From positions 124,001 to 188,000 of the forward strand of contig JABJJW010000023.1 in the NCBI GenBank assembly GCA_018660685.1: 64,000 bases of DNA, in the 5' to 3' direction. Made by a program: the position numbers and the translations under genes. This document shows positions 1 to 64,000 of this stretch, one piece after another (position 1 is the first letter of the stretch; the number at the start of each line of letters is the position of its first letter). Under the pieces are notes generated by a model. The model saw nothing but the letters and a program-made list of their open reading frames with translations, ran no database searches and had not been told where the DNA came from. This DNA is from Flavobacteriales bacterium. GTDB lineage: Bacteria > Bacteroidota > Bacteroidia > Flavobacteriales_G > Salibacteraceae.

Positions 1-1087
1 TTAGACGATCATATCGCGGAATGTTCGACGTCTTTGCAAAATGGCCTCCATACTTGACCTTCAGGCTTTTATTCGGTTGAAAAAGAATCTTCTGCATCAG
101 GTTTATCTGTTCGTAGCCAGAATAAATCTGTTTCCGGTCATTGTTGCTGAGCAAGAGTGTATCGCCCTCCGGTCTAGCCACAATAAACTCAGGCCTTAGG
201 TATTCGCTTGGTCCATTCGAGCCCATCAGGAGGTCATCATACGCTGAAAATGTAATACTCGACAGTGAGGCCCACTTGCCTCCGTCAAAGTTGATCTCTA
301 TGTGCCCTGTTCGTTCTTGATTCGCTGTGGACGTCCGCGCCAATGCGCTTCCCGAAACGGCTTGAGAATCCGTCGTGTAAATTTTAGGCCCTTTTGTAAA
401 GTAGCTAAGGACACCGCCAAGAGCATCGCTGCCATAAATGACAGATCCGGGTCCATAGTTCACCTCTACTCGATTGACAGATTGGGGGTCGATAGATATC
501 ACATTCTGCACGTTGCCGCTCCGGAAAATAGCATTGTTCATTCTCACTCCGTCAACAGTCAGTAAAACCCGGTTGGCCGAGAAACCTCTAATCATTGGAC
601 TACCACCCCCAAGCTGTGACTTTTGTACGAATACTTCTCCTGATCCTTGGAGAACGTCCGCTGCCGTTTGGGCATTATCTATGGCGATATCATCCGGTGA
701 AATTGAAACAATCCTATTGGGCACATCACGTCGACTTTGGCGCCATCGAGTTGAGCTGATGATAAACGTATCGAGTGGAAACGAAAGTGAATCAAGCTTC
801 AATGGTAAGGACACATACATGGTTAACTCCTGATACGTATACCATTTTCTCAAGAATCCCAATCGGCTTATTTGGATGCTATCGAAGCCAGTGAACTCGC
901 TTATGTCCACTTCTCCGTTGGGGTTAGATATAGAAAGCATCTCAGGATTGAATGACAAGACATTCACCAATTCGAGAGGTTTACCAGTCATTCCATCAAC
1001 AATTCTGATTGTCTGCGCCTTTGCGGCGGAATGGAAAAATGCGATTATAAAAATCACTCGGTATAGAAGTAAGAGAAACTTCTTCAT
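1..1087 (-). CDS. TonB-dependent outer membrane receptor, partial (N-terminal part; continues past window start)
   Basis: Reverse-strand frame open from ATG at 1087 to the window edge: MKKFLLLLYRVIFIIAFFHSAAKAQTIRIVDGMTGKPLELVNV... then a plug domain (RRDVPNRIVSISPDDIAIDNAQTAADVLQGSGEVFVQKSQLGGGSPMIRGFSANRVLLTVDGVRMNNAIFRSGN). Confidence 0.85.
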   Translation of the reverse strand, partial: MKKFLLLLYRVIFIIAFFHSAAKAQTIRIVDGMTGKPLELVNVLSFNPEMLSISNPNGEVDISEFTGFDSIQISRLGFLRKWYTYQELTMYVSLPLKLDSLSFPLDTFIISSTRWRQSRRDVPNRIVSISPDDIAIDNAQTAADVLQGSGEVFVQKSQLGGGSPMIRGFSANRVLLTVDGVRMNNAIFRSGNVQNVISIDPQSVNRVEVNYGPGSVIYGSDALGGVLSYFTKGPKIYTTDSQAVSGSALARTSTANQERTGHIEINFDGGKWASLSSITFSAYDDLLMGSNGPSEYLRPEFIVARPEGDTLLLSNNDRKQIYSGYEQINLMQKILFQPNKSLKVKYGGHFAKTSNIPRYDRL

Positions 1088-1135
1088 GAGGTCCGCGGAA
1101 TCAACAAGAATTAAGCCATGAATGCAAGAATAGCC

Positions 1136-2650
1136 CTAGTAGACGGCTTCTCTAATTTGCTTTGAGAGTTCGGTAGAAGGAACGCGATATTGCTTCATTG
1201 AATCACGCTCTCGGATGGTTACCGTTCCGTCTTCCAGGGTCTGATGATCCACAGTCACGGCCAGTGGAGTACCAATCGCATCTTGTCTTCGATACCGCCG
1301 GCCGATAGCATCCTTTTCATCGTACTGACACATAAATTCGCCTTTCAAGGAATTTAGAATTTCTCGACTCCTTTCCGGTAGTCCGTCCTTTTTAACCAGC
1401 GGGAATACAGCTACTTTATATGGCGCCAATACAGCGGGAATTCGCATCACTACCCTCTCCGATCCATCTTCGAGTTTTTCATTTTGAATTGAATATGACA
1501 GGATCGCTAAAAAAGTTCGGTCAAGCCCAATGCTTGTCTCCACTACATAAGGCACATAGTTCTCGTTTATCTCAGGATCGAAGTATTGCAGTTTTTTACC
1601 GCTATGTTCTTCGTGTTGCTTCAAATCAAAATCGGTCCGAGAGTGGATTCCTTCCAATTCTTTGAAGCCAAATGGGAAATTAAACTCAATGTCACAGGCC
1701 GCGTTGGCATAGTGAGCAAGCTTCAAGTGATCATGAAAACGGTACTCGCTTTCTGGAATCCCCAGCGATGTATGCCATGCAATTCTCTCAGTCTTCCAGT
1801 GCTCATACCATTCTTTTTCCGTTCCTGGCTTCACAAAAAATTGCATCTCCATTTGTTCAAACTCTCGCATACGAAATATGAACTGTCGGGCAACAATTTC
1901 GTTTCTAAATGCCTTCCCAATTTGAGCAATGCCAAAGGGAATTTTCATTCGGCCAGTTTTCTGAACATTCAAGAAATTCACAAATATTCCCTGTGCTGTC
2001 TCAGGTCTTAGATATATCGTGTTTGCCCCTTCAGCGACCGAACCCATTTCAGTACTGAACATCAAATTGAATTGACGCACATCAGTCCAGTTTCTGGTTC
2101 CACTGACTGGATCAGATATTTCCTCATCTACGATAAGCTGCTTAAATTCTTCGAGATTCCCATCATCCAAGCACTGCTTCATACGGGTCTCAACCGCCTC
2201 TATCCTCTCAACATAACCCTTTACTCTAGGATTAGTTTCTCTATACATCGAGGCATCAAATGAATTTCCAAAGCGCTTTGCCGCTTTTTTGATTTCCTTA
2301 TCAATCTTGCCTTGAATTTTCGCTATATGATCTTCCACAAGTACATCCGCCCGATATCTCTTTTTACTATCCTTATTGTCAATCAGTGGATCGCTAAAAG
2401 CATCAACATGTCCTGAAGCCTTCCATGTTGTCGGATGCATGAATATTGCAGAGTCCAACCCGACAATGTTCTCATGCATTTGAACCATGCTCTTCCACCA
2501 GTATTTCTTAATGTTATTCTTAAGCTCGACTCCTAGCTGTCCATAGTCATAGACTGCGCTCAATCCATCGTAGATCTCGCTGGAAGGAAATACAAAGCCG
2601 TATTCCTTTGCGTGAGAAATAACCTGCTTAAAATGATCCTCTTGATTCAT
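1136..2650 (-). CDS. glyS: Glycine--tRNA ligase
   Basis: 504 aa ORF; class II aaRS motifs (LRPETAQGIFVNF, FGIAQIGKAFRNEI, ETSIGLDRTFLAIL) and C-terminal anticodon-binding domain. Confidence 0.95.
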   Translation of the reverse strand: MNQEDHFKQVISHAKEYGFVFPSSEIYDGLSAVYDYGQLGVELKNNIKKYWWKSMVQMHENIVGLDSAIFMHPTTWKASGHVDAFSDPLIDNKDSKKRYRADVLVEDHIAKIQGKIDKEIKKAAKRFGNSFDASMYRETNPRVKGYVERIEAVETRMKQCLDDGNLEEFKQLIVDEEISDPVSGTRNWTDVRQFNLMFSTEMGSVAEGANTIYLRPETAQGIFVNFLNVQKTGRMKIPFGIAQIGKAFRNEIVARQFIFRMREFEQMEMQFFVKPGTEKEWYEHWKTERIAWHTSLGIPESEYRFHDHLKLAHYANAACDIEFNFPFGFKELEGIHSRTDFDLKQHEEHSGKKLQYFDPEINENYVPYVVETSIGLDRTFLAILSYSIQNEKLEDGSERVVMRIPAVLAPYKVAVFPLVKKDGLPERSREILNSLKGEFMCQYDEKDAIGRRYRRQDAIGTPLAVTVDHQTLEDGTVTIRERDSMKQYRVPSTELSKQIREAVY

Positions 2651-2685
2651 GGGCGCAAATGTATCTACTTGCTATTCGTGTAAAT

Positions 2686-2713
2686 AAAAAAAGTCCCCCG
2701 AGATTCGGAGGAC
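2686..2713 (-). terminator. Rho-independent terminator downstream of the susD-like gene
   Basis: Hairpin gtcccccgagattcggaggac with flanking A-run that reads as a T-run on the minus strand. Confidence 0.6.
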
Positions 2714-2743
2714 CTTCTATTAAGCAAATTAATTATCTAAACA

Positions 2744-4153
2744 TTAATTGTCCCAGAATACTTTACCATACTTGTCATCGTTCCCGCCATTAGCGCCAGA
2801 AACGTTGTCGTTGTTAATAGAGTACTCATCGACACTGTAGTTATAGCGCGTTGGAGGCGTTGTACCTGCCTCAGCTGCTACAGCCATCATTGGATAGTCA
2901 TAGAATCTCCAAGTAGACCAAGCTTCAAAGCTATTGTCATACATAGCGATCCACTTCTGCGTTCCGATGATCTCATTCCAAGATGTACCCGCAGCCAATA
3001 AGCTGTCGGCATTCACCATAGGATGCATGATATATGTTGAGCCATCAACACCCCAATCAGAGCAAGAAGCCATGATACCGGCATGATAGTGCGTAGCAGC
3101 AGCTGCGTCATCACCATTCGTCGCGTCAATGTGAGCTCTAAGGAATTCAACTTCAGCAGTCGTCATCAATTGACCTGGGTGAGTTGGATCCTCAAGCATC
3201 GCGCCTGGTTGTGAGTAGAGCGGATAAGCTCCACCACTACCATGTGGATTACCTGTGATCTTACCTCCGTCAATAGAATCTCCAACATTCTTGAAGAACA
3301 TGCCTCTCCTTGGATCCATTCTATCATTCAGGATATCACCAAATGTTGATGAGGCAATATAATCTGTACGTCCACTTTGCACTAGAGCTTCCCACAATGG
3401 GTTGGTGTTTGGCGCAGATCCTTCAAACGTCATCATAGCACTTGAAAAACCAGCTCCTGGATCAGCTGCAGCGGCAGCTGCCATATCACCAGTTCGAACA
3501 GCCATCTTCATTTTGAGGGCTCCTGCAAAAGCAGCCCAACTAGACGCGCTACCACCATAGATGTTATCAGAAGCTCCAAGCTCTCCGGTGCCTCCGCCAG
3601 CATTTAAGTCGGCGATCGCTCCATCAAGATCAGACATTACACTACTATAAATTGTAGCCGCATCATCATATCCTGGAGCTAGATTATCAAGCAGCTGAAT
3701 TGCATCTGTATATGGAACATCGTTAAAGATGTCTACCAATACGTGATAAGCATAACACTCAATAATTGTGATCAATGCAAGCTGAGCCTTCTCATCGTTT
3801 CCGGTGACAAGTTCATCTTTTCCAATGATTGCACGGGCTTCACTCAAGTCTCGAAGAACGTTGGCATAAAGCCTGTCGTAAACTCCTCCGTTAATGTTTC
3901 GCTCCGTCAATTCATAGTTAGACTCATCCGTATAAGTAGTTTGAGTCCAGTGCTGGGACCAAAGGCGGAATGTATTCACATTCACATTTGGACTTGACAT
4001 GTAGTAAACTAGATCCTTTTGAGCATTTGCATAGAGCATCGCTGCTGGCACCTCTTCAGGGGCCTTAGGATTCTTGTTGAAGTCGGTAATATCCTTCGTA
4101 CAACCACTAAGGATGAATACCGCTAAACCTGTATATATTAATACCTTTTTCAT
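2744..4153 (-). CDS. SusD/RagB family nutrient-binding outer membrane lipoprotein
   Basis: From internal ATG: MKKVLIYTGLAVFILSGCTKDITDFNKNPKAPEEVP (lipobox LSGC), SusD-like fold features; directly downstream of a SusC homologue. Confidence 0.9.
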   Translation of the reverse strand: MKKVLIYTGLAVFILSGCTKDITDFNKNPKAPEEVPAAMLYANAQKDLVYYMSSPNVNVNTFRLWSQHWTQTTYTDESNYELTERNINGGVYDRLYANVLRDLSEARAIIGKDELVTGNDEKAQLALITIIECYAYHVLVDIFNDVPYTDAIQLLDNLAPGYDDAATIYSSVMSDLDGAIADLNAGGGTGELGASDNIYGGSASSWAAFAGALKMKMAVRTGDMAAAAAADPGAGFSSAMMTFEGSAPNTNPLWEALVQSGRTDYIASSTFGDILNDRMDPRRGMFFKNVGDSIDGGKITGNPHGSGGAYPLYSQPGAMLEDPTHPGQLMTTAEVEFLRAHIDATNGDDAAAATHYHAGIMASCSDWGVDGSTYIMHPMVNADSLLAAGTSWNEIIGTQKWIAMYDNSFEAWSTWRFYDYPMMAVAAEAGTTPPTRYNYSVDEYSINNDNVSGANGGNDDKYGKVFWDN

Positions 4154-4166
4154 TGTTCGTGGATAA

Positions 4167-7100
4167 TTAGAATTTAAGTGTAACGTTAGCACCGAACTCA
4201 CGAACAGCAGGATAAGCCCCTGACTGGTAACCCTGAACATTACCAGCACTTAAGCCAGCTTCAGGATCTGTGTAAGGTGAATTCTTGTGCAAGATTGCAA
4301 GGTTTCGTCCTACGAGTGATATATCAAGTCCTTGAATTGGCCACTCTTCTACTACACTCTTTGGAATGGAGTAAGTAATAGTCAATTGACGAAGCTTGAT
4401 GTACGTCGCATCGTAAATGTGCATTGCGTTTGGAGCAGTAGCCCATCCATATGCGTTAGCATAGTTTCCGAACCAACCATTCTCTTCGTTTTGTGTTCCA
4501 TCTGAAGTCAGGTTACCATCGTCATCGAAAATGTAAGCCCCTGTTGCATCAGTAGTCGCAACAACACCGTCAAGAAGAATTCCTCCTCCATCTTCTGGTG
4601 CATCCCGAACTGGGTTTCCAGCATCGTTAGTTCCGGCAGTGATATCATAAATACCAGTTCCGTATCCATACCAAGTATCAAGTGAGAAGAAGTTTCCTCC
4701 TTGCTGCATGTCAATCAATGCACTCACAGCAATATCCTTGAACTTAATTGTGTTGAACCATCCACCCGTCCAATCAGGAAGCATGTTACCAATTACCTCA
4801 GGTGTAGCTGATCTCCAGTATCGTGTTCCACCGAATGGGTGAGCGTAAACGATTGGCTTTGATTCATCATCGTTGTAGTAAACGAAGTTGGTTCCCTTAA
4901 TAACTCCATAAGGTTGTCCGACTTCAGCCTCAACAGTGATACCGCCTTGCATAGATGTCAACTGGAATGCATCCAATTGGCCATCAAGCTCGATTACTTC
5001 GTTTCTGTTCAGCGCCCAGTTTATACGAGTTGTCCATGAGAACGACTCAGTTTTAACAGGGTTTGCATATAGAGAAACTTCAACTCCTTGGTTCTGAATG
5101 TCACCAGCGTTAATATACTGGAAGATTGTTCCAGAAGCACTAGATACACGTGCAGGAAGAATTTGATCTCTCGTATTAGTCTTATAAAGAGTAATATCAA
5201 AACCAATCTTATCCTTAGCAAACTTGTTCTCAAATCCAATTTCCATTGATTGAGTGTTCTCAGGTACTAGTCCAGAGTTCAAGTTTGTGTTTGGCGCTGA
5301 TGCCAATGAACTTCCCATGAAAGATGTGTTCAGGTTATAAACTGAACGTACACTCTGCACAGGTGCGTCATTACCAACTTGTGCATAGTTCAATCTCAAC
5401 TTACCAAAGTCCATGAATGAAACATCAAATAATTCGGAATAAACCAAACTAAGTGTTGCTGCTGGATAGAAGAAAGCGTTGTCTCCATCAGGAAGAGTCG
5501 AGCTGATGTCATATCGACCAGCAAGGTCAACATACAAGAACTGATCATATCCCAATGTCATTCGACCATAGTATCCATCAACAGCACGTTGCCATTCAGC
5601 TTCGTAAGGTTGATTAAGAATCTTGTAATCGTTAGATGACGGCAAGAAAGTTGGAGCAATCATACCATTCGTTCCGTTAGAAAGGGAATAAAGACCTGGA
5701 ACAATCAAACCACCGTTTGTCTGTCCTTCAGTCTCAGTACTCTTCTGACGTCGAATGTTAGTTCCTGCGTTACCATCAAAGCTGACTTTACCATCAGTAC
5801 CGAATGATTTCTTCCATGAAAGAATGAAATCATAGTTTCTCTCATAGTAGCTGCGTGTATACTTATAGTACATAGGAACATCGACTGATCCATCAGCAAT
5901 TCGCTCCTCACGTAGTTCGTCATAACTATCATTAGTTACACGACCCATGACGCTTAACCAATCAGTCAGCTGATATGTTGCAGCTACGTTACCGATGATT
6001 CTGTTACGAACATCGTTTGCATAACTTTCATATCGCATGAAATATGGATTGTCAAAGTAGTGTGGACGCTCACGAGTTCCTTCTGCGAAACCAAATCCAA
6101 GTGGATTCCATGTAAGGTTCTTTCCAGTCTTGTCATATGCCTCCCACTGAGCTTGGTAGTCAGTACCGACATTGTACCATTGACGGAAAGATTGGTTTAC
6201 GTTTCGTGAATCGTAACCTGTTCCGTAACGTCCAAGTCCTTCGTTCTTGACAAATGTCATGGACGATGAAACTGAAAGCTTATCGCTTAGGTTGTATGAT
6301 ACATTAATAGAAGCGTTGTTTCGACGTAGGCTACTATTAGGCATGATCCCCTTGTAGCGCATGTCACTAACACTCATACGGTAAGTTCCGTTTTCGTTTC
6401 CTCCATCAACAGACACAGAGTTTGTAAGCTGCATCGCTGTCTCATAGAAAGTTGTTGCGTCATTTTCCGCTGCCTCGTAAGGCTGTGGCTTAAGGTATGT
6501 GTCTTCCAATTCTGGATAGATAGACTCCCAAGTAAGAAGCTCATCAGCGCGATCAAATGCAAGTCCGTAAGACGCATCCTCACCAATTGGAGAAGCTAGT
6601 CCATCAATGACACCATCGCCATCTGTATCTACTTCTTCAACATATCCATCATAGATATCGCCGGTGAACACAGTATCAGAACCATAGTATTGTCCATATC
6701 CAGGACCGTACTCTTTCTGGTATACAGGCATTGTGTTATTGTTGATCACACCAGCCATCACACCTGATGAAATGGTAACACCAACTCCGTTCTTATTCTT
6801 AGCTCCTTTCTTAGTAACGATAATCACAACACCATTCGCTGCTCGCGCTCCATAAAGAGAAGTTGCGGCGGCACCCTTAAGTACTTCGATTTTCTCGATG
6901 TCTTCTGGGTTAATGTCCATTGCGGCGTTACCGTAGTCAAATCCACCACGACCAGTCCTCTGGTTACGTGAGTTAGTAATCGCGTTACTAATAGGAATAC
7001 CATCCACTACATAAAGCGGTTGGTTATTACCATTAATAGACTTATAGCCTCGGATTATTACGTTAGCAGAACCACCCATAGTTCCACTGTTCTTAATTTG

Positions 7101-7547
7101 AGCACCGGAGACTTGTCCTGAAAGTGCGCTCATGAAGTTTACGTCCTTCACGCGAGCTACATCTTCACCAGACACTGATTGGGTTGAATAACCCAGTGCT
7201 TTTTTCTCTCGGGAAATACCGAGAGCGGTTACGACAACCTCGTCCAATACCATTCCGGAAACCATTCCGACGTCAATATTAGATTGGGATGCTACAGGAA
7301 CTTCTTGGTCCTCCATTCCGATAAAGGAGTATATCAATACCGCGTCATCATTTGGGACTTGGATTGTATACTTACCATTCTCGTCAGTAGTGGTACCGTT
7401 AGTGGTCCCCTTAATGGTGACGTTGACTCCTGGTAGAGTCGAGCCGTCATCCGCTCGTACGACCCCCGATAAGGTCCGTTCTTGTGCTAGTAATATCTGA
7501 GTCATAAACACAGATATTGCTAAGAGAAATAGTTGATTTCTTCTCAT
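4167..7547 (-). CDS. SusC/RagA family TonB-linked outer membrane protein
   Basis: 1126 aa; signal peptide, carboxypeptidase-D-like N-terminal domain (LSGVVRADDGSTLPGVNVTIKGTTNGTTTDENGKYTI), plug (IRGYKSINGNNQPLYVVDGIPI), barrel. Confidence 0.95.
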   Translation of the reverse strand: MRRNQLFLLAISVFMTQILLAQERTLSGVVRADDGSTLPGVNVTIKGTTNGTTTDENGKYTIQVPNDDAVLIYSFIGMEDQEVPVASQSNIDVGMVSGMVLDEVVVTALGISREKKALGYSTQSVSGEDVARVKDVNFMSALSGQVSGAQIKNSGTMGGSANVIIRGYKSINGNNQPLYVVDGIPISNAITNSRNQRTGRGGFDYGNAAMDINPEDIEKIEVLKGAAATSLYGARAANGVVIIVTKKGAKNKNGVGVTISSGVMAGVINNNTMPVYQKEYGPGYGQYYGSDTVFTGDIYDGYVEEVDTDGDGVIDGLASPIGEDASYGLAFDRADELLTWESIYPELEDTYLKPQPYEAAENDATTFYETAMQLTNSVSVDGGNENGTYRMSVSDMRYKGIMPNSSLRRNNASINVSYNLSDKLSVSSSMTFVKNEGLGRYGTGYDSRNVNQSFRQWYNVGTDYQAQWEAYDKTGKNLTWNPLGFGFAEGTRERPHYFDNPYFMRYESYANDVRNRIIGNVAATYQLTDWLSVMGRVTNDSYDELREERIADGSVDVPMYYKYTRSYYERNYDFILSWKKSFGTDGKVSFDGNAGTNIRRQKSTETEGQTNGGLIVPGLYSLSNGTNGMIAPTFLPSSNDYKILNQPYEAEWQRAVDGYYGRMTLGYDQFLYVDLAGRYDISSTLPDGDNAFFYPAATLSLVYSELFDVSFMDFGKLRLNYAQVGNDAPVQSVRSVYNLNTSFMGSSLASAPNTNLNSGLVPENTQSMEIGFENKFAKDKIGFDITLYKTNTRDQILPARVSSASGTIFQYINAGDIQNQGVEVSLYANPVKTESFSWTTRINWALNRNEVIELDGQLDAFQLTSMQGGITVEAEVGQPYGVIKGTNFVYYNDDESKPIVYAHPFGGTRYWRSATPEVIGNMLPDWTGGWFNTIKFKDIAVSALIDMQQGGNFFSLDTWYGYGTGIYDITAGTNDAGNPVRDAPEDGGGILLDGVVATTDATGAYIFDDDGNLTSDGTQNEENGWFGNYANAYGWATAPNAMHIYDATYIKLRQLTITYSIPKSVVEEWPIQGLDISLVGRNLAILHKNSPYTDPEAGLSAGNVQGYQSGAYPAVREFGANVTLKF

Positions 7548-7705
7548 AGTTTAGGTAATGTTTAGTTAAACGTTTCCTCACAAAGAAATAACAATAATTA
7601 ATACCTCAACCCCCGAAACGTTAAAATTTGACGGTGAATACCCTTTTCACTTCGATTTAATATTTTAATGCTATCGGGCTTCTAAGTCAATAAATTCGCC
7701 ACCAG

Positions 7706-8287
7706 ATGATCATTCAAATTGATGACAAGCTTATTTCGTCCGATCTGCTTGAAGAGTCCTTCGTTTGTGACCTAAATGCCTGTAAAGGTGCGTGTTGTGT
7801 TGAAGGCGACTCCGGCGCACCCCTACTTACCGAAGAATTGGAAAATCTTGAGGCAAATTTTGACTCCATTAAGGATTTCCTTCGGGAAGATGGGCTAAAA
7901 GCAATCGAAAAACAGGGTTTATACATAAAAGACGAGGACGATGAATGGGTAACTCCTTTGAAAGACGGTCAAGAATGTGCCTACACCTTATTTGATGAGA
8001 AGGGAGTAGCGCAATGCGGAATCGAAGTAGCTTGGAAAGCTGGCAAGTCAAATTTTCAGAAACCTGTTTCTTGTCACCTTTACCCTGTTCGAGTTAAGCG
8101 CTACGAAGAAATCACAGCATTGAACTATGAGCAATGGAATATTTGCTCCCCCGCTTGTTCACTGGGTAAAGAATTAAAGGTTCCGGTTTTCAGATTTGTA
8201 AAAGATGCTTTGGTCCGTCGATTTGGAAAAGACTTCTATTCATCTCTCGAATCAACCTCGATCGAGTGGAATAAAGTGAACCATTGA
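7706..8287 (+). CDS. DUF3109 family (Cys-rich, YkgJ-like) protein
   Basis: 193 aa with conserved CDLNACKGACCVEGDSGAPLL and CHLYPVRV...CSPAC motifs. Confidence 0.8.
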   Translation: MIIQIDDKLISSDLLEESFVCDLNACKGACCVEGDSGAPLLTEELENLEANFDSIKDFLREDGLKAIEKQGLYIKDEDDEWVTPLKDGQECAYTLFDEKGVAQCGIEVAWKAGKSNFQKPVSCHLYPVRVKRYEEITALNYEQWNICSPACSLGKELKVPVFRFVKDALVRRFGKDFYSSLESTSIEWNKVNH

Positions 8288-8640
8288 GGTGGATTTTCCA
8301 AATCTTTTTTTACAACATCGAGCTAATTAACAGGATAAAAATTTCCGAGCTCCCATTAACATTGAGTTGAGGATACCAAAAGATTTTTTTTAACATCCAT
8401 CCGGGAAACCGACTGTTCAAAAACTCCCTCAATTGTTGATGAATTTGGTTTGACTCGGGTCGCATTTTTCTCAAGTTTTGTTGAACAATAAAAACGGAGC
8501 AGTTACCCTTCTGATTCGTCACCTAAAGCCACCCTCGCTTTTAACTTATTGTATATCAGTTGATTAAAACATAGTTGGTGATTTCGACTAAGGAACGTTT
8601 TGTCCCTAATCGCAGCGTCAGTAAAGAAAGTAGAAGATAA

Positions 8641-9696
8641 ATGGACCAGAAAGAAATTCAAAAAGCAGAGACAGACCTCAGTGACGTTTTACCAGAAAAC
8701 ATGCCCGTGCAAACACAAGAGAATTCGACCGAAGAACCAATCCTAAAAGAGGACCCAAGTCGGTTTGTTCTCTTCCCAATTAAGCATGACGACATCTGGG
8801 CATTTTATAAAAAGTCGGAAGCGAGCTTTTGGACAGCTGAAGAAATTGACCTTGGTGCAGATCTTTATGATTGGGATAATAAATTGAATGATGATGAGCG
8901 ATTCTTCATTAAGCATGTATTGGCATTTTTTGCCGCAAGCGATGGAATCGTAAACGAAAATCTCGCGGAAAACTTCGTTTCTGAGGTCCAATACACAGAA
9001 GCCAAGTTCTTTTACGGTTTTCAAATCGCCATGGAGAACATACACTCCGAAACTTATTCTCTGCTCATTGATACATATATAAAGGACAAAGCAGAGAAGA
9101 ATAAACTTTTCAATGCTGTCGAAACCATACCCTGCGTTAAGAAGAAGGCTGATTGGGCGCTCCGATGGATTGACAATGGCTCCTTTGCAGAACGCCTCAT
9201 TGCCTTTGCAGCGGTTGAAGGAATTTTCTTCTCCGGATCATTCTGTTCCATCTTCTGGTTGAAGAAAAGAGGATTGATGCCAGGACTTAGCTTCTCAAAC
9301 GAGCTAATTTCAAGAGACGAGGGCATGCACTGTGATTTTGCCTGCTTACTGTACACTGATCACTTGATCAATCAGCTTCCGAAAGAGACCGTAACGGGCA
9401 TCATAAAAGATGCTGTGGAAATTGAAAAGGAATTCGTCACCGATGCCCTTCCAGTTTCTCTTATTGGGATGAATGCGAAATTGATGCAACAATACATTGA
9501 GTTTGTTGCGGATAGATTACTCCTCGAACTAGGGTGTGAGAAAGTATGGGGATCAGAAAACCCATTTGATTTCATGGAGATGATCAGTCTTCAAGGAAAG
9601 ACAAACTTCTTCGAAAAACGTGTGGCTGAATACCAGAAGTCCGGAGTCGCCAATGGCACCGAAAATCAAGTATTCAAACTAGACGAAGACTTCTAA
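8641..9696 (+). CDS. nrdB: Ribonucleoside-diphosphate reductase small (beta) subunit, class I
   Basis: Ferritin-like radical subunit; [13 protein letters not shown] (ExxHxxxY), [18 protein letters not shown]; next to nrdA. Confidence 0.95.
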
Positions 9697-9733
9697 AAAC
9701 CTATTTGCTAAATAACCAAAAGCCTGTTAGCCC

Positions 9734-12112
9734 ATGTTTGTAATGAAAAGAGACGGAAGAAGTGAAGCCGTCAAATTCGATAAGATAACCGCCCGAATCA
9801 AAAAACTCTGTTACGGATTACACCAGAGTGTTGATCCAGTCAAGATCTCGATGAAAGTCATCGAGGGGATTTATGATGGGGTCACGACAAGTGAATTGGA
9901 CAACCTTGCTGCCGAAACAGCTGCATCACTTACTACCTCTCACCCGGATTACGCTCTTCTTGCCTCAAGAATTGCCGTGTCTAACCTCCATAAGAACACT
10001 GAGAAGTCATTCTCAGCTACGATGGACGCAATGTTCACGTATGTCGACCCCAAAACGGGGAAAGACGCCCCATTAATTGCGGAATACGTTCACAAGATCA
10101 TCAGCGATAACGCAGAACAACTCGATAGTCATATCATTTACGATCGAGATTTCGGGTACGATTTCTTTGGTTTCAAAACTTTAGAGAGATCGTATTTACT
10201 TAAAATGAATAACCAAGTGGTTGAGCGTCCTCAGCACATGTTGATGCGCGTTGCTATTGGAATTCACAAAAACGATTTGGATTCAGCAATTGAAACCTAT
10301 GACCTAATGTCTCAGCGTTGGTTCACTCACGCTACACCAACATTATTCAATGCGGGCACACCAAAACCTCAAATGTCAAGCTGCTTTCTGCTCACCACGA
10401 AGGATGACAGCATAAGCGGAATATATGAGACGCTCTCTCAGTGCGCCAAAATCTCTCAATCTGCAGGTGGAATTGGGCTTTCCATCCATGATATCAGGGC
10501 AACTGGTTCGTACATCCGTGGCACTAACGGAACGAGCAATGGAATTGTTCCAATGCTTCGAGTATTTAATGACACTGCGAGATACGTGGATCAAGGTGGC
10601 GGAAAGCGGAAAGGTTCATTTGCAATCTACGTTGAGCCTTGGCACGCAGATATTTTTGACTTTCTCGACCTGAAGAAAAACCACGGAAAGGAAGAGCAGC
10701 GCGCTCGCGATTTATTCTATGCCCTTTGGGTGCCGGATCTTTTCATGAAACGTGTTGAAGAAGGCGGCGATTGGACTTTGATGTGTCCTGATGAATGTGC
10801 TGGCCTTGCAGATACGCATGGAAAGAAATTTGAAAAGCTATACCTACAATATGAGAAGGATGGCAAAGGCAAGAAAACAATTAAAGCACAAGACTTGTGG
10901 TTCAAAATCCTTGAATCTCAAATTGAGACTGGAACTCCTTACATGCTTTACAAGGACGCGGCAAATGCTAAGTCAAACCAACAAAACCTCGGCACGATAA
11001 AGAGCTCGAATCTGTGTACTGAGATTATTGAGTACACCGCTCCTGATGAAGTGGCTGTTTGCAATTTGGCTTCTATCGCGCTACCAATGTTCGTCAGTGA
11101 AGGCAAATTTGATTTCAATAAATTGTTTGAGATCACCTATGTAGCCACGAAAAATCTCAATAAGATCATTGATGGAAACTACTACCCAGTTCCTGAGGCT
11201 AAAAATTCAAACCTGAGGCACAGACCGATTGGGTTAGGTGTTCAGGGCTTGGCAGACGCATTCATATTAATGCGTTTCCCATTTGATAGCGAAGAGGCAC
11301 AATTGCTAAACCGTCAAATCTTTGAAACAATTTATTATGCCGCTCTAACCGCGTCAAAGGACGAGGCCAAAGAGCATGGTCACTACGAGACCTATCCGGG
11401 TTCACCACTGTCAAAAGGGACATTCCAACATGACATGTGGGGCGTAACTCCGACGGATCTTTGGGAATGGGATGTATTGAAAGGCGAAATCGAGAAATAT
11501 GGAACCCGTAATTCTTTGCTCCTTGCTCCGATGCCAACCGCATCTACATCTCAAATTCTAGGAAACAACGAGTGCATTGAACCATACACTTCAAACATTT
11601 ACACCAGAAGGACTCTTAGTGGTGAATTTGTCATCGTGAATAAGCATTTGATGCGGGACCTCGTAAAACTTGGTCTTTGGAATGAGACGTTGAAGAACAA
11701 GTTGATTGCAACCAATGGTTCGGTACAGGAAATTGACGAAATCCCTGATAATCTCAAGGAATTGTACAAGACAGCCTGGGAAATTAGTCAGCGTGTCATC
11801 ATTGACCAATCTGCTGACAGAGGTGCGTACATCGATCAAAGTCAGTCGTTGAACATTTTCATGGAAGACGCAAACTTTGCGAAGCTGACCTCCATGCACT
11901 TCTATGGTTGGAAAGCTGGATTGAAGACAGGGATGTACTATCTCCGAACGAAGGCAGCTAGAGACGCAATTCAATTCACGGTTGATAAGGAGAAGCTCGA
12001 AGAGCCAACTGAGCAGGCTGAAGAAACTGAAGTCGTAAGCGCTGAACAGCGTCAGGCGGAAATAGCATGTTCTCTAGACGATCCGGACGATTGCGAGATG
12101 TGTGGAAGTTAA
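9734..12112 (+). CDS. nrdA: Ribonucleoside-diphosphate reductase large (alpha) subunit with N-terminal ATP-cone
   Basis: 792 aa; ATP-cone N-terminus ([19 protein letters not shown]), [54 protein letters not shown]-terminal CEMC. Confidence 0.95.
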
Positions 12113-12132
12113 ACGTGGCCTGCCGGAAGGAA

Positions 12133-12163
12133 CAAACCCCAGGTCTTAGACTTGGGTTTTTTT
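12133..12163 (+). terminator. Rho-independent terminator after nrdA
   Basis: cccaggtcttagacttggg stem-loop followed by TTTTTTT. Confidence 0.8.
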
Positions 12164-12275
12164 GTTCCTTTTTCGGTGAATAATGAATGTTTTAATAGTC
12201 AAGAGCTAATAAATAATCGACCCAACCAAACCTTCAGACTATGAATCGCGTATTTTCGTAGCTACGGATTAAGCA

Positions 12276-15200
12276 ATGCCTATTAACGGACTTCGATTTC
12301 GATCACTCCAGCTGGTGACTGGAACTTTTTTGGTTATACTGTTATTGGCTCTACCTCAACAACTTAGTGCTCAAAGTACTATCACCAACACCTATAGTTA
12401 CACCGGCGCTGTCCAAACTTTTGTTGTACCAATCACGGTTGATTCAATCACGGTTGATGCCATTGGGGCTTCAGGTGGAAATGGAGAAAATGGGGCTTTT
12501 GGAGGTTTAGGGGGTCGAGTACAATCCACGATACCTGTAACTCCTGGCGAAACACTTTACATTTATGTAGGCCAGCAAGGAACAACATGCGGAACATGCA
12601 ATTCATCTTCGATATTTAATGGCGGTGGAGGCACCTCCTCAAACCTATCTCAAGAACCTGGCGCTGGTGGTGGGGCTACTGACATCCGAAGTGGAGGTAC
12701 AGGTTTTGCCAACCGAATTTTAGTCGCTGGTGCTGGCGGTGGTGGTGGATTCACAGGAACTTTCAGCAACGGTGGTGCTGGAGGCAGTCTTACTGGAGCA
12801 AATGGGTCTCAGTGGAGCTCATATCCAGCTGGAACAGGAGGAACTCAATCTGCCGGAGGAACCGGAGGTGATGGCTCGCCTTGGGGTCAGCCTAGCGGCG
12901 GCAACGGCGCCTTCGGTCTTGGAGGAGCGGGCCAAGGCTGGACCGGCGGCGGCGGCGGCGGCGGTGGTGGCTATTACGGCGGCGGCGGCGGACTTATTTC
13001 CGGCGGTGGCGGTGGTAGTAGTTATATACTGCCCGGGGCCTCAAATATCATTCACACCCAGGGTTATCAATCAGGGAATGGATCAGCCAGTATTACTTAT
13101 ACAACGTACTGCACTCCTATATATACTTACGCTCTGCCATATTCATGTAGTGATGGTGACATCATCAATAACTTTAGCACAACTGGCGGCACTACTAATA
13201 TCACAAACAATGGTACTGGGTGTAGCGTAAATGGATTCGGGAACTACACAAACTTGGTTCACACGGAAGGACAGGGTGAAAGCGTGTCGTTTTCAATTCA
13301 ATCAGGTCTCTCATGGGCCAATGGGTTTGCAATTTGGGTAGATTGGAACAATAATTACACATTTGAATCAACTGAACTAATGTGGAGTAGTGGTTCGGCG
13401 AGCACTTCTACATTCAATGGAAGTTTCACAATCCCCTTTGGGACTCCAATTTCTTCGTATCGCATGAGAATACGAAGTGCCTATAATACAGTACCAACGG
13501 ACCCTTGCTCTTCTTATACATATGGTGAAACTGAAGAATACACAATTGCTGTAGAGTCGCCATACTGTACCCCGACAATATCCAATGGATGTGCACTCGG
13601 AGACTACATTAACAACTTCAGCACTAGCGGTGGAGGAACGAACATTACAAATAATGGTTCAGGATGCAACGGCAGCCCCGTAGGCGACTACACCTCTCTG
13701 ATTCATACTTCGAGCCCAGGAGAATCTGTTGGCGTGAGCGTTCAATCAGGTCCAACTTATGCACAGGGCTTTAGGATATACGTTGACTGGAATAAAGACG
13801 GCGTGTACGCTTCAACTGAAGAAGTTTGGAATAGTGGCACGTGGGGCCTAGGTGCATTTACTGGTTCATTCGACGTACCATGCTCCGCTGACACTGGCAC
13901 AACCTATATGCGGGTAATTTGTAATTATATTGCTCTTCCCCCTTCGGCCTGTGGATCACAGACATATGGAGAAGCCGAAGATTATACCTTCGAACTTGCC
14001 TGGGACACGACACCTCCAATCGCCGACGGTCACGATATTACCGTGGCGCTTGACGCAACTGGCTCAGTCACGGTTTCTGCAGATTCTCTTGATAGCGCAA
14101 GTGTTGACAATTGTGGGTTAGACTTTTCCCTCAGTGACTCGATTTTCAACTGTGCGGATACTGGCGATAATAACATCTGGTTTTACGCGACAGATGCCGG
14201 TGGTAATGTTGATAGCGATCTAGTAGTGATTACCGTCCTTGATACATCTCCCCCAACTGTGATTACACAGAACATTTTTGTTCAATTAGCGGCGAGTGGG
14301 TCGGTCACGATTGACACCTCAGATGTCAACAATAGTTCATTCGATAACTGTGCAATTGCAAGTATGCAAATTGACTTTGACTCATTCACGTGCGCAGATG
14401 TTGATTCAACCCATTTAGTAATTCTCACTGTCTTTGATGTTTCCGGCAATTCTGATACCGCTCATGCTTACGTCACGGTTACAGACATTCTTCCTCCAAC
14501 TGTTGTCACCCAAAATGATACAGTATACCTAGATAGTAGTGGTGATGGTTCGATTACTGTTGCCATGATCGATAATGGGACGTTTGACAACTGCACGGTC
14601 GACTCGATGTACTTGGATGTTACGTCCTTCGATTGTTCAGATACTGCAGCGCCAAACACGATATACTTATATGCGGAAGATGTTTCTGGGAATGTTGATT
14701 CTGCAATGTCAATCATCACTGTTTTTGACACCACAAGACCAATAGTGCTGGTTCAAAGTATTACAGTCTATCTGGACTCGTTCGGAAATACTTCAATTGT
14801 TCCGGGTGGTCTTGACAATGGATCATCTGATAACTGCACAATTGACTCGACATGGTTAAGCATGTATGATTTTGATTGTGGTCATGCGCCAGATAGCCAT
14901 TGGGTGGCAATGTTTGTTCGAGATATTAGTGGAAACTTACATCAGGGCTCTGCTTACGTAACTGTTTTAGACACAGTTGCACCACAACCAATAATTCAAA
15001 ATCTTACAATCTATTTAGATAGCACAGGTGAGGCTGTAATTGATGTTGACTCGGTGAATCTTGCCACTTGGGATAGCTGTGGGCTTAATATAATGTATTT
15101 GAGTCAAGACACTTTTAACTGCATTGACGTAGGTTCGAACAATGTCACTTTCTACGCAGAAGACGTACACGGGAACATCGATTCGGCTATTAGCACTATT

Positions 15201-17186
15201 CAAGTCAATGACACTATTGCGCCGGTAATCGTTATTGTTGATACTCAATTTATCTACCTAGACTCTTTCGGATTTGCCACGACAACAGCGGACTCGGTGG
15301 ATATTAGCACTTCTGACGCTTGCGGGATTGATACGATTTCAATTGACACAAGTTCATTCGACTGTGCTAATCATGGTGACACATTAAACGTGTTGTTTAC
15401 GGCGACTGATGAAAACGGAAATACAAGCTACGATTCTTTGATCCTGGTTATTGAAGACACATTAGCGCCTTACATCTTTGCTCATTCAGACACGGTATAC
15501 CTCGACTCCAGTGGTCAATTCGTAATGTACGCTGCCTCACTTGATGACAGCACCCATGACAACTGCACCTTGGATACGATCTATTTGAGCGACACCCTTT
15601 ACACCTGCTCTACTGTAGACTCTGCGATTGACATCATATTCAATGCTGAGGACATCTTCGGAAATCAATCTACAGACACGCTTCAAGTTGCGGTAATGGA
15701 CACAATCCATCCGATCATCACGTGCAATGACAGCATAATAGTTCTGAATGATTCAGGCGATTGTGTTGCTATCGTTGACTATAGTTGGCCAACCGCTTGG
15801 GACAATTGCTCCATAGATTCAATAATACAGATTGACACTACAGGACTTGATAGTGGAAGCTTCTTCCCTCTTGGATTTACCCAGCTGACTTACGTCGCAT
15901 ACGATCAATCATTGAATACAGACACCTGCAGCTTCATAATTGAAGTTCAAGATTGGGAAGCGCCTCAGTTGTTTTGCCAAAACGACACAACTATTTGTGA
16001 CAGCATATTCACATACAGCCTACCCATCTTCATTGACAATTGTACTTACCATACCGTCGTACTCGATTCCGGAATTGCTTCAGGGGGATTCTATCCTGTT
16101 GGTTTAACTATCAACCGGTTCATCGTTACAGATATTTATGGCAATGCAGATACATGCCAGTTCGAGGTGTTTAGGTATGACTATCCGGATACAGCCCTTG
16201 CTGGAATCGATCAAGAAAAATGTGAAGAATACGATGGCACGATGGCCGCAAATAACCCGGCAATTGGATTTGGGTTTTGGACGGCACTGTCAGGAAATAT
16301 CACATTTACGGATAGCACATCAAGCAACACTGCGTACGATGGTCTAGAGATAGGAATTACACAATTCGAATGGCGAATAGAAAATGGTGTCTGTCCTGTA
16401 CTTTATGACACCATGGAAGTTGAGGTTTACTTAAACCCTATTGCAGACGCAGGAGACGATGTAATTGTGTGTGATAGTTTAGGCGCAGAAATTGCTGCGA
16501 ATCTTGGTTCAATCGGCATTGGAACTTGGCTGAATCCAGGAGATGGAACTACCCTGGCCGATACAAATGAAGCAACAACTCAGATAGACGGATTACAACT
16601 CGGGACCTACTCATACCGATGGATGGTTATCAATGGCGTATGTCCGCCAAGCTATGACGATGTAACGGTCGACGTTGTCCCGTTTCCAGTGGTTGAAACG
16701 CTACTTGACACAACCTTCATTTTCGCTCCTTCGAGCGTGGAAGTGGAAGCGACAAGCGATCTAGATGTAATCTTCGAATGGTGGCCGAATATTGGGCTTA
16801 CGAATGGTGATCAAGCCGTTGCAACGGTTGAGCCTGCAACGACCACTACTTATTATATTAATGGTACCACGGCAGATGGTTGTAAAACAACAGACACCAT
16901 CTTGGTGGAAGTTAATGAAGGGTTGAAACTGCCTACCGCATTCACACCGGATGGTGACCGATTCAACGACGTGTGGAACCTGAAAGAACTTGCCAACTAT
17001 CCTGATTGCGCTGTAAAAATTTATAACCGTTGGGGAAATGAGATGTTCGCTTCCAAAGGATACCAAATCCCATGGGACGGAACATTCAATGGAAAAGATT
17101 TACCTAGTGGTAGCTATTTCTTCGTAGTGGAACTCGGTGTCCCTGAGGTTCCGCCGATTACAGGGTCAATAACGATCATCCGATGA
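12276..17186 (+). CDS. Giant secreted adhesin-like protein: glycine-rich domain, two GEVED domains, Ig/HYR-like tandem repeats, gliding-motility-associated C-terminal domain (T9SS type B sorting)
   Basis: 1636 aa; signal peptide, poly-Gly region, YGETEEYTI and YGEAEDYTF motifs, about 9 D-T-x-x-P repeats, C-terminal LPTAFTPDGDRFNDVWNLKELANYPDCAVKIYNRWGNEMFASKGYQIPWDGTFNGKDLPSGSYFFVVEL. Confidence 0.9.
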   Translation: MPINGLRFRSLQLVTGTFLVILLLALPQQLSAQSTITNTYSYTGAVQTFVVPITVDSITVDAIGASGGNGENGAFGGLGGRVQSTIPVTPGETLYIYVGQQGTTCGTCNSSSIFNGGGGTSSNLSQEPGAGGGATDIRSGGTGFANRILVAGAGGGGGFTGTFSNGGAGGSLTGANGSQWSSYPAGTGGTQSAGGTGGDGSPWGQPSGGNGAFGLGGAGQGWTGGGGGGGGGYYGGGGGLISGGGGGSSYILPGASNIIHTQGYQSGNGSASITYTTYCTPIYTYALPYSCSDGDIINNFSTTGGTTNITNNGTGCSVNGFGNYTNLVHTEGQGESVSFSIQSGLSWANGFAIWVDWNNNYTFESTELMWSSGSASTSTFNGSFTIPFGTPISSYRMRIRSAYNTVPTDPCSSYTYGETEEYTIAVESPYCTPTISNGCALGDYINNFSTSGGGTNITNNGSGCNGSPVGDYTSLIHTSSPGESVGVSVQSGPTYAQGFRIYVDWNKDGVYASTEEVWNSGTWGLGAFTGSFDVPCSADTGTTYMRVICNYIALPPSACGSQTYGEAEDYTFELAWDTTPPIADGHDITVALDATGSVTVSADSLDSASVDNCGLDFSLSDSIFNCADTGDNNIWFYATDAGGNVDSDLVVITVLDTSPPTVITQNIFVQLAASGSVTIDTSDVNNSSFDNCAIASMQIDFDSFTCADVDSTHLVILTVFDVSGNSDTAHAYVTVTDILPPTVVTQNDTVYLDSSGDGSITVAMIDNGTFDNCTVDSMYLDVTSFDCSDTAAPNTIYLYAEDVSGNVDSAMSIITVFDTTRPIVLVQSITVYLDSFGNTSIVPGGLDNGSSDNCTIDSTWLSMYDFDCGHAPDSHWVAMFVRDISGNLHQGSAYVTVLDTVAPQPIIQNLTIYLDSTGEAVIDVDSVNLATWDSCGLNIMYLSQDTFNCIDVGSNNVTFYAEDVHGNIDSAISTIQVNDTIAPVIVIVDTQFIYLDSFGFATTTADSVDISTSDACGIDTISIDTSSFDCANHGDTLNVLFTATDENGNTSYDSLILVIEDTLAPYIFAHSDTVYLDSSGQFVMYAASLDDSTHDNCTLDTIYLSDTLYTCSTVDSAIDIIFNAEDIFGNQSTDTLQVAVMDTIHPIITCNDSIIVLNDSGDCVAIVDYSWPTAWDNCSIDSIIQIDTTGLDSGSFFPLGFTQLTYVAYDQSLNTDTCSFIIEVQDWEAPQLFCQNDTTICDSIFTYSLPIFIDNCTYHTVVLDSGIASGGFYPVGLTINRFIVTDIYGNADTCQFEVFRYDYPDTALAGIDQEKCEEYDGTMAANNPAIGFGFWTALSGNITFTDSTSSNTAYDGLEIGITQFEWRIENGVCPVLYDTMEVEVYLNPIADAGDDVIVCDSLGAEIAANLGSIGIGTWLNPGDGTTLADTNEATTQIDGLQLGTYSYRWMVINGVCPPSYDDVTVDVVPFPVVETLLDTTFIFAPSSVEVEATSDLDVIFEWWPNIGLTNGDQAVATVEPATTTTYYINGTTADGCKTTDTILVEVNEGLKLPTAFTPDGDRFNDVWNLKELANYPDCAVKIYNRWGNEMFASKGYQIPWDGTFNGKDLPSGSYFFVVELGVPEVPPITGSITIIR
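14004..15698 (+). repeat. Seven tandem ~81 aa Ig-like repeats inside the giant adhesin
   Basis: Seven units each starting D-[TI]-x-x-P and carrying a central D-[NSA]-C and late DxxGN motif; 565 aa / 7 = about 81 aa. Confidence 0.85.
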
Positions 17187-18178
17187 AAAATATAAGACAC
17201 ATACTCGTTCTGGTTGTGCTGGTCTTTTTCGGTTATCAGCAGGCTAAGTCTCAGCAGATCTATCAGTTTAGCCAGTACTTACAGAATTTGTACTTGCTCA
17301 ACACGGCCTCTGGTGGAATTCACAACTACACTGAGGTGAATCTGTCTTATCGAAATCAGTGGGTTGGAATTACCAATAGCCCAACGACCTTCTATGTAAG
17401 TGCTAATGCTCCAATTGGAAGTCGAGTTGACGTGAAGCCAATAAGCTCATCGGTTAGGATAAGCAACGTTGAGTCTTACAATTCCATCGTTCGCAAATCT
17501 TACCACGACATAGGAGGCTATATTGCACGAGATGGCTATGGACCATACGCACAAACCATGGGCGCGCTTTCATACGCATTTCACCTTCCGGTAGCCAAAG
17601 AGATTGACCTGAGCTTCTCGCCAAGCATTGGCTTCAGCTCTGTCGTGTTTGATGCTACTAAAGCAGAAGTAGAATACGCTGGCGATCCAACGTACATCAA
17701 CTACATCGGCACAAGAGATCAGAGTTCTCAAATGGACATTAACGTCGCATTTTGGCTCGAACATCCCAAGTTTTTCTTTGGCTATTCATCAGATCAACTC
17801 ATACAGGAGCGACTAAAGCTGAGCAATCAAGTCACCTTCGAGGACATTAAAGCTCATCACAACATAATTGGAGGTTATCATTTTAAGCTCGTAAACTACA
17901 TGGAACTGACTCCCAGCATATTGGTTAAATACGTTGACCAAGCCCCACTGTCGTTCGATTTAAACCTCAGATTGGACATGCGAGAAATGTATTGGGTCGG
18001 TCTTTCTTACCGTAATTCTAACTCGCTTGTTGGAATGATCGGGCTGCATTTATCAAACACACTTAGATTTGGATACGCTTTTGACCTTTCTTTGTCGACG
18101 ATCCAAACGAATAATATTGGAAGTCACGAAGTCATGCTTGGATTGAACTTGTTCAATAAAGAGAAAGCAGTCTTTTAA
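17183..18178 (+). CDS. PorP/SprF family type IX secretion system membrane protein
   Basis: 331 aa; typical start QQIYQFSQYLQNLYLLNTASGGIHNYTEVNLSYRNQWVGITNSPTTFYVSANAPI; overlaps stop of the type-B CTD gene. Confidence 0.92.
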   Translation: MKNIRHILVLVVLVFFGYQQAKSQQIYQFSQYLQNLYLLNTASGGIHNYTEVNLSYRNQWVGITNSPTTFYVSANAPIGSRVDVKPISSSVRISNVESYNSIVRKSYHDIGGYIARDGYGPYAQTMGALSYAFHLPVAKEIDLSFSPSIGFSSVVFDATKAEVEYAGDPTYINYIGTRDQSSQMDINVAFWLEHPKFFFGYSSDQLIQERLKLSNQVTFEDIKAHHNIIGGYHFKLVNYMELTPSILVKYVDQAPLSFDLNLRLDMREMYWVGLSYRNSNSLVGMIGLHLSNTLRFGYAFDLSLSTIQTNNIGSHEVMLGLNLFNKEKAVF

Positions 18179-18185
18179 TGTCTAG

Positions 18186-21161
18186 ATGAATAACCTACTG
18201 ACCTGTATACTGCTGCTAATCAGCGGGTCTCTGATCGCACAGGTTGAGGTTGAGGTTGATCAAGTAATACCCCTACCTGACAATATCAACTCAATCTACG
18301 AGGAGTCTGTGCCTATATATGACCCTGCGAATCATCGTCTGTACTTTACGCGTTCGCTTCACCCTGAAAACAAAGGAGGGAACTCATATGGTCAAGACAT
18401 ATGGTATAGTGATTACATTTCTGGTAGCTGGTCGAGCCCAACCAACGATCTAAAGCTTAATAACGCACTAAACAACTCTGTAATTGGTATTTCAACCGAA
18501 GGAGATAGACTATTTCTTCAAGGGACGTACATCAAGAAGATTGACCTACAAAAAGGATTCTCTTTTGCACCGCGTACTGAAGACGACTTTGCCAAGCCTT
18601 CAGTCATTGATATCCCAGGGTTAAACATCAAAACTGATTTTTATGGCGCCTTCGTTGTTCCGACTGAGGACATAATGATCATCTCGATGCAGTCGAAATA
18701 TTCGAAAGGCCTAGAAGATCTTTACGTCTCATTCTTCCAGGATGATAAGTGGACGAAGCCTCTTTGGCTAGGTGATAGCGTTAATTCCGAAGGGTTTGAG
18801 ATTACACCCCATCTGCTTCCAGATAACAAAACCATGTTGTTCGCATCGAACGGAATGGGTGGAGCTGGAGACGCTGATATATTTTATGCATATCGAAAGG
18901 ATGACTCGTGGACGAACTGGAGCCCCGCGAGGAATGCAGGAACTCCTCTAAATTCAGAAGCGTTTGATGCTGCTCCATTCGTTGCTGGAGAGATTATATA
19001 CTTTTCTTCGAACCGAAATGACAGTCTCAGCAATATTTACAGTGCAATAATAAATCACCGGTTTTATAAGATCGCAGATACGTTGCGTCTTTCTTTCGAA
19101 GGCATTGCTGGTAATCGCTTTTCTGACGTGAATGTCGAAGTATTCAAAGATGGTTCTTCACTCGGAATCTATAAGGCCAACTCCGAAGAAGTCATTGAAA
19201 TTCCTGGACTTAAAGAGAAAAACGAATATCAAATCGTGCCTCAGCATGATGAAATTGATGCCACTCTTCTCAACCCAATGGTCCTAAACCATGAAGGGCT
19301 ATACCTCGAAAAACTCGATTATAGTTCAGAGGGGCAAGCATCTGTTACTCCTCAGACCGAAGCAGAGAATAGAGCTCGCGAGACAATTGAGCTTCAACAG
19401 CAGCCTGCTGGCATGCATGGAATCCTAGAGGTAGATGGCGTAGGAGTAAAGAACACCATTCTCGCTTTGGTTGATGATGATGGAAAGGTTTACCACTATG
19501 CCGAAACGGATGATAAAGGAGGGTTTAAATTTCCCGAAACCGATGATAGCCTAAACCTTCACATGAAGCTTATTACAACGTTAGAGTATGTAAAGAAGAA
19601 TGCGGAGATATACTACACGGACGCGAACGGAGTGCGCCTGTTTAAGACGACCGTGAAGGAGAATGGAGAATTCGATTACCAGAAACTTGAGGCTAGGCAA
19701 ATGGCTCAACTCAAACTGCTGGAGGAAGAAGGTGAGGATGCCCAGCTAATTAATGAAGGGGTGTTCAAGTTTGAAAACCTGCCACAGCAGGGCGTAAAAC
19801 TCTTCCTCTACGATGAAAATAACAACGTTATCGAAGAAGTGGTCACCGACGAATCAGGTAAGTTTAAGTTTAGCAAGCTTGATCCCGATATGAATTATAA
19901 TATTCAGTTGGCTGATCCAAATTCAGCATACGCAGATGGATCCCTTGCATTGTACAGCAGTAAAGGATCTGAAGTAGGTGTGATGGACAAGATGTCCGCC
20001 GGTGGATTTCAGTATCAGGCAATCACACCTGACATCAAAAAGAACTTGGACCGCTTGAGCGAAGTAGATCAAGGGTCGATCATCACTCCTCATTTTGTAT
20101 TCACTATTGGTCTCTTCAAGTATAAAAGCCTGCCTAAAGACGGTATTACATTGCGCCTATTGGACGAAAACAACAACGTTGCAGAGATTGTGCGCACAGA
20201 TGCCAACGGTCAATTCGTCTTCTCCATGCTTGAGGAAGCCGGTAACTATAAAATCGAAGTAGAAGAATTTGAAGGCAGTGACATGCTTGAAAGTCAGCTC
20301 TACTTTGTTGACAAGGAAGGAAACGTTCGAACAGCTAAACTTGGCGACGACCGATTGTACACCTTTGACAAACTCGATGGTGACTACTACTTCTCCATGT
20401 CACAAATCTCCGAGGACGAAGCCAAGCTTCTCTACGAAAAGAGTTTTAGAGATGTCCAAGGTGCATTCACGTTCAATGATCTCCCTCAGGAAGGTGTAGA
20501 ACTATATCTGTTGGATGAAAACGGAAAGGTCATTGAAACAACGTACACGGATGCTGACGGAAATTTTGTTTTCTCTCGACTGGCGACTGAGTCCAATTAT
20601 CTGGTTCGCCTTTCTGAAGATGTTCTCAAGGCTGGTTCCCAGCTTATTGTATTAGACGAAAATGGAGAAGAGCTTGTTCAGGAAGGAGAAGACGGTGAAT
20701 TTGCATTTCGCACATTACCAAAATCTCAAGCTAGGCTTGCCGGAGTTTCTTCTGGGGACAACCTAAGTCTTGACTTCTCGAAATTCCTTTCGAATGACAA
20801 AGGATCCAAGGCCCTTGAAGACAGCAAGAATGATGTCAAGCTTAGCACGATTTACTTCAACTTCAACAGTGTACGATTAAGCAATAACGATCGATACAAG
20901 CTTAATCACCGAGTGGTTATGAAGGCCAAACAAACTGCTCAGCCAATCCTCGTGGTTGGATATTCTTGTGATCTCGGGTCTGATGAAGCCAGCGTTCAAG
21001 TCGCAGAATTGAGAGCAACACAGATCAAGAAGTATCTAATGAATTGTGGGGTATCTGAAGAACAAATTGAGCTACATGGCATCGGCGCCAAGGGTGAGGG
21101 CATGACAAATACCGAGCGAATCGAAAGCCGTAGGGTTGAGATTTACCACCTCGCCCCCTGA
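18186..21161 (+). CDS. OmpA family protein with WD40-like PD40 N-terminus, SdrD-B/prealbumin-like repeats and C-terminal OmpA peptidoglycan-binding domain
   Basis: PD40-like motifs (ITPHLLPDNKTMLFASNGMGGAGDADIFYAYR), repeats FKFENLPQQGVKLFLYDENNNVIEEVVTDESGKFKFSKL, C-terminal IYFNFNSVRLSNNDRYKL...ESRRVEIY. Confidence 0.88.
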   Translation: MNNLLTCILLLISGSLIAQVEVEVDQVIPLPDNINSIYEESVPIYDPANHRLYFTRSLHPENKGGNSYGQDIWYSDYISGSWSSPTNDLKLNNALNNSVIGISTEGDRLFLQGTYIKKIDLQKGFSFAPRTEDDFAKPSVIDIPGLNIKTDFYGAFVVPTEDIMIISMQSKYSKGLEDLYVSFFQDDKWTKPLWLGDSVNSEGFEITPHLLPDNKTMLFASNGMGGAGDADIFYAYRKDDSWTNWSPARNAGTPLNSEAFDAAPFVAGEIIYFSSNRNDSLSNIYSAIINHRFYKIADTLRLSFEGIAGNRFSDVNVEVFKDGSSLGIYKANSEEVIEIPGLKEKNEYQIVPQHDEIDATLLNPMVLNHEGLYLEKLDYSSEGQASVTPQTEAENRARETIELQQQPAGMHGILEVDGVGVKNTILALVDDDGKVYHYAETDDKGGFKFPETDDSLNLHMKLITTLEYVKKNAEIYYTDANGVRLFKTTVKENGEFDYQKLEARQMAQLKLLEEEGEDAQLINEGVFKFENLPQQGVKLFLYDENNNVIEEVVTDESGKFKFSKLDPDMNYNIQLADPNSAYADGSLALYSSKGSEVGVMDKMSAGGFQYQAITPDIKKNLDRLSEVDQGSIITPHFVFTIGLFKYKSLPKDGITLRLLDENNNVAEIVRTDANGQFVFSMLEEAGNYKIEVEEFEGSDMLESQLYFVDKEGNVRTAKLGDDRLYTFDKLDGDYYFSMSQISEDEAKLLYEKSFRDVQGAFTFNDLPQEGVELYLLDENGKVIETTYTDADGNFVFSRLATESNYLVRLSEDVLKAGSQLIVLDENGEELVQEGEDGEFAFRTLPKSQARLAGVSSGDNLSLDFSKFLSNDKGSKALEDSKNDVKLSTIYFNFNSVRLSNNDRYKLNHRVVMKAKQTAQPILVVGYSCDLGSDEASVQVAELRATQIKKYLMNCGVSEEQIELHGIGAKGEGMTNTERIESRRVEIYHLAP
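19410..20757 (+). repeat. About four degenerate ~110 aa repeats within the OmpA family protein
   Basis: Recurring G-x-F-x-F-x-x-LP-x-x-G-V-x-L-x-L-x-DENxxVxExxxTDxxGxFxFSxL units. Confidence 0.7.
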
Positions 21162-21208
21162 CATTTCCATGACATAATTTTTACGCGTCAGAAGACCTTT
21201 GCAACTGC

Positions 21209-22456
21209 GTGAATCAGTTCAAAGTAATAGCCCTGACACACCGCTCTCTCGGTCTAGAACTTGTTGGAAAGTTTCACATCGAAGCGGAACTGCAAAAGGC
21301 AAGACTAAATCCAATAGTCAAGCATTTTGAAATGCGAGAGTTCATGTTCCTGTCAACATGTAACCGCGTTGAGTTCTTTTTCCGAACACCTCAAACTCTC
21401 AACGACGAATTCCTCACCAACCTCTTCAAGCGACTCTATCCTTCACTTGAGGAGCACGAATCCAGCTTAGCCATCGAAAAGAATCGGCTCTACTACGGAT
21501 CGGATGCTGTGCGTCACTTATTCCATGTGGCTAGCTCGCTTGATTCTTTAGTCGTGGGCGAACGTGAAATCATCACCCAGGTCAGAAATGCCTTTGAGCT
21601 CGCGCAGAAAAATGGCTTTACAAAAGACTTCATCCGACTTGCAGCAAATAAGGCGCTCGAAACTGCGAAGCAGGTATATACCGAGACCGAAATAGCAACA
21701 AAGCCGATCTCCGTTGTTAATCTGGCTTATCGCAAACTGATTGATGAAGTGGAGCTTGATGGTAAGAACATTGTTTACGTCGGCGCAGGTCAAACGATCG
21801 AGGCGATTGCGGGAAACCTGAAAAAGCACAATTTTGGTTCAGTCAAAGTATTCAACAGAACAAGGGCCAGGGCAGAGAAACTGGCAGGCCTTCTTGATGG
21901 CGAAGGATTCGCGCTCACTGAGCTGACTTCCAAGGTCAATGACTTTGATGTCCTGATCACCTGTACTGGAGCGGAAACCTCGATTGTAGATAAAGACACG
22001 TACAGTCAATTAGTTAATGGAGGCGTGTCCAAAAAGACGGTGATTGACTTGGCTGTACCGAACGACATTGATGGGTCGGTGTTAACCCATTTCAACCTTG
22101 ATTATACCTCGATTGAAGACCTCAAGGGACAAGCGAAAGAGAATTTGAAGTTCAGAGAAAAAGAAATTTTTCATTGTGAAGCACTTGTCGAAGAGCGACT
22201 GGAAGAATTTGAGGAATCCTTCAGAACACGCAAATTGGAAATCGCGATGAACGAAATTCCTTTGCTAATGAAGAACATTAAGAGTCAGGCAATTGGGAAA
22301 ACCTTCGCCAAGGAAATCGAATCCCTTGATCCCGAGAGTCGAGAAACACTCGAGAAAATCGTTGACTATCTAGAGAAGAAGTATATCTCATTGCCAATGA
22401 AAATGGCAAAACAAGTAGTACTCGATCAAGATCTAAAAGACCCGATAATTGAGTAA
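21209..22456 (+). CDS. hemA: Glutamyl-tRNA reductase (GTG start)
   Basis: LSTCNRVEFFF, LDSLVVGEREIITQVRNAFELA, NIVYVGAGQTIEAIAGNL, VIDLAVPNDID motifs. Confidence 0.95.
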   Translation: MNQFKVIALTHRSLGLELVGKFHIEAELQKARLNPIVKHFEMREFMFLSTCNRVEFFFRTPQTLNDEFLTNLFKRLYPSLEEHESSLAIEKNRLYYGSDAVRHLFHVASSLDSLVVGEREIITQVRNAFELAQKNGFTKDFIRLAANKALETAKQVYTETEIATKPISVVNLAYRKLIDEVELDGKNIVYVGAGQTIEAIAGNLKKHNFGSVKVFNRTRARAEKLAGLLDGEGFALTELTSKVNDFDVLITCTGAETSIVDKDTYSQLVNGGVSKKTVIDLAVPNDIDGSVLTHFNLDYTSIEDLKGQAKENLKFREKEIFHCEALVEERLEEFEESFRTRKLEIAMNEIPLLMKNIKSQAIGKTFAKEIESLDPESRETLEKIVDYLEKKYISLPMKMAKQVVLDQDLKDPIIE

Positions 22457-24002
22457 TAGAGTAATCCGAATTGGCAGCAGGGGAAGCGACCTTGCTCTCT
22501 GGCAAGCTAACTTCTTTATGGGTGAACTTGATGCAATAGGAGTCTCCTCGGAACTCATCATCATTACCACCAAGGGGGACAAGATTCAAAATCTGAGCTT
22601 TGATAAAATTGAAGGGAAGGGCTTTTTCACAAAAGAGATCGAAGACCATTTGCTCGATGACAAAATTGACATTGCCATCCATTCGCACAAGGACCTTGAA
22701 ACCGAATCCCCGCCCGGCCTATCGATTTCTGGCGTGTCATACAGAGAAGACCCTGCTGAGTTACTCTTGATCAGAAAGGAGAGCGTCGATCGTACTTTAG
22801 ACCTTGAATTCAAGAAAGGCGCCGTGGTGGGCACGTCGTCCGCTCGACGGAAAGCACAAATCAACAGCCTTCGTCCGGACATTACATTGAAAGATATTCG
22901 AGGAAATGTACCAACAAGAATTAAAAAGCTACGTGATGGTCAATTTGATGCAATCATGCTTGCTAAAGCTGGTGTAAACAGGCTCAATCTTGATGTTTCG
23001 GACCTATACGCCGTACGAGTTGACGAACGAAAATTTATTCCCGCTCCCGCACAGGGTGTTCTCGCATACCAGTGTCGGGAAGATGATTCTGAAATGCATT
23101 CAATTATTACCCAGATGGCAGATGAAGGGATGGCGCACCTTGTAAAAATTGAGCGAGCCATCTTGAACAAATTTGGAGGTGGTTGTCATAAGCCTATCGG
23201 TGCATATGCTCATCCAGCTGAAGGTGGTTACAAAGTCCGAGTCACCTACGCCCAAGATTGGGAAGACACACCCCGCCGTGTGAGCTTTGTCGCCAAGGAT
23301 AGTGAAGAGGCGAGAATTAAATTCGAGGCGCTTCAAAACAAGAGTCTTCCAACATCGGTATTCATAAGTCGCGATCTAAGCGATGAATCTTTCCTTAAGC
23401 GGCAGTGCCAATTGACGGGAGTCAGGTTAGAAGATCAACCACTGATCAAAGTCAAATCGTTGGAATTTGAACTCCCTGAGAGTTTTGATTGTGTCTTTTT
23501 TTCATCGAGAAATTCCGTGCGTGAATTCTTCCGACAATCGCCCATTTCCGTTTCGAGTGGTGTTACCATGGCTGCGTTCGGCGAGTCCACGGCCAAAGAG
23601 CTATCTCATTTCGTTAATGAAATTGCATTCATCGGTAGTGGGAGTGACTCAGCACTGGTTGCTCAGAATTTCAAGGAGTTTCTCGGAAATCGATCAGTCC
23701 TCTTTCCTATTTCTGAGCAGTCCCTGAGAACCATACAATCTTCATTAGACCTTGCTCAGGTCAAGGAAGTAATTTGTTATTCTACGACCGCTGAGCTCAG
23801 TAAGATTGAGCCCGTCGATTGTTATGTATTCACTAGTCCTAGTAATGTGGAGTCATTTTTTACAGCTGGAAACTCCATCGGAAAAAGCAAAGTCATTGCA
23901 ATTGGACCGAGCACCGAAAAAGCTCTTAAGAAACATAACATAGACTCTTTGTCCGCGAATATTCCTGACGAGACCGAGCTTTGGACTTTGATCGCGTCCT
24001 AG
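22449..24002 (+). CDS. hemC-hemD: Hydroxymethylbilane synthase fused to uroporphyrinogen-III synthase (TTG start, overlaps hemA)
   Basis: HemC motifs (IRIGSRGSDLALWQA, AIHSHKDLETESPPGL, FIPAPAQGVLAYQCR, GGGCHKPIGAYA) followed in one ORF by a HemD-like half (FDCVFFSSRNSVREFF, VFTSPSNVESFF, VIAIGPSTEKALKKHNI). Confidence 0.9.
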   Translation: MSNRVIRIGSRGSDLALWQANFFMGELDAIGVSSELIIITTKGDKIQNLSFDKIEGKGFFTKEIEDHLLDDKIDIAIHSHKDLETESPPGLSISGVSYREDPAELLLIRKESVDRTLDLEFKKGAVVGTSSARRKAQINSLRPDITLKDIRGNVPTRIKKLRDGQFDAIMLAKAGVNRLNLDVSDLYAVRVDERKFIPAPAQGVLAYQCREDDSEMHSIITQMADEGMAHLVKIERAILNKFGGGCHKPIGAYAHPAEGGYKVRVTYAQDWEDTPRRVSFVAKDSEEARIKFEALQNKSLPTSVFISRDLSDESFLKRQCQLTGVRLEDQPLIKVKSLEFELPESFDCVFFSSRNSVREFFRQSPISVSSGVTMAAFGESTAKELSHFVNEIAFIGSGSDSALVAQNFKEFLGNRSVLFPISEQSLRTIQSSLDLAQVKEVICYSTTAELSKIEPVDCYVFTSPSNVESFFTAGNSIGKSKVIAIGPSTEKALKKHNIDSLSANIPDETELWTLIAS

Positions 24003-24069
24003 AATTCCAGACTTTTGATACAAACCAGTTGCGCCTTAACTGCGTACTGTTCATAGCAAACCAACACCA

Positions 24070-27000
24070 ATGAGACTTACTATACTCGCCTTTATCGCAA
24101 TTTCAGTCCTTCCTCTCTCTTCTTCAGCTCAGCTAACAACCTCGGTCACTTACCAAGATGAATCATGTTACGGCGCTGCTGATGGGGCTTTCACCGTAGA
24201 GGCAATCCTTGGATGCTTCCCTCCCATTATCATGGTTCTAGACTCAGATACAAGTGTGTTTGGTTCTTTGATTAGCAATGGATACGACTTCATTCATCAA
24301 GGTGAAAGTCAGGACACGACCGAAGCCAACGCAATTTGGGGAGGAAACTCAAGCATCGGAGAGGTCTATGTGACAGGCGGCTATTATCGCGACTCCATAA
24401 GCTTTGGTTCAACAACCTTGACATCGGCGGGCGGCCGGGACGGCTTTTTGGTCTGTCATAACGCCCTCACAAACGACCCGCTGTGGGCCGTGTCGATCGG
24501 AGGAGTTGGTTTTGATGGGCTTCTCGATGTAACAGTGTCGAACAACACGGTCTACGCTGTTGGGTTTTTCTCAGATTCGATGGCTGTACAAAGCTCTTCT
24601 ATCTCTAGCAACGGTTCACTCGATAGTTATATCGCTAAGCTTGATTTGGCCACTGGTTTGGTGGATACACTCGTCACCATTGGTAGCGCTTCTCCGGACT
24701 TTGCAAACTCCATCAAAATTGAAGGCAACGAAGTTTATGTGGGTGGAGGTTACCTCAGTTCAATCACGCTAGCAAGCACAACACTTCCTTCATCTGGCCT
24801 CAGCGACCTTTATGTGGTAAACATGGATACCAATTTCTCTCAGGACTGGGCGGAAAGCGCCGGTGGAGTTGGCAATGACGTCCTCAGTGATCTTACAATT
24901 TCGGATGGCAAAACATATCTGACCGGTGCCTTCAGAAACACCGCGTCGTTTGGATCAACCAGCCTTGCTTCTACTGGACAAAGCGACGTCTTCGTCGCCT
25001 CATTATCTTCCACAGGAAACTGGTTGTGGGCAATTGATGGTGGTGGTGGTGGTGCCTCTGCTTATGATCAAGGATTTGGAATTGACGCAACACCTACAGG
25101 AGACACGCTTTATGTCGGAGGCTACTATTTGAATAGCCTTGACTTTGGCAACGCAAGTGTTTCAAGCAATGGTGGTTATGATGGTTTCATTCTTAAAGTA
25201 GACACAAGTGGAACAGATCACGGCATCATGACCATCGGTGGTCTTGCAACGGATGCGGTTTATGACTTAGATGTCATTTCTGACGAGCTTATTTCGTTTG
25301 CAGGGCAAATGGAAGGAAACGTCATTTATGGTGACAGCACCTACGCGAGCAACGGTGGTCTCGATGCATTCATGGGAAAGCTCACAAGTTCATTTGATGA
25401 AGTATGGGCAAAAAATCTTGGCGGGTCAAATCAAGACTCTTACAACACAATCGATAGGGGTTCGAGTGATCGCCTTTATTCTGCAGGATTCTTCATGGCG
25501 GATGCTTCTGCATATCAAAGCGGCCTCATCTCCGCTGGTGCGCGAGATGTAATGATTACCAATGGCTCGTTCTTCGGTATGGCCGATACTTCAATCACAA
25601 TGACCGGCCTGTCAGCTGGTGAGTACTACATCTATCTAGCCGATGGTGCTGGGAACACGGAAATTGACACCATAACCATCTCTTCTCCTGATTCACTCTC
25701 CTTGAGTGGAGTAGTAACCAATGCTTCTTCTGGAGCTGCGAATGACGGCTCAATAGACCTCACCGTTACTGGTGGTACGCCTGGCTATTCCTACATATGG
25801 AGTATTGGCGCAATAACACAAGACATCATGAACCTGACTTCCGGGACCTACTGTGTGACAGTTACGGACAGCAACGGTTGCATGGACTCAACATGCTTCT
25901 TCGTTGATACGACTGGCGGAAGCAATCCATTCATGGTTACGTCCATGTTCATGAACATTTCATGCTTTGGCGATTCGAATGGGTCGATCAATCTCACTGT
26001 CTCTGGAGGCATTATGCCTTATAGCTTCAGCTGGAGCAATGGTGCCGGAACTGAAGATCTTACAGGTCTTGGCGCCGGCACGTATACCGTCACCGTAACT
26101 GACAGCGATACTTCTCAATTCATTGATAGCTTTAATATTACGGAGCCGGCTGAAATTGTCTTGAGCTCGAACATCACTTCTCCTTCTTCCGGAACAGCGA
26201 CTGATGGCGCAATTGACCTTACCGTCAGTGGCGGTGTTATGCCCTACTCGTTTAACTGGAGTAATGGACCAACATCTGAAGACCTAACCGGAATCGGCAT
26301 CGGAAATTATAGCGTTACTGTGACCGATTCTTCAGGCTGCGTCGTAACTGCAACCTTTGCAGTAGATACGTTGGCCGCCTTGTCGTTGGTTCTTGCAGCA
26401 AGTGACGTGACATGCATCAACACAATAAATGGTGCAATTGATTTAACTGTTATCGGTGGCGCGGCTCCATTCACGTTTGCCTGGAGCAACGGTGCTACAA
26501 CCGAAGACATCTCTGGTTTAACTCCAGGAGCTTATTCTGTAACGGTCACAGATAGTACTGGACAAATTGCTACAGGAACCGACTCTGTCGGATCAAACCC
26601 AATTCACCCCGACCCAACAGTCGGGCCGATAACAGGCCCTGGCTCGGTTCAAGCGTGGACCAACTATAACTACAGCGTGCCGAGCACAAACGGATCCGCG
26701 TTTACTTGGACTGCTACAGGAGGAAGCGTCATTAGCACAGCGAGTAATGCTGCTGTAATCCAGTGGAATGCCGGCCCGAGTGGTCTCATTACCGTGGGTG
26801 AAACAGACGCGAATGGATGCGCTGCTGTAGACACTTTGGGCGTGATCATTTTGTTCGTTGGTACTGAAAATGTCTCTGAGAATGCAGTGGTCATTTTTCC
26901 TATCCCAGTTGTCGATGTACTGAACATCCAAGTGCCACAAATTGTACAAGGCGCATCCCTTGAAATTTCAAACATGATTGGCCAAAGCGTACACACCTCA

Positions 27001-27114
27001 GTATTGAACAATGCCTCGAATCAGGTTCAACTTGGAGGTCTACAGACTGGAACGTACCTCATCCTTATGACCAAAGAGGATATCCAGTTGTCTACGAAAA
27101 TTGTGGTAAAATAA
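24070..27114 (+). CDS. Secreted protein with SBBP-type beta-propeller repeats, SprB repeats and T9SS type A C-terminal sorting domain
   Basis: Signal peptide; repeats like VAVSIGGVGFDGLLDVTVSNNTVYAVGFFSDS; SprB repeats GDSNGSINLTVSGGIMPYSFSWSNGAGTEDLTGLGAGTYTVTVTD; C-terminal VVIFPIPVVDVLNIQVP...LQTGTYLILMTKEDIQLSTKIVVK. Confidence 0.9.
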   Translation: MRLTILAFIAISVLPLSSSAQLTTSVTYQDESCYGAADGAFTVEAILGCFPPIIMVLDSDTSVFGSLISNGYDFIHQGESQDTTEANAIWGGNSSIGEVYVTGGYYRDSISFGSTTLTSAGGRDGFLVCHNALTNDPLWAVSIGGVGFDGLLDVTVSNNTVYAVGFFSDSMAVQSSSISSNGSLDSYIAKLDLATGLVDTLVTIGSASPDFANSIKIEGNEVYVGGGYLSSITLASTTLPSSGLSDLYVVNMDTNFSQDWAESAGGVGNDVLSDLTISDGKTYLTGAFRNTASFGSTSLASTGQSDVFVASLSSTGNWLWAIDGGGGGASAYDQGFGIDATPTGDTLYVGGYYLNSLDFGNASVSSNGGYDGFILKVDTSGTDHGIMTIGGLATDAVYDLDVISDELISFAGQMEGNVIYGDSTYASNGGLDAFMGKLTSSFDEVWAKNLGGSNQDSYNTIDRGSSDRLYSAGFFMADASAYQSGLISAGARDVMITNGSFFGMADTSITMTGLSAGEYYIYLADGAGNTEIDTITISSPDSLSLSGVVTNASSGAANDGSIDLTVTGGTPGYSYIWSIGAITQDIMNLTSGTYCVTVTDSNGCMDSTCFFVDTTGGSNPFMVTSMFMNISCFGDSNGSINLTVSGGIMPYSFSWSNGAGTEDLTGLGAGTYTVTVTDSDTSQFIDSFNITEPAEIVLSSNITSPSSGTATDGAIDLTVSGGVMPYSFNWSNGPTSEDLTGIGIGNYSVTVTDSSGCVVTATFAVDTLAALSLVLAASDVTCINTINGAIDLTVIGGAAPFTFAWSNGATTEDISGLTPGAYSVTVTDSTGQIATGTDSVGSNPIHPDPTVGPITGPGSVQAWTNYNYSVPSTNGSAFTWTATGGSVISTASNAAVIQWNAGPSGLITVGETDANGCAAVDTLGVIILFVGTENVSENAVVIFPIPVVDVLNIQVPQIVQGASLEISNMIGQSVHTSVLNNASNQVQLGGLQTGTYLILMTKEDIQLSTKIVVK

Positions 27115-27115
27115 A

Positions 27116-27137
27116 AAGGGCCGCAAATGCAGCCCTT
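27116..27137. terminator. Bidirectional terminator between convergent T9SS-cargo genes
   Basis: aagggccgcaaatgcagccctt inverted repeat flanked by A/T-rich sequence. Confidence 0.65.
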
Positions 27138-27159
27138 CATTATTGTTATTTCAAGTCTC

Positions 27160-28686
27160 TTAGTCTAAGTAGACTTTCTGCGTGATCGAATTCTTTCCCG
27201 CCTCTACCTTGACAAGGTAAATTCCAGAGCTCAAATCATACACAGGAATATCAAACGTGCTTGTGTTGATTGCCTTGCGTTCAAATATTCTTTCTCCGAG
27301 AAGATTATATAATTCAACCGTAGTCATCGCTTGGCTCCCGATTAATCGAAGGCTTTCTTCAAGCGTTGCAATCTTGACTTCAAATCCTTTTGTTTCTTCA
27401 ATACCAAATGGATCTCCCAGGTAGCAATCGTTCACATTCAACGTGATCACATCTTCAGAAAAACATCCGATCGTGTCGTATCCTGTCACATCAATATCAA
27501 TTGCGCCCGGGACATTAGGTGAGATGATTTGTGTGTTGTTTGGTGTCGTAACAGTCGAACTTGGTAGCTCCCATGTATAGCTACTGCAAGTCGAGCATGT
27601 GATGACTATTGAATCAGTTTGGTCAAGGCAAATGGCCGATCCGCCAGAGCTTTGAAAATAAGTCATAGTGGGGCCGCTAAGCACAGTGATTTCAATTTGA
27701 TCCGTGTTCGTGCATCCATTTAATGTCGCTGTCACTGAATAAGTAGTAGTGGATGTTGGAGAGGCGATGACGGTTGATCCGGTCGTTGTATTCAAACTTC
27801 CACCCGGTGACCACACGTAGCTAAGCGCATTACTCGATGCGTCCAGTGTAGCTGACTCACCGCTGCAAATGATAGAATCTTCTGGAGTAACTCCAATAGA
27901 CAAGAATGGTGGGTTGCTATTCACATTGATAGTTTTCGACATGGAAGCAGTACATCCGTTTGTATCTGTAACCACGACAGTATAGATTGTTGAGGCCGAT
28001 GGCGTTCCAATAACCGTCATGGATGTCGAATCATTTAAAGACGTCCCTGGTGACCACTCATAGGTGGCAATCCCGTTTGCGACTGCGGTCATTGTAACGC
28101 TGTTACCAGCACAAACATTTCCATTGTCGTCATCCGATGTAATGGTTACGCTTGGTGATGGATTCACAGTTAGTGTAATGCTAGCCGTTGCCGAACAGCC
28201 ATTGTCCGTCACGGTAACGAAGTATTCTGTTGTTGTGGTTGGAGAGGCCATGACAGTGTCTGTAGAATCGGAACTCAATGAGCCAGCTGGTGACCACATG
28301 TACGAATCAGCTGCGGCAGGTGTGACAATTAGCTCACTACTTGATCCTGAGCAGAACTCGCTGCCTGCGCTTGAAACGATTGCCACATCCGGCATTTGAT
28401 TCACCGTAATAATAACGACGACTGTGTCTGTATCTGCAGGCAGAACATCAAGTCCAATCGCTAGGATAGCGAACGTCCCAACAGAGTCCGTTGAAAATTG
28501 ATAACTCGGGTTCGTTGTCGTGTCTTGATTCAGCGTGTCGAGCCAACCCATGATCAACATTCCGGAGGCCGTGTATGTGACGGATTCACCCGTGCAAATC
28601 GAAGTATCCCCGGGGGAGACAGATAATTGGGCGAATGAACTCACCGAGATAAGGATGATTCCGAGGAGGGTAGCAATTCTCTTCAT
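27160..28686 (-). CDS. Secreted protein with Ig/PKD-like repeats and T9SS type A C-terminal sorting domain
   Basis: Signal peptide MKRIATLLGIILISVSSFAQ; repeats CSGSSSELIVTPAAADSYMWSPAGSLSSDSTDTVMASPTTTTEYFVTVTDNGC; C-terminal VELYNLLGERIFERKAINTSTFDIPVYDLSSGIYLVKVEAGKNSITQKVYLD. Confidence 0.85.
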   Translation of the reverse strand: MKRIATLLGIILISVSSFAQLSVSPGDTSICTGESVTYTASGMLIMGWLDTLNQDTTTNPSYQFSTDSVGTFAILAIGLDVLPADTDTVVVIITVNQMPDVAIVSSAGSEFCSGSSSELIVTPAAADSYMWSPAGSLSSDSTDTVMASPTTTTEYFVTVTDNGCSATASITLTVNPSPSVTITSDDDNGNVCAGNSVTMTAVANGIATYEWSPGTSLNDSTSMTVIGTPSASTIYTVVVTDTNGCTASMSKTINVNSNPPFLSIGVTPEDSIICSGESATLDASSNALSYVWSPGGSLNTTTGSTVIASPTSTTTYSVTATLNGCTNTDQIEITVLSGPTMTYFQSSGGSAICLDQTDSIVITCSTCSSYTWELPSSTVTTPNNTQIISPNVPGAIDIDVTGYDTIGCFSEDVITLNVNDCYLGDPFGIEETKGFEVKIATLEESLRLIGSQAMTTVELYNLLGERIFERKAINTSTFDIPVYDLSSGIYLVKVEAGKNSITQKVYLD

Positions 28687-28711
28687 ACAACAGCTTTTTC
28701 GTGTAAACTCG

Positions 28712-28742
28712 CAAATCTACCTGTTAAACGCATATGGACAAA
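28712..28742 (-). promoter_or_regulatory. Bacteroidota-type sigma-A promoter (TTG-N19-TAGATTTG) for the 27160..28686 gene
   Basis: Minus strand reads TTG TCCATATGCGTTTAACAGG TAGATTTG, matching the TTTG-N19-TAnnTTTG consensus, 25 nt upstream of ATG. Confidence 0.7.
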
Positions 28743-28755
28743 AACAAATGAGCAA

Positions 28756-29208
28756 ATGACATTGAGCTTGAATTCGGACGAGCACTTCATGAAACTTGCG
28801 TTGATGGAGGCCGAACTTGCCTATGAAAAAGGAGAGGTTCCTGTTGGTGCAGTAATTGTCATCCGTGACAAGGTAATCGCTCGATCGCACAATTTAACGG
28901 AAGCCCTGATGGATGTTACTGCCCACGCCGAAATGCAGGCAATCACCTCCGCCAGCAATCACCTTGGAGGAAAGTACCTACAAAAATGTTCTTTGTATGT
29001 AACGCTCGAGCCTTGCGCAATGTGTGCTGGCGCCTTATTCTGGTCACAGATTGGGAAGGTGGTTTATGGTGCCTCAGATCCAAAAAGAGGATTCACAAAC
29101 CATAAGCAAGCAATGCTTCATCCAAAGACAGAGATCAAGGTAGGCGTACTCGCTGAGGCTTGCTCTCAAATCCTTCAACAATTCTTCAAGGAACGAAGAG
29201 CGAAGTAA
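28756..29208 (+). CDS. tadA: tRNA adenosine(34) deaminase / nucleoside deaminase
   Basis: HAEMQAI...PCAMCAGALFWSQIGKVVYGASDPKRG. Confidence 0.92.
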   Translation: MTLSLNSDEHFMKLALMEAELAYEKGEVPVGAVIVIRDKVIARSHNLTEALMDVTAHAEMQAITSASNHLGGKYLQKCSLYVTLEPCAMCAGALFWSQIGKVVYGASDPKRGFTNHKQAMLHPKTEIKVGVLAEACSQILQQFFKERRAK

Positions 29209-29254
29209 ACGGCAACAATTTGATTCCGTAGGTGTTACCTTCGTACAAAATAAT

Positions 29255-29677
29255 TTGACTATGTATCCAGAAGAAATTGTAGCTCCAATGAAGTCAGAGC
29301 TTACTCAGGTAGGGTTTGACGAGTTAACAACTGCACAACATGTTGATCAGTTGATGAACTCCATGGAGGGAACTGCTTTGATAATGGTAAATAGTGTTTG
29401 TGGTTGTGCTGCTGCCAATGCTCGACCTGCGGTTAGAATGGCGATTCAAAACGCTAAAAAACCAGTACAGTTAACGACTGTATTCGCAGGAGTTGATCAA
29501 GACGCAACCGCACAAGCACGAAAGTATTTCTTACCATATCCCCCTTCTTCACCTGCAATTGCGCTGATGAAAGATGGGAAACTAGTTCACTTTATCGAAC
29601 GGCATCATATTGAAGGCAGACCGGCTGAGCTGATCGCTGAAAACCTCATTGCCGCATTTGATGAATACTGCGACTAG
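29255..29677 (+). CDS. BrxA/BrxB family bacilliredoxin
   Basis: MYPEEIVAPMKSELTQVGFDELTTAQHVD...MVNSVCGCAAANARPAVRMA (CGC motif). Confidence 0.9.
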   Translation: MTMYPEEIVAPMKSELTQVGFDELTTAQHVDQLMNSMEGTALIMVNSVCGCAAANARPAVRMAIQNAKKPVQLTTVFAGVDQDATAQARKYFLPYPPSSPAIALMKDGKLVHFIERHHIEGRPAELIAENLIAAFDEYCD

Positions 29678-29694
29678 TAAAATTTAAATTGAAG

Positions 29695-29718
29695 AAAGGG
29701 CTGCAATTGCGGCCCTTT
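29695..29718. terminator. Bidirectional terminator between bacilliredoxin gene and gatC
   Basis: aaagggctgcaattgcggcccttt inverted repeat followed by T-run. Confidence 0.7.
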
Positions 29719-29719
29719 T

Positions 29720-30010
29720 TTATTTGTGGAGCACCTTGGGTACTTTGAAATAATCAGAATCTTTTGACGGTGCATTCTTGAGCGCAGCATTCTGCTCGAG
29801 CTCGTCCTTGACCATATCCTTCCGTGGTTCTAAATTCTCCTCAGTCATGTAAACTAGAGGCTCGACACCATCCGTTTCAATTTCATTGAGCTTATCAATG
29901 AAGTCAATCATTCGCTCGAGATCAGCCTTAATCTTATTTCGATCCTCCCCTTCGAATTTGAGTCGAGCCAAATCAGAAAGCTTGTCAATTATATCGTCAT
30001 TAATCTCCAT
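29720..30010 (-). CDS. gatC: Asp-tRNA(Asn)/Glu-tRNA(Gln) amidotransferase subunit GatC
   Basis: MEINDDIIDKLSDLARLKFEGEDRNKIKADLERMIDFIDKLNEIETDGVEPLVYMTEENLEPRKDMV; start placed at internal ATG. Confidence 0.88.
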   Translation of the reverse strand: MEINDDIIDKLSDLARLKFEGEDRNKIKADLERMIDFIDKLNEIETDGVEPLVYMTEENLEPRKDMVKDELEQNAALKNAPSKDSDYFKVPKVLHK

Positions 30011-30746
30011 TTTGATCCAATGGTTTTTTGATGATGTCAAAAGTATTTCTTTTCAATTCAGACATGGTCATAGATCGTATTTGATCTGGCATAATAGCCT
30101 CATGAATGACCACTCTGGATGGCCCTGGACCACCTTTAACTCTTAAGGCTGCCCCTGCCTGAAGTCGGTTCACATTATCAATAAATGTAACCGGGAGAAT
30201 CGGCACTTCCATTTCCTTGGCCAACTTGAATGCTCCATTTTTAAACGGTCCAAGTTCCGGAGCTCCATTCGGAATTGTTCCCTCAGGAAAAAGGACAATG
30301 CTTTCCCCTCTTTGTAATGCCTCCTTAGCAAGATCGTAGGCGTTTTTAGCGCCTTTCATGCTTGAGCGATCGACCGATATATTCATTCCTGTGTTGAAAA
30401 ACACATTGAACATCGGCCAAGTCAAGATCTCCATCTTACCCATGAAGACAACATAATTTTTAAACACGCGACACATGGTAATGATGTCCAAGTATGAACT
30501 GTGATTTGGGCATATGATGAAGGGCGCCTCGGGTTCCACCCCCTTTTGAATTCTTCGCATTCGGATCCCAACAAGGGTTAAAACCCACCAACTCCAATAT
30601 CGCATGAACTTGTAAGCAAGTGGAAACCTCTCCCTTTTAGCGAGTCCCCAGCGGAAAAGTGGATAGAAGACCGTGAGTGTCAATATGAAGAAGAGAAAGA
30701 AATAAATCTTCCAAAGGACCCGAAGAGGCTGGAGCACGTAGTACAC
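30000..30746 (-). CDS. plsC: 1-acyl-sn-glycerol-3-phosphate acyltransferase (GTG start)
   Basis: CPNHSSYLDI (HX4D-type), VLFPEGTIPNGAPELGPFKNGAFKLA. Confidence 0.9.
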   Translation of the reverse strand: MYYVLQPLRVLWKIYFFLFFILTLTVFYPLFRWGLAKRERFPLAYKFMRYWSWWVLTLVGIRMRRIQKGVEPEAPFIICPNHSSYLDIITMCRVFKNYVVFMGKMEILTWPMFNVFFNTGMNISVDRSSMKGAKNAYDLAKEALQRGESIVLFPEGTIPNGAPELGPFKNGAFKLAKEMEVPILPVTFIDNVNRLQAGAALRVKGGPGPSRVVIHEAIMPDQIRSMTMSELKRNTFDIIKKPLDQNGD

Positions 30747-30827
30747 ATTGCAAAAGTAGCACGACTATGGTCCGCCCATGAACTTTCCTTCGGATTAAGA
30801 TTTAGTCAGAGTTTTATCACGCACTGC

Positions 30828-30835
30828 TACATTTG
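30828..30835 (+). promoter_or_regulatory. -7 element TACATTTG upstream of trpS
   Basis: Exact TAnnTTTG, 11 nt before ATG. Confidence 0.55.
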
Positions 30836-30846
30836 GCAAAATTTCT

Positions 30847-31815
30847 ATGGCACGTATTCTAACAGGTATTCAAGCGACTGGCGTTCCTCACTTAGGCAAT
30901 ATCCTAGGGGCAATCAAACCAGGCATTAACTTGTCCACTACAGGGGGCAACGATGCATTTCTGTTCATTGCTGACATGCATTCTTTGACGGTGATTAAAG
31001 ATGCCGCCCAGATTAAAGAGAATACATATGGTGTGGCTGCTGCTTGGCTAGCCTTTGGTTTAGACACTAAAAAGAACACCTTTTACCGTCAGAGCGATGT
31101 CCCAGAAGTTGCAGAGCTCATGTGGTACTTGAACTGCTTTACGCCTTACCCGATGCTCGCTAACGCACATTCATTCAAGGATAAGAGCAGTCACTTGAGT
31201 GATGTCAATGCCGGATTGTTCACTTATCCTGTTCTCATGGCGGCTGACATTTTACTATACGATGCGAACTACGTGCCTGTAGGAAAAGATCAACAACAAC
31301 ATCTCGAGATGACTCGGGACATTGCTGGTTCATTCAATCATTCGTATGGTGATGTTCTGGTTGTCCCCGAAGGCAAATACGATGAACGTGTCATGATTGT
31401 TCCTGGAACGGATGGCCGAAAAATGAGCAAGAGCTACGATAACTTCTTGAATATTTTTCTTCCAGAGAAGCAGCTGAAAAAGCAAGTCATGGGCATTGTT
31501 ACGGACGCCACTCCACTCGAAGACCCAAAGGACCCTGACACTTGTAATGTATTTGCATTGTACAGTTTACTTGCCGAAGCACCGGACACGCAAGAGATGA
31601 GAAATAAGTACTTGGCTGGAGGTTTTGGGTATGGTCATGCAAAAAGCGCACTCCTAGAACTGATTCTCGATTCATTCAAGGAAGAGAGGGTCAAGTTTGA
31701 CTCTTGGATGAATGACAAGACTACTATGGATCAGGAATTAAAGATTGGAGCTGATAAGGCGCGAATTGTAGCAAGCGAAACTCTGTCCAGGGTAAGAAAG
31801 GCTGCAGGGTATTAA
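30847..31815 (+). CDS. trpS: Tryptophan--tRNA ligase
   Basis: TGIQATGVPHLGNILGAI, PVGKDQQQHLEMTRDIA, GTDGRKMSKSYDN. Confidence 0.95.
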   Translation: MARILTGIQATGVPHLGNILGAIKPGINLSTTGGNDAFLFIADMHSLTVIKDAAQIKENTYGVAAAWLAFGLDTKKNTFYRQSDVPEVAELMWYLNCFTPYPMLANAHSFKDKSSHLSDVNAGLFTYPVLMAADILLYDANYVPVGKDQQQHLEMTRDIAGSFNHSYGDVLVVPEGKYDERVMIVPGTDGRKMSKSYDNFLNIFLPEKQLKKQVMGIVTDATPLEDPKDPDTCNVFALYSLLAEAPDTQEMRNKYLAGGFGYGHAKSALLELILDSFKEERVKFDSWMNDKTTMDQELKIGADKARIVASETLSRVRKAAGY

Positions 31816-33107
31816 TCCACTCCGTGTTTCTTCATAAACTTTTCGGCCAATCGACTTTGGTGGTTCGAGAGATCGATTGGTTTACCCATTATATAAGCCG
31901 CTTCAATCTGATTGGTTCGAATATCAAGAGGATCTCCTTCACAGAGAAAAAAGGTCGCCACTTTACCCGGTTCAATCGAACCGATCGTTTCTGATACTCC
32001 CATTATTTCAGCAGGAGACAGGCTCAATGCTCGTATTGCTTGCTCATATGGCAACCCGTGATAAATTGCAGTTCCCACCTGGAACGGGAGATTTCGACCG
32101 ATCATGGTTTCCATGCTTCCGGATGTGGCAAATGCAATCTTTATCCCAGCTTTCTGAAGCACCCCTGCAATTCGATATGGCTTTTCAATCGGATCATCAG
32201 TATGGATAGGTAGCTTATGAACTCGGTCAATGATGACGGGGATGTCATTCTCTTTCAGCTCGTTGATGACAAGATCAGCTTCTGCACCTCCAACAATTAC
32301 CATGTTCTGAACCCCGCTTTCACGAAAGAATTGAACCGCGTCAAGAATATCTTTTGCATGGTCTACCCTCACGTACAATCGTTGATCGCCATTAAAGAGG
32401 TCCGCCATAGATTCAAATCTCAGGTTCGCATGAACGTGACCATCCAGCGCCTGGTCGGCTTTGGCCTCGGCAAAAAACTGAATGATTTCACTCACCTGAT
32501 CCTCGTACTTCTTGTTCTCTTTTGACTTACCCGGTTCTGCCCACCATCCAGTCATTCTTGCCCTTGACGGCCATTCAAGAAAAATGCCCTCGTCTCCCTG
32601 AAATACCGATTCCTGCCAATTGTCACCATCCAATTTCATCAATGAAGATGTGCCTGAAATAACGGCTCCATTTGGAGCTATTTGCGCCATCAAAACTCCA
32701 TTTGATCGAATGGTCCGGAGAATCTTAGATTCAGCATTAAAAGCTGGAAGGGCCCTTACGTTTGGTAAGAACTTGCCCGTTTCTCTAAAGTCATGTGTAG
32801 CTTTTACTTGATCAATCTCAATCAACCCGATCCTCGAGTCCATCAAGATAAAGCCGGGATACAAGTGTTTTCCATCAGCGTCGATTATAGTGTCATAATC
32901 TGATGGGTTAATTCGTGATTTATTCGCATCCGACACTCGGCTGATTTCAGAACCATGGAACACAACATAGGCGTTGTCAATGACCTCTCCATTGCCTACG
33001 TGGACTGTAGCGTATCGAATCAGCGTAGATTTCTCCTGCTGTGCTATGGAAACATTGACCGCTAAGACGAAGAACAAAACCGCCGATATGGAACCTAGAT
33101 TACTCAT
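31812..33107 (-). CDS. Amidohydrolase-fold secreted protein (metal-binding HxH not evident)
   Basis: Signal peptide; amidohydrolase ends (DADGKHLYPGFILMDSRIGL..., ALSLSPAEIMGVSETIGSIEPGKVATFFLCEGDPLDI). Confidence 0.8.
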   Translation of the reverse strand: MSNLGSISAVLFFVLAVNVSIAQQEKSTLIRYATVHVGNGEVIDNAYVVFHGSEISRVSDANKSRINPSDYDTIIDADGKHLYPGFILMDSRIGLIEIDQVKATHDFRETGKFLPNVRALPAFNAESKILRTIRSNGVLMAQIAPNGAVISGTSSLMKLDGDNWQESVFQGDEGIFLEWPSRARMTGWWAEPGKSKENKKYEDQVSEIIQFFAEAKADQALDGHVHANLRFESMADLFNGDQRLYVRVDHAKDILDAVQFFRESGVQNMVIVGGAEADLVINELKENDIPVIIDRVHKLPIHTDDPIEKPYRIAGVLQKAGIKIAFATSGSMETMIGRNLPFQVGTAIYHGLPYEQAIRALSLSPAEIMGVSETIGSIEPGKVATFFLCEGDPLDIRTNQIEAAYIMGKPIDLSNHQSRLAEKFMKKHGVD

Positions 33108-36036
33108 CTTCTAATGAATCACAGTGGTACAATTTGGGGTTAGAAGATTTGGCTGTCACTTTCTTGCCTTTTGCAGAGTTCATCAATGCAATAATCCTGG
33201 ATCTCTCTCGGGAAATTTGTGTTTCCAATTCAGCTTGATCCTTGATGTCAAAGTACTTCACACCTTCAATAAATGTCTTCTCTGCTTTTGAGTAAACAGA
33301 CAATGGGTGGTCACTCCAGAGAACTAAGTCTGCATCCTTACCAACCTCGATACTTCCAATTTGGTCGTCGAGGTGAAGCATTTTTGCTGGGTTGATGGTG
33401 ACCAACTTCATGGCCTCTTCTTCACTCAACCCTCCATATTTAACCGCCTTGGCCGCTTCCTGATTCAAACGCCTACCCATTTCAGCATCATCAGAGTTGA
33501 TCCCAACATTCACTCCCGCCTTCGTCATAATGGCGGCATTGTATGGAATGGCGTCATTCACCTCGTATTTATATGCCCACCAATCAGAAAATGTTGACCC
33601 CCCAGCTCCGTGTTCAGCCAGCAAAGGCGCAATCTTATATCCCTCCAAAATATGGGTGAACGTATTCACCCTAAAATCAAACTGATCTGCCACATCCATA
33701 AGCATCAAGATCTCAGATTGAACGTAGGAATGACAGGTGACGAAGCGTGATGAATCAAGAATTTCCTGCACTGCCTCCAGATCGAGATCCACCCGTTCAT
33801 TTGGATCGTACTCTCTGGCTCGGGTGAAAGCATCTGCAAAAACCTGTTCCACTCCCATTCGAGTCAATGGAAATCTCCCCCCGTCTTCTTTTCTGTTTGA
33901 CCGTTTCACATTTTCTCCTAGAGCGAACTTGATAAACCCTGGCGCTTCATCGATCAGCATTTCGGTCGCGCTCCTTCCCCATTTGTATTTCACCAATGCG
34001 CTCTGCCCTCCTATGGGGTTGGCAGAGCCATGGAGAAGTTGGGCAGTCGTAACCCCGCCCGCAAGTTGTCTGTAAATATTAACGTTCCAAGGGTCTAAGG
34101 CGTCTCCCATTCTTACTTCTGCCGAAGATGATTGGCCCCATTCATTTACCCCTCCTCGAAGACCTATATGCGAATGTTCATCTATTATACCTGGGGTCAG
34201 GTGCCTTCCGCGAGCATCAATTCTTTTGACATCACTCGGAAACAGCTGACCGGAGCCGATAGATTTAATCTTTCCATCAACTACGTAAACATCTGTGTTT
34301 TTTAATCTCCCGGTGTCAGCGCAAGTCCAAACAATGGCATTGGTAATGAGAAAAGTGGTGTTCTCATCCAGGCTATCCCATCCATATGCGCAGTTAGGAA
34401 AAGAGATCTTGGGGACTGACAATGTATCCTTGGTGGCCTTTTCATTCTCTGCTTGAGGTTCGTATTTTCTGTCTCGGATGGCCGCCCAGGATATCCATTT
34501 TCCCTTTGCGTTTTGACCTCGTCCATCCCAGACGCTTTGGTTGAAACTAAGTTTACCTGATAAGCTGTATACAAGTATTGCTGGATCGGAAGACCATATA
34601 TTAACGGTGAGTAGCTCTCGCTCTACCTTGACCGTGGTCTTGAGCTTTTGCTCACTTACGTCTGACTTAATTTCCGCCTCTATTCCATTTTCAGAAACCT
34701 TTAAAATGGTCACTGCATATTCCTTCTCCTCGATCACGAGGTTATATCTGCCAATGAGCTGGTCTGGAGTAATTGTTTTCTTGAATGCCTGTACTCCATT
34801 GGTCCAATGCTCAAGCACTTCGAATGATTCGGATCCCAGTTCCTCTTTTGACAAGAAGAAATTTGCCCTTTTCCCAGAATGCAGCGTGCTAATTTCATTT
34901 TCGAGACCCAGAATTCGGGCGGGATTAATCGTGAGGGCTGCAAGAAGGTTTGAATGGGAAACTCCGGTGTTTGATATGCGCGTCAAGTTTTGAATAACTT
35001 CTTTGGCCTTGCTTGTGTCTCGAGTTAGACTCACTTCGGCCTGAGCCTCAATCAACAATTTCATATTAAAGGGTGCCAACTCCCAGTGCTTTAATTGGTC
35101 GAGACCCGTCATCCGAGCTTCAAAAGGATCTTCAATGCTATAAGGCACCGGAAATGAGAGCGGAGCAATTATCTGACCTGTCGGGTTTAGCTCTTCTCGT
35201 ACGAGGTATTCCTTTCCTGTGCCTCGTAGCACAAAAGGTAACTCAAACTCGTTTGAAATCTCATTGGTGTTTCGAATAGAAAGAGGATGATTAAGCTGGA
35301 TAATAGTCGTTCGTGAGTCAATAGTCTGTAAAGCCTCCAGGCTTGCGTTGAACTCTTTCCTTCTGCTTGTTCTTCCGTACCACTGAGCGTCGTACAGGGT
35401 TTGACGAATGAGTGCTATTGCCCCTACGTGAGATGTTGGATAATCTGTTTTGCTAGATCCTTTATTAAAGGAAAAATGGTTTGTCACCCCTTCTTTGATG
35501 ATTGCCAGGTTTGGTTGATTTTCTCCTAGAACGATTAATGCAGATGTCCCTCGCATGATGCCATCCCGGTTATGAATATTCAGCAATCCATATCCGATCG
35601 CCAGCCAATCTTCTTGCAGCTTTCGGGGAATAGGCGCCTTCAGTTTGTATCCTCTTTCAGGGTGAATAGCTGAGTTCCAGCTTGACGCGCCGAACGTTTG
35701 AGGGTCCTCCTTTTTTCCCTTCTTCTTTTTCTCAGCTTTCTCAACAATCGCGTCAGGATCAATGAATGATGGATAGATGGTCAAGCCTTCACAATCATGA
35801 ACAACGGATCCTCCGGGCAAAGTACCTACGGCCAAAACGGAGACTACTCTTCCGTCCTGAATTAGGAGTGTTCCCGAGTCAATAGTCTCTGTAGGTGAAA
35901 GGTGAATTTTCGCGTTTGTAAAAGCGTGGTAAACCTCTCTGTTGTCATGTACACCGTTCACAGGAAATGTCTCTTGCCCAAGGGCTTGAAACAGCAAGAA
36001 AAACATGGCTAATGAGAATAGGAGTCTTGGCGACAT
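33100..36036 (-). CDS. Tandem (two-domain) amidohydrolase, secreted
   Basis: Start chosen at MSPRLLFSLAMFFLLFQALGQ; C-terminal domain with LTPGIIDEHSHIGL and VNPAKMLHL-type motifs (KLVTINPAKMLHLDDQIGSIEVGKDADLVLWSDHPL); N-terminal half is amidohydrolase-like but lacks HxH. Confidence 0.85.
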   Translation of the reverse strand: MSPRLLFSLAMFFLLFQALGQETFPVNGVHDNREVYHAFTNAKIHLSPTETIDSGTLLIQDGRVVSVLAVGTLPGGSVVHDCEGLTIYPSFIDPDAIVEKAEKKKKGKKEDPQTFGASSWNSAIHPERGYKLKAPIPRKLQEDWLAIGYGLLNIHNRDGIMRGTSALIVLGENQPNLAIIKEGVTNHFSFNKGSSKTDYPTSHVGAIALIRQTLYDAQWYGRTSRRKEFNASLEALQTIDSRTTIIQLNHPLSIRNTNEISNEFELPFVLRGTGKEYLVREELNPTGQIIAPLSFPVPYSIEDPFEARMTGLDQLKHWELAPFNMKLLIEAQAEVSLTRDTSKAKEVIQNLTRISNTGVSHSNLLAALTINPARILGLENEISTLHSGKRANFFLSKEELGSESFEVLEHWTNGVQAFKKTITPDQLIGRYNLVIEEKEYAVTILKVSENGIEAEIKSDVSEQKLKTTVKVERELLTVNIWSSDPAILVYSLSGKLSFNQSVWDGRGQNAKGKWISWAAIRDRKYEPQAENEKATKDTLSVPKISFPNCAYGWDSLDENTTFLITNAIVWTCADTGRLKNTDVYVVDGKIKSIGSGQLFPSDVKRIDARGRHLTPGIIDEHSHIGLRGGVNEWGQSSSAEVRMGDALDPWNVNIYRQLAGGVTTAQLLHGSANPIGGQSALVKYKWGRSATEMLIDEAPGFIKFALGENVKRSNRKEDGGRFPLTRMGVEQVFADAFTRAREYDPNERVDLDLEAVQEILDSSRFVTCHSYVQSEILMLMDVADQFDFRVNTFTHILEGYKIAPLLAEHGAGGSTFSDWWAYKYEVNDAIPYNAAIMTKAGVNVGINSDDAEMGRRLNQEAAKAVKYGGLSEEEAMKLVTINPAKMLHLDDQIGSIEVGKDADLVLWSDHPLSVYSKAEKTFIEGVKYFDIKDQAELETQISRERSRIIALMNSAKGKKVTAKSSNPKLYHCDSLEDE

Positions 36037-36167
36037 AAGCGTGGTCAAAAATACACGCACGAAAATGACAAACACCGTAATGATAAAATCATTTTGACCG
36101 CCCTATGTTCAAATCGGCGAACCCAATATTGTTCATGGCCAATGCTACATTTGCGGAAAATCTGAAT

Positions 36168-36617
36168 ATGTACTCAGGCCTAACTCATCTTCATAGCGCT
36201 AACCGCTATTTGATTTTAGTTTTCATACTCTTCACTATTGTTGACGCTTTACTTTCTGGGGGAAACTCGAGCTACAGCAAAAAGAGTAAGATTATGGCTC
36301 TAATTGCTTTGATTCTTATTCATGTGCAAGCAGCGCTCGGTCTTGTTCAGTATTTTCTAAGTCCTTGGTTTAAGGGCCTTATGGATAGCGCTTCAGATGT
36401 GATGTCAAATCCGCAGGCGCGATTCTTTGCTGTTGAGCACTGGTTGATAATGGTCGTTGGAGTTGTGCTGATAACCGTTGGATACAGCAAGGCGAAACGG
36501 ATTGAAAAAGTTGCAAAACGCTACCGAACCATTCTGATTTATTATGGGATTGGTTTAGTCATATTCCTCATCGGTATTCCTTGGCCCTTCCTTAAAACAT
36601 TTGGCACTTGGATATAG
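36168..36617 (+). CDS. Small integral membrane protein (cytochrome b-like annotation in Bacteroidota), about 4 TM helices
   Basis: MYSGLTHLHSANRYLILVFILFTIVDALLSG... several hydrophobic helices; start re-assigned from 36105 because a TACATTTG element lies at 36146. Confidence 0.65.
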   Translation: MYSGLTHLHSANRYLILVFILFTIVDALLSGGNSSYSKKSKIMALIALILIHVQAALGLVQYFLSPWFKGLMDSASDVMSNPQARFFAVEHWLIMVVGVVLITVGYSKAKRIEKVAKRYRTILIYYGIGLVIFLIGIPWPFLKTFGTWI

Positions 36618-36628
36618 CCTCTCATTGA

Positions 36629-37846
36629 ATGGAGCCACACTCTTCCAAAGGCCAAACTGAAAAGGCAATTCTTGTAGGGCTTTCTCACCGTGAGCAGAGC
36701 TCCGAAAAACTCGAAGAGTATCTAGATGAACTTGACTTTCTCTCGAGAACCCTTGGTTTGAAACCTGTTCATCGGTTCACCCAAAACTTAGACATGCCAC
36801 ACATAGCGACGTTCGTCGGTAGTGGTAAACTTGAAGAGATTAAGACCTATGTCAAAGACAATAAGATTGACGTTGTCATTTTCGATGATGATTTGAGTCC
36901 ATCTCAGATGCGCAATATTGAAAAGACATTGGATAGAAAGATCTATGATCGCAGTTTATTAATTCTCGATATTTTTCAATCTCGTGCTCAAACAGCGCAG
37001 GCAAAAACTCAGGTTGAGTTGGCCCGAAATGAGTACTTGCTTCCTCGATTGACAAGGATGTGGACCCACCTTGAACGTCAGAGAGGTGGTACATCGACAA
37101 GAGGCGGCGCCGGTGAAAAGGAAATTGAGACCGACAGGAGAATGATTCGAAATCAGATTTCGGTTCTAAAAAAGAAGCTGGAAAAAATTGATAAGCAGGC
37201 ATCAACCCAACGCGCAAACCGCGGTAGCTTAATCAGAGTTTCTCTTGTTGGTTATACAAATGTCGGGAAGTCTACGATCATGAATTTGCTCTCCAAGAGC
37301 AAGGTCTTTGCTGAAAACAAACTGTTTGCAACGCTCGATACAACAGTTCGAAAGGTTGTGATTAAAAACTTGCCTTTCTTGCTTGCCGATACAGTTGGAT
37401 TCATCAGGAAACTCCCACATCAGTTGGTCGAATCATTTAAGTCAACCCTGGATGAAGTTCGAGAATCAGATGTTCTTCTACATGTCGTCGATATCTCTCA
37501 CCCTCAATGGGAAGATCATCTACAAACAGTTGAAAAAACACTCGCCGAAATTCACGCAGCGGATAAACCGGTTATCGTCGTATTCAATAAAATTGACAGC
37601 TACCCGGAACCGCCAAATGAAGAATGGAAGTGGGAAGGAGAGATCAACCCAGCAACTAGGTTGAGTGATTTAAAGAAGTCTTGGATGTCAAAACAGGACC
37701 ATGACGTCATTTTTATTTCGGCCAAGGACCGAACCAATCTTGAAGAATTTCGAGAACTTTTATATCGGAGGGTGCGGGAGATTCATATGAAGCGATATCC
37801 TTACAATAGCTTTCTCTATGAGATCCCCGAAGATGACGTTAGCTAG
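36629..37846 (+). CDS. hflX: GTPase HflX
   Basis: RGGTSTRGGAGEKEIETDRR, GYTNVGKSTIMNLL, LADTVGFIRKLPHQLVESFKSTLDEV, NKID. Confidence 0.95.
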   Translation: MEPHSSKGQTEKAILVGLSHREQSSEKLEEYLDELDFLSRTLGLKPVHRFTQNLDMPHIATFVGSGKLEEIKTYVKDNKIDVVIFDDDLSPSQMRNIEKTLDRKIYDRSLLILDIFQSRAQTAQAKTQVELARNEYLLPRLTRMWTHLERQRGGTSTRGGAGEKEIETDRRMIRNQISVLKKKLEKIDKQASTQRANRGSLIRVSLVGYTNVGKSTIMNLLSKSKVFAENKLFATLDTTVRKVVIKNLPFLLADTVGFIRKLPHQLVESFKSTLDEVRESDVLLHVVDISHPQWEDHLQTVEKTLAEIHAADKPVIVVFNKIDSYPEPPNEEWKWEGEINPATRLSDLKKSWMSKQDHDVIFISAKDRTNLEEFRELLYRRVREIHMKRYPYNSFLYEIPEDDVS

Positions 37847-39983
37847 CGCTATTCATCTCACTCGCAACAAGAACCGCTTCATTCAACTGAACATCTTTTT
37901 TCAGCTTTTTCATCCACTTCTCATTGATATCGACCTTGATTGTATCTGACTGAATATCTTCCAAATCAGACGCTAAATTCGAGACCAAGAGTGATTCTAT
38001 GGGAACCAGCATATCCTTAAACTCTTTCTCTTGCTCTTCAAGATTCATTTGCTTGATTACGTACTCATCATATTTAAGTGATGCGACTGTTTGTTCAGAT
38101 TCAGCCTTGAGACGAATACCATTTTCATCAATTTTATTCATCACTGAGTTGCCTTGAATTCTCTTCTTGCTCCGTACAATAATGTCCTCCTCATTGTAGG
38201 TAGGATTCCAAACTGTGTAAGAAGCTGCTGGAATTTCATCCCATTCCATCACGTGGTCATGCTCCTTTTCCCCAATATCAATGTGGTTGTATTGATCTGG
38301 GAACATTATGTCGGGGCCGACTCCTTTGATTTGAGTGGCATCCCCATTGATTCGATAAAATTTCTGTGTGGTTACTTTCAATGCGCCTAAAGGTCTCAGG
38401 TCTCGATCTGCAGCGGTTAATGCTCGATCAAGCTCCAAGAATCGTTGGACCGTTCCTTTTCCAAATGAAGAACGTGAACCCATGATTATTCCACGGTCAT
38501 AGTCTTGTATTGCAGCCGCTAGAATCTCGGAAGCGGATGCGCTAAAATGATTGATCATCACAATCAGTGGCCCATCATACACAACGGTCATATCATTATC
38601 CTTCTTCACCTCTGGCTTCGTATATCGTCCTTTCACCTGAACCACAGGTCCCTGTTTCACAAAATGACCTGTCATTTGAATTGCGTCTCTCAGCGAGCCC
38701 CCGCCGTTTCCTCTCAAATCCAGAATGACCCCATCAACCTTTTCTGATTTCAATTTCTCAAGTTCAATTTTCACATCCTTGGCTGCTGACCGGCCGCCGG
38801 TTTTATTGAAATCTGCGTAGAATTTAGGCAGTTTGATATAGCCAATTTTATCCCCCGTCTCATTCTGAAGAATTGCCGACTTAGCGTAGGTTTCAGCTAG
38901 GACAACGATGTCACGAATGATCGATATCTCTTTAATTTGACCGCTAATTTTCTTAATGGTCAGTCTGACCTCAGTTCCTTTCTTTCCTCGAATGAGTTTT
39001 ACAGCTTCGTCCAGTCTCATGTCGACCACGTCAACTGGTGCATCAGTTGCCTGAGCGACTTTGAGAATCATATCTCCTTCCTCTAATTCACCTTGTCTGT
39101 AAGACGCACTGCCTGGAACAATTCTCGTCACCTTGATATAGCCATCCTTTTCTTGGAGTTGGGCGCCAATTCCCTCGAGTTGACCGCTCATTGAAATGTC
39201 AAAATTCTCCTTATCCTTTGGGGGGAAATAACCTGTGTGAGGCCCAAAAACATTCATAATCGAATTGAGGTAAACCTCTTTCAAATCGTCTCTGTTCCAC
39301 TTCTCCATTCGATCAAAAAAGCGTTGATTTGACTTGCTCAAGCTCTTTCGAGCCTTGGCCTCCACTTGCTCAAACGAACGAATGGTCATGGTATCATTAT
39401 CTGCGCTTGTCTCCTCTTGCTTTTTCTCCATCTCATGAATCCGAGCCATCATCTGGTATTTCAGCAACTGTGACCATAAAGCCTTGAGCTCCTTCTTCGT
39501 AGATTGAAACCCCCTCTTCTCACCATCCAGCTCGACCTGACCTCCTTCTGAATAATCAAATGATTCGGACAGCAACTCCTCATAGTAAGACCTTGACTCC
39601 TTTACTCTCTTTGTCAAAATCTCAAAGGATAGATCGAAGAATTCGTAATCTGATGTCTTGATGGCATCATCGATTTGACTCTTGTGCTTGGAGAGTTTCT
39701 GCACATCCTCTTCTAATAAAAACCTTTTCGCGTAATCCAATCTCTTCAGGTAGAGATCAAAAACATCTTCCGAAAATTCATCATTGATCTGCTTCGGGCT
39801 ATAGTGACTGCTCTTCAAACTGTTGATCAGCACTTGCATGAGGACCTCATCCTTTTTCGTTGATTCGCTTGCTGTTGGCTCTCCGAAAGTGGGTGAGCTC
39901 GTTTCGAATACTATGTAAGAGGATAGGGTGAGAGCCGCAATTGTTGCAACTAATATTTGAAGACTTCTAAATCTCATAATCAT
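37839..39983 (-). CDS. prc: Carboxy-terminal processing (tail-specific) protease, S41 family
   Basis: PDZ domain, LRGNGGGSLRDAIQMTGHF, SASASEILAAAIQDYDRGIIMGSRSSFGKGTVQ (catalytic S/K). Confidence 0.92.
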   Translation of the reverse strand: MIMRFRSLQILVATIAALTLSSYIVFETSSPTFGEPTASESTKKDEVLMQVLINSLKSSHYSPKQINDEFSEDVFDLYLKRLDYAKRFLLEEDVQKLSKHKSQIDDAIKTSDYEFFDLSFEILTKRVKESRSYYEELLSESFDYSEGGQVELDGEKRGFQSTKKELKALWSQLLKYQMMARIHEMEKKQEETSADNDTMTIRSFEQVEAKARKSLSKSNQRFFDRMEKWNRDDLKEVYLNSIMNVFGPHTGYFPPKDKENFDISMSGQLEGIGAQLQEKDGYIKVTRIVPGSASYRQGELEEGDMILKVAQATDAPVDVVDMRLDEAVKLIRGKKGTEVRLTIKKISGQIKEISIIRDIVVLAETYAKSAILQNETGDKIGYIKLPKFYADFNKTGGRSAAKDVKIELEKLKSEKVDGVILDLRGNGGGSLRDAIQMTGHFVKQGPVVQVKGRYTKPEVKKDNDMTVVYDGPLIVMINHFSASASEILAAAIQDYDRGIIMGSRSSFGKGTVQRFLELDRALTAADRDLRPLGALKVTTQKFYRINGDATQIKGVGPDIMFPDQYNHIDIGEKEHDHVMEWDEIPAASYTVWNPTYNEEDIIVRSKKRIQGNSVMNKIDENGIRLKAESEQTVASLKYDEYVIKQMNLEEQEKEFKDMLVPIESLLVSNLASDLEDIQSDTIKVDINEKWMKKLKKDVQLNEAVLVASEMNSAS

Positions 39984-40095
39984 TATTTCGCTTTAGAATC
40001 ACAAGAAACCTTGATAATTCGAGTGCTAGATTATCAAAAATAACACCAGTGCGCTTACATTTAGGCCGCTTTAATGTGAAAAGTCCCTAACTACT

Positions 40096-43000
40096 ATGAT
40101 AAAACAACTACTTACGCTGTCTCTCTGTCTCGGAATTATTGACCTAATAATTGCCCAAGACACCGCTCCGCTTTCGCTTACAAACGGAACTTTCGAAATT
40201 GAACTTGATGTAGATAAACAACTGAGTTCGGATGAAGTAAAGTCTTGGCCCTCATATGGCGCGAAGTTTTTGGGCCTAGTAAAACTATCTCAATACCCTT
40301 CCCCAGCTCAGACCAAAGTGCTGATTGAAGCTGGGGTCCAGATCCTTGATTACTATCCCAAAGGGTTTTACTCTGTGTCGATCGACAAGGTCGCGAACTT
40401 AAGCTCATTGACCGGCTTTGGAGTCGAAGCACATTCCCCGTTTAAGGCAGAGTATAAACTCGGACTAGATATCAATTCAATTCCAGCCAGAGCTGTTGCG
40501 AAAGACGATAAGGTTCTTGTAAACCTGCTCCATTTCAAGCATATCGATCACGAAAGATTCTTGGGCTGGTTGGCCAACAATGAATTTGACATCATTGGGG
40601 ACAAGGTGTCGTATGATTTTATTACGGTTTCTGTTGATCCTGATGAAATAATGGCATTAGCAGGAATTGCCGCTGTTGAGCGCGTTTCATGGGTCTACGA
40701 TAATGGAGTGCCTGAAAACTATACTGGCCGAACGAGTCACCGAACGAATGTCATTTCATATGGAAACTCTTACGGATTAGGATATTCAGGTGAAGGCGTA
40801 AACGTCATGCTCCAAGATGATGGAGGAATCGGAACCCATATCGATCATCACGGTCGAGTTGCTATGCAATTTTATCCTGCTGAGGGAGGAACACATGGGG
40901 ACCACGTTGGAGGTACAATTGCTGGTTCTGGTAATCTCGACCCGACTGTGGAAGGACAAGCTCGGGGAGCTGACCTCTATGTCTACAAGGCAGCAGATGC
41001 TGATCCAAATTGGAACTATCAAGGGTTTGATAGTGTTTATAATCATTACGACGCGTATGATGTCGTTATATCATCGACCTCTTACAGCAACGGCTGTAAC
41101 GCTGGATACACCGCATTCGCGAGACTCATGGATGCGCAAGTCTATGATCTACCTAGCATGATGCATGTTTTTTCTGCCGGAAATAGCGGCACCTCAAATT
41201 GTGGCTATGGGGCGGGATCCGTTTGGGGAAATGTAACCGGCGGGCACAAGATTGGCAAGAATGTAATCACCGTTGCGAACCTAACTGGAACTGATGTTAT
41301 ATCCACAAGCAGTAGTAGAGGACCTGCGCACGATGGAAGAATCAAGCCAGACATCAGCGCAAAAGGAACTCAAGTACGCTCTACTATTAGCAACAATGAG
41401 TACGACATCTACTCCGGAACATCTATGTCATGTCCAGGCGTTTCTGGGACACTCGCTGTCTTATATGAAGCATATGAAGATGTTCACGGTGAGAAACCAA
41501 ACAGCGGGTTGATAAAGGCCACTGTTTTAAACACCGCCGACGATCTTGGAAATGATGGGCCTGATTTCATCCATGGGTGGGGCCGAATTAATGCGCGAAA
41601 AGCATTTGAGGCTTTTGAATCAAGTCAATGGGTACTCGATAGTTTGGGTGATGGTGACTCAGCCACATTGACAATCAACGTTCCTTCCGGGTTAGAGAAT
41701 GCTCGTTTCATGCTGTACTGGGTCGACCCAGAGGCATCGGCTGGCGCGTCCACCGCGCTCATCAATGATTTGGATTTGACGGTAACTGATCCAAATAGCG
41801 GAGTCAAGTTCCCATATCTACTCGATCATACACCAAACGCTACGACGTTAGCATTGCCTGCCATCAATGGAGCAGATCACCTAAATAATATGGAGCAAGT
41901 CGAATTTGACTCTCCGACAGCAGGCGACTATACCTTGAAAATTAAAGGATATGATGTCCCAATGGGGCCGCAGAAATTCTATGTCGTTTATTGGTTTGAG
42001 GAGCCGGCCATAACGTTAACATATCCAGTCGGCGGAGAATCATTCTTTCCGCAAGGCAGTGAGCTCATTCGCTGGGACAGCCCTTTAGATAGTGGCGCTG
42101 TTCTACTAGAATACTCAACCGATGCCGGCGCAACTTGGACCACGATCTCATCGAGCACTTCGATATCTCAAAAGTATTACACCTGGACTCCACCCGCAGT
42201 TGCCGAAGGAGATGTGCAAATCAGGATATCCCAAGGCTCTGCATCGGATCAATCTGATAATTTTTCCATCATGGCGGTTTCTTCGGTCCTTGACGTCGCT
42301 TTTGCTTGCCCTGATTCTATTGGGTTGACTTGGTCAAATATTAACACTGCCTTGAGCTATGATGTCTACAAGCTAGGGAACAAGTACATGGATTCTATTG
42401 GCACATCTACAACCACTGAATTTGTAGATTACTTGTCCAATCCATATGATGACATGCTTTGGTATTCAGTTTCTTCAGATGGACCAGATGGCGCGAAGAG
42501 CAAAAGAAAAATAGCTGTGAAGAAGACCCCTGGATTGACAAACTGCTTTCTTCCAATTGATTTAGAAGTAACAAGCGTCCTTCCCTCGAGCACTTCACTG
42601 TTCGCATGCGAAAGCGACAGTCAGTCAGTCGCTATGATCGTTACCAACACTGGAAATAGCCCTGTCGCTTCAGTTGATGCTGAAGTGAAACTTGGTGGCA
42701 CCGTAATGGCTAGTGAAACATTCAGTATCAACCTGGCTCCGCTGGCTTCAGATACACTCACTTTTTCATCCGGGATTCTTTTATCGCCTGGAGTTAATGA
42801 GTACACATACAAGATTGACTTGACGAATGATGCAAATCCATACAATGACAGCTCCATCGCCACGTACGCTCTAGACGAACGGAGTCAGTTTCAAGCCTTC
42901 TGGAGCGAGAGCTTTGACTCCTATCAGAGTTGCTTTACAGATGCGAATTGTGAACTCGGTGTCTGCGAACTAGACACGACGTGGAAAAACGAAGAGAACC

Positions 43001-43914
43001 AAGTTATAGACGATATTGATTTTCGCGTAAATCAAGGGGGAACGCCTTCCCAGTTCACAGGGCCATCTTCTGATCATACATCTGGCGGAGGTAAATACTT
43101 ATACTTAGAAGCCAGTGGGGGATGCACAGGGCAGGAAGCCTTATTGATCTCTCCTTGTATAAATTTAACGGGAGATGTCCAGCCGATCATTTCGTTCTGG
43201 TTTCACATGTACGGAGCCAACATGGGTTCATTGCATATGGATGTATTTGATGGCGCGAACTGGACGAATGATGTCATGCCTGTAATTTCAGGTGACCAAG
43301 GAAATGTTTGGAATATTGAAGAGGTAGATCTTTCAGCGTTTGCTGGAATGACAATCAACATTCGGTTCAGAGGAATCACCGGGGCAGACTATTCCAGTGA
43401 TATAGCAATAGATGACATCTTACTTTATCATCCTCCGATTGCAGATTTCGAATATGAGACTTTGCCGGGGCAAACGGTACTCTTCACGGACGAAAGTTAT
43501 TATGGAGACACCATGTCTTTTGATCTTGGAAACGGCGTTGTAATGGGAAGCGTACCAGCTTCGTACACATATTCTCAGGTCTCAGCCTACACGGTCACTC
43601 AAATTGTGTCAAATCCAATTGGATCAGACACAGCGGTGCGAGAAATAAATAACCTCGGAACCATCGAGACCAGCGAGGGTCAGGTGCTTGTTTTTCCAAA
43701 CCCAGCTTCTGAAGTTCTGCACTTCATGCTGCCACCGACCCATCAAGTAGAAAGAATCGTGCTTCTCACAACCGATGGCAGAGTCATTCATACCGTCATT
43801 CCTTCTCGATCTACTCAAGTTCAGATGAGCGTAGGTAGTCTTGCTAACGGGACGTACTTACTCGAGTTTGTTGGAAACGAGCGATATTCGATGCCCGTAA
43901 TCATCCGCCACTGA
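40096..43914 (+). CDS. S8 family (subtilisin-like) serine peptidase with T9SS type A C-terminal sorting domain
   Basis: Catalytic D (VNVMLQDDGGIGTHIDHHG), H (GGTHGDHVGGTIAGSG), S (YSGTSMSCPGVSGTLAVL); C-terminal VLVFPNPASEVLHFMLP...GSLANGTYLLEFVGNERYSMPVIIRH. Confidence 0.93.
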   Translation: MIKQLLTLSLCLGIIDLIIAQDTAPLSLTNGTFEIELDVDKQLSSDEVKSWPSYGAKFLGLVKLSQYPSPAQTKVLIEAGVQILDYYPKGFYSVSIDKVANLSSLTGFGVEAHSPFKAEYKLGLDINSIPARAVAKDDKVLVNLLHFKHIDHERFLGWLANNEFDIIGDKVSYDFITVSVDPDEIMALAGIAAVERVSWVYDNGVPENYTGRTSHRTNVISYGNSYGLGYSGEGVNVMLQDDGGIGTHIDHHGRVAMQFYPAEGGTHGDHVGGTIAGSGNLDPTVEGQARGADLYVYKAADADPNWNYQGFDSVYNHYDAYDVVISSTSYSNGCNAGYTAFARLMDAQVYDLPSMMHVFSAGNSGTSNCGYGAGSVWGNVTGGHKIGKNVITVANLTGTDVISTSSSRGPAHDGRIKPDISAKGTQVRSTISNNEYDIYSGTSMSCPGVSGTLAVLYEAYEDVHGEKPNSGLIKATVLNTADDLGNDGPDFIHGWGRINARKAFEAFESSQWVLDSLGDGDSATLTINVPSGLENARFMLYWVDPEASAGASTALINDLDLTVTDPNSGVKFPYLLDHTPNATTLALPAINGADHLNNMEQVEFDSPTAGDYTLKIKGYDVPMGPQKFYVVYWFEEPAITLTYPVGGESFFPQGSELIRWDSPLDSGAVLLEYSTDAGATWTTISSSTSISQKYYTWTPPAVAEGDVQIRISQGSASDQSDNFSIMAVSSVLDVAFACPDSIGLTWSNINTALSYDVYKLGNKYMDSIGTSTTTEFVDYLSNPYDDMLWYSVSSDGPDGAKSKRKIAVKKTPGLTNCFLPIDLEVTSVLPSSTSLFACESDSQSVAMIVTNTGNSPVASVDAEVKLGGTVMASETFSINLAPLASDTLTFSSGILLSPGVNEYTYKIDLTNDANPYNDSSIATYALDERSQFQAFWSESFDSYQSCFTDANCELGVCELDTTWKNEENQVIDDIDFRVNQGGTPSQFTGPSSDHTSGGGKYLYLEASGGCTGQEALLISPCINLTGDVQPIISFWFHMYGANMGSLHMDVFDGANWTNDVMPVISGDQGNVWNIEEVDLSAFAGMTINIRFRGITGADYSSDIAIDDILLYHPPIADFEYETLPGQTVLFTDESYYGDTMSFDLGNGVVMGSVPASYTYSQVSAYTVTQIVSNPIGSDTAVREINNLGTIETSEGQVLVFPNPASEVLHFMLPPTHQVERIVLLTTDGRVIHTVIPSRSTQVQMSVGSLANGTYLLEFVGNERYSMPVIIRH

Positions 43915-43992
43915 TAGATGATTTTGGTATCACTTTTGCTTTGTTTGGATGCAATGCACTTGAATCCGTTTCTTTGGACTTGAATATTTGGT

Positions 43993-44559
43993 ATGAGATC
44001 TATTGTGTACTTACTTATCGGCTTACTCGGATCTATGAGTTTAACATCTGAGGCTCAAATGACATTTGATGACGTAACAATGCCCGCCGAGTACAAGCTC
44101 AACGAGCAAAGTCTCAAGCTGAATGGAGCTGGTGTGCGAGAAAAATTCTTCCTCGATCTTTATATTGGTGGGCTCTATTTGCAGTCCCCTTCAACCAGCG
44201 CCGATGGGGTAATCAAGGCGGATAAGCCTATGTCCATCAAACTCCATATAATTTCAGGCTTGATTGACAGCGACAAAATGATTGACGCCATCGATGACGG
44301 AATGGATAAGGCCACCAAGGGAAACTCAAGCCAATTTTCAAATGAAATTATTGCCTTTAAAAAGGCGTTCGAAGAGGAAATTCAGGTTGGCGATATTTAC
44401 GATATAACTTACGATCCCTCAAAAGGAACCGTCATATATAAAAATACCAAACTGACAACGACCATCCCAGGTTTCGATTTTAAACAAGCGCTTTTTGGCA
44501 TCTGGCTCTGTGATGACCCAGCTGATGAGGACTTAAAAGAAGGAATGCTAAAGGGCTAA
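43993..44559 (+). CDS. Chalcone isomerase family secreted protein
   Basis: LNGAGVREKFFLDLYIGGLYLQSPS...IKLHIISGLIDSDKMIDAIDDGM; signal peptide. Confidence 0.85.
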   Translation: MRSIVYLLIGLLGSMSLTSEAQMTFDDVTMPAEYKLNEQSLKLNGAGVREKFFLDLYIGGLYLQSPSTSADGVIKADKPMSIKLHIISGLIDSDKMIDAIDDGMDKATKGNSSQFSNEIIAFKKAFEEEIQVGDIYDITYDPSKGTVIYKNTKLTTTIPGFDFKQALFGIWLCDDPADEDLKEGMLKG

Positions 44560-44582
44560 TACAAATTCATTAATCTACGTTT

Positions 44583-45188
44583 ATGAAGACGATCAACTTA
44601 TTGTCTGTACTATTTATACTCACGACCCTACCTGTATTTGCACAACACGATGCGGGTACGGCTCACGACAAAGAAGGTGTTGTGGTTTTTCTCGAATCCA
44701 TGCCTGCCAATCAGTATCGGCACCTTGGTACAGTACAGTGTTCCGCTGTCAGTCCTGACAAAATAGAGCCAATGATCAGCCATATGATCAAGCAAGCCCG
44801 TAAAACTCACGAAGAATTTGATGCTTTGATCTTTCGATCAAACAAGGGTCTGTGCAAGGCTGATATCGTTCAGTACTTCCGTGATCCGAAGGCAAAGCGA
44901 AGCAGAAGCCGCGGTAGAAGTGACGAGGTACCAACAGTGAAGCCTGAATACAAAATGTCCAAGCTTCGAATGAGGAAAGGAACGAACTTGTTCATTCAGA
45001 ACAACCCGACCGACCCTTACACCTTGTTAGGCAAGGTTGAGATCCCAACTAAATTCAAGTCAAGCAACCTAGAATCACTCATGGACGAGATCGTTCGAGT
45101 TGCAAACGAAGCTTACCCAGACAACGACGCTGTAGTGGTAGTTGGAGGGACGAATGTTCGCAAAGCGAACATCATAAAGTTTAAATAA
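44583..45188 (+). CDS. Secreted protein of unknown function with internal duplication
   Basis: 201 aa, signal peptide MKTINLLSVLFILTTLPVFAQ; two homologous ~66 aa halves. Confidence 0.75.
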   Translation: MKTINLLSVLFILTTLPVFAQHDAGTAHDKEGVVVFLESMPANQYRHLGTVQCSAVSPDKIEPMISHMIKQARKTHEEFDALIFRSNKGLCKADIVQYFRDPKAKRSRSRGRSDEVPTVKPEYKMSKLRMRKGTNLFIQNNPTDPYTLLGKVEIPTKFKSSNLESLMDEIVRVANEAYPDNDAVVVVGGTNVRKANIIKFK

Positions 45189-45232
45189 CAACCTTTATAG
45201 GGAAACTTACGTCTTAGAAATAAGACCCGCGG

Positions 45233-45787
45233 ATGATCATAACAGAAGACGATATAAAAGGCTGCATAAACGAAGAGCGAAAGGCTCAACGGAAGGTTTA
45301 TGAGACCTATTATCCTGTTCTGTTAGCCATTGTCCGACGATATATCCGGGATGACGAAGAAGTCTTAGATGTCCTAAACCAGGGCTACATCAAGATCTTT
45401 AAGAAGGTAAATAAATATCATTTCGAAAATTCATTTGAAGGTTGGTGCAAGCGGATTGTAATCAATACGGCTTTGGACCATCTACGATCTTCTAAACGCT
45501 ATCGAGACTTATTTTCTTTCGATGCCATCATGCCTGCAAAGCAGATTTTCAATGATGGATTGAATGAATTGTCGATCAGTGAACTCATGCAGATCATTGA
45601 TACTATATCGCCAATTAGCAAAGTCGTCTTCAACATGTTTGCAATAGACGGCTATAGTCACAAAGAAATCGCTGAACATCTCGGAATATCGGTTGGGACG
45701 TCCAAATGGCACCTTTCCTCAGCGAGGAAACAGATTCAATCGAAACTCAAACTAGCCTATCCCGAGATTTCATTACTCTATGGATGA
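45233..45787 (+). CDS. ECF-type RNA polymerase sigma-70 factor
   Basis: 184 aa; region 2 (DDEEVLDVLNQGYIKIFKKV...FEGWCKRIVINTALDHLRSSKR) and region 4 (VVFNMFAIDGYSHKEIAEHLGISVGTSKWHLSSARKQIQSKL). Confidence 0.93.
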   Translation: MIITEDDIKGCINEERKAQRKVYETYYPVLLAIVRRYIRDDEEVLDVLNQGYIKIFKKVNKYHFENSFEGWCKRIVINTALDHLRSSKRYRDLFSFDAIMPAKQIFNDGLNELSISELMQIIDTISPISKVVFNMFAIDGYSHKEIAEHLGISVGTSKWHLSSARKQIQSKLKLAYPEISLLYG

Positions 45788-47030
45788 TAAGCATCATATA
45801 GACGAGTCATTTAAACAACGATTCTCCGATCTTAAAGACCACTCCACAAATCCTTCAGAACAGTGGTTTGGGTTTGAGTCGAAGCTAAGTATGTTTAATA
45901 CCGTTGCTTCTTCAGCTGGATCGTCGTCCATTGTGGGTGTGTCCTTTTTGAAGATGGCTGCAAGCATTGTATCAGTTATTGGTCTTGCAGGACTAACAAC
46001 ACAAGACGCCCGGGATTCAAATCAGCAATCAACTGGCGTGGAGAAGATAGAAGTGTTCAGCGCTTCTTCCTATGATTTTTCCAACTCGGCTGCGACCTCT
46101 ATGAGTAACGGCGTAATACATACTGAGTTTACAGCGCCGATTCAGCAAGAAGAGGTGATGCTCGCGTCGACTGACGGGATTTCTGACCTTGTCTTTGAAG
46201 AAGAAATTGACGAGTACTATTCTCCGTCAATATCGTCACTGGCTGATAATTCTAGGCCGTCCATTACAGGAATGCTTCGTTTCTCTCGAGAGGAATCGCC
46301 GGCGTTTCTTGTGGATGAAAACAGAAGTATTCCCAAGAATGACTTCAACCCAAAATACTACAGCCCAGTTAGCTATTACGCTCGGGCGGCCATTCGCGTT
46401 GGAAATGGCGAATCAAACTCTCGTGTGATTGAAAACTCCACTACACTCAATGGTGTCCTCGGTATTGGGTTAGCCTATTCCATTACCCCAAATACCTTCT
46501 TGAGTATCGAAGCAAACTACCTTAAACGGTCCGGAAACGGCATCGAACGATCAAAAGAATACGATATAGATCCGGTGGTTTCTGCCTTTAGCAATTCAAA
46601 TTACCTCAACAGCAATGAATTTTCAGCGGAAGATTTCCGAGTTCAGAAAAGCCTTGTTGCCACTGACTTGAACTATTTGCATCTTCCCGTAATGGTGCAC
46701 GTGGTCCTTAATCACCAATCCAGTGCTTCTATTGGGTTTTACACTGACTATTTGATTTCTGTTCGGAATGAGAGTTTTATGATCTATAACTCAGAACACT
46801 ACATCACTACCAAAACCTTCCTCGCCGAAGAGCGATCTAAGAAAGGTTTAAATTCAATGCGCTATGGATTGATGGCTGGGTATCAGCATTCAATCAACTC
46901 CAAGATATCTCTTGACGCTCGGGCGATGCTTCCAATTAGCAGCAGCTATGACCGGTCTAGTGAATACGATATTGAGCGGGAGCCAAATCAATTGGTTGAC
47001 CTTAATATCGGTCTGATCTATAAGATCTAA
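45780..47030 (+). CDS. Putative dual-membrane-spanning anti-sigma factor: cytosolic N-terminus, single TM, linker, outer-membrane beta-barrel
   Basis: ATGGATGA overlap with ECF sigma stop; TM at about FLKMAASIVSVIGLAGLTT; low-complexity linker; C-terminal barrel-like strands (LNGVLGIGLAYSITPNTFLSIEANYLKRSG ... MRYGLMAGYQHSINSKISLDARAMLPISSS...LVDLNIGLIYKI). Confidence 0.65.
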   Translation: MDDKHHIDESFKQRFSDLKDHSTNPSEQWFGFESKLSMFNTVASSAGSSSIVGVSFLKMAASIVSVIGLAGLTTQDARDSNQQSTGVEKIEVFSASSYDFSNSAATSMSNGVIHTEFTAPIQQEEVMLASTDGISDLVFEEEIDEYYSPSISSLADNSRPSITGMLRFSREESPAFLVDENRSIPKNDFNPKYYSPVSYYARAAIRVGNGESNSRVIENSTTLNGVLGIGLAYSITPNTFLSIEANYLKRSGNGIERSKEYDIDPVVSAFSNSNYLNSNEFSAEDFRVQKSLVATDLNYLHLPVMVHVVLNHQSSASIGFYTDYLISVRNESFMIYNSEHYITTKTFLAEERSKKGLNSMRYGLMAGYQHSINSKISLDARAMLPISSSYDRSSEYDIEREPNQLVDLNIGLIYKI

Positions 47031-48166
47031 AACGTAGAGATCTTAAACTTCTTCTTTCGTTTACCAAAGTGAAAGCTAGGTAGTTTAAACCCCCGTTTTT
47101 TTCCTTTGAACTTTCGCTTTTTCTTTCTTGCCGACTTATCCTTTCGGGTCTTGTTCTTGTGCTGCCTGTTTGAAATCGACGGCCCAAACGCCTTGCTCAA
47201 AGTAACTTGGAAGAAAAGGTAAGTATCATTGCTTTCGGAATTTCCCCTAGGCTGATCTTCTAAATACCACTCCCGATCTGGCACATCTGGCAGAGAAACG
47301 CTTGGGTTCGCAAAGTAGGCGGAGAGTTTTCCAAAACGACTTTCAATTTCATCATTGTTATAATAGTATCCACTTGCATCATCGATGTAGTCCGTGATCG
47401 TCCATCGATAGCCAAAGTCTAGACCAAGAGTGAAATTCCGGTTAAGAAGCATGTACACACCACCGCCCAAGGGGAATGAGGCGCTAAATCTGCTATACGG
47501 CGCGGGTCCATCCGGTAGTCCTTGACCTTCAGTTGACAATGGCTTTAGTGCATACCATTTTCCGTCGAATTCAGACTTGGAGTTAAAGAAGAATAATCCA
47601 GCCCCTCCTGCTGCGTATGCCCCAAAGCGGTTACCCGTAAAGAGCTTTGTAGTTTGGGCGCCAGCTAACTGAAGTGTTTTTGGCTTTAAAAAATGAAATT
47701 CATAGTGCACTGCCGCCTCGATGACTGGAGCCTTAAAATGAATGTTTCGGTAATGCCGCTTTTCATAGGTAGTTAATGCATCGTTACCCCTAATCTGAGC
47801 ATAAGTTAGAGCTCCTCGAACTGCGTGCTGTTTGAGGAGGAAATACCGAACTGCTGTAGAGACTGCGTATCTCGTTTGAGTAGGCTCAAGATCAAAAAAC
47901 AGGGGCTTTCCGATATCATTTTGACCTCCCAAGTCTCCAAGAAACCCTGATGGCCCAACACCGAGCATAAATTCTAGCCGAGTAGGCTTCCAGGAAATAT
48001 CCCTCTTTTTGTTCGCCTTTGGGGTTTCGAAAGTTCCTTTTGCCTTAGATTTTGAACTACCCTTTGGTGGCTTACCGAAGTTTGATTTCTTTTGGGCGTA
48101 CGTTGTGCCTGAGCTAAGAATTAAGCAACAGACAATCCAAACTATATATTGGGAATTAGCGCGCAA
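47027..48166 (-). CDS. Outer membrane beta-barrel (DUF6089-like) protein with strongly basic C-terminal tail
   Basis: Signal peptide; RLEFMLGVGPSGFLGDLGGQNDIG..., GGGVYMLLNRNFTLGLDFGYRWTITDYIDDASGYYYNN; tail NKTRKDKSARKKKRKFKGKKRGFKLPSFHFGKRKKKFKISTF. Confidence 0.8.
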   Translation of the reverse strand: MRANSQYIVWIVCCLILSSGTTYAQKKSNFGKPPKGSSKSKAKGTFETPKANKKRDISWKPTRLEFMLGVGPSGFLGDLGGQNDIGKPLFFDLEPTQTRYAVSTAVRYFLLKQHAVRGALTYAQIRGNDALTTYEKRHYRNIHFKAPVIEAAVHYEFHFLKPKTLQLAGAQTTKLFTGNRFGAYAAGGAGLFFFNSKSEFDGKWYALKPLSTEGQGLPDGPAPYSRFSASFPLGGGVYMLLNRNFTLGLDFGYRWTITDYIDDASGYYYNNDEIESRFGKLSAYFANPSVSLPDVPDREWYLEDQPRGNSESNDTYLFFQVTLSKAFGPSISNRQHKNKTRKDKSARKKKRKFKGKKRGFKLPSFHFGKRKKKFKISTF

Positions 48167-48226
48167 TGTTCGACCGAGTTGTCACAAAAGTAACGGCTTC
48201 AAAATAAAGATTGATTTTAACAGCCC

Positions 48227-50281
48227 TTGACTCACATCATGCCTACATATAACCCGTCTTTGTGGACTGTGATATTTATCCTGGCGCTTGTTGGAACTGT
48301 GAGTTTCACAACTTCGTCAGCGCAGTCAGACTTCGGGCTGGAGGAAAGCCTAGACAATCTAAATACATCAAATCGCGATTTGGCTATTTCAACTCTTGAT
48401 AGCTTATGGGTTTCGTTCAATCATGATTTGGACACAAGCAGCCTTCAGTTTTTCCGAAATGTAGCTAAGAAGTATCGTGGGCTTAATGCGCATCACAAGA
48501 GTGTCATAGTATATGAGTCCCTTCTTGATTTGGCCATCAGGCTGAATGATACCGCATTGATCTGTGAATCTGAGTATTACCAAGGTCTTGGATACAGGAA
48601 CATGGGTTTATTCAATGAAGCCCTCGAACATCTATTTCATACCCTTTCATTGGAAGAGACTTCAGATCAATCAGAATGGACACGGGTTTCCTTGATCCAA
48701 ATTGGAATTATTAAAAAGGAACAGGGGCTTCTACATGAGTCGATTGAGCATTTTGAACGGGCATTAGAAATCGCTCGAGCAAGCGACAACATCACCGGAA
48801 TTGCATCTGTCCTCAATAACATCGGGAGCGCATACAAGTTGTTGGGAGAATATCAACTAGCCAAGGAATATCTCCAAGAGGCTATTGAGCTGAACAAATC
48901 TGACGGGAACTTAAAATACCTCAGCTACAATTACAATACCCTGGCTAATGTCTATGAAGAGACCAATGATCTGGAAAATGCCTTGACTTACCAAAATAAG
49001 AGCATTGAGTATAAGCGTCAGCTGAATGATAATGCGAGCTTGAGCGTCAGCTATCTGAACAAGGCCATCATCCTCAATAAGATGTCTAGGACAAATGAGG
49101 CCTTTGAGCTTCTTGAGAAAAGCCTTGAGATGTCCAAGAGATACGAGCAGGCCTCCCTCACTCCCCACATTTACGAAGAATTAGGGAAAGCCTATTTCTC
49201 GGCGGATCAACCAGAAAAAGCCTATGAATATGTGGTTGCATCATCCAACTATCAGGATAGCCTCAATGAAGCGGATAAAAAAGCATTGATCAGCGAGATG
49301 GAGGCGTTTTATAATCAGAGGAAGGTTGAATCTGAGAACTCCACCCTTAAAAAGACCTTGGAATCTGGGGCTACCGAAATTAAGAAGCGAGAAACGTTGC
49401 TTTTCAGTCTGTTTACAATAATTGGAATCCTGCTTATACTCGTTTCAGCATATATAATTGCAAATAGGAAAAGGGTTTTTGAGGCGAAGGCCTACAAGGA
49501 TCAATTTGAAGCCCTTCAGGCCAGAAGCACGAAGATTCAGGATCAATCACAGCGAATCGAAATGAGCACGTCTCGACTAGAGCAATTGAAAAATGACAAT
49601 GAGCTCTGCCTAACAACTCTCCGGAGTGACGTTCGTGGCCTGGTGAGCGCATTGAATGCTTTGCTCGGGGTGATTCAAAAGAGCAACCAGGATTCTCAAC
49701 TAAATGAGAAAATCGCCTTGTTAGCTTTTTCCAGTGAGAACTTAATGTGGTTGATAGAAAACATTTTAGAATTCGAATCAGACTTATCTCAAATGAAGTC
49801 AACATCTCAAACTCTCGATGTAAAGGAAGAGCTTGAGACTATCTGTTCTAATTTCCAGCAGCTATTCGATGACAAAGGCGTTGATTTTATTGTTCAGGTT
49901 CAAATTGGAGAATCTTCTCGAATAGCCAGTATAGATCGGCTTCATCAAGTGACATTCAGCCTGCTTGATAGTGCCTTTAAGCTGACGCAAGAAGGATTTG
50001 TAAAGTTTGATGTAGAAGAACATGGTGGCTCGATTAATTTAAATCTCGAGTGTTCCAATCCAGAAATCCCCGCCGGCTTCCTCAAGCGTGTCTTCAATCG
50101 ATTCTATCTTACGTCTGAAGAGAATTATAAAATTCTCGGTGGCAGCGGCCTGAATCTATACATGATAAATCGAATTGCAGAGCACAACAACTGGTCTTTT
50201 GAAACAACGCAACCCCCTGAACGTTTACAGTTTAAGTTGAGATTGCCATTGAAAATCCCTACCCCTGCTGAGTCAATGTAA
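48227..50281 (+). CDS. Tetratricopeptide-repeat membrane protein with degenerate histidine-kinase-like C-terminus
   Basis: TPRs (ASVLNNIGSAYKLLGEYQLAKEYLQEAIELNKSDGN...), TM (LLFSLFTIIGILLILVSAYIIA), GHKL-like region (FNRFYLTSEENYKILGGSGLNLYMINRIAEHNNW) without canonical H, N and D boxes. Confidence 0.85.
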   Translation: MTHIMPTYNPSLWTVIFILALVGTVSFTTSSAQSDFGLEESLDNLNTSNRDLAISTLDSLWVSFNHDLDTSSLQFFRNVAKKYRGLNAHHKSVIVYESLLDLAIRLNDTALICESEYYQGLGYRNMGLFNEALEHLFHTLSLEETSDQSEWTRVSLIQIGIIKKEQGLLHESIEHFERALEIARASDNITGIASVLNNIGSAYKLLGEYQLAKEYLQEAIELNKSDGNLKYLSYNYNTLANVYEETNDLENALTYQNKSIEYKRQLNDNASLSVSYLNKAIILNKMSRTNEAFELLEKSLEMSKRYEQASLTPHIYEELGKAYFSADQPEKAYEYVVASSNYQDSLNEADKKALISEMEAFYNQRKVESENSTLKKTLESGATEIKKRETLLFSLFTIIGILLILVSAYIIANRKRVFEAKAYKDQFEALQARSTKIQDQSQRIEMSTSRLEQLKNDNELCLTTLRSDVRGLVSALNALLGVIQKSNQDSQLNEKIALLAFSSENLMWLIENILEFESDLSQMKSTSQTLDVKEELETICSNFQQLFDDKGVDFIVQVQIGESSRIASIDRLHQVTFSLLDSAFKLTQEGFVKFDVEEHGGSINLNLECSNPEIPAGFLKRVFNRFYLTSEENYKILGGSGLNLYMINRIAEHNNWSFETTQPPERLQFKLRLPLKIPTPAESM

Positions 50282-51506
50282 ACACAGTAATCTCCGGTAG
50301 AATTCCGAACCTGCCCGGATAACCAATGTATCCGAATCCCCGATTTACGTAGAGCATTTGCTCTTCTTCTCGATACAAATCGGCCCATTCAGGATAGAAG
50401 TACTTCACAGGGCTCCATTTAATTTGACCGACTTCAATTCCAAATTGCATCCCGTGCGTGTGGCCAGAAAATGTCACATCAATATCCTTATAATTCTTGG
50501 TCACTTCTCCTCGCCAGTGGCTTGGATCATGTGACAATAAGAGCTTTACTTTTTGGTTTTCTGTTCCTTGATATGCAGACGCCAAGTCTCCATATTTTGG
50601 AAAACGGCCTTTGCCTCCCCAATTCTCTACTCCTAGAATCGCGATTGTGTCTCCCTCGCGTTCAATAATTCTATTCTCGTTAATGAGTAAATCCCATCCC
50701 ATGTCTTTCTGAATCTGCTTGAGATTGGATAGGTTGTTGACTTTATCTTCTGGACTATCCCAAGGAACATAATCACCGTAATCGTGATTCCCAAGGATGC
50801 TAAAGACCCCATCTGGCGCCTTCAATTGTCCAAAAAGTTCCGTCCATCCATTGAGTTCGTCCGACTTATTGTTCACTAAATCTCCAGTAAAAAAGATGGC
50901 GTCGCCTAGCTGATCATTGATCAACTTAACCCCTCTTTCAACTGCTCTTTTACTCCAAAATGAGCCGACATGGATGTCCGAAATTTGAACGATGCGATAG
51001 CCTTCGAAGGCCGGCGGGAGATTCTTCAGCTTGAGATCTCTCTTCCTAATAGTATAATCATGTGCCCCGCTGAGCACTCCCCACCCCATTGTGAGTAGAG
51101 GCAGCGTTGCCGAAACGGCCCCCACTCCTGTAATGAATTCATTCCGGCTAATTCCAGTTTCAGTGTCCTTGATTTGCGGGTTCAACTTGCTCCAAACCCA
51201 TTGGATTGCTCGCCATCCATCTGCAACCAAAAGCCAAATTGCAAATAGTAGCTTCCCCAGAATGTTGGCAACGCCAATGGTAGCAATGATGGCTAATACA
51301 CTTCTTCCTCCCTGTGTATTTGATAGTGGTTCGTATAAAATGAAGGATAGAAGCGTTATCGCTGTGAGGACCCAGAACAATATTTTAACTGCACGTTGGA
51401 CTGGTTCCCACCATGATGCACTAATGAATTTTAGCCCTTGGTAGGCGTATAGATCGAAGAGCAGTACCAAGCCACTCAAAATCACAAAAAGAAGTAGTCG
51501 ATTCAC
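50259..51506 (-). CDS. Membrane-anchored metallophosphoesterase (YkuE/YaeI-like)
   Basis: N-terminal TMs; VQISDIHVGSFW, FFTGDLVNN, GNHDYGDY, FSGHTHGMQ. Confidence 0.92.
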   Translation of the reverse strand: MNRLLLFVILSGLVLLFDLYAYQGLKFISASWWEPVQRAVKILFWVLTAITLLSFILYEPLSNTQGGRSVLAIIATIGVANILGKLLFAIWLLVADGWRAIQWVWSKLNPQIKDTETGISRNEFITGVGAVSATLPLLTMGWGVLSGAHDYTIRKRDLKLKNLPPAFEGYRIVQISDIHVGSFWSKRAVERGVKLINDQLGDAIFFTGDLVNNKSDELNGWTELFGQLKAPDGVFSILGNHDYGDYVPWDSPEDKVNNLSNLKQIQKDMGWDLLINENRIIEREGDTIAILGVENWGGKGRFPKYGDLASAYQGTENQKVKLLLSHDPSHWRGEVTKNYKDIDVTFSGHTHGMQFGIEVGQIKWSPVKYFYPEWADLYREEEQMLYVNRGFGYIGYPGRFGILPEITVFTLTQQG

Positions 51507-51521
51507 AATGCAGGATTAACC

Positions 51522-51549
51522 AAAAAAACCCCAGAGATGACTGAGGTTT
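51522..51549 (-). terminator. Terminator downstream of tRNA-Cys
   Basis: Minus strand AAACCTCAGTCATCTCTGGGGTTTTTTTGG. Confidence 0.65.
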
Positions 51550-51564
51550 ATGTTGGAGGAAATT

Positions 51565-51638
51565 TGGAGGTCTCGAGCGGATTCGAACCGCTGTAGATGG
51601 TTTTGCAGACCACTGCCTAGCCACTCGGCCACGAGACC
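51565..51638 (-). tRNA. tRNA-Cys (anticodon GCA), CCA encoded
   Basis: Minus strand GGTCTCG-TG-GCCGAGTGGCTAGGC-A-GTGGTCTGCAAAACCAT-CTAC-AGCGGTTCGAATCCGCT-CGAGACC-T-CCA folds as a cloverleaf. Confidence 0.95.
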
Positions 51639-51658
51639 TTTTAGAGTGGGCGAATTTA

Positions 51659-52027
51659 CTACTTATTCAATCTCCTTTTACGCGTGGTGACCACAGATAC
51701 ATAATCCAATTCGTGGTGAACAGGGGGTGCCATTTTGCGAACGACCACCTCAACTTCTTCCGCGCGAGGAAAGGCTTCTATCATCCGATCAGCAATGTCA
51801 GCAGCCACTGTTTCAATAAGGTTTTTTGGAATGCCCATGATTTGTTTCACGATATCCATGACTTCAACGTAATCGATCGCCTCCTGAATGCTATCGTTCT
51901 TTGCTGGAATCGTATTATCGGTTAGAATGACAATGTCGGTTTCGAATACTCCACCTGTCAAACGCTCTTCTGCATGGCACCCATGAAACGCCTTGAATCG
52001 AAGTCCTCTAATTTCAATTCTGTCCAT
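51659..52027 (-). CDS. folB: Dihydroneopterin aldolase
   Basis: MDRIEIRGLRFKAFHGCHAEERLTGGVFETDIVI... NLIETVAADIADRMIEAFPRAEEVEVVVRKMAPPV. Confidence 0.92.
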   Translation of the reverse strand: MDRIEIRGLRFKAFHGCHAEERLTGGVFETDIVILTDNTIPAKNDSIQEAIDYVEVMDIVKQIMGIPKNLIETVAADIADRMIEAFPRAEEVEVVVRKMAPPVHHELDYVSVVTTRKRRLNK

Positions 52028-53546
52028 CCTGAATCTTTCTTAGACCATCTGACAATCGTCGCGTTGATTCCTGCTTCCCGAGAAACTCCATTATGTCAAA
52101 CATGCCTGGTCCGGCTGGTTGCCCTGTAATTAAAACTCGAAGTAGAGGCATAGCCGCGCCCATTCCTAATTCTTTTTCTTCGAGATAGTTCATAAATAGA
52201 GCCTGCAACTTCGTAGATTCAAAATCTGTGGCGGCTTCATAGAGCGTAATAAGCTCCTCAACGATCAATGGGCTGTTTTCCTTCCATTTTTTACGGATCG
52301 TTTTTTCGTCATATTCAGCAGGGGCTGCAAATAGATACTCGCCTTCCATCATGTCCGCAACAAAAAACGCTCGCTCCTTCATCAATTCGACAAAAGTATT
52401 GGTCTGTTCGGTCGTAAAAGCAATGCCCGCCTCCTCTAGATGAGGACCAAGCGCAAATGCCAACTCCTCCGTTGATTTTGAACGAAGGAATTGTTGATTA
52501 TACCAATTCGTTTTGTCCGCATCAAATTTTGCCCCGGACTTACCGACTCGCTCCAACGTGAAATCTTCAATGAGTTCGCTAAGTGTATAAAGTTCTTTTT
52601 CAGTTCCGGGATTCCAACCAAGAAATGCCAGCATGTTTATGAAGGCCTCTGAGTAGTATCCTTTTTCGCGGTAACCAGAAGAGATTTCACCAGTACTAGG
52701 ATCTGTCCAATCGAGTGGGAATACTGGAAACCTTAGCCGGTCGCCATCCCTCTTGCTCAATTTACCATTCCCGTCAGGGCGAAGAATTAAAGGAAGGTGA
52801 GCGAATTCGGGACGAGTGTCTTCCCAGCCCAAAAAACGATATAAAAGGACGTGCAATGGCGCGCTCGGCAACCACTCTTCTCCTCGAATCACGTGCGATA
52901 TCTTCATCAGGTGATCATCAACAATATTGGCTAGATGATATGTTGGCATTCCATCAGACTTGAAGATTACCTTATCATCCAAGTTTGAGGAATTGACCTG
53001 AACCCAACCCCGAATGATGTCTTCAAACCTGACGTCTTCATTTCGAGGAATTTTCACCCTAATCGTGTATGGCTCGCCTGCGGTCAACTTTGCATTAACC
53101 TCGTCTGCTGAAAGGGTCAACGAGTTTATCATCGTCATTCGAACCGATGAATTGTATTGCGGGTTCGGCACTTTGGCTCTTTTTAGACGCTCTCGCATCT
53201 CCCCTAACTCTTCTTGTGTATCAAATGCGTAGTATGCGTGTCCGGACTCAATAAGCTGATCTGCATACTGTCTATATATCTCTTTGCGGTCGGATTGACG
53301 ATAAGGTCCAAACTCTCCTTCGTTCCATGGACTTTCATCAGGCACCATGCCTGCCCACTCCAGCGCCTCTTTTATATAGTCCTCAGCGCCAGGAACATAC
53401 CTCGCCTGATCCGTGTCTTCAACCCGAAGGATGAACTTCCCTCCGCTCCTTCGAGCAAACAAAAAATTGAACAACGCTGTTCGAACGCCACCCATGTGTA
53501 ATGGGCCAGTTGGACTAGGCGCAAATCGTACTCTTACTTCGCTCAC
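52014..53546 (-). CDS. gltX: Glutamate--tRNA ligase (GTG start)
   Basis: VRFAPSPTGPLHMGGVRTALFNFLFAR, GKLSKRDGDRLRFPV. Confidence 0.95.
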   Translation of the reverse strand: MSEVRVRFAPSPTGPLHMGGVRTALFNFLFARRSGGKFILRVEDTDQARYVPGAEDYIKEALEWAGMVPDESPWNEGEFGPYRQSDRKEIYRQYADQLIESGHAYYAFDTQEELGEMRERLKRAKVPNPQYNSSVRMTMINSLTLSADEVNAKLTAGEPYTIRVKIPRNEDVRFEDIIRGWVQVNSSNLDDKVIFKSDGMPTYHLANIVDDHLMKISHVIRGEEWLPSAPLHVLLYRFLGWEDTRPEFAHLPLILRPDGNGKLSKRDGDRLRFPVFPLDWTDPSTGEISSGYREKGYYSEAFINMLAFLGWNPGTEKELYTLSELIEDFTLERVGKSGAKFDADKTNWYNQQFLRSKSTEELAFALGPHLEEAGIAFTTEQTNTFVELMKERAFFVADMMEGEYLFAAPAEYDEKTIRKKWKENSPLIVEELITLYEAATDFESTKLQALFMNYLEEKELGMGAAMPLLRVLITGQPAGPGMFDIMEFLGKQESTRRLSDGLRKIQDGQN

Positions 53547-53565
53547 TTCTAAAAATTTAAGCGCG

Positions 53566-53573
53566 CAAAGATA
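53566..53573 (-). promoter_or_regulatory. -7 element TATCTTTG upstream of gltX
   Basis: Minus strand TATCTTTG with an upstream TTG at 23 nt spacing. Confidence 0.5.
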
Positions 53574-53676
53574 GAGAGCCAGAAACGATTGAAATTCAAG
53601 GTGCAGAGAATCTTTAACCGTACTTAACAGCTAAGCTCTGTCTCCGATGATATCTTTGAGAGTCGGGTCCGATTCC

Positions 53677-56600
53677 ATGGAAATAAAAGAAAACCTTCAA
53701 CGCTATTCGAGAAAGCTCCAGGTGAAGCAAATGATCACCGGGGGAATCATCTCGTCATCGCTATTAGTTGGTGTCTGGATTGCGCTTTCCTTGATGGAGT
53801 ACGAATTGCGCCTAGGGATATCAGAACGGACAATTCTCTTCTTTTCGTTCGTTGCCACCACCTTGAGCGTCCTTGGCTACTTGCTATTCATTCCCTTCCT
53901 CAGATGGCTCCGGCTCCTTCCTTCTCGATCAAACCACGACCTGGCTTTAGAAATTGGACGCGATATTCCACAAGTTGAGGATCAACTCCTCAATTTTTTG
54001 GCTCTGGAAAACGAACGGCAAAACAATGCCCTCGTCCATGCCAGCTTGGAACAGAAATCTCTCCGTTTTGTGGATTTTGATTTTAGCCAGACCGTAAATC
54101 TTAGGTCAAGCCTTCAAATATTAAGGGTTGCCATCATCCCCATGCTGTTGGCCTGTATAATTCTTCTTTGGGACTCTTCACTGCTGATGGAAAGTGGTTC
54201 TCGTCTGGTCCAATTCAATAAATCATTCATCCCGCCGGCTCCATTTACTTTCAATCTCGAAAATCAACTTCTACAAGTTGCTGAAGGGAATGATCTGGAA
54301 ATCGTCGTCTCTGCAGAAGGAAAGGCCGTCCCAGAAAATGCGTTCGTTCTCATGAATGATGCCGAATTCAGGATGAAACGACTCTCTACGGGAAGCTTCT
54401 CATTTCTCTTCAAAAATGTTCGAAAGGATCTAGATTTCCAGTTGCGCGGTGCTTCTGTTTATTCAGCCGCTCATAGCATCACTGTGCTCCCTAAGCCGAG
54501 ATTGGTAGAAACGGAGGTATACGCTGATTACCCGGCCTATACTGGGCTTAAAAATGAATCTTTCACAAATCGATCTCGACTGGAAATCCCAGAGGGAACG
54601 GAATTAAACTTTCAGTTCTTGACTTCAAAGTCGAAAACACTCCAAATTGCTGAAGATGGCATGAGTATGCCGATTGAAATTGAGGATAATATTGGCGTTT
54701 ATAAATCTCGTATGACCGAGGGTCAAAACCTCATCGTCATCACTAACAACACTTCTCTTTCTGATACAGCAACCATCGCAATTGCCATTATTCCAGATCA
54801 ATTCCCTGCCATCAAGATTTACGAACACGTGGATAGTTCAAACCTATCCTTCAGGTACTTCAATGGGGAGTGCTCTGACGATTACGGAATAAGCAAGGCC
54901 ACATTTAACGTGTCGATGACTACAAGTGGGTTCACAACTTCCCAAATAATCGCCCTCCCAATCGCTGATCGAGCTCAACAAACGCTCTCACACTTGTGGA
55001 ACGTTGATAGCCTCATCACGACCCCTGGACAAAAGATCGAATACTTTTTCGAAGTCTGGGATAATGATGGGATCAATGGAGCAAAATCGACTCGTAGCGC
55101 CAAATGGACTTATACGGTGCCTTCGCTGGACGACATGAAGACGCAAGCTGAGTCTCAAAGCGATGAGTCAAAGAAGGCGCTCGAGACCAATATGGACGAG
55201 CTCACTGATATGCAGGAGGAAATAGACGCCCTTAAAAAGGACCTGCTTCAAAAGAAAAAGCCAGAATGGCAAGATCGCGAGCGCCTAGAAGACCTCCTGA
55301 AGCAACAGAAGGAGATGATTAAAAATTTGGAAGAAAAATCGACTCTTCAAAGAACCGAGCAGGAAAAGCTAAGCCGTTTTGAGCAGATGGATGAAGACCT
55401 CATGCAAAAGCAAGAACAGATTCAAAAGATGTTCGAAGAACTCTTTGATGATGAATTCAAAGAAAAATATGAGGAGTGGAATGAGCTGTTAGAGGAGCTT
55501 AGCAAGGAAGAAATGCTTAAGACCTTGGAGCAGATGGAAATGGACCATGAAAAGCTCGAAAAACAGCTTGATAGAACCTTAGAACTGTTTAAGCAATTGG
55601 AGTTTGAAAAGAAACTTGATGAGTCTATTCAAAAAGTGGATGAGTTGATAAAAGAACAGGAAGAGCTCATCGAAGAGACTGACAACAAGCAAAATTCCGA
55701 AGATGAATTAAGTGAGAAGCAAGAAGAGCTGAATGAGGAGCTTGAAGAACTTCAAGAAGAGCTTGAGGAGCTCGAGGAGATGAATAAGGAACTTGAAGAG
55801 CCAAACGAGCTGCCTGAGTCTGCAGAAGAAAAAGCGGAAGAAGCTTCTCAAAAAATGGAAGAAGCCGCGGATGATTTAAGTGGGGGTAAGAGGAAAAAAG
55901 GAAAGGAAAGCCAAGAAGGGGCCAAAGAGAATCTTGAAGAAATGCAGGAATCCTTGAGTCAGTTCCAAGAACAGATGGCCCAAGATCAACAAGCTGAAAA
56001 TCTTGATGACATGAGACAGCTCTTGGAGAACATCGTTGACTTATCCCACGCTCAGGAGGATGTGATGGAAAACATAAAAGGGACCAAGCTCAGCGACCCA
56101 AAGTACATCCAATTAGCAAAGACTCAAAAGGACATTGTAGATGATGTTAAGACTGTTGAAGATTCGCTCCTGGCCTTGAGCAAAAGAGTTCCCCAACTCG
56201 ATCGAGTAATCAATGATGAAATCACATCTGTGAAACACAACATGGACAAGGCTCTTTCGAACCTCACAAATCAGCCTCCAAATCAGGAGAGGAGATATAA
56301 GGAAATGGCTGTGCAGCGGCAGCAATTAGCCATGACCTCGTTGAATAATCTAGCACTCCTCTTTGACGAAATCATTCGAGACATGCAAAGCGACCTAAGC
56401 GAAAAGGCTTTTGGTAAAGGGGCGTGTAAGAATCCTGGCAATAAGCCAGGCGGGAAGCCCTCTGCAGGTGACATGAAGAAAATGCAGAAGAATTTGAACA
56501 AACAACTTCAGAAGTTGAAAGAAGCCATGGAAAAAGGGCAGAATCCAAATGGTAAAAAGCCAGGGGGAATGCCTGGCATGCCGGGCATGAGCAAGGAGCT

Positions 56601-57018
56601 GAGTCAAATGGCCGCCCAACAGGCTGCTATTCGTCAGCAATTGAGGCAACTTTCCGAATCATTAAGCGAAGAGAAAGGCGGGAAGCAAGGTGGTAACGCA
56701 CTACAAGAAATTCAAGAGCTCATGGAACAGACCGAAGAAGATATTCTTTACGGGAAGATTAGTGCTCAAACGATGCAACGACAGCAGGACATTTTGACCA
56801 AATTGCTCGAATCAGAGAAGGCAGATCGAGAGCGAGAACTAGACAAAGAGCGCCAAAGCAAAAGCTCTACTATTTCATATGATGTTCCTGAAGAAATATG
56901 GGAACTATACTTGCAGAATAAAGAACGGGAAGTTGAATTGTACAAAACTGTTCCTCCCAATTTGAAACCTTTTTATCGAAAAAGAGTAAATCGCTACTTT
57001 AGTACTTTCTCCGATTGA
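53677..57018 (+). CDS. DUF4175 family membrane-anchored coiled-coil protein
   Basis: Two to three N-terminal TMs, long acidic coiled coil (EELNEELEELQEELEELEEMNKELEE), Gly/Met-rich KKPGGMPGMPGMSKE segment; start moved to MEIKENLQRYSRKL because 53651 carries TATCTTTG. Confidence 0.8.
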   Translation: MEIKENLQRYSRKLQVKQMITGGIISSSLLVGVWIALSLMEYELRLGISERTILFFSFVATTLSVLGYLLFIPFLRWLRLLPSRSNHDLALEIGRDIPQVEDQLLNFLALENERQNNALVHASLEQKSLRFVDFDFSQTVNLRSSLQILRVAIIPMLLACIILLWDSSLLMESGSRLVQFNKSFIPPAPFTFNLENQLLQVAEGNDLEIVVSAEGKAVPENAFVLMNDAEFRMKRLSTGSFSFLFKNVRKDLDFQLRGASVYSAAHSITVLPKPRLVETEVYADYPAYTGLKNESFTNRSRLEIPEGTELNFQFLTSKSKTLQIAEDGMSMPIEIEDNIGVYKSRMTEGQNLIVITNNTSLSDTATIAIAIIPDQFPAIKIYEHVDSSNLSFRYFNGECSDDYGISKATFNVSMTTSGFTTSQIIALPIADRAQQTLSHLWNVDSLITTPGQKIEYFFEVWDNDGINGAKSTRSAKWTYTVPSLDDMKTQAESQSDESKKALETNMDELTDMQEEIDALKKDLLQKKKPEWQDRERLEDLLKQQKEMIKNLEEKSTLQRTEQEKLSRFEQMDEDLMQKQEQIQKMFEELFDDEFKEKYEEWNELLEELSKEEMLKTLEQMEMDHEKLEKQLDRTLELFKQLEFEKKLDESIQKVDELIKEQEELIEETDNKQNSEDELSEKQEELNEELEELQEELEELEEMNKELEEPNELPESAEEKAEEASQKMEEAADDLSGGKRKKGKESQEGAKENLEEMQESLSQFQEQMAQDQQAENLDDMRQLLENIVDLSHAQEDVMENIKGTKLSDPKYIQLAKTQKDIVDDVKTVEDSLLALSKRVPQLDRVINDEITSVKHNMDKALSNLTNQPPNQERRYKEMAVQRQQLAMTSLNNLALLFDEIIRDMQSDLSEKAFGKGACKNPGNKPGGKPSAGDMKKMQKNLNKQLQKLKEAMEKGQNPNGKKPGGMPGMPGMSKELSQMAAQQAAIRQQLRQLSESLSEEKGGKQGGNALQEIQELMEQTEEDILYGKISAQTMQRQQDILTKLLESEKADRERELDKERQSKSSTISYDVPEEIWELYLQNKEREVELYKTVPPNLKPFYRKRVNRYFSTFSD

Positions 57019-57020
57019 TC

Positions 57021-57449
57021 ATGTTCAGCAACCATTTCGAACTCTCATTTCCCGCAGATATTCAGAATCTTTCTCTGGTGGAGAACGCCATTGAAGGTCT
57101 TGCCGAACAAGGAACAATTCCAGATACAGTATTCGGAAACGTCATGGTGGCATGTACAGAAGCCACGCTCAATGCAATTCATCATGGTTCATCTGATGAC
57201 GCAAGCAAATCTGTCAAGTTGAGAGTAGAAATTCAAGACGATGAACTCAATATTTACGTTCATGATGATGGTGACGGTTTTGATCATGAAAACCTTCCTG
57301 ACCCGACCCAACCTGAAAACATCGAAAAGGCCAGCGGCCGCGGAATATTCATCATCAGAAATCTTGCTGATGAGTTGGAGTTTCTTGAAAATGGGTCCAG
57401 CATCAAAATGACATTCAGCTTAAACGTTCCTGTTGTAGCAGAGGCGTAA
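57021..57449 (+). CDS. Anti-sigma regulatory factor-like GHKL ATP-binding protein (RsbW/SpoIIAB-like)
   Basis: VACTEATLNAIHHGS, VHDDGDGFD, SGRGIFIIRNLADEL. Confidence 0.88.
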   Translation: MFSNHFELSFPADIQNLSLVENAIEGLAEQGTIPDTVFGNVMVACTEATLNAIHHGSSDDASKSVKLRVEIQDDELNIYVHDDGDGFDHENLPDPTQPENIEKASGRGIFIIRNLADELEFLENGSSIKMTFSLNVPVVAEA

Positions 57450-57454
57450 CTTTG
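57447..57454 (+). promoter_or_regulatory. -7 element TAACTTTG upstream of ybeY
   Basis: Exact TAnnTTTG overlapping the stop codon of the upstream gene, 9 nt before ATG at 57464. Confidence 0.5.
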
Positions 57455-57463
57455 CAGGCCGAA

Positions 57464-57916
57464 ATGGAGAGGTCTGATTTTCACATATTTCCTGAAGTAG
57501 AAACAAACGCCAACTTGGAGTTGCTATCTGAGTTAGGGTTTCACGCGTATCAGCATATATCTACTGATTTCAACCAGAATCCGAAGACAATAAACGTAAT
57601 TCTCCTTCCCGATTCCGACCATACTGATTTGAATATCAAACATTTAAACCACCACTACTCTACTGACGTTCTAACCTTCGACCTGAGCGATGAAGTTGGG
57701 ATACTCGAGGGAGAAATCTATCTGAATGTGGACATGATCAAGACGAACGCTACGGAGTTTGGTGAATCATTCTTCGACGAACTTCTTCGAATCATAATCC
57801 ATGGTCTCCTCCACCTTGTTGGATTAAATGACCATACGTCAGACGAAAAGAAGGAAATGAGCGAGAAAGAAGATTTCTACATTAACCAGGCTAAAGTTTC
57901 ATGTGAAACATTATGA
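57464..57916 (+). CDS. ybeY: Endoribonuclease YbeY (rRNA maturation factor)
   Basis: STDVLTFDLSDEVGILEGEIYLNVDMIK, HGLLHLVGLNDHTSDEKKEM zinc motif; start at 57464 ATG preferred over TTG 57452. Confidence 0.9.
   Translation: MERSDFHIFPEVETNANLELLSELGFHAYQHISTDFNQNPKTINVILLPDSDHTDLNIKHLNHHYSTDVLTFDLSDEVGILEGEIYLNVDMIKTNATEFGESFFDELLRIIIHGLLHLVGLNDHTSDEKKEMSEKEDFYINQAKVSCETL
57895..57910. promoter_or_regulatory. parS: parS-like palindrome AGTTTCATGTGAAACA
   Basis: Core GTTTCATGTGAAAC vs general parS core GTTTCACGTGAAAC (one mismatch); lies in the last codons of ybeY. Confidence 0.55.
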
Positions 57917-59799
57917 CGCAGGAATTTGACATAATCGTTGTAGGTGGTGGTCACGCGGGTTGTGAAGCCGCAGTCGCCGCTGCCAAGCTCGGCTCAAAAA
58001 CGCTATTGGTTACCATGGATATGACCAAATTCGCTCAGATGTCATGCAACCCAGCTATGGGTGGTGTAGCTAAGGGACAAATCGTCCGTGAAATTGATGC
58101 TTTGGGAGGATACTCAGGGCTTGTGAGTGACTACAGTGCTATTCAGTTCAGAATGCTCAATAGATCCAAGGGACCTGCCATGTGGAGTCCAAGGACTCAA
58201 AACGACCGCGCATTATTCACCACGAAATGGAGAGAAATGCTGGAGGATACTCCGAATCTATACTTCTGGCAAGATTCCGTTACAGGCATTCTACTAGAAT
58301 CCAATATCGCTGTCGGTGTTTCGACCTCACTCGGAATCAATCTTAAGGCGAAGTCGGTGATTCTAACCGCAGGAACATTCATGAACGGAGTCATTCATGT
58401 AGGAGAAAAGCAGCTAGGCGGAGGCCGAATGGGAGAGAAGTCTTCACAAGGGATCACTGAACAATTGGTCTCATTAGGCTTCAATAGTGGTCGAATGAAA
58501 ACGGGAACTCCACCGCGTATTGACGGGCGCTCGCTCGACTATGATAAAATGGAGGCCCAAGTGGGAGACTCGGATGCTAGATCCTTCTCATTTCTAAATC
58601 GATATCCAATTAAAAAGCAAAGGGATTGTCACATCACCTATACCAACAACACGGTTCATGAAATAATCAATGACAGCATATCACAGTCTCCGCTCTATAA
58701 TGGCCAAATACAGTCGATAGGTCCTCGTTATTGCCCTTCTGTAGAGGATAAGGTGCAGCGGTTTGCAGATAAAGACAGGCATCAAATTTTCGTTGAGCCG
58801 GAAGGTTGGAAAACGCACGAAGTTTATGTCAATGGCTTCTCGACCTCACTCCCACTGGAGGTTCAACAAAAAGCCATTAAGCACATTCCTGGCTTTGAAA
58901 ATGCGGTCTTATTTAGACCTGGTTACGCTATTGAATACGATTTCTTCCCTCCTACCCAGCTCAATCTGTCACTTGAAACCAAAAACATTCAGAACCTATT
59001 CTTTGCTGGACAGATTAATGGAACAACTGGATATGAAGAAGCCGCTGCTCAAGGATTGATGGCTGGTATTAACGCACATCGCAAAAACACTTCGCAAGAA
59101 GCCTTAGTTCTCACTCGTGAACAAGCATATATCGGTGTCCTCATTGACGACCTCATAACCAAAGGAACTGACGAGCCGTATCGCATGTTTACTTCTCGCG
59201 CCGAATATCGGATCACACTACGTCAGGATAGCGCAGACATTCGACTGACTCCGATAGCTCATGAGCTTGGATTAGTCAGCGACGAAAGAATGGACCGGTT
59301 GAAAGAAAAGGAGAAGCAGAAGACCTCACTGCTGCGGGCTGTCAAAAAAAGCAGTATCACACCAACTGAGGCTAACGACTATTTGATTGATCAAAGCTCA
59401 AAACCAATTTCTCAGAGTGTCAAAATTGAAAGCTTGCTTCTACGGCCAAACGTAAAACTGGAAGATCTCATTCCGCTTTCGAGAGAGTTTTCCAAAACCA
59501 ATGCTTCTGGGCACTATCAAGAAGAAGTGATTGAAGCCACTGAAGTACTCATCAAATATGCCGGCTATATCAAACGAGAAAGGGAAATGGCCCAGAAAAT
59601 GTTGAATTTAGACAAGGTCAAAATTCCAACCCCTTTCAATTTTGAAATACACCAGAGCATTTCAACAGAATCTCGAGAAAAACTTCAGCAACATCAGCCA
59701 GTGAATCTTGGACAAGCAAGTAGAATTCCTGGAGTTAAACCGGTGGACATTTCTGTACTCATGATCGCTTTGGAAAAGCATGTTTCACATGAAACATAG
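57913..59799 (+). CDS. mnmG: tRNA uridine-5-carboxymethylaminomethyl(34) synthesis enzyme MnmG (GidA)
   Basis: FDIIVVGGGHAGCEAAVAAAKLGSKTLLVT, SCNPAMGGVAKGQIVREIDALGG, RMKTGTPPRIDGRSLDY, GQINGTTGYEEAAAQGLMAGINA, RAEYRITLRQDSADIRLT. Confidence 0.97.
   Translation: MTQEFDIIVVGGGHAGCEAAVAAAKLGSKTLLVTMDMTKFAQMSCNPAMGGVAKGQIVREIDALGGYSGLVSDYSAIQFRMLNRSKGPAMWSPRTQNDRALFTTKWREMLEDTPNLYFWQDSVTGILLESNIAVGVSTSLGINLKAKSVILTAGTFMNGVIHVGEKQLGGGRMGEKSSQGITEQLVSLGFNSGRMKTGTPPRIDGRSLDYDKMEAQVGDSDARSFSFLNRYPIKKQRDCHITYTNNTVHEIINDSISQSPLYNGQIQSIGPRYCPSVEDKVQRFADKDRHQIFVEPEGWKTHEVYVNGFSTSLPLEVQQKAIKHIPGFENAVLFRPGYAIEYDFFPPTQLNLSLETKNIQNLFFAGQINGTTGYEEAAAQGLMAGINAHRKNTSQEALVLTREQAYIGVLIDDLITKGTDEPYRMFTSRAEYRITLRQDSADIRLTPIAHELGLVSDERMDRLKEKEKQKTSLLRAVKKSSITPTEANDYLIDQSSKPISQSVKIESLLLRPNVKLEDLIPLSREFSKTNASGHYQEEVIEATEVLIKYAGYIKREREMAQKMLNLDKVKIPTPFNFEIHQSISTESREKLQQHQPVNLGQASRIPGVKPVDISVLMIALEKHVSHET
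59781..59796. promoter_or_regulatory. parS: parS-like palindrome TGTTTCACATGAAACA
   Basis: 15/16 match to TGTTTCACGTGAAACA; lies in the last codons of mnmG; core is the exact reverse complement of the 57896..57909 core. Confidence 0.6.
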
Positions 59800-59951
59800 A
59801 AATAAGCCTCTATTCACATCCCCCATCAAAATGGATGCGCGATATTCACACCGTCTCGATCTCTTATTACAAGAGAAGTCCATAACAGGCTGTTAATCAA
59901 GTGTTTGTGCCATTTCATATCATTTTCGCCAAATTCATCGTTAATCCCGCA

Positions 59952-62243
59952 GTGAAGTACTTCAGCGCCCTGCTTTTTCTTACCCTATCAATTTCAGGTT
60001 TGGCCCAGCATCAAGTTGGACAATGGAGATCTCATCTCCCAATGGAAAATTTTAAATGGGTTGGCGAGCTTTCTCAAAAACTGGTATACGCAAATGAGTA
60101 CGGTCTGCTAGTCTATGACAAAGAGGATCAGTCTTTAACTGCCCTCACCAAAATCAATCATCTAACAAGCACCGGAATCACCTCCTTTATTTCTTCCTTC
60201 GAGCATGACTTGTGCATCATCGGGTATTCAGATGGTAACATTGACATTTTAGAATCAGGTGTAACGATAATCAACCAGCCCGCTGTTGCTACTAGCAACA
60301 TAATTGGCGACAAGGCCATCAACGATATTGAATTTGACGGGGATCTGGCCTTGCTGTTTACAGGATTTGGTATCCTGCAGCTCGATTTAAATTCTTACAA
60401 TATTCTCGAAAGGGGAGAGGTCGTAATCGGAGGCAACAATGTGATTCCAACAGAAGGTCTTGTAAACAGCTCCAACATTTACTTTACCTCCTCGATTGGG
60501 ACCTTCAGAACGCGTAAAGAGAGCTTTTACACGAATCCCACGTTTGAGGAGTTAGACATCAATCATCCCGATGGCGTCATCACGCAATTCTTTGAACTCG
60601 GTGATGACCTATTTGTTGTTTCGGTCAACGACAGCTTCATGCTCGATTACATCTACAAGCTCGAAGACACTGCTTTTACCCGTACAACTTGGGTTGAAAA
60701 TCGAGAGATTCGCTCAATTACGGTCGAAGATGATTTCATCATAGCCTCACTTTTCGACGCGGTTGAACAACACTCATTTGATCTTGAATATCAAACTCAC
60801 ATCTTCACGTATGGAGATGGCGCAGATGGCATTAAAGGGCAGATGGCGATTAAATTGAGAGATGGGAATATCACCATTGCCGATGCGCAATATGGCGGCG
60901 TCATCACCACCTTCGAAAATCAATACAATTCCCAACTTCTGGCTATTAGCTCTCCATCTTCAGCGCAAATCAGCAGGATCTCTAACATCGATGACCAAAT
61001 TATTGCGCTGCCGGGCGGTAATGAATTCACCTTTAACAGTCCACTTATTCATTCCTACGACGAATTAGCGTGGAATAGTATTGATCTTAATATTCTTCTG
61101 AGCGTTGGGGTTCGGAACCCTGTTCAACTGGTTCAAAATGATGAATTTCGATATCTCGCACTTGACGGGGCTGGGCTATTGCAACTTAATCACGACAATG
61201 CGCCTATTCAACTCTTCAATGAGTTCAATAGCTCGATTGAAGACCGGTCCGACGTTGATGCCGACTATTATGGTATAACGGATGCGGGAGTTGATTCGAG
61301 GGGCAACATTTGGATTTTGAACAGCTTGTCAAGTCATCCGCTAAAAGCGCTTCATAACGATGGCACATGGACGTTAATTGACTTCTCAGATTTTCCATCG
61401 CCTATCACCAAAGATCTTGTCGTTCTAGAATCTGATTTGATTGTTTTCTCACTAAAAAATGAAGGTCTAGTTATATATGACCCAGCCGGTACCCCACGAA
61501 ACACATCTGATGATGATTTCAGGATAATTAATAGTTCACCAGCTAAAGGCAGCCTCCCCAGCGACAACGTTCTCTCATTTGTTGAAGACCGCGATGGCGA
61601 GTTATGGATAGGAACTGATGCGGGAATCGGCATCATATTTAATCCTGAAAGTGTTTTCTCTACAGGTTTCGAAGGGGTACAAAAGATCATTGTAAGCCAA
61701 GATGGATACAATGGCTACCTATTCGAATCTGACGCCGTACAAAGCATTGCAATTGATGGCGCCAATCGTAAATGGATTGGGGCAAAGGGCGCAGGTCTTT
61801 TCTTAATATCTGAAGATGGTCAGGAGCAACTTGGAAGGTATACTCAAGAAGATAGCCCGCTGCTCAGCAACAACATCCAGAATATCGCCGTTCAACCAAG
61901 CTCGGGTGAAGTCTTTTTAGCTACAGAAAAAGGGCTTCAGGCTTATCGTTCGGACGCAACAGAGCCTGCTGATTTTGCCGAAGAATTAGAAGTGTTTCCA
62001 AACCCCGTTTCTAGTGGATACGATGGTTTGATTTCTATTACTGGCATGGGGTCTGAAAGTAGGGTACGAATCACTGATGCATCCGGAAACCTTATGTATG
62101 AGACCTTGAGTAATGGTGGTTCCGCTACTTGGACTGGACAAGATAACCAGGGAATTCGGGTACCAAGTGGGGTGTATCTAGTCTTTGCTTCTGCGCCCGA
62201 CGGAAGCAACGGTCAAGTATCCAAAATAATGTTCAATCATTGA
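59952..62243 (+). CDS. porZ: PorZ-like T9SS protein: two-component-regulator-type propellers plus T9SS type A C-terminal domain
   Basis: After signal peptide (V/M)KYFSALLFLTLSISGLAQ the PorZ-like start HQVGQWRSHLPMENFKWVGELSQKLVYANEYGLLVYD; C-terminal VFPNPVSSGYDGLISITGMGSESRVRITDASGNLMYETLSNGG; ORF could alternatively start at GTG 59901. Confidence 0.8.
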   Translation: MKYFSALLFLTLSISGLAQHQVGQWRSHLPMENFKWVGELSQKLVYANEYGLLVYDKEDQSLTALTKINHLTSTGITSFISSFEHDLCIIGYSDGNIDILESGVTIINQPAVATSNIIGDKAINDIEFDGDLALLFTGFGILQLDLNSYNILERGEVVIGGNNVIPTEGLVNSSNIYFTSSIGTFRTRKESFYTNPTFEELDINHPDGVITQFFELGDDLFVVSVNDSFMLDYIYKLEDTAFTRTTWVENREIRSITVEDDFIIASLFDAVEQHSFDLEYQTHIFTYGDGADGIKGQMAIKLRDGNITIADAQYGGVITTFENQYNSQLLAISSPSSAQISRISNIDDQIIALPGGNEFTFNSPLIHSYDELAWNSIDLNILLSVGVRNPVQLVQNDEFRYLALDGAGLLQLNHDNAPIQLFNEFNSSIEDRSDVDADYYGITDAGVDSRGNIWILNSLSSHPLKALHNDGTWTLIDFSDFPSPITKDLVVLESDLIVFSLKNEGLVIYDPAGTPRNTSDDDFRIINSSPAKGSLPSDNVLSFVEDRDGELWIGTDAGIGIIFNPESVFSTGFEGVQKIIVSQDGYNGYLFESDAVQSIAIDGANRKWIGAKGAGLFLISEDGQEQLGRYTQEDSPLLSNNIQNIAVQPSSGEVFLATEKGLQAYRSDATEPADFAEELEVFPNPVSSGYDGLISITGMGSESRVRITDASGNLMYETLSNGGSATWTGQDNQGIRVPSGVYLVFASAPDGSNGQVSKIMFNH

Positions 62244-62244
62244 C

Positions 62245-62853
62245 ATGATAAAGGATAGGGGTGTCATTCTAAGACGTGTTCCTTACTCTGATTCCGCCAT
62301 CATTCTAAGCTGTTTCACACATGATCGTGGTCTAATTTCCCTCTTTACGAGAGCGCAGAAAAAATCCACCACGGGTCACCTTCAAATCGGCAGCTTCATC
62401 CTTTTCACCGCGAAATCTAAACCTGACTCCGATCTATTCACCCTTATCGAGGGTCAATGGGATTCGAACATCCCCTCCCAACCGATCCCATCTGCATCCC
62501 TTGGGGTTTGGAGCTTTACAATTGAAATCCTTTACAAGAGCTTAGCCACTTCATTTCCCATTCCACAATTATTGCATCAAGTATCCGGCTACTATGCCCA
62601 CTTGTGCTTAGGGGACATCAGTACACACCCATACGTTCCTTTATGCTTAATTCTTCATGCTATCGGTATATCAGACTTAAGGAACCGCATAGATGATCAA
62701 GCGGTCTACGACTCCTTGACAGAATTCAATTTAATCTCAAGTGACGAAGACTCTGAATCCTTCTCCCCGGACCGTGCATTTAAGAAAGAACTAGTTCGGT
62801 TTCAGCAACATTTCAATGTTGATCAAATCGAGTCTCTCTACTTGGTAGACTAA
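62245..62853 (+). CDS. recO: DNA repair protein RecO
   Basis: MIKDRGVILRRVPYSDSAIILSCFTHDRGLISLFTRAQKK, OB-fold N-terminus and helical C-terminus. Confidence 0.85.
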   Translation: MIKDRGVILRRVPYSDSAIILSCFTHDRGLISLFTRAQKKSTTGHLQIGSFILFTAKSKPDSDLFTLIEGQWDSNIPSQPIPSASLGVWSFTIEILYKSLATSFPIPQLLHQVSGYYAHLCLGDISTHPYVPLCLILHAIGISDLRNRIDDQAVYDSLTEFNLISSDEDSESFSPDRAFKKELVRFQQHFNVDQIESLYLVD

Positions 62854-62877
62854 GAACTCGGTATCTTAGTAGGCTCT

Positions 62878-63750
62878 ATGCGCTTGATTGCCATAATATT
62901 GACCCTTCTTTTAGCGTCACAACTATGTGTTGGTCAAAAGAAAGAACAATCCGCACTGGGAGATTTTTTCAGCAACCCTTATGCATCTATCGAAAAAGGT
63001 CTGATGTCCAGTCCGTTTTCCAAAAAGCTGAAGAGCTCAAAAGAGCGAACCCTTTTAAAAAGTGCGTTCTCACTCAAAGCAGGAAAAAAGAAAAGCCGAG
63101 GACAACTCAGTAGCGCCTTTGGTTCAAAAGTCAAGAAGCCTTCAGAAAGAGGACAATTAGCCTCTTCGTTTTCATCAAAGAATAAGAAGCCCAGTGAGCG
63201 AGGGCAAATGAGTGACCACTACTCTTCAAAAGTGGGTAAGGGCACACGTTCCCAACAAGATTCTCATTTTGGTAATAAGGTGAAAAAGCCGAGTAAAGCA
63301 GGTCGACAAAATGACTATTTCGCATCGGCCGTTGGGAAGAAAGAGAAGTCCACAGAATCCGATCACTTCAAGAGTTCGGTCTCAAAAGTGGATCGTCCAA
63401 ATCAGAAGGATCATTTTGGCTCTCCCATAGGTAAGAATGAGAGGAAGTCTCAATCGGATCATTTTGGATCAAAAAACAAGTCCAAAGAAAGAAGCGCTGA
63501 TGAGCTGGTCGAAAAGGGCCGCAAAAGGATTCGGTTGAGAAAGAATTTCAACGGAGAGCGATACCGGCTCTTTAATAAAGACCCGAACAAGACGAAAAAG
63601 GAGAATCGAGATAATATTCGCCCAAAAAGACCGAAGGATCCTTTTGGAAGAAAGGCCAAAAATCTTGACCGGCCTCGGATGCCACGAGGAGAAAGCGATT
63701 TGTTCGGGCCTGGAGTGGGTCCTAAAATGGCCGACTTTCGAAAAAAATGA
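62878..63750 (+). CDS. Exported highly basic repetitive protein of unknown function
   Basis: Signal peptide MRLIAIILTLLLASQLCVGQ, then Lys/Ser/Arg-rich repeats (SAFGSKVKKPSERGQLASSFSSKNKKPSERGQMSDHYSSKVGKG...). Confidence 0.75.
   Translation: MRLIAIILTLLLASQLCVGQKKEQSALGDFFSNPYASIEKGLMSSPFSKKLKSSKERTLLKSAFSLKAGKKKSRGQLSSAFGSKVKKPSERGQLASSFSSKNKKPSERGQMSDHYSSKVGKGTRSQQDSHFGNKVKKPSKAGRQNDYFASAVGKKEKSTESDHFKSSVSKVDRPNQKDHFGSPIGKNERKSQSDHFGSKNKSKERSADELVEKGRKRIRLRKNFNGERYRLFNKDPNKTKKENRDNIRPKRPKDPFGRKAKNLDRPRMPRGESDLFGPGVGPKMADFRKK
63007..63495 (+). repeat. About 10 degenerate 16-17 aa tandem repeats, core [SD]-[AHY]-F-x-S-x-V-x-K
   Basis: Aligned units: SAFGSKVKKPSERGQLA / SSFSSKNKKPSERGQMS / DHYSSKVGKGTRSQQD / SHFGNKVKKPSKAGRQN / DYFASAVGKKEKSTES / DHFKSSVSKVDRPNQK / DHFGSPIGKNERKSQS / DHFGSKNKSKERSAD. 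Confidence 0.85.
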
Positions 63751-63754
63751 CATG

Positions 63755-63780
63755 AAAAAGCCCACTCAATTGAGTAGGCT
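63755..63780 (-). terminator. Terminator-like hairpin oriented for a gene entering from the right edge
   Basis: agcccactcaattgagtaggct inverted repeat; minus strand continues into TTTTT. Confidence 0.55.
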
Positions 63781-63932
63781 TATCGTCGCTTTCGCTCCCC
63801 CTATTATTCAAAGATGCAGCACAACTAATTCTATTAGTGGATTAAATTATTCTTTTTTACGAGGGAATTAAGAATAAGAAATAAATGAATTGTGCCGATA
63901 TGTAATTGATAGTTATAAATCAAAAACAGAAA

Positions 63933-64000
63933 TTAAGGGAAATATTTGAAGGATGGCAGTCCAGCTATAGCCAAGTTGATGATGTTTCCGTCTTGGGATT
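63933..64000 (-). CDS. Possible C-terminal end of an unidentified CDS running off the window
   Basis: Minus-strand open frame SQDGNIINLAIAGLPSFKYFP* with a terminator-like hairpin downstream; only 22 codons visible. Confidence 0.25.
   Translation of the reverse strand, partial: SQDGNIINLAIAGLPSFKYFP

Follow-up and report, generated by a model that had tools for sequence, protein, structure and literature searches.

A stretch of 64,000 nucleotides from a Flavobacteriales bacterium (the window) carries two short palindromes, one at each end of mnmG (gidA), and the question that this locus raises is whether they are chromosomal parS sites or whether they merely follow from the coding, or serve the expression, of the genes that they touch.

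Two palindromes at the ends of mnmG

Both palindromes had been pointed out from the letters of the window alone (the sequence-only reading), and both 14-mers were found exactly where that reading had placed them:

57452 to 57916, plus strand: ybeY (TIGR00043), with site 1 inside its last codons in this species only by frame
57896 to 57909, plus strand: putative parS site 1, GTTTCATGTGAAAC (TG centre), overlapping the 3' end of ybeY and ending 3 bp 5' of the mnmG start codon
57913 to 59799, plus strand: mnmG/gidA (TIGR00136, 831 bits), bracketed by both sites
59782 to 59795, plus strand: putative parS site 2, GTTTCACATGAAAC (CA centre), in the V-S-H-E-T codons at the 3' end of mnmG

As also claimed, the 14-mer cores are exact reverse complements of each other, each being one base off the canonical GTTTCACGTGAAAC with the palindrome ends intact, and each site combines one canonical half (GTTTCAC) with one altered half (GTTTCAT). 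In this genome, site 1 is read as the YbeY tail VSCETL-stop and site 2 as the MnmG tail VSHET-stop. As for the neighbors, an RsbW-like anti-sigma factor scoring under curated cut-offs is encoded 5' of ybeY (57015-57449) and the type IX secretion (T9SS) protein PorZ (NF052228) 3' of mnmG (59901-62243).

The whole draft assembly (2.58 Mb, 28 contigs) was searched with the pattern GTTTCAYRTGAAAC, which covers the canonical GTTTCACGTGAAAC too and which both sites match with zero mismatches. The only exact matches were sites 1 and 2, located 1.9 kb apart, and not a single canonical GTTTCACGTGAAAC was found in these 2.58 Mb. By our own arithmetic, ~0.04 exact matches would be expected by chance per genome, in line with the claim that a chance occurrence is very improbable; copy number is low and the motif is not scattered. 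Matches with one mismatch were as frequent in the whole assembly as those to the reversed control pattern (3 vs 3), showing that further parS sites in this genome are not credible. Judged by sequence, sites 1 and 2 would almost certainly be the only two parS sites of this chromosome.

The parS site is TGTTNCACGTGAAACA in B. subtilis and GTTTCACGTGAAAC in M. smegmatis (table in PMC7022226), so that the sites described here represent the same 14-bp palindrome bar one central base, with a TG/CA centre instead of CG. Their setting is also comparable, with few copies, a position near the skew origin (in relatives) and a single ParA-ParB operon, although there are here two copies only, both touching mnmG, and parAB is not adjacent. 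Asymmetric sites are known from Streptomyces coelicolor (tGTTTCACCTGAAACa; PMC7022226) and half-degenerate ones, with a conserved GTGAAA half, from Caulobacter (PMC5815017), so that a working site with one altered half would not be surprising: these also have one perfect and one changed half-site, but they differ at another central base pair and belong to other phyla, whereas the copies described here face opposite ways. Binding sites of Noc (NBS), which are ATTTCCCGGGAAAT-type palindromes recognized by a protein with Q173/R201 (PMC7383237), were ruled out, since positions 1 and 6 of our sites carry the bases of parS and since the ParB of this genome keeps R173/G201.

Constraint on nucleotides and conservation in relatives

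Considering that both sites are in frame in this genome, as VSCET and VSHET, they could be conserved V-S-x-E-T protein C-termini from whose codons the palindromes merely follow. In an alignment of MnmG from 12 genomes of the genus, 320 residues are invariant, and a single codon is kept in only 5 of 305 invariant columns when Met and Trp are left out. Four of these five columns are GTT TCA CAT GAA, which are the codons lying wholly within site 2, while the base that follows the 14-mer, at the third position of the next codon, varies in the genus: codon invariance ends exactly at the boundary of the 14-mer. At site 1, the ybeY stop falls at -1, 0, +11 or +21 with respect to the site, and the same DNA, depending on the species, is non-coding or is translated as FM-stop or as VSCET, while the site itself is constant. 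Site 2 likewise survives in one congener (G010) whose mnmG stops 3 bp before it, and sites are found between genes in relatives. These codon and frame tests rule out the explanation by VSxET tails, to which we give practically no chance. Selection on sites 1 and 2 acts on nucleotides and the amino acids are a by-product, which settles in favor of DNA the choice between nucleotide- and amino-acid-level conservation that the sequence-only reading had raised. Its proposal that the sites are tolerated as V-S-x-E-T C-termini holds only in part for this genome and does not extend to congeners in which ybeY ends before or inside the site or is in another frame, nor to G010. In the genus, MnmG is without its usual HLGR-stop ending and its frame runs through site 2 (59782-59799 in the window); in relatives, the TAG stop of mnmG often shares its G with parS.

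Among 60 relatives, the exact pattern gave 68 sites compared to 6 for the reversed control. The variant was present in all 12 sampled congeners, with both copies in 11 of them, the remaining one (G001) being a fragmented assembly with only site 2 on the contig fetched. Along the direction of mnmG, the first copy has the CATGTG centre and the second CACATG in these congeners, with a spacing of ~1,880-1,886 bp where both are on one contig. The sister genus g4 (G015) shows the same mirror pair, and its ParB falls inside the same well supported clade (100/100); the suggestion of a lineage-specific CACATG/CATGTG centre is thus borne out in this clade. Other genera of the family carry GTTTCACGTGAAAC or GTTYCACGTGRAAC, mostly directly 5' of the mnmG start and at its stop codon. 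Most other genomes of the family have a canonical or GTTCC-type pair at both mnmG ends. Several relatives that seemed to be without sites in a first scan carry the GTTCC form.

Association with mnmG, the replication origin and ParB

At 80 named Bacteroidota mnmG loci, 89 parS-like palindromes were found in the 50.4 kb beside the mnmG ends compared to 15 in the 946 kb farther off, corresponding to a ~110-fold enrichment. At least one site was detected at 52 of these loci and none within 250 bp at the other 28, so that the linkage to mnmG is frequent, not universal. These sites share with ours the gene context and often the presence of one site per mnmG end, but their centre is CG in 88 of 89 cases and they are usually located at gene ends or between them, not within a coding frame. 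When 396 genomes of the phylum were scanned separately, 25 matched the TG/CA-centre form (10 for the reversed control), with the match beside mnmG in 19 of these 25 (own genome included). On this sequence evidence, the TG/CA variant is a rare and real form of parS that has arisen in several lineages. The parS pair is of a known kind, and what is new is the centre variant and the strong association with mnmG: no description of an mnmG-parS link was found in the literature searched, which did not include the Livny 2007 survey and does not establish priority, and a search of the literature for the variant 12-mers together with ParB returned nothing.

The position of the replication origin was assessed from strand-corrected third-position GC skew. 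In the complete relative G013 (single contig of 4.12 Mb), all samples between position 1 and 1.858 Mb have a negative skew and all those between 1.858 and 3.83 Mb a positive one, with the parS pair at 1.851-1.853 Mb and dnaA at position 25. In G023 (5.10 Mb), where mnmG is located at 1.661 Mb and dnaA at position 49, the skew flips at ~1.67-1.68 Mb. The minus-to-plus flip is thus within ~20 kb of mnmG in both complete genomes, and it is found roughly there, within ~20-65 kb of the sites, in three congeners (G003, G006 and G009), a genus in which GC skew is weak; the origin-proximal location put forward by the sequence-only reading is therefore supported in relatives. No clear flip was seen at the sites of G015, and the window's own contig, which ends ~4.4 kb past site 2, has a weakly negative skew throughout and no flip. 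As for the expected landmarks, dnaA is 1.7-1.9 Mb from both mnmG and the GC-skew origin in G013 and G023, and no cluster of DnaA boxes that could mark oriC was found near mnmG. In G013, dnaA is near the plus-to-minus switch, i.e. on the terminus side. For gut bacteria including Bacteroidota, it has been reported that parS clusters mark the origin and that dnaA need not do so (PMC10197239).

A single ParB scored over the cut-off in the whole genome (195 bits; TIGR00180). It contains the ParB_N and HTH_ParB domains and closely matches ParB and Noc structures that have been solved. Its gene directly follows parA, forming one ParA-ParB operon on contig 4, so that the idea of a parAB operon near the sites did not hold, neither here nor in G013, where 1.05 Mb separate parB from the parS pair at mnmG. 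This ParB keeps R173 and G201, described as the key specificity residues (PMC7383237). As for condensins, which were searched with TIGR02168 and SMC_N, no SMC was over the TIGR02168 cut-off in the whole genome, and the SMC_N matches over the cut-off were frames of 578 and 381 aa, lengths that would suit RecN and RecF. The result is consistent with a report that two gut Bacteroidota lack known condensins (PMC10197239).

Since the sites abut the start and the stop of mnmG, they could also be operators or RNA hairpins that control mnmG expression rather than ParB sites. Against this, their consensus is the parS consensus, sites lie on either or on only one side of mnmG and often as tandem copies, the locus coincides with the skew origin in relatives, and a perfect palindrome without a loop would make a poor terminator. 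We consider such a role highly improbable. Very probably, on the other hand, a ParABS segregation system uses these palindromes as its chromosomal parS, considering the sequence match, the uniqueness in the genome, the nucleotide constraint, the phylum-wide placement at mnmG, the single ParB/ParA operon and the origin proximity in relatives.

ParB proteins that have been studied bind the palindrome as dimers, form CTP clamps that slide along DNA, and their complexes are moved by ParA. By analogy with these proteins, the ParB encoded on the other contig would bind each palindrome as a symmetric dimer whose two monomers each occupy one half-site, and would then form a closed, CTP-bound clamp that slides onto the flanking kilobases, and ParA would then move the origin region apart. 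A likely chromosomal centromere would thereby be identified in a little-studied phylum, linked across much of the Bacteroidota to a single housekeeping gene, mnmG; in the complete genomes examined, the parS site is a better marker of the origin than dnaA.

The changed centre and the mirror orientation

The mirror-image arrangement, to which the sequence-only reading had drawn attention, is fixed in this clade, but the variant follows no such rule elsewhere: it occurs as mirror pairs in G134, G196 and G248 and as same-direction tandem copies in G241, G431 and G419, and both orientations are seen upstream and downstream of mnmG in other lineages. These tandems show that mirror orientation is no general rule. 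The ancestor probably had GTTYCACGTGRAAC at either end of mnmG, and in the ancestor of the clade both central CG steps would have turned into the asymmetric TG/CA form, which was then held.

Why the centre changed may be explained in several ways. CpG decay or restriction avoidance of CACGTG was ruled out, since CACGTG counts are near expectation in the genus (22 vs 18.0 expected and 14 vs 15.8 expected). Alternatively, ParB and parS may have co-evolved, ParB now preferring a half-site that ends in T on one side. This would fit with the well supported grouping of the clade's ParB, with its His at the position of Caulobacter Q162, which has been described as a parS-contacting Gln conserved among ParB and Noc proteins (PMC7383237), with the failure of general CpG loss as an explanation, and with the fact that no CG centre was seen in the clade in spite of saturation at synonymous sites. 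However, the main specificity residues R173 and G201 are unchanged, that same His occurs in G016 alongside a canonical CG centre, and the unrelated G241, G431, G419 and G134, in which only TG/CA sites were detected at mnmG, keep Gln. Q162H is thus inconsistent across lineages as the cause of the centre change, and a shift in ParB specificity seems unlikely overall. We find it very unlikely that the asymmetric centres and the mirror orientation are functional, with the canonical half toward mnmG and the changed half outward; if true, this asymmetry would, unlike a symmetric site, make the loading of ParB or the release of the clamp directional or tune its rate. Since a symmetric ParB dimer should not tell the two orientations apart, the most likely reading of the mirror orientation is that of a frozen accident.

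Whatever its origin, the variant provides a natural series of parS sites with a changed centre beside an ordinary ParB, with which one can test how stringent ParB is about the central bases of its site. In the unrelated genus of G134, the mirror TG/CA pair is only 154 bp apart and lies directly 3' of mnmG, with comparable matches in G196 and G248.
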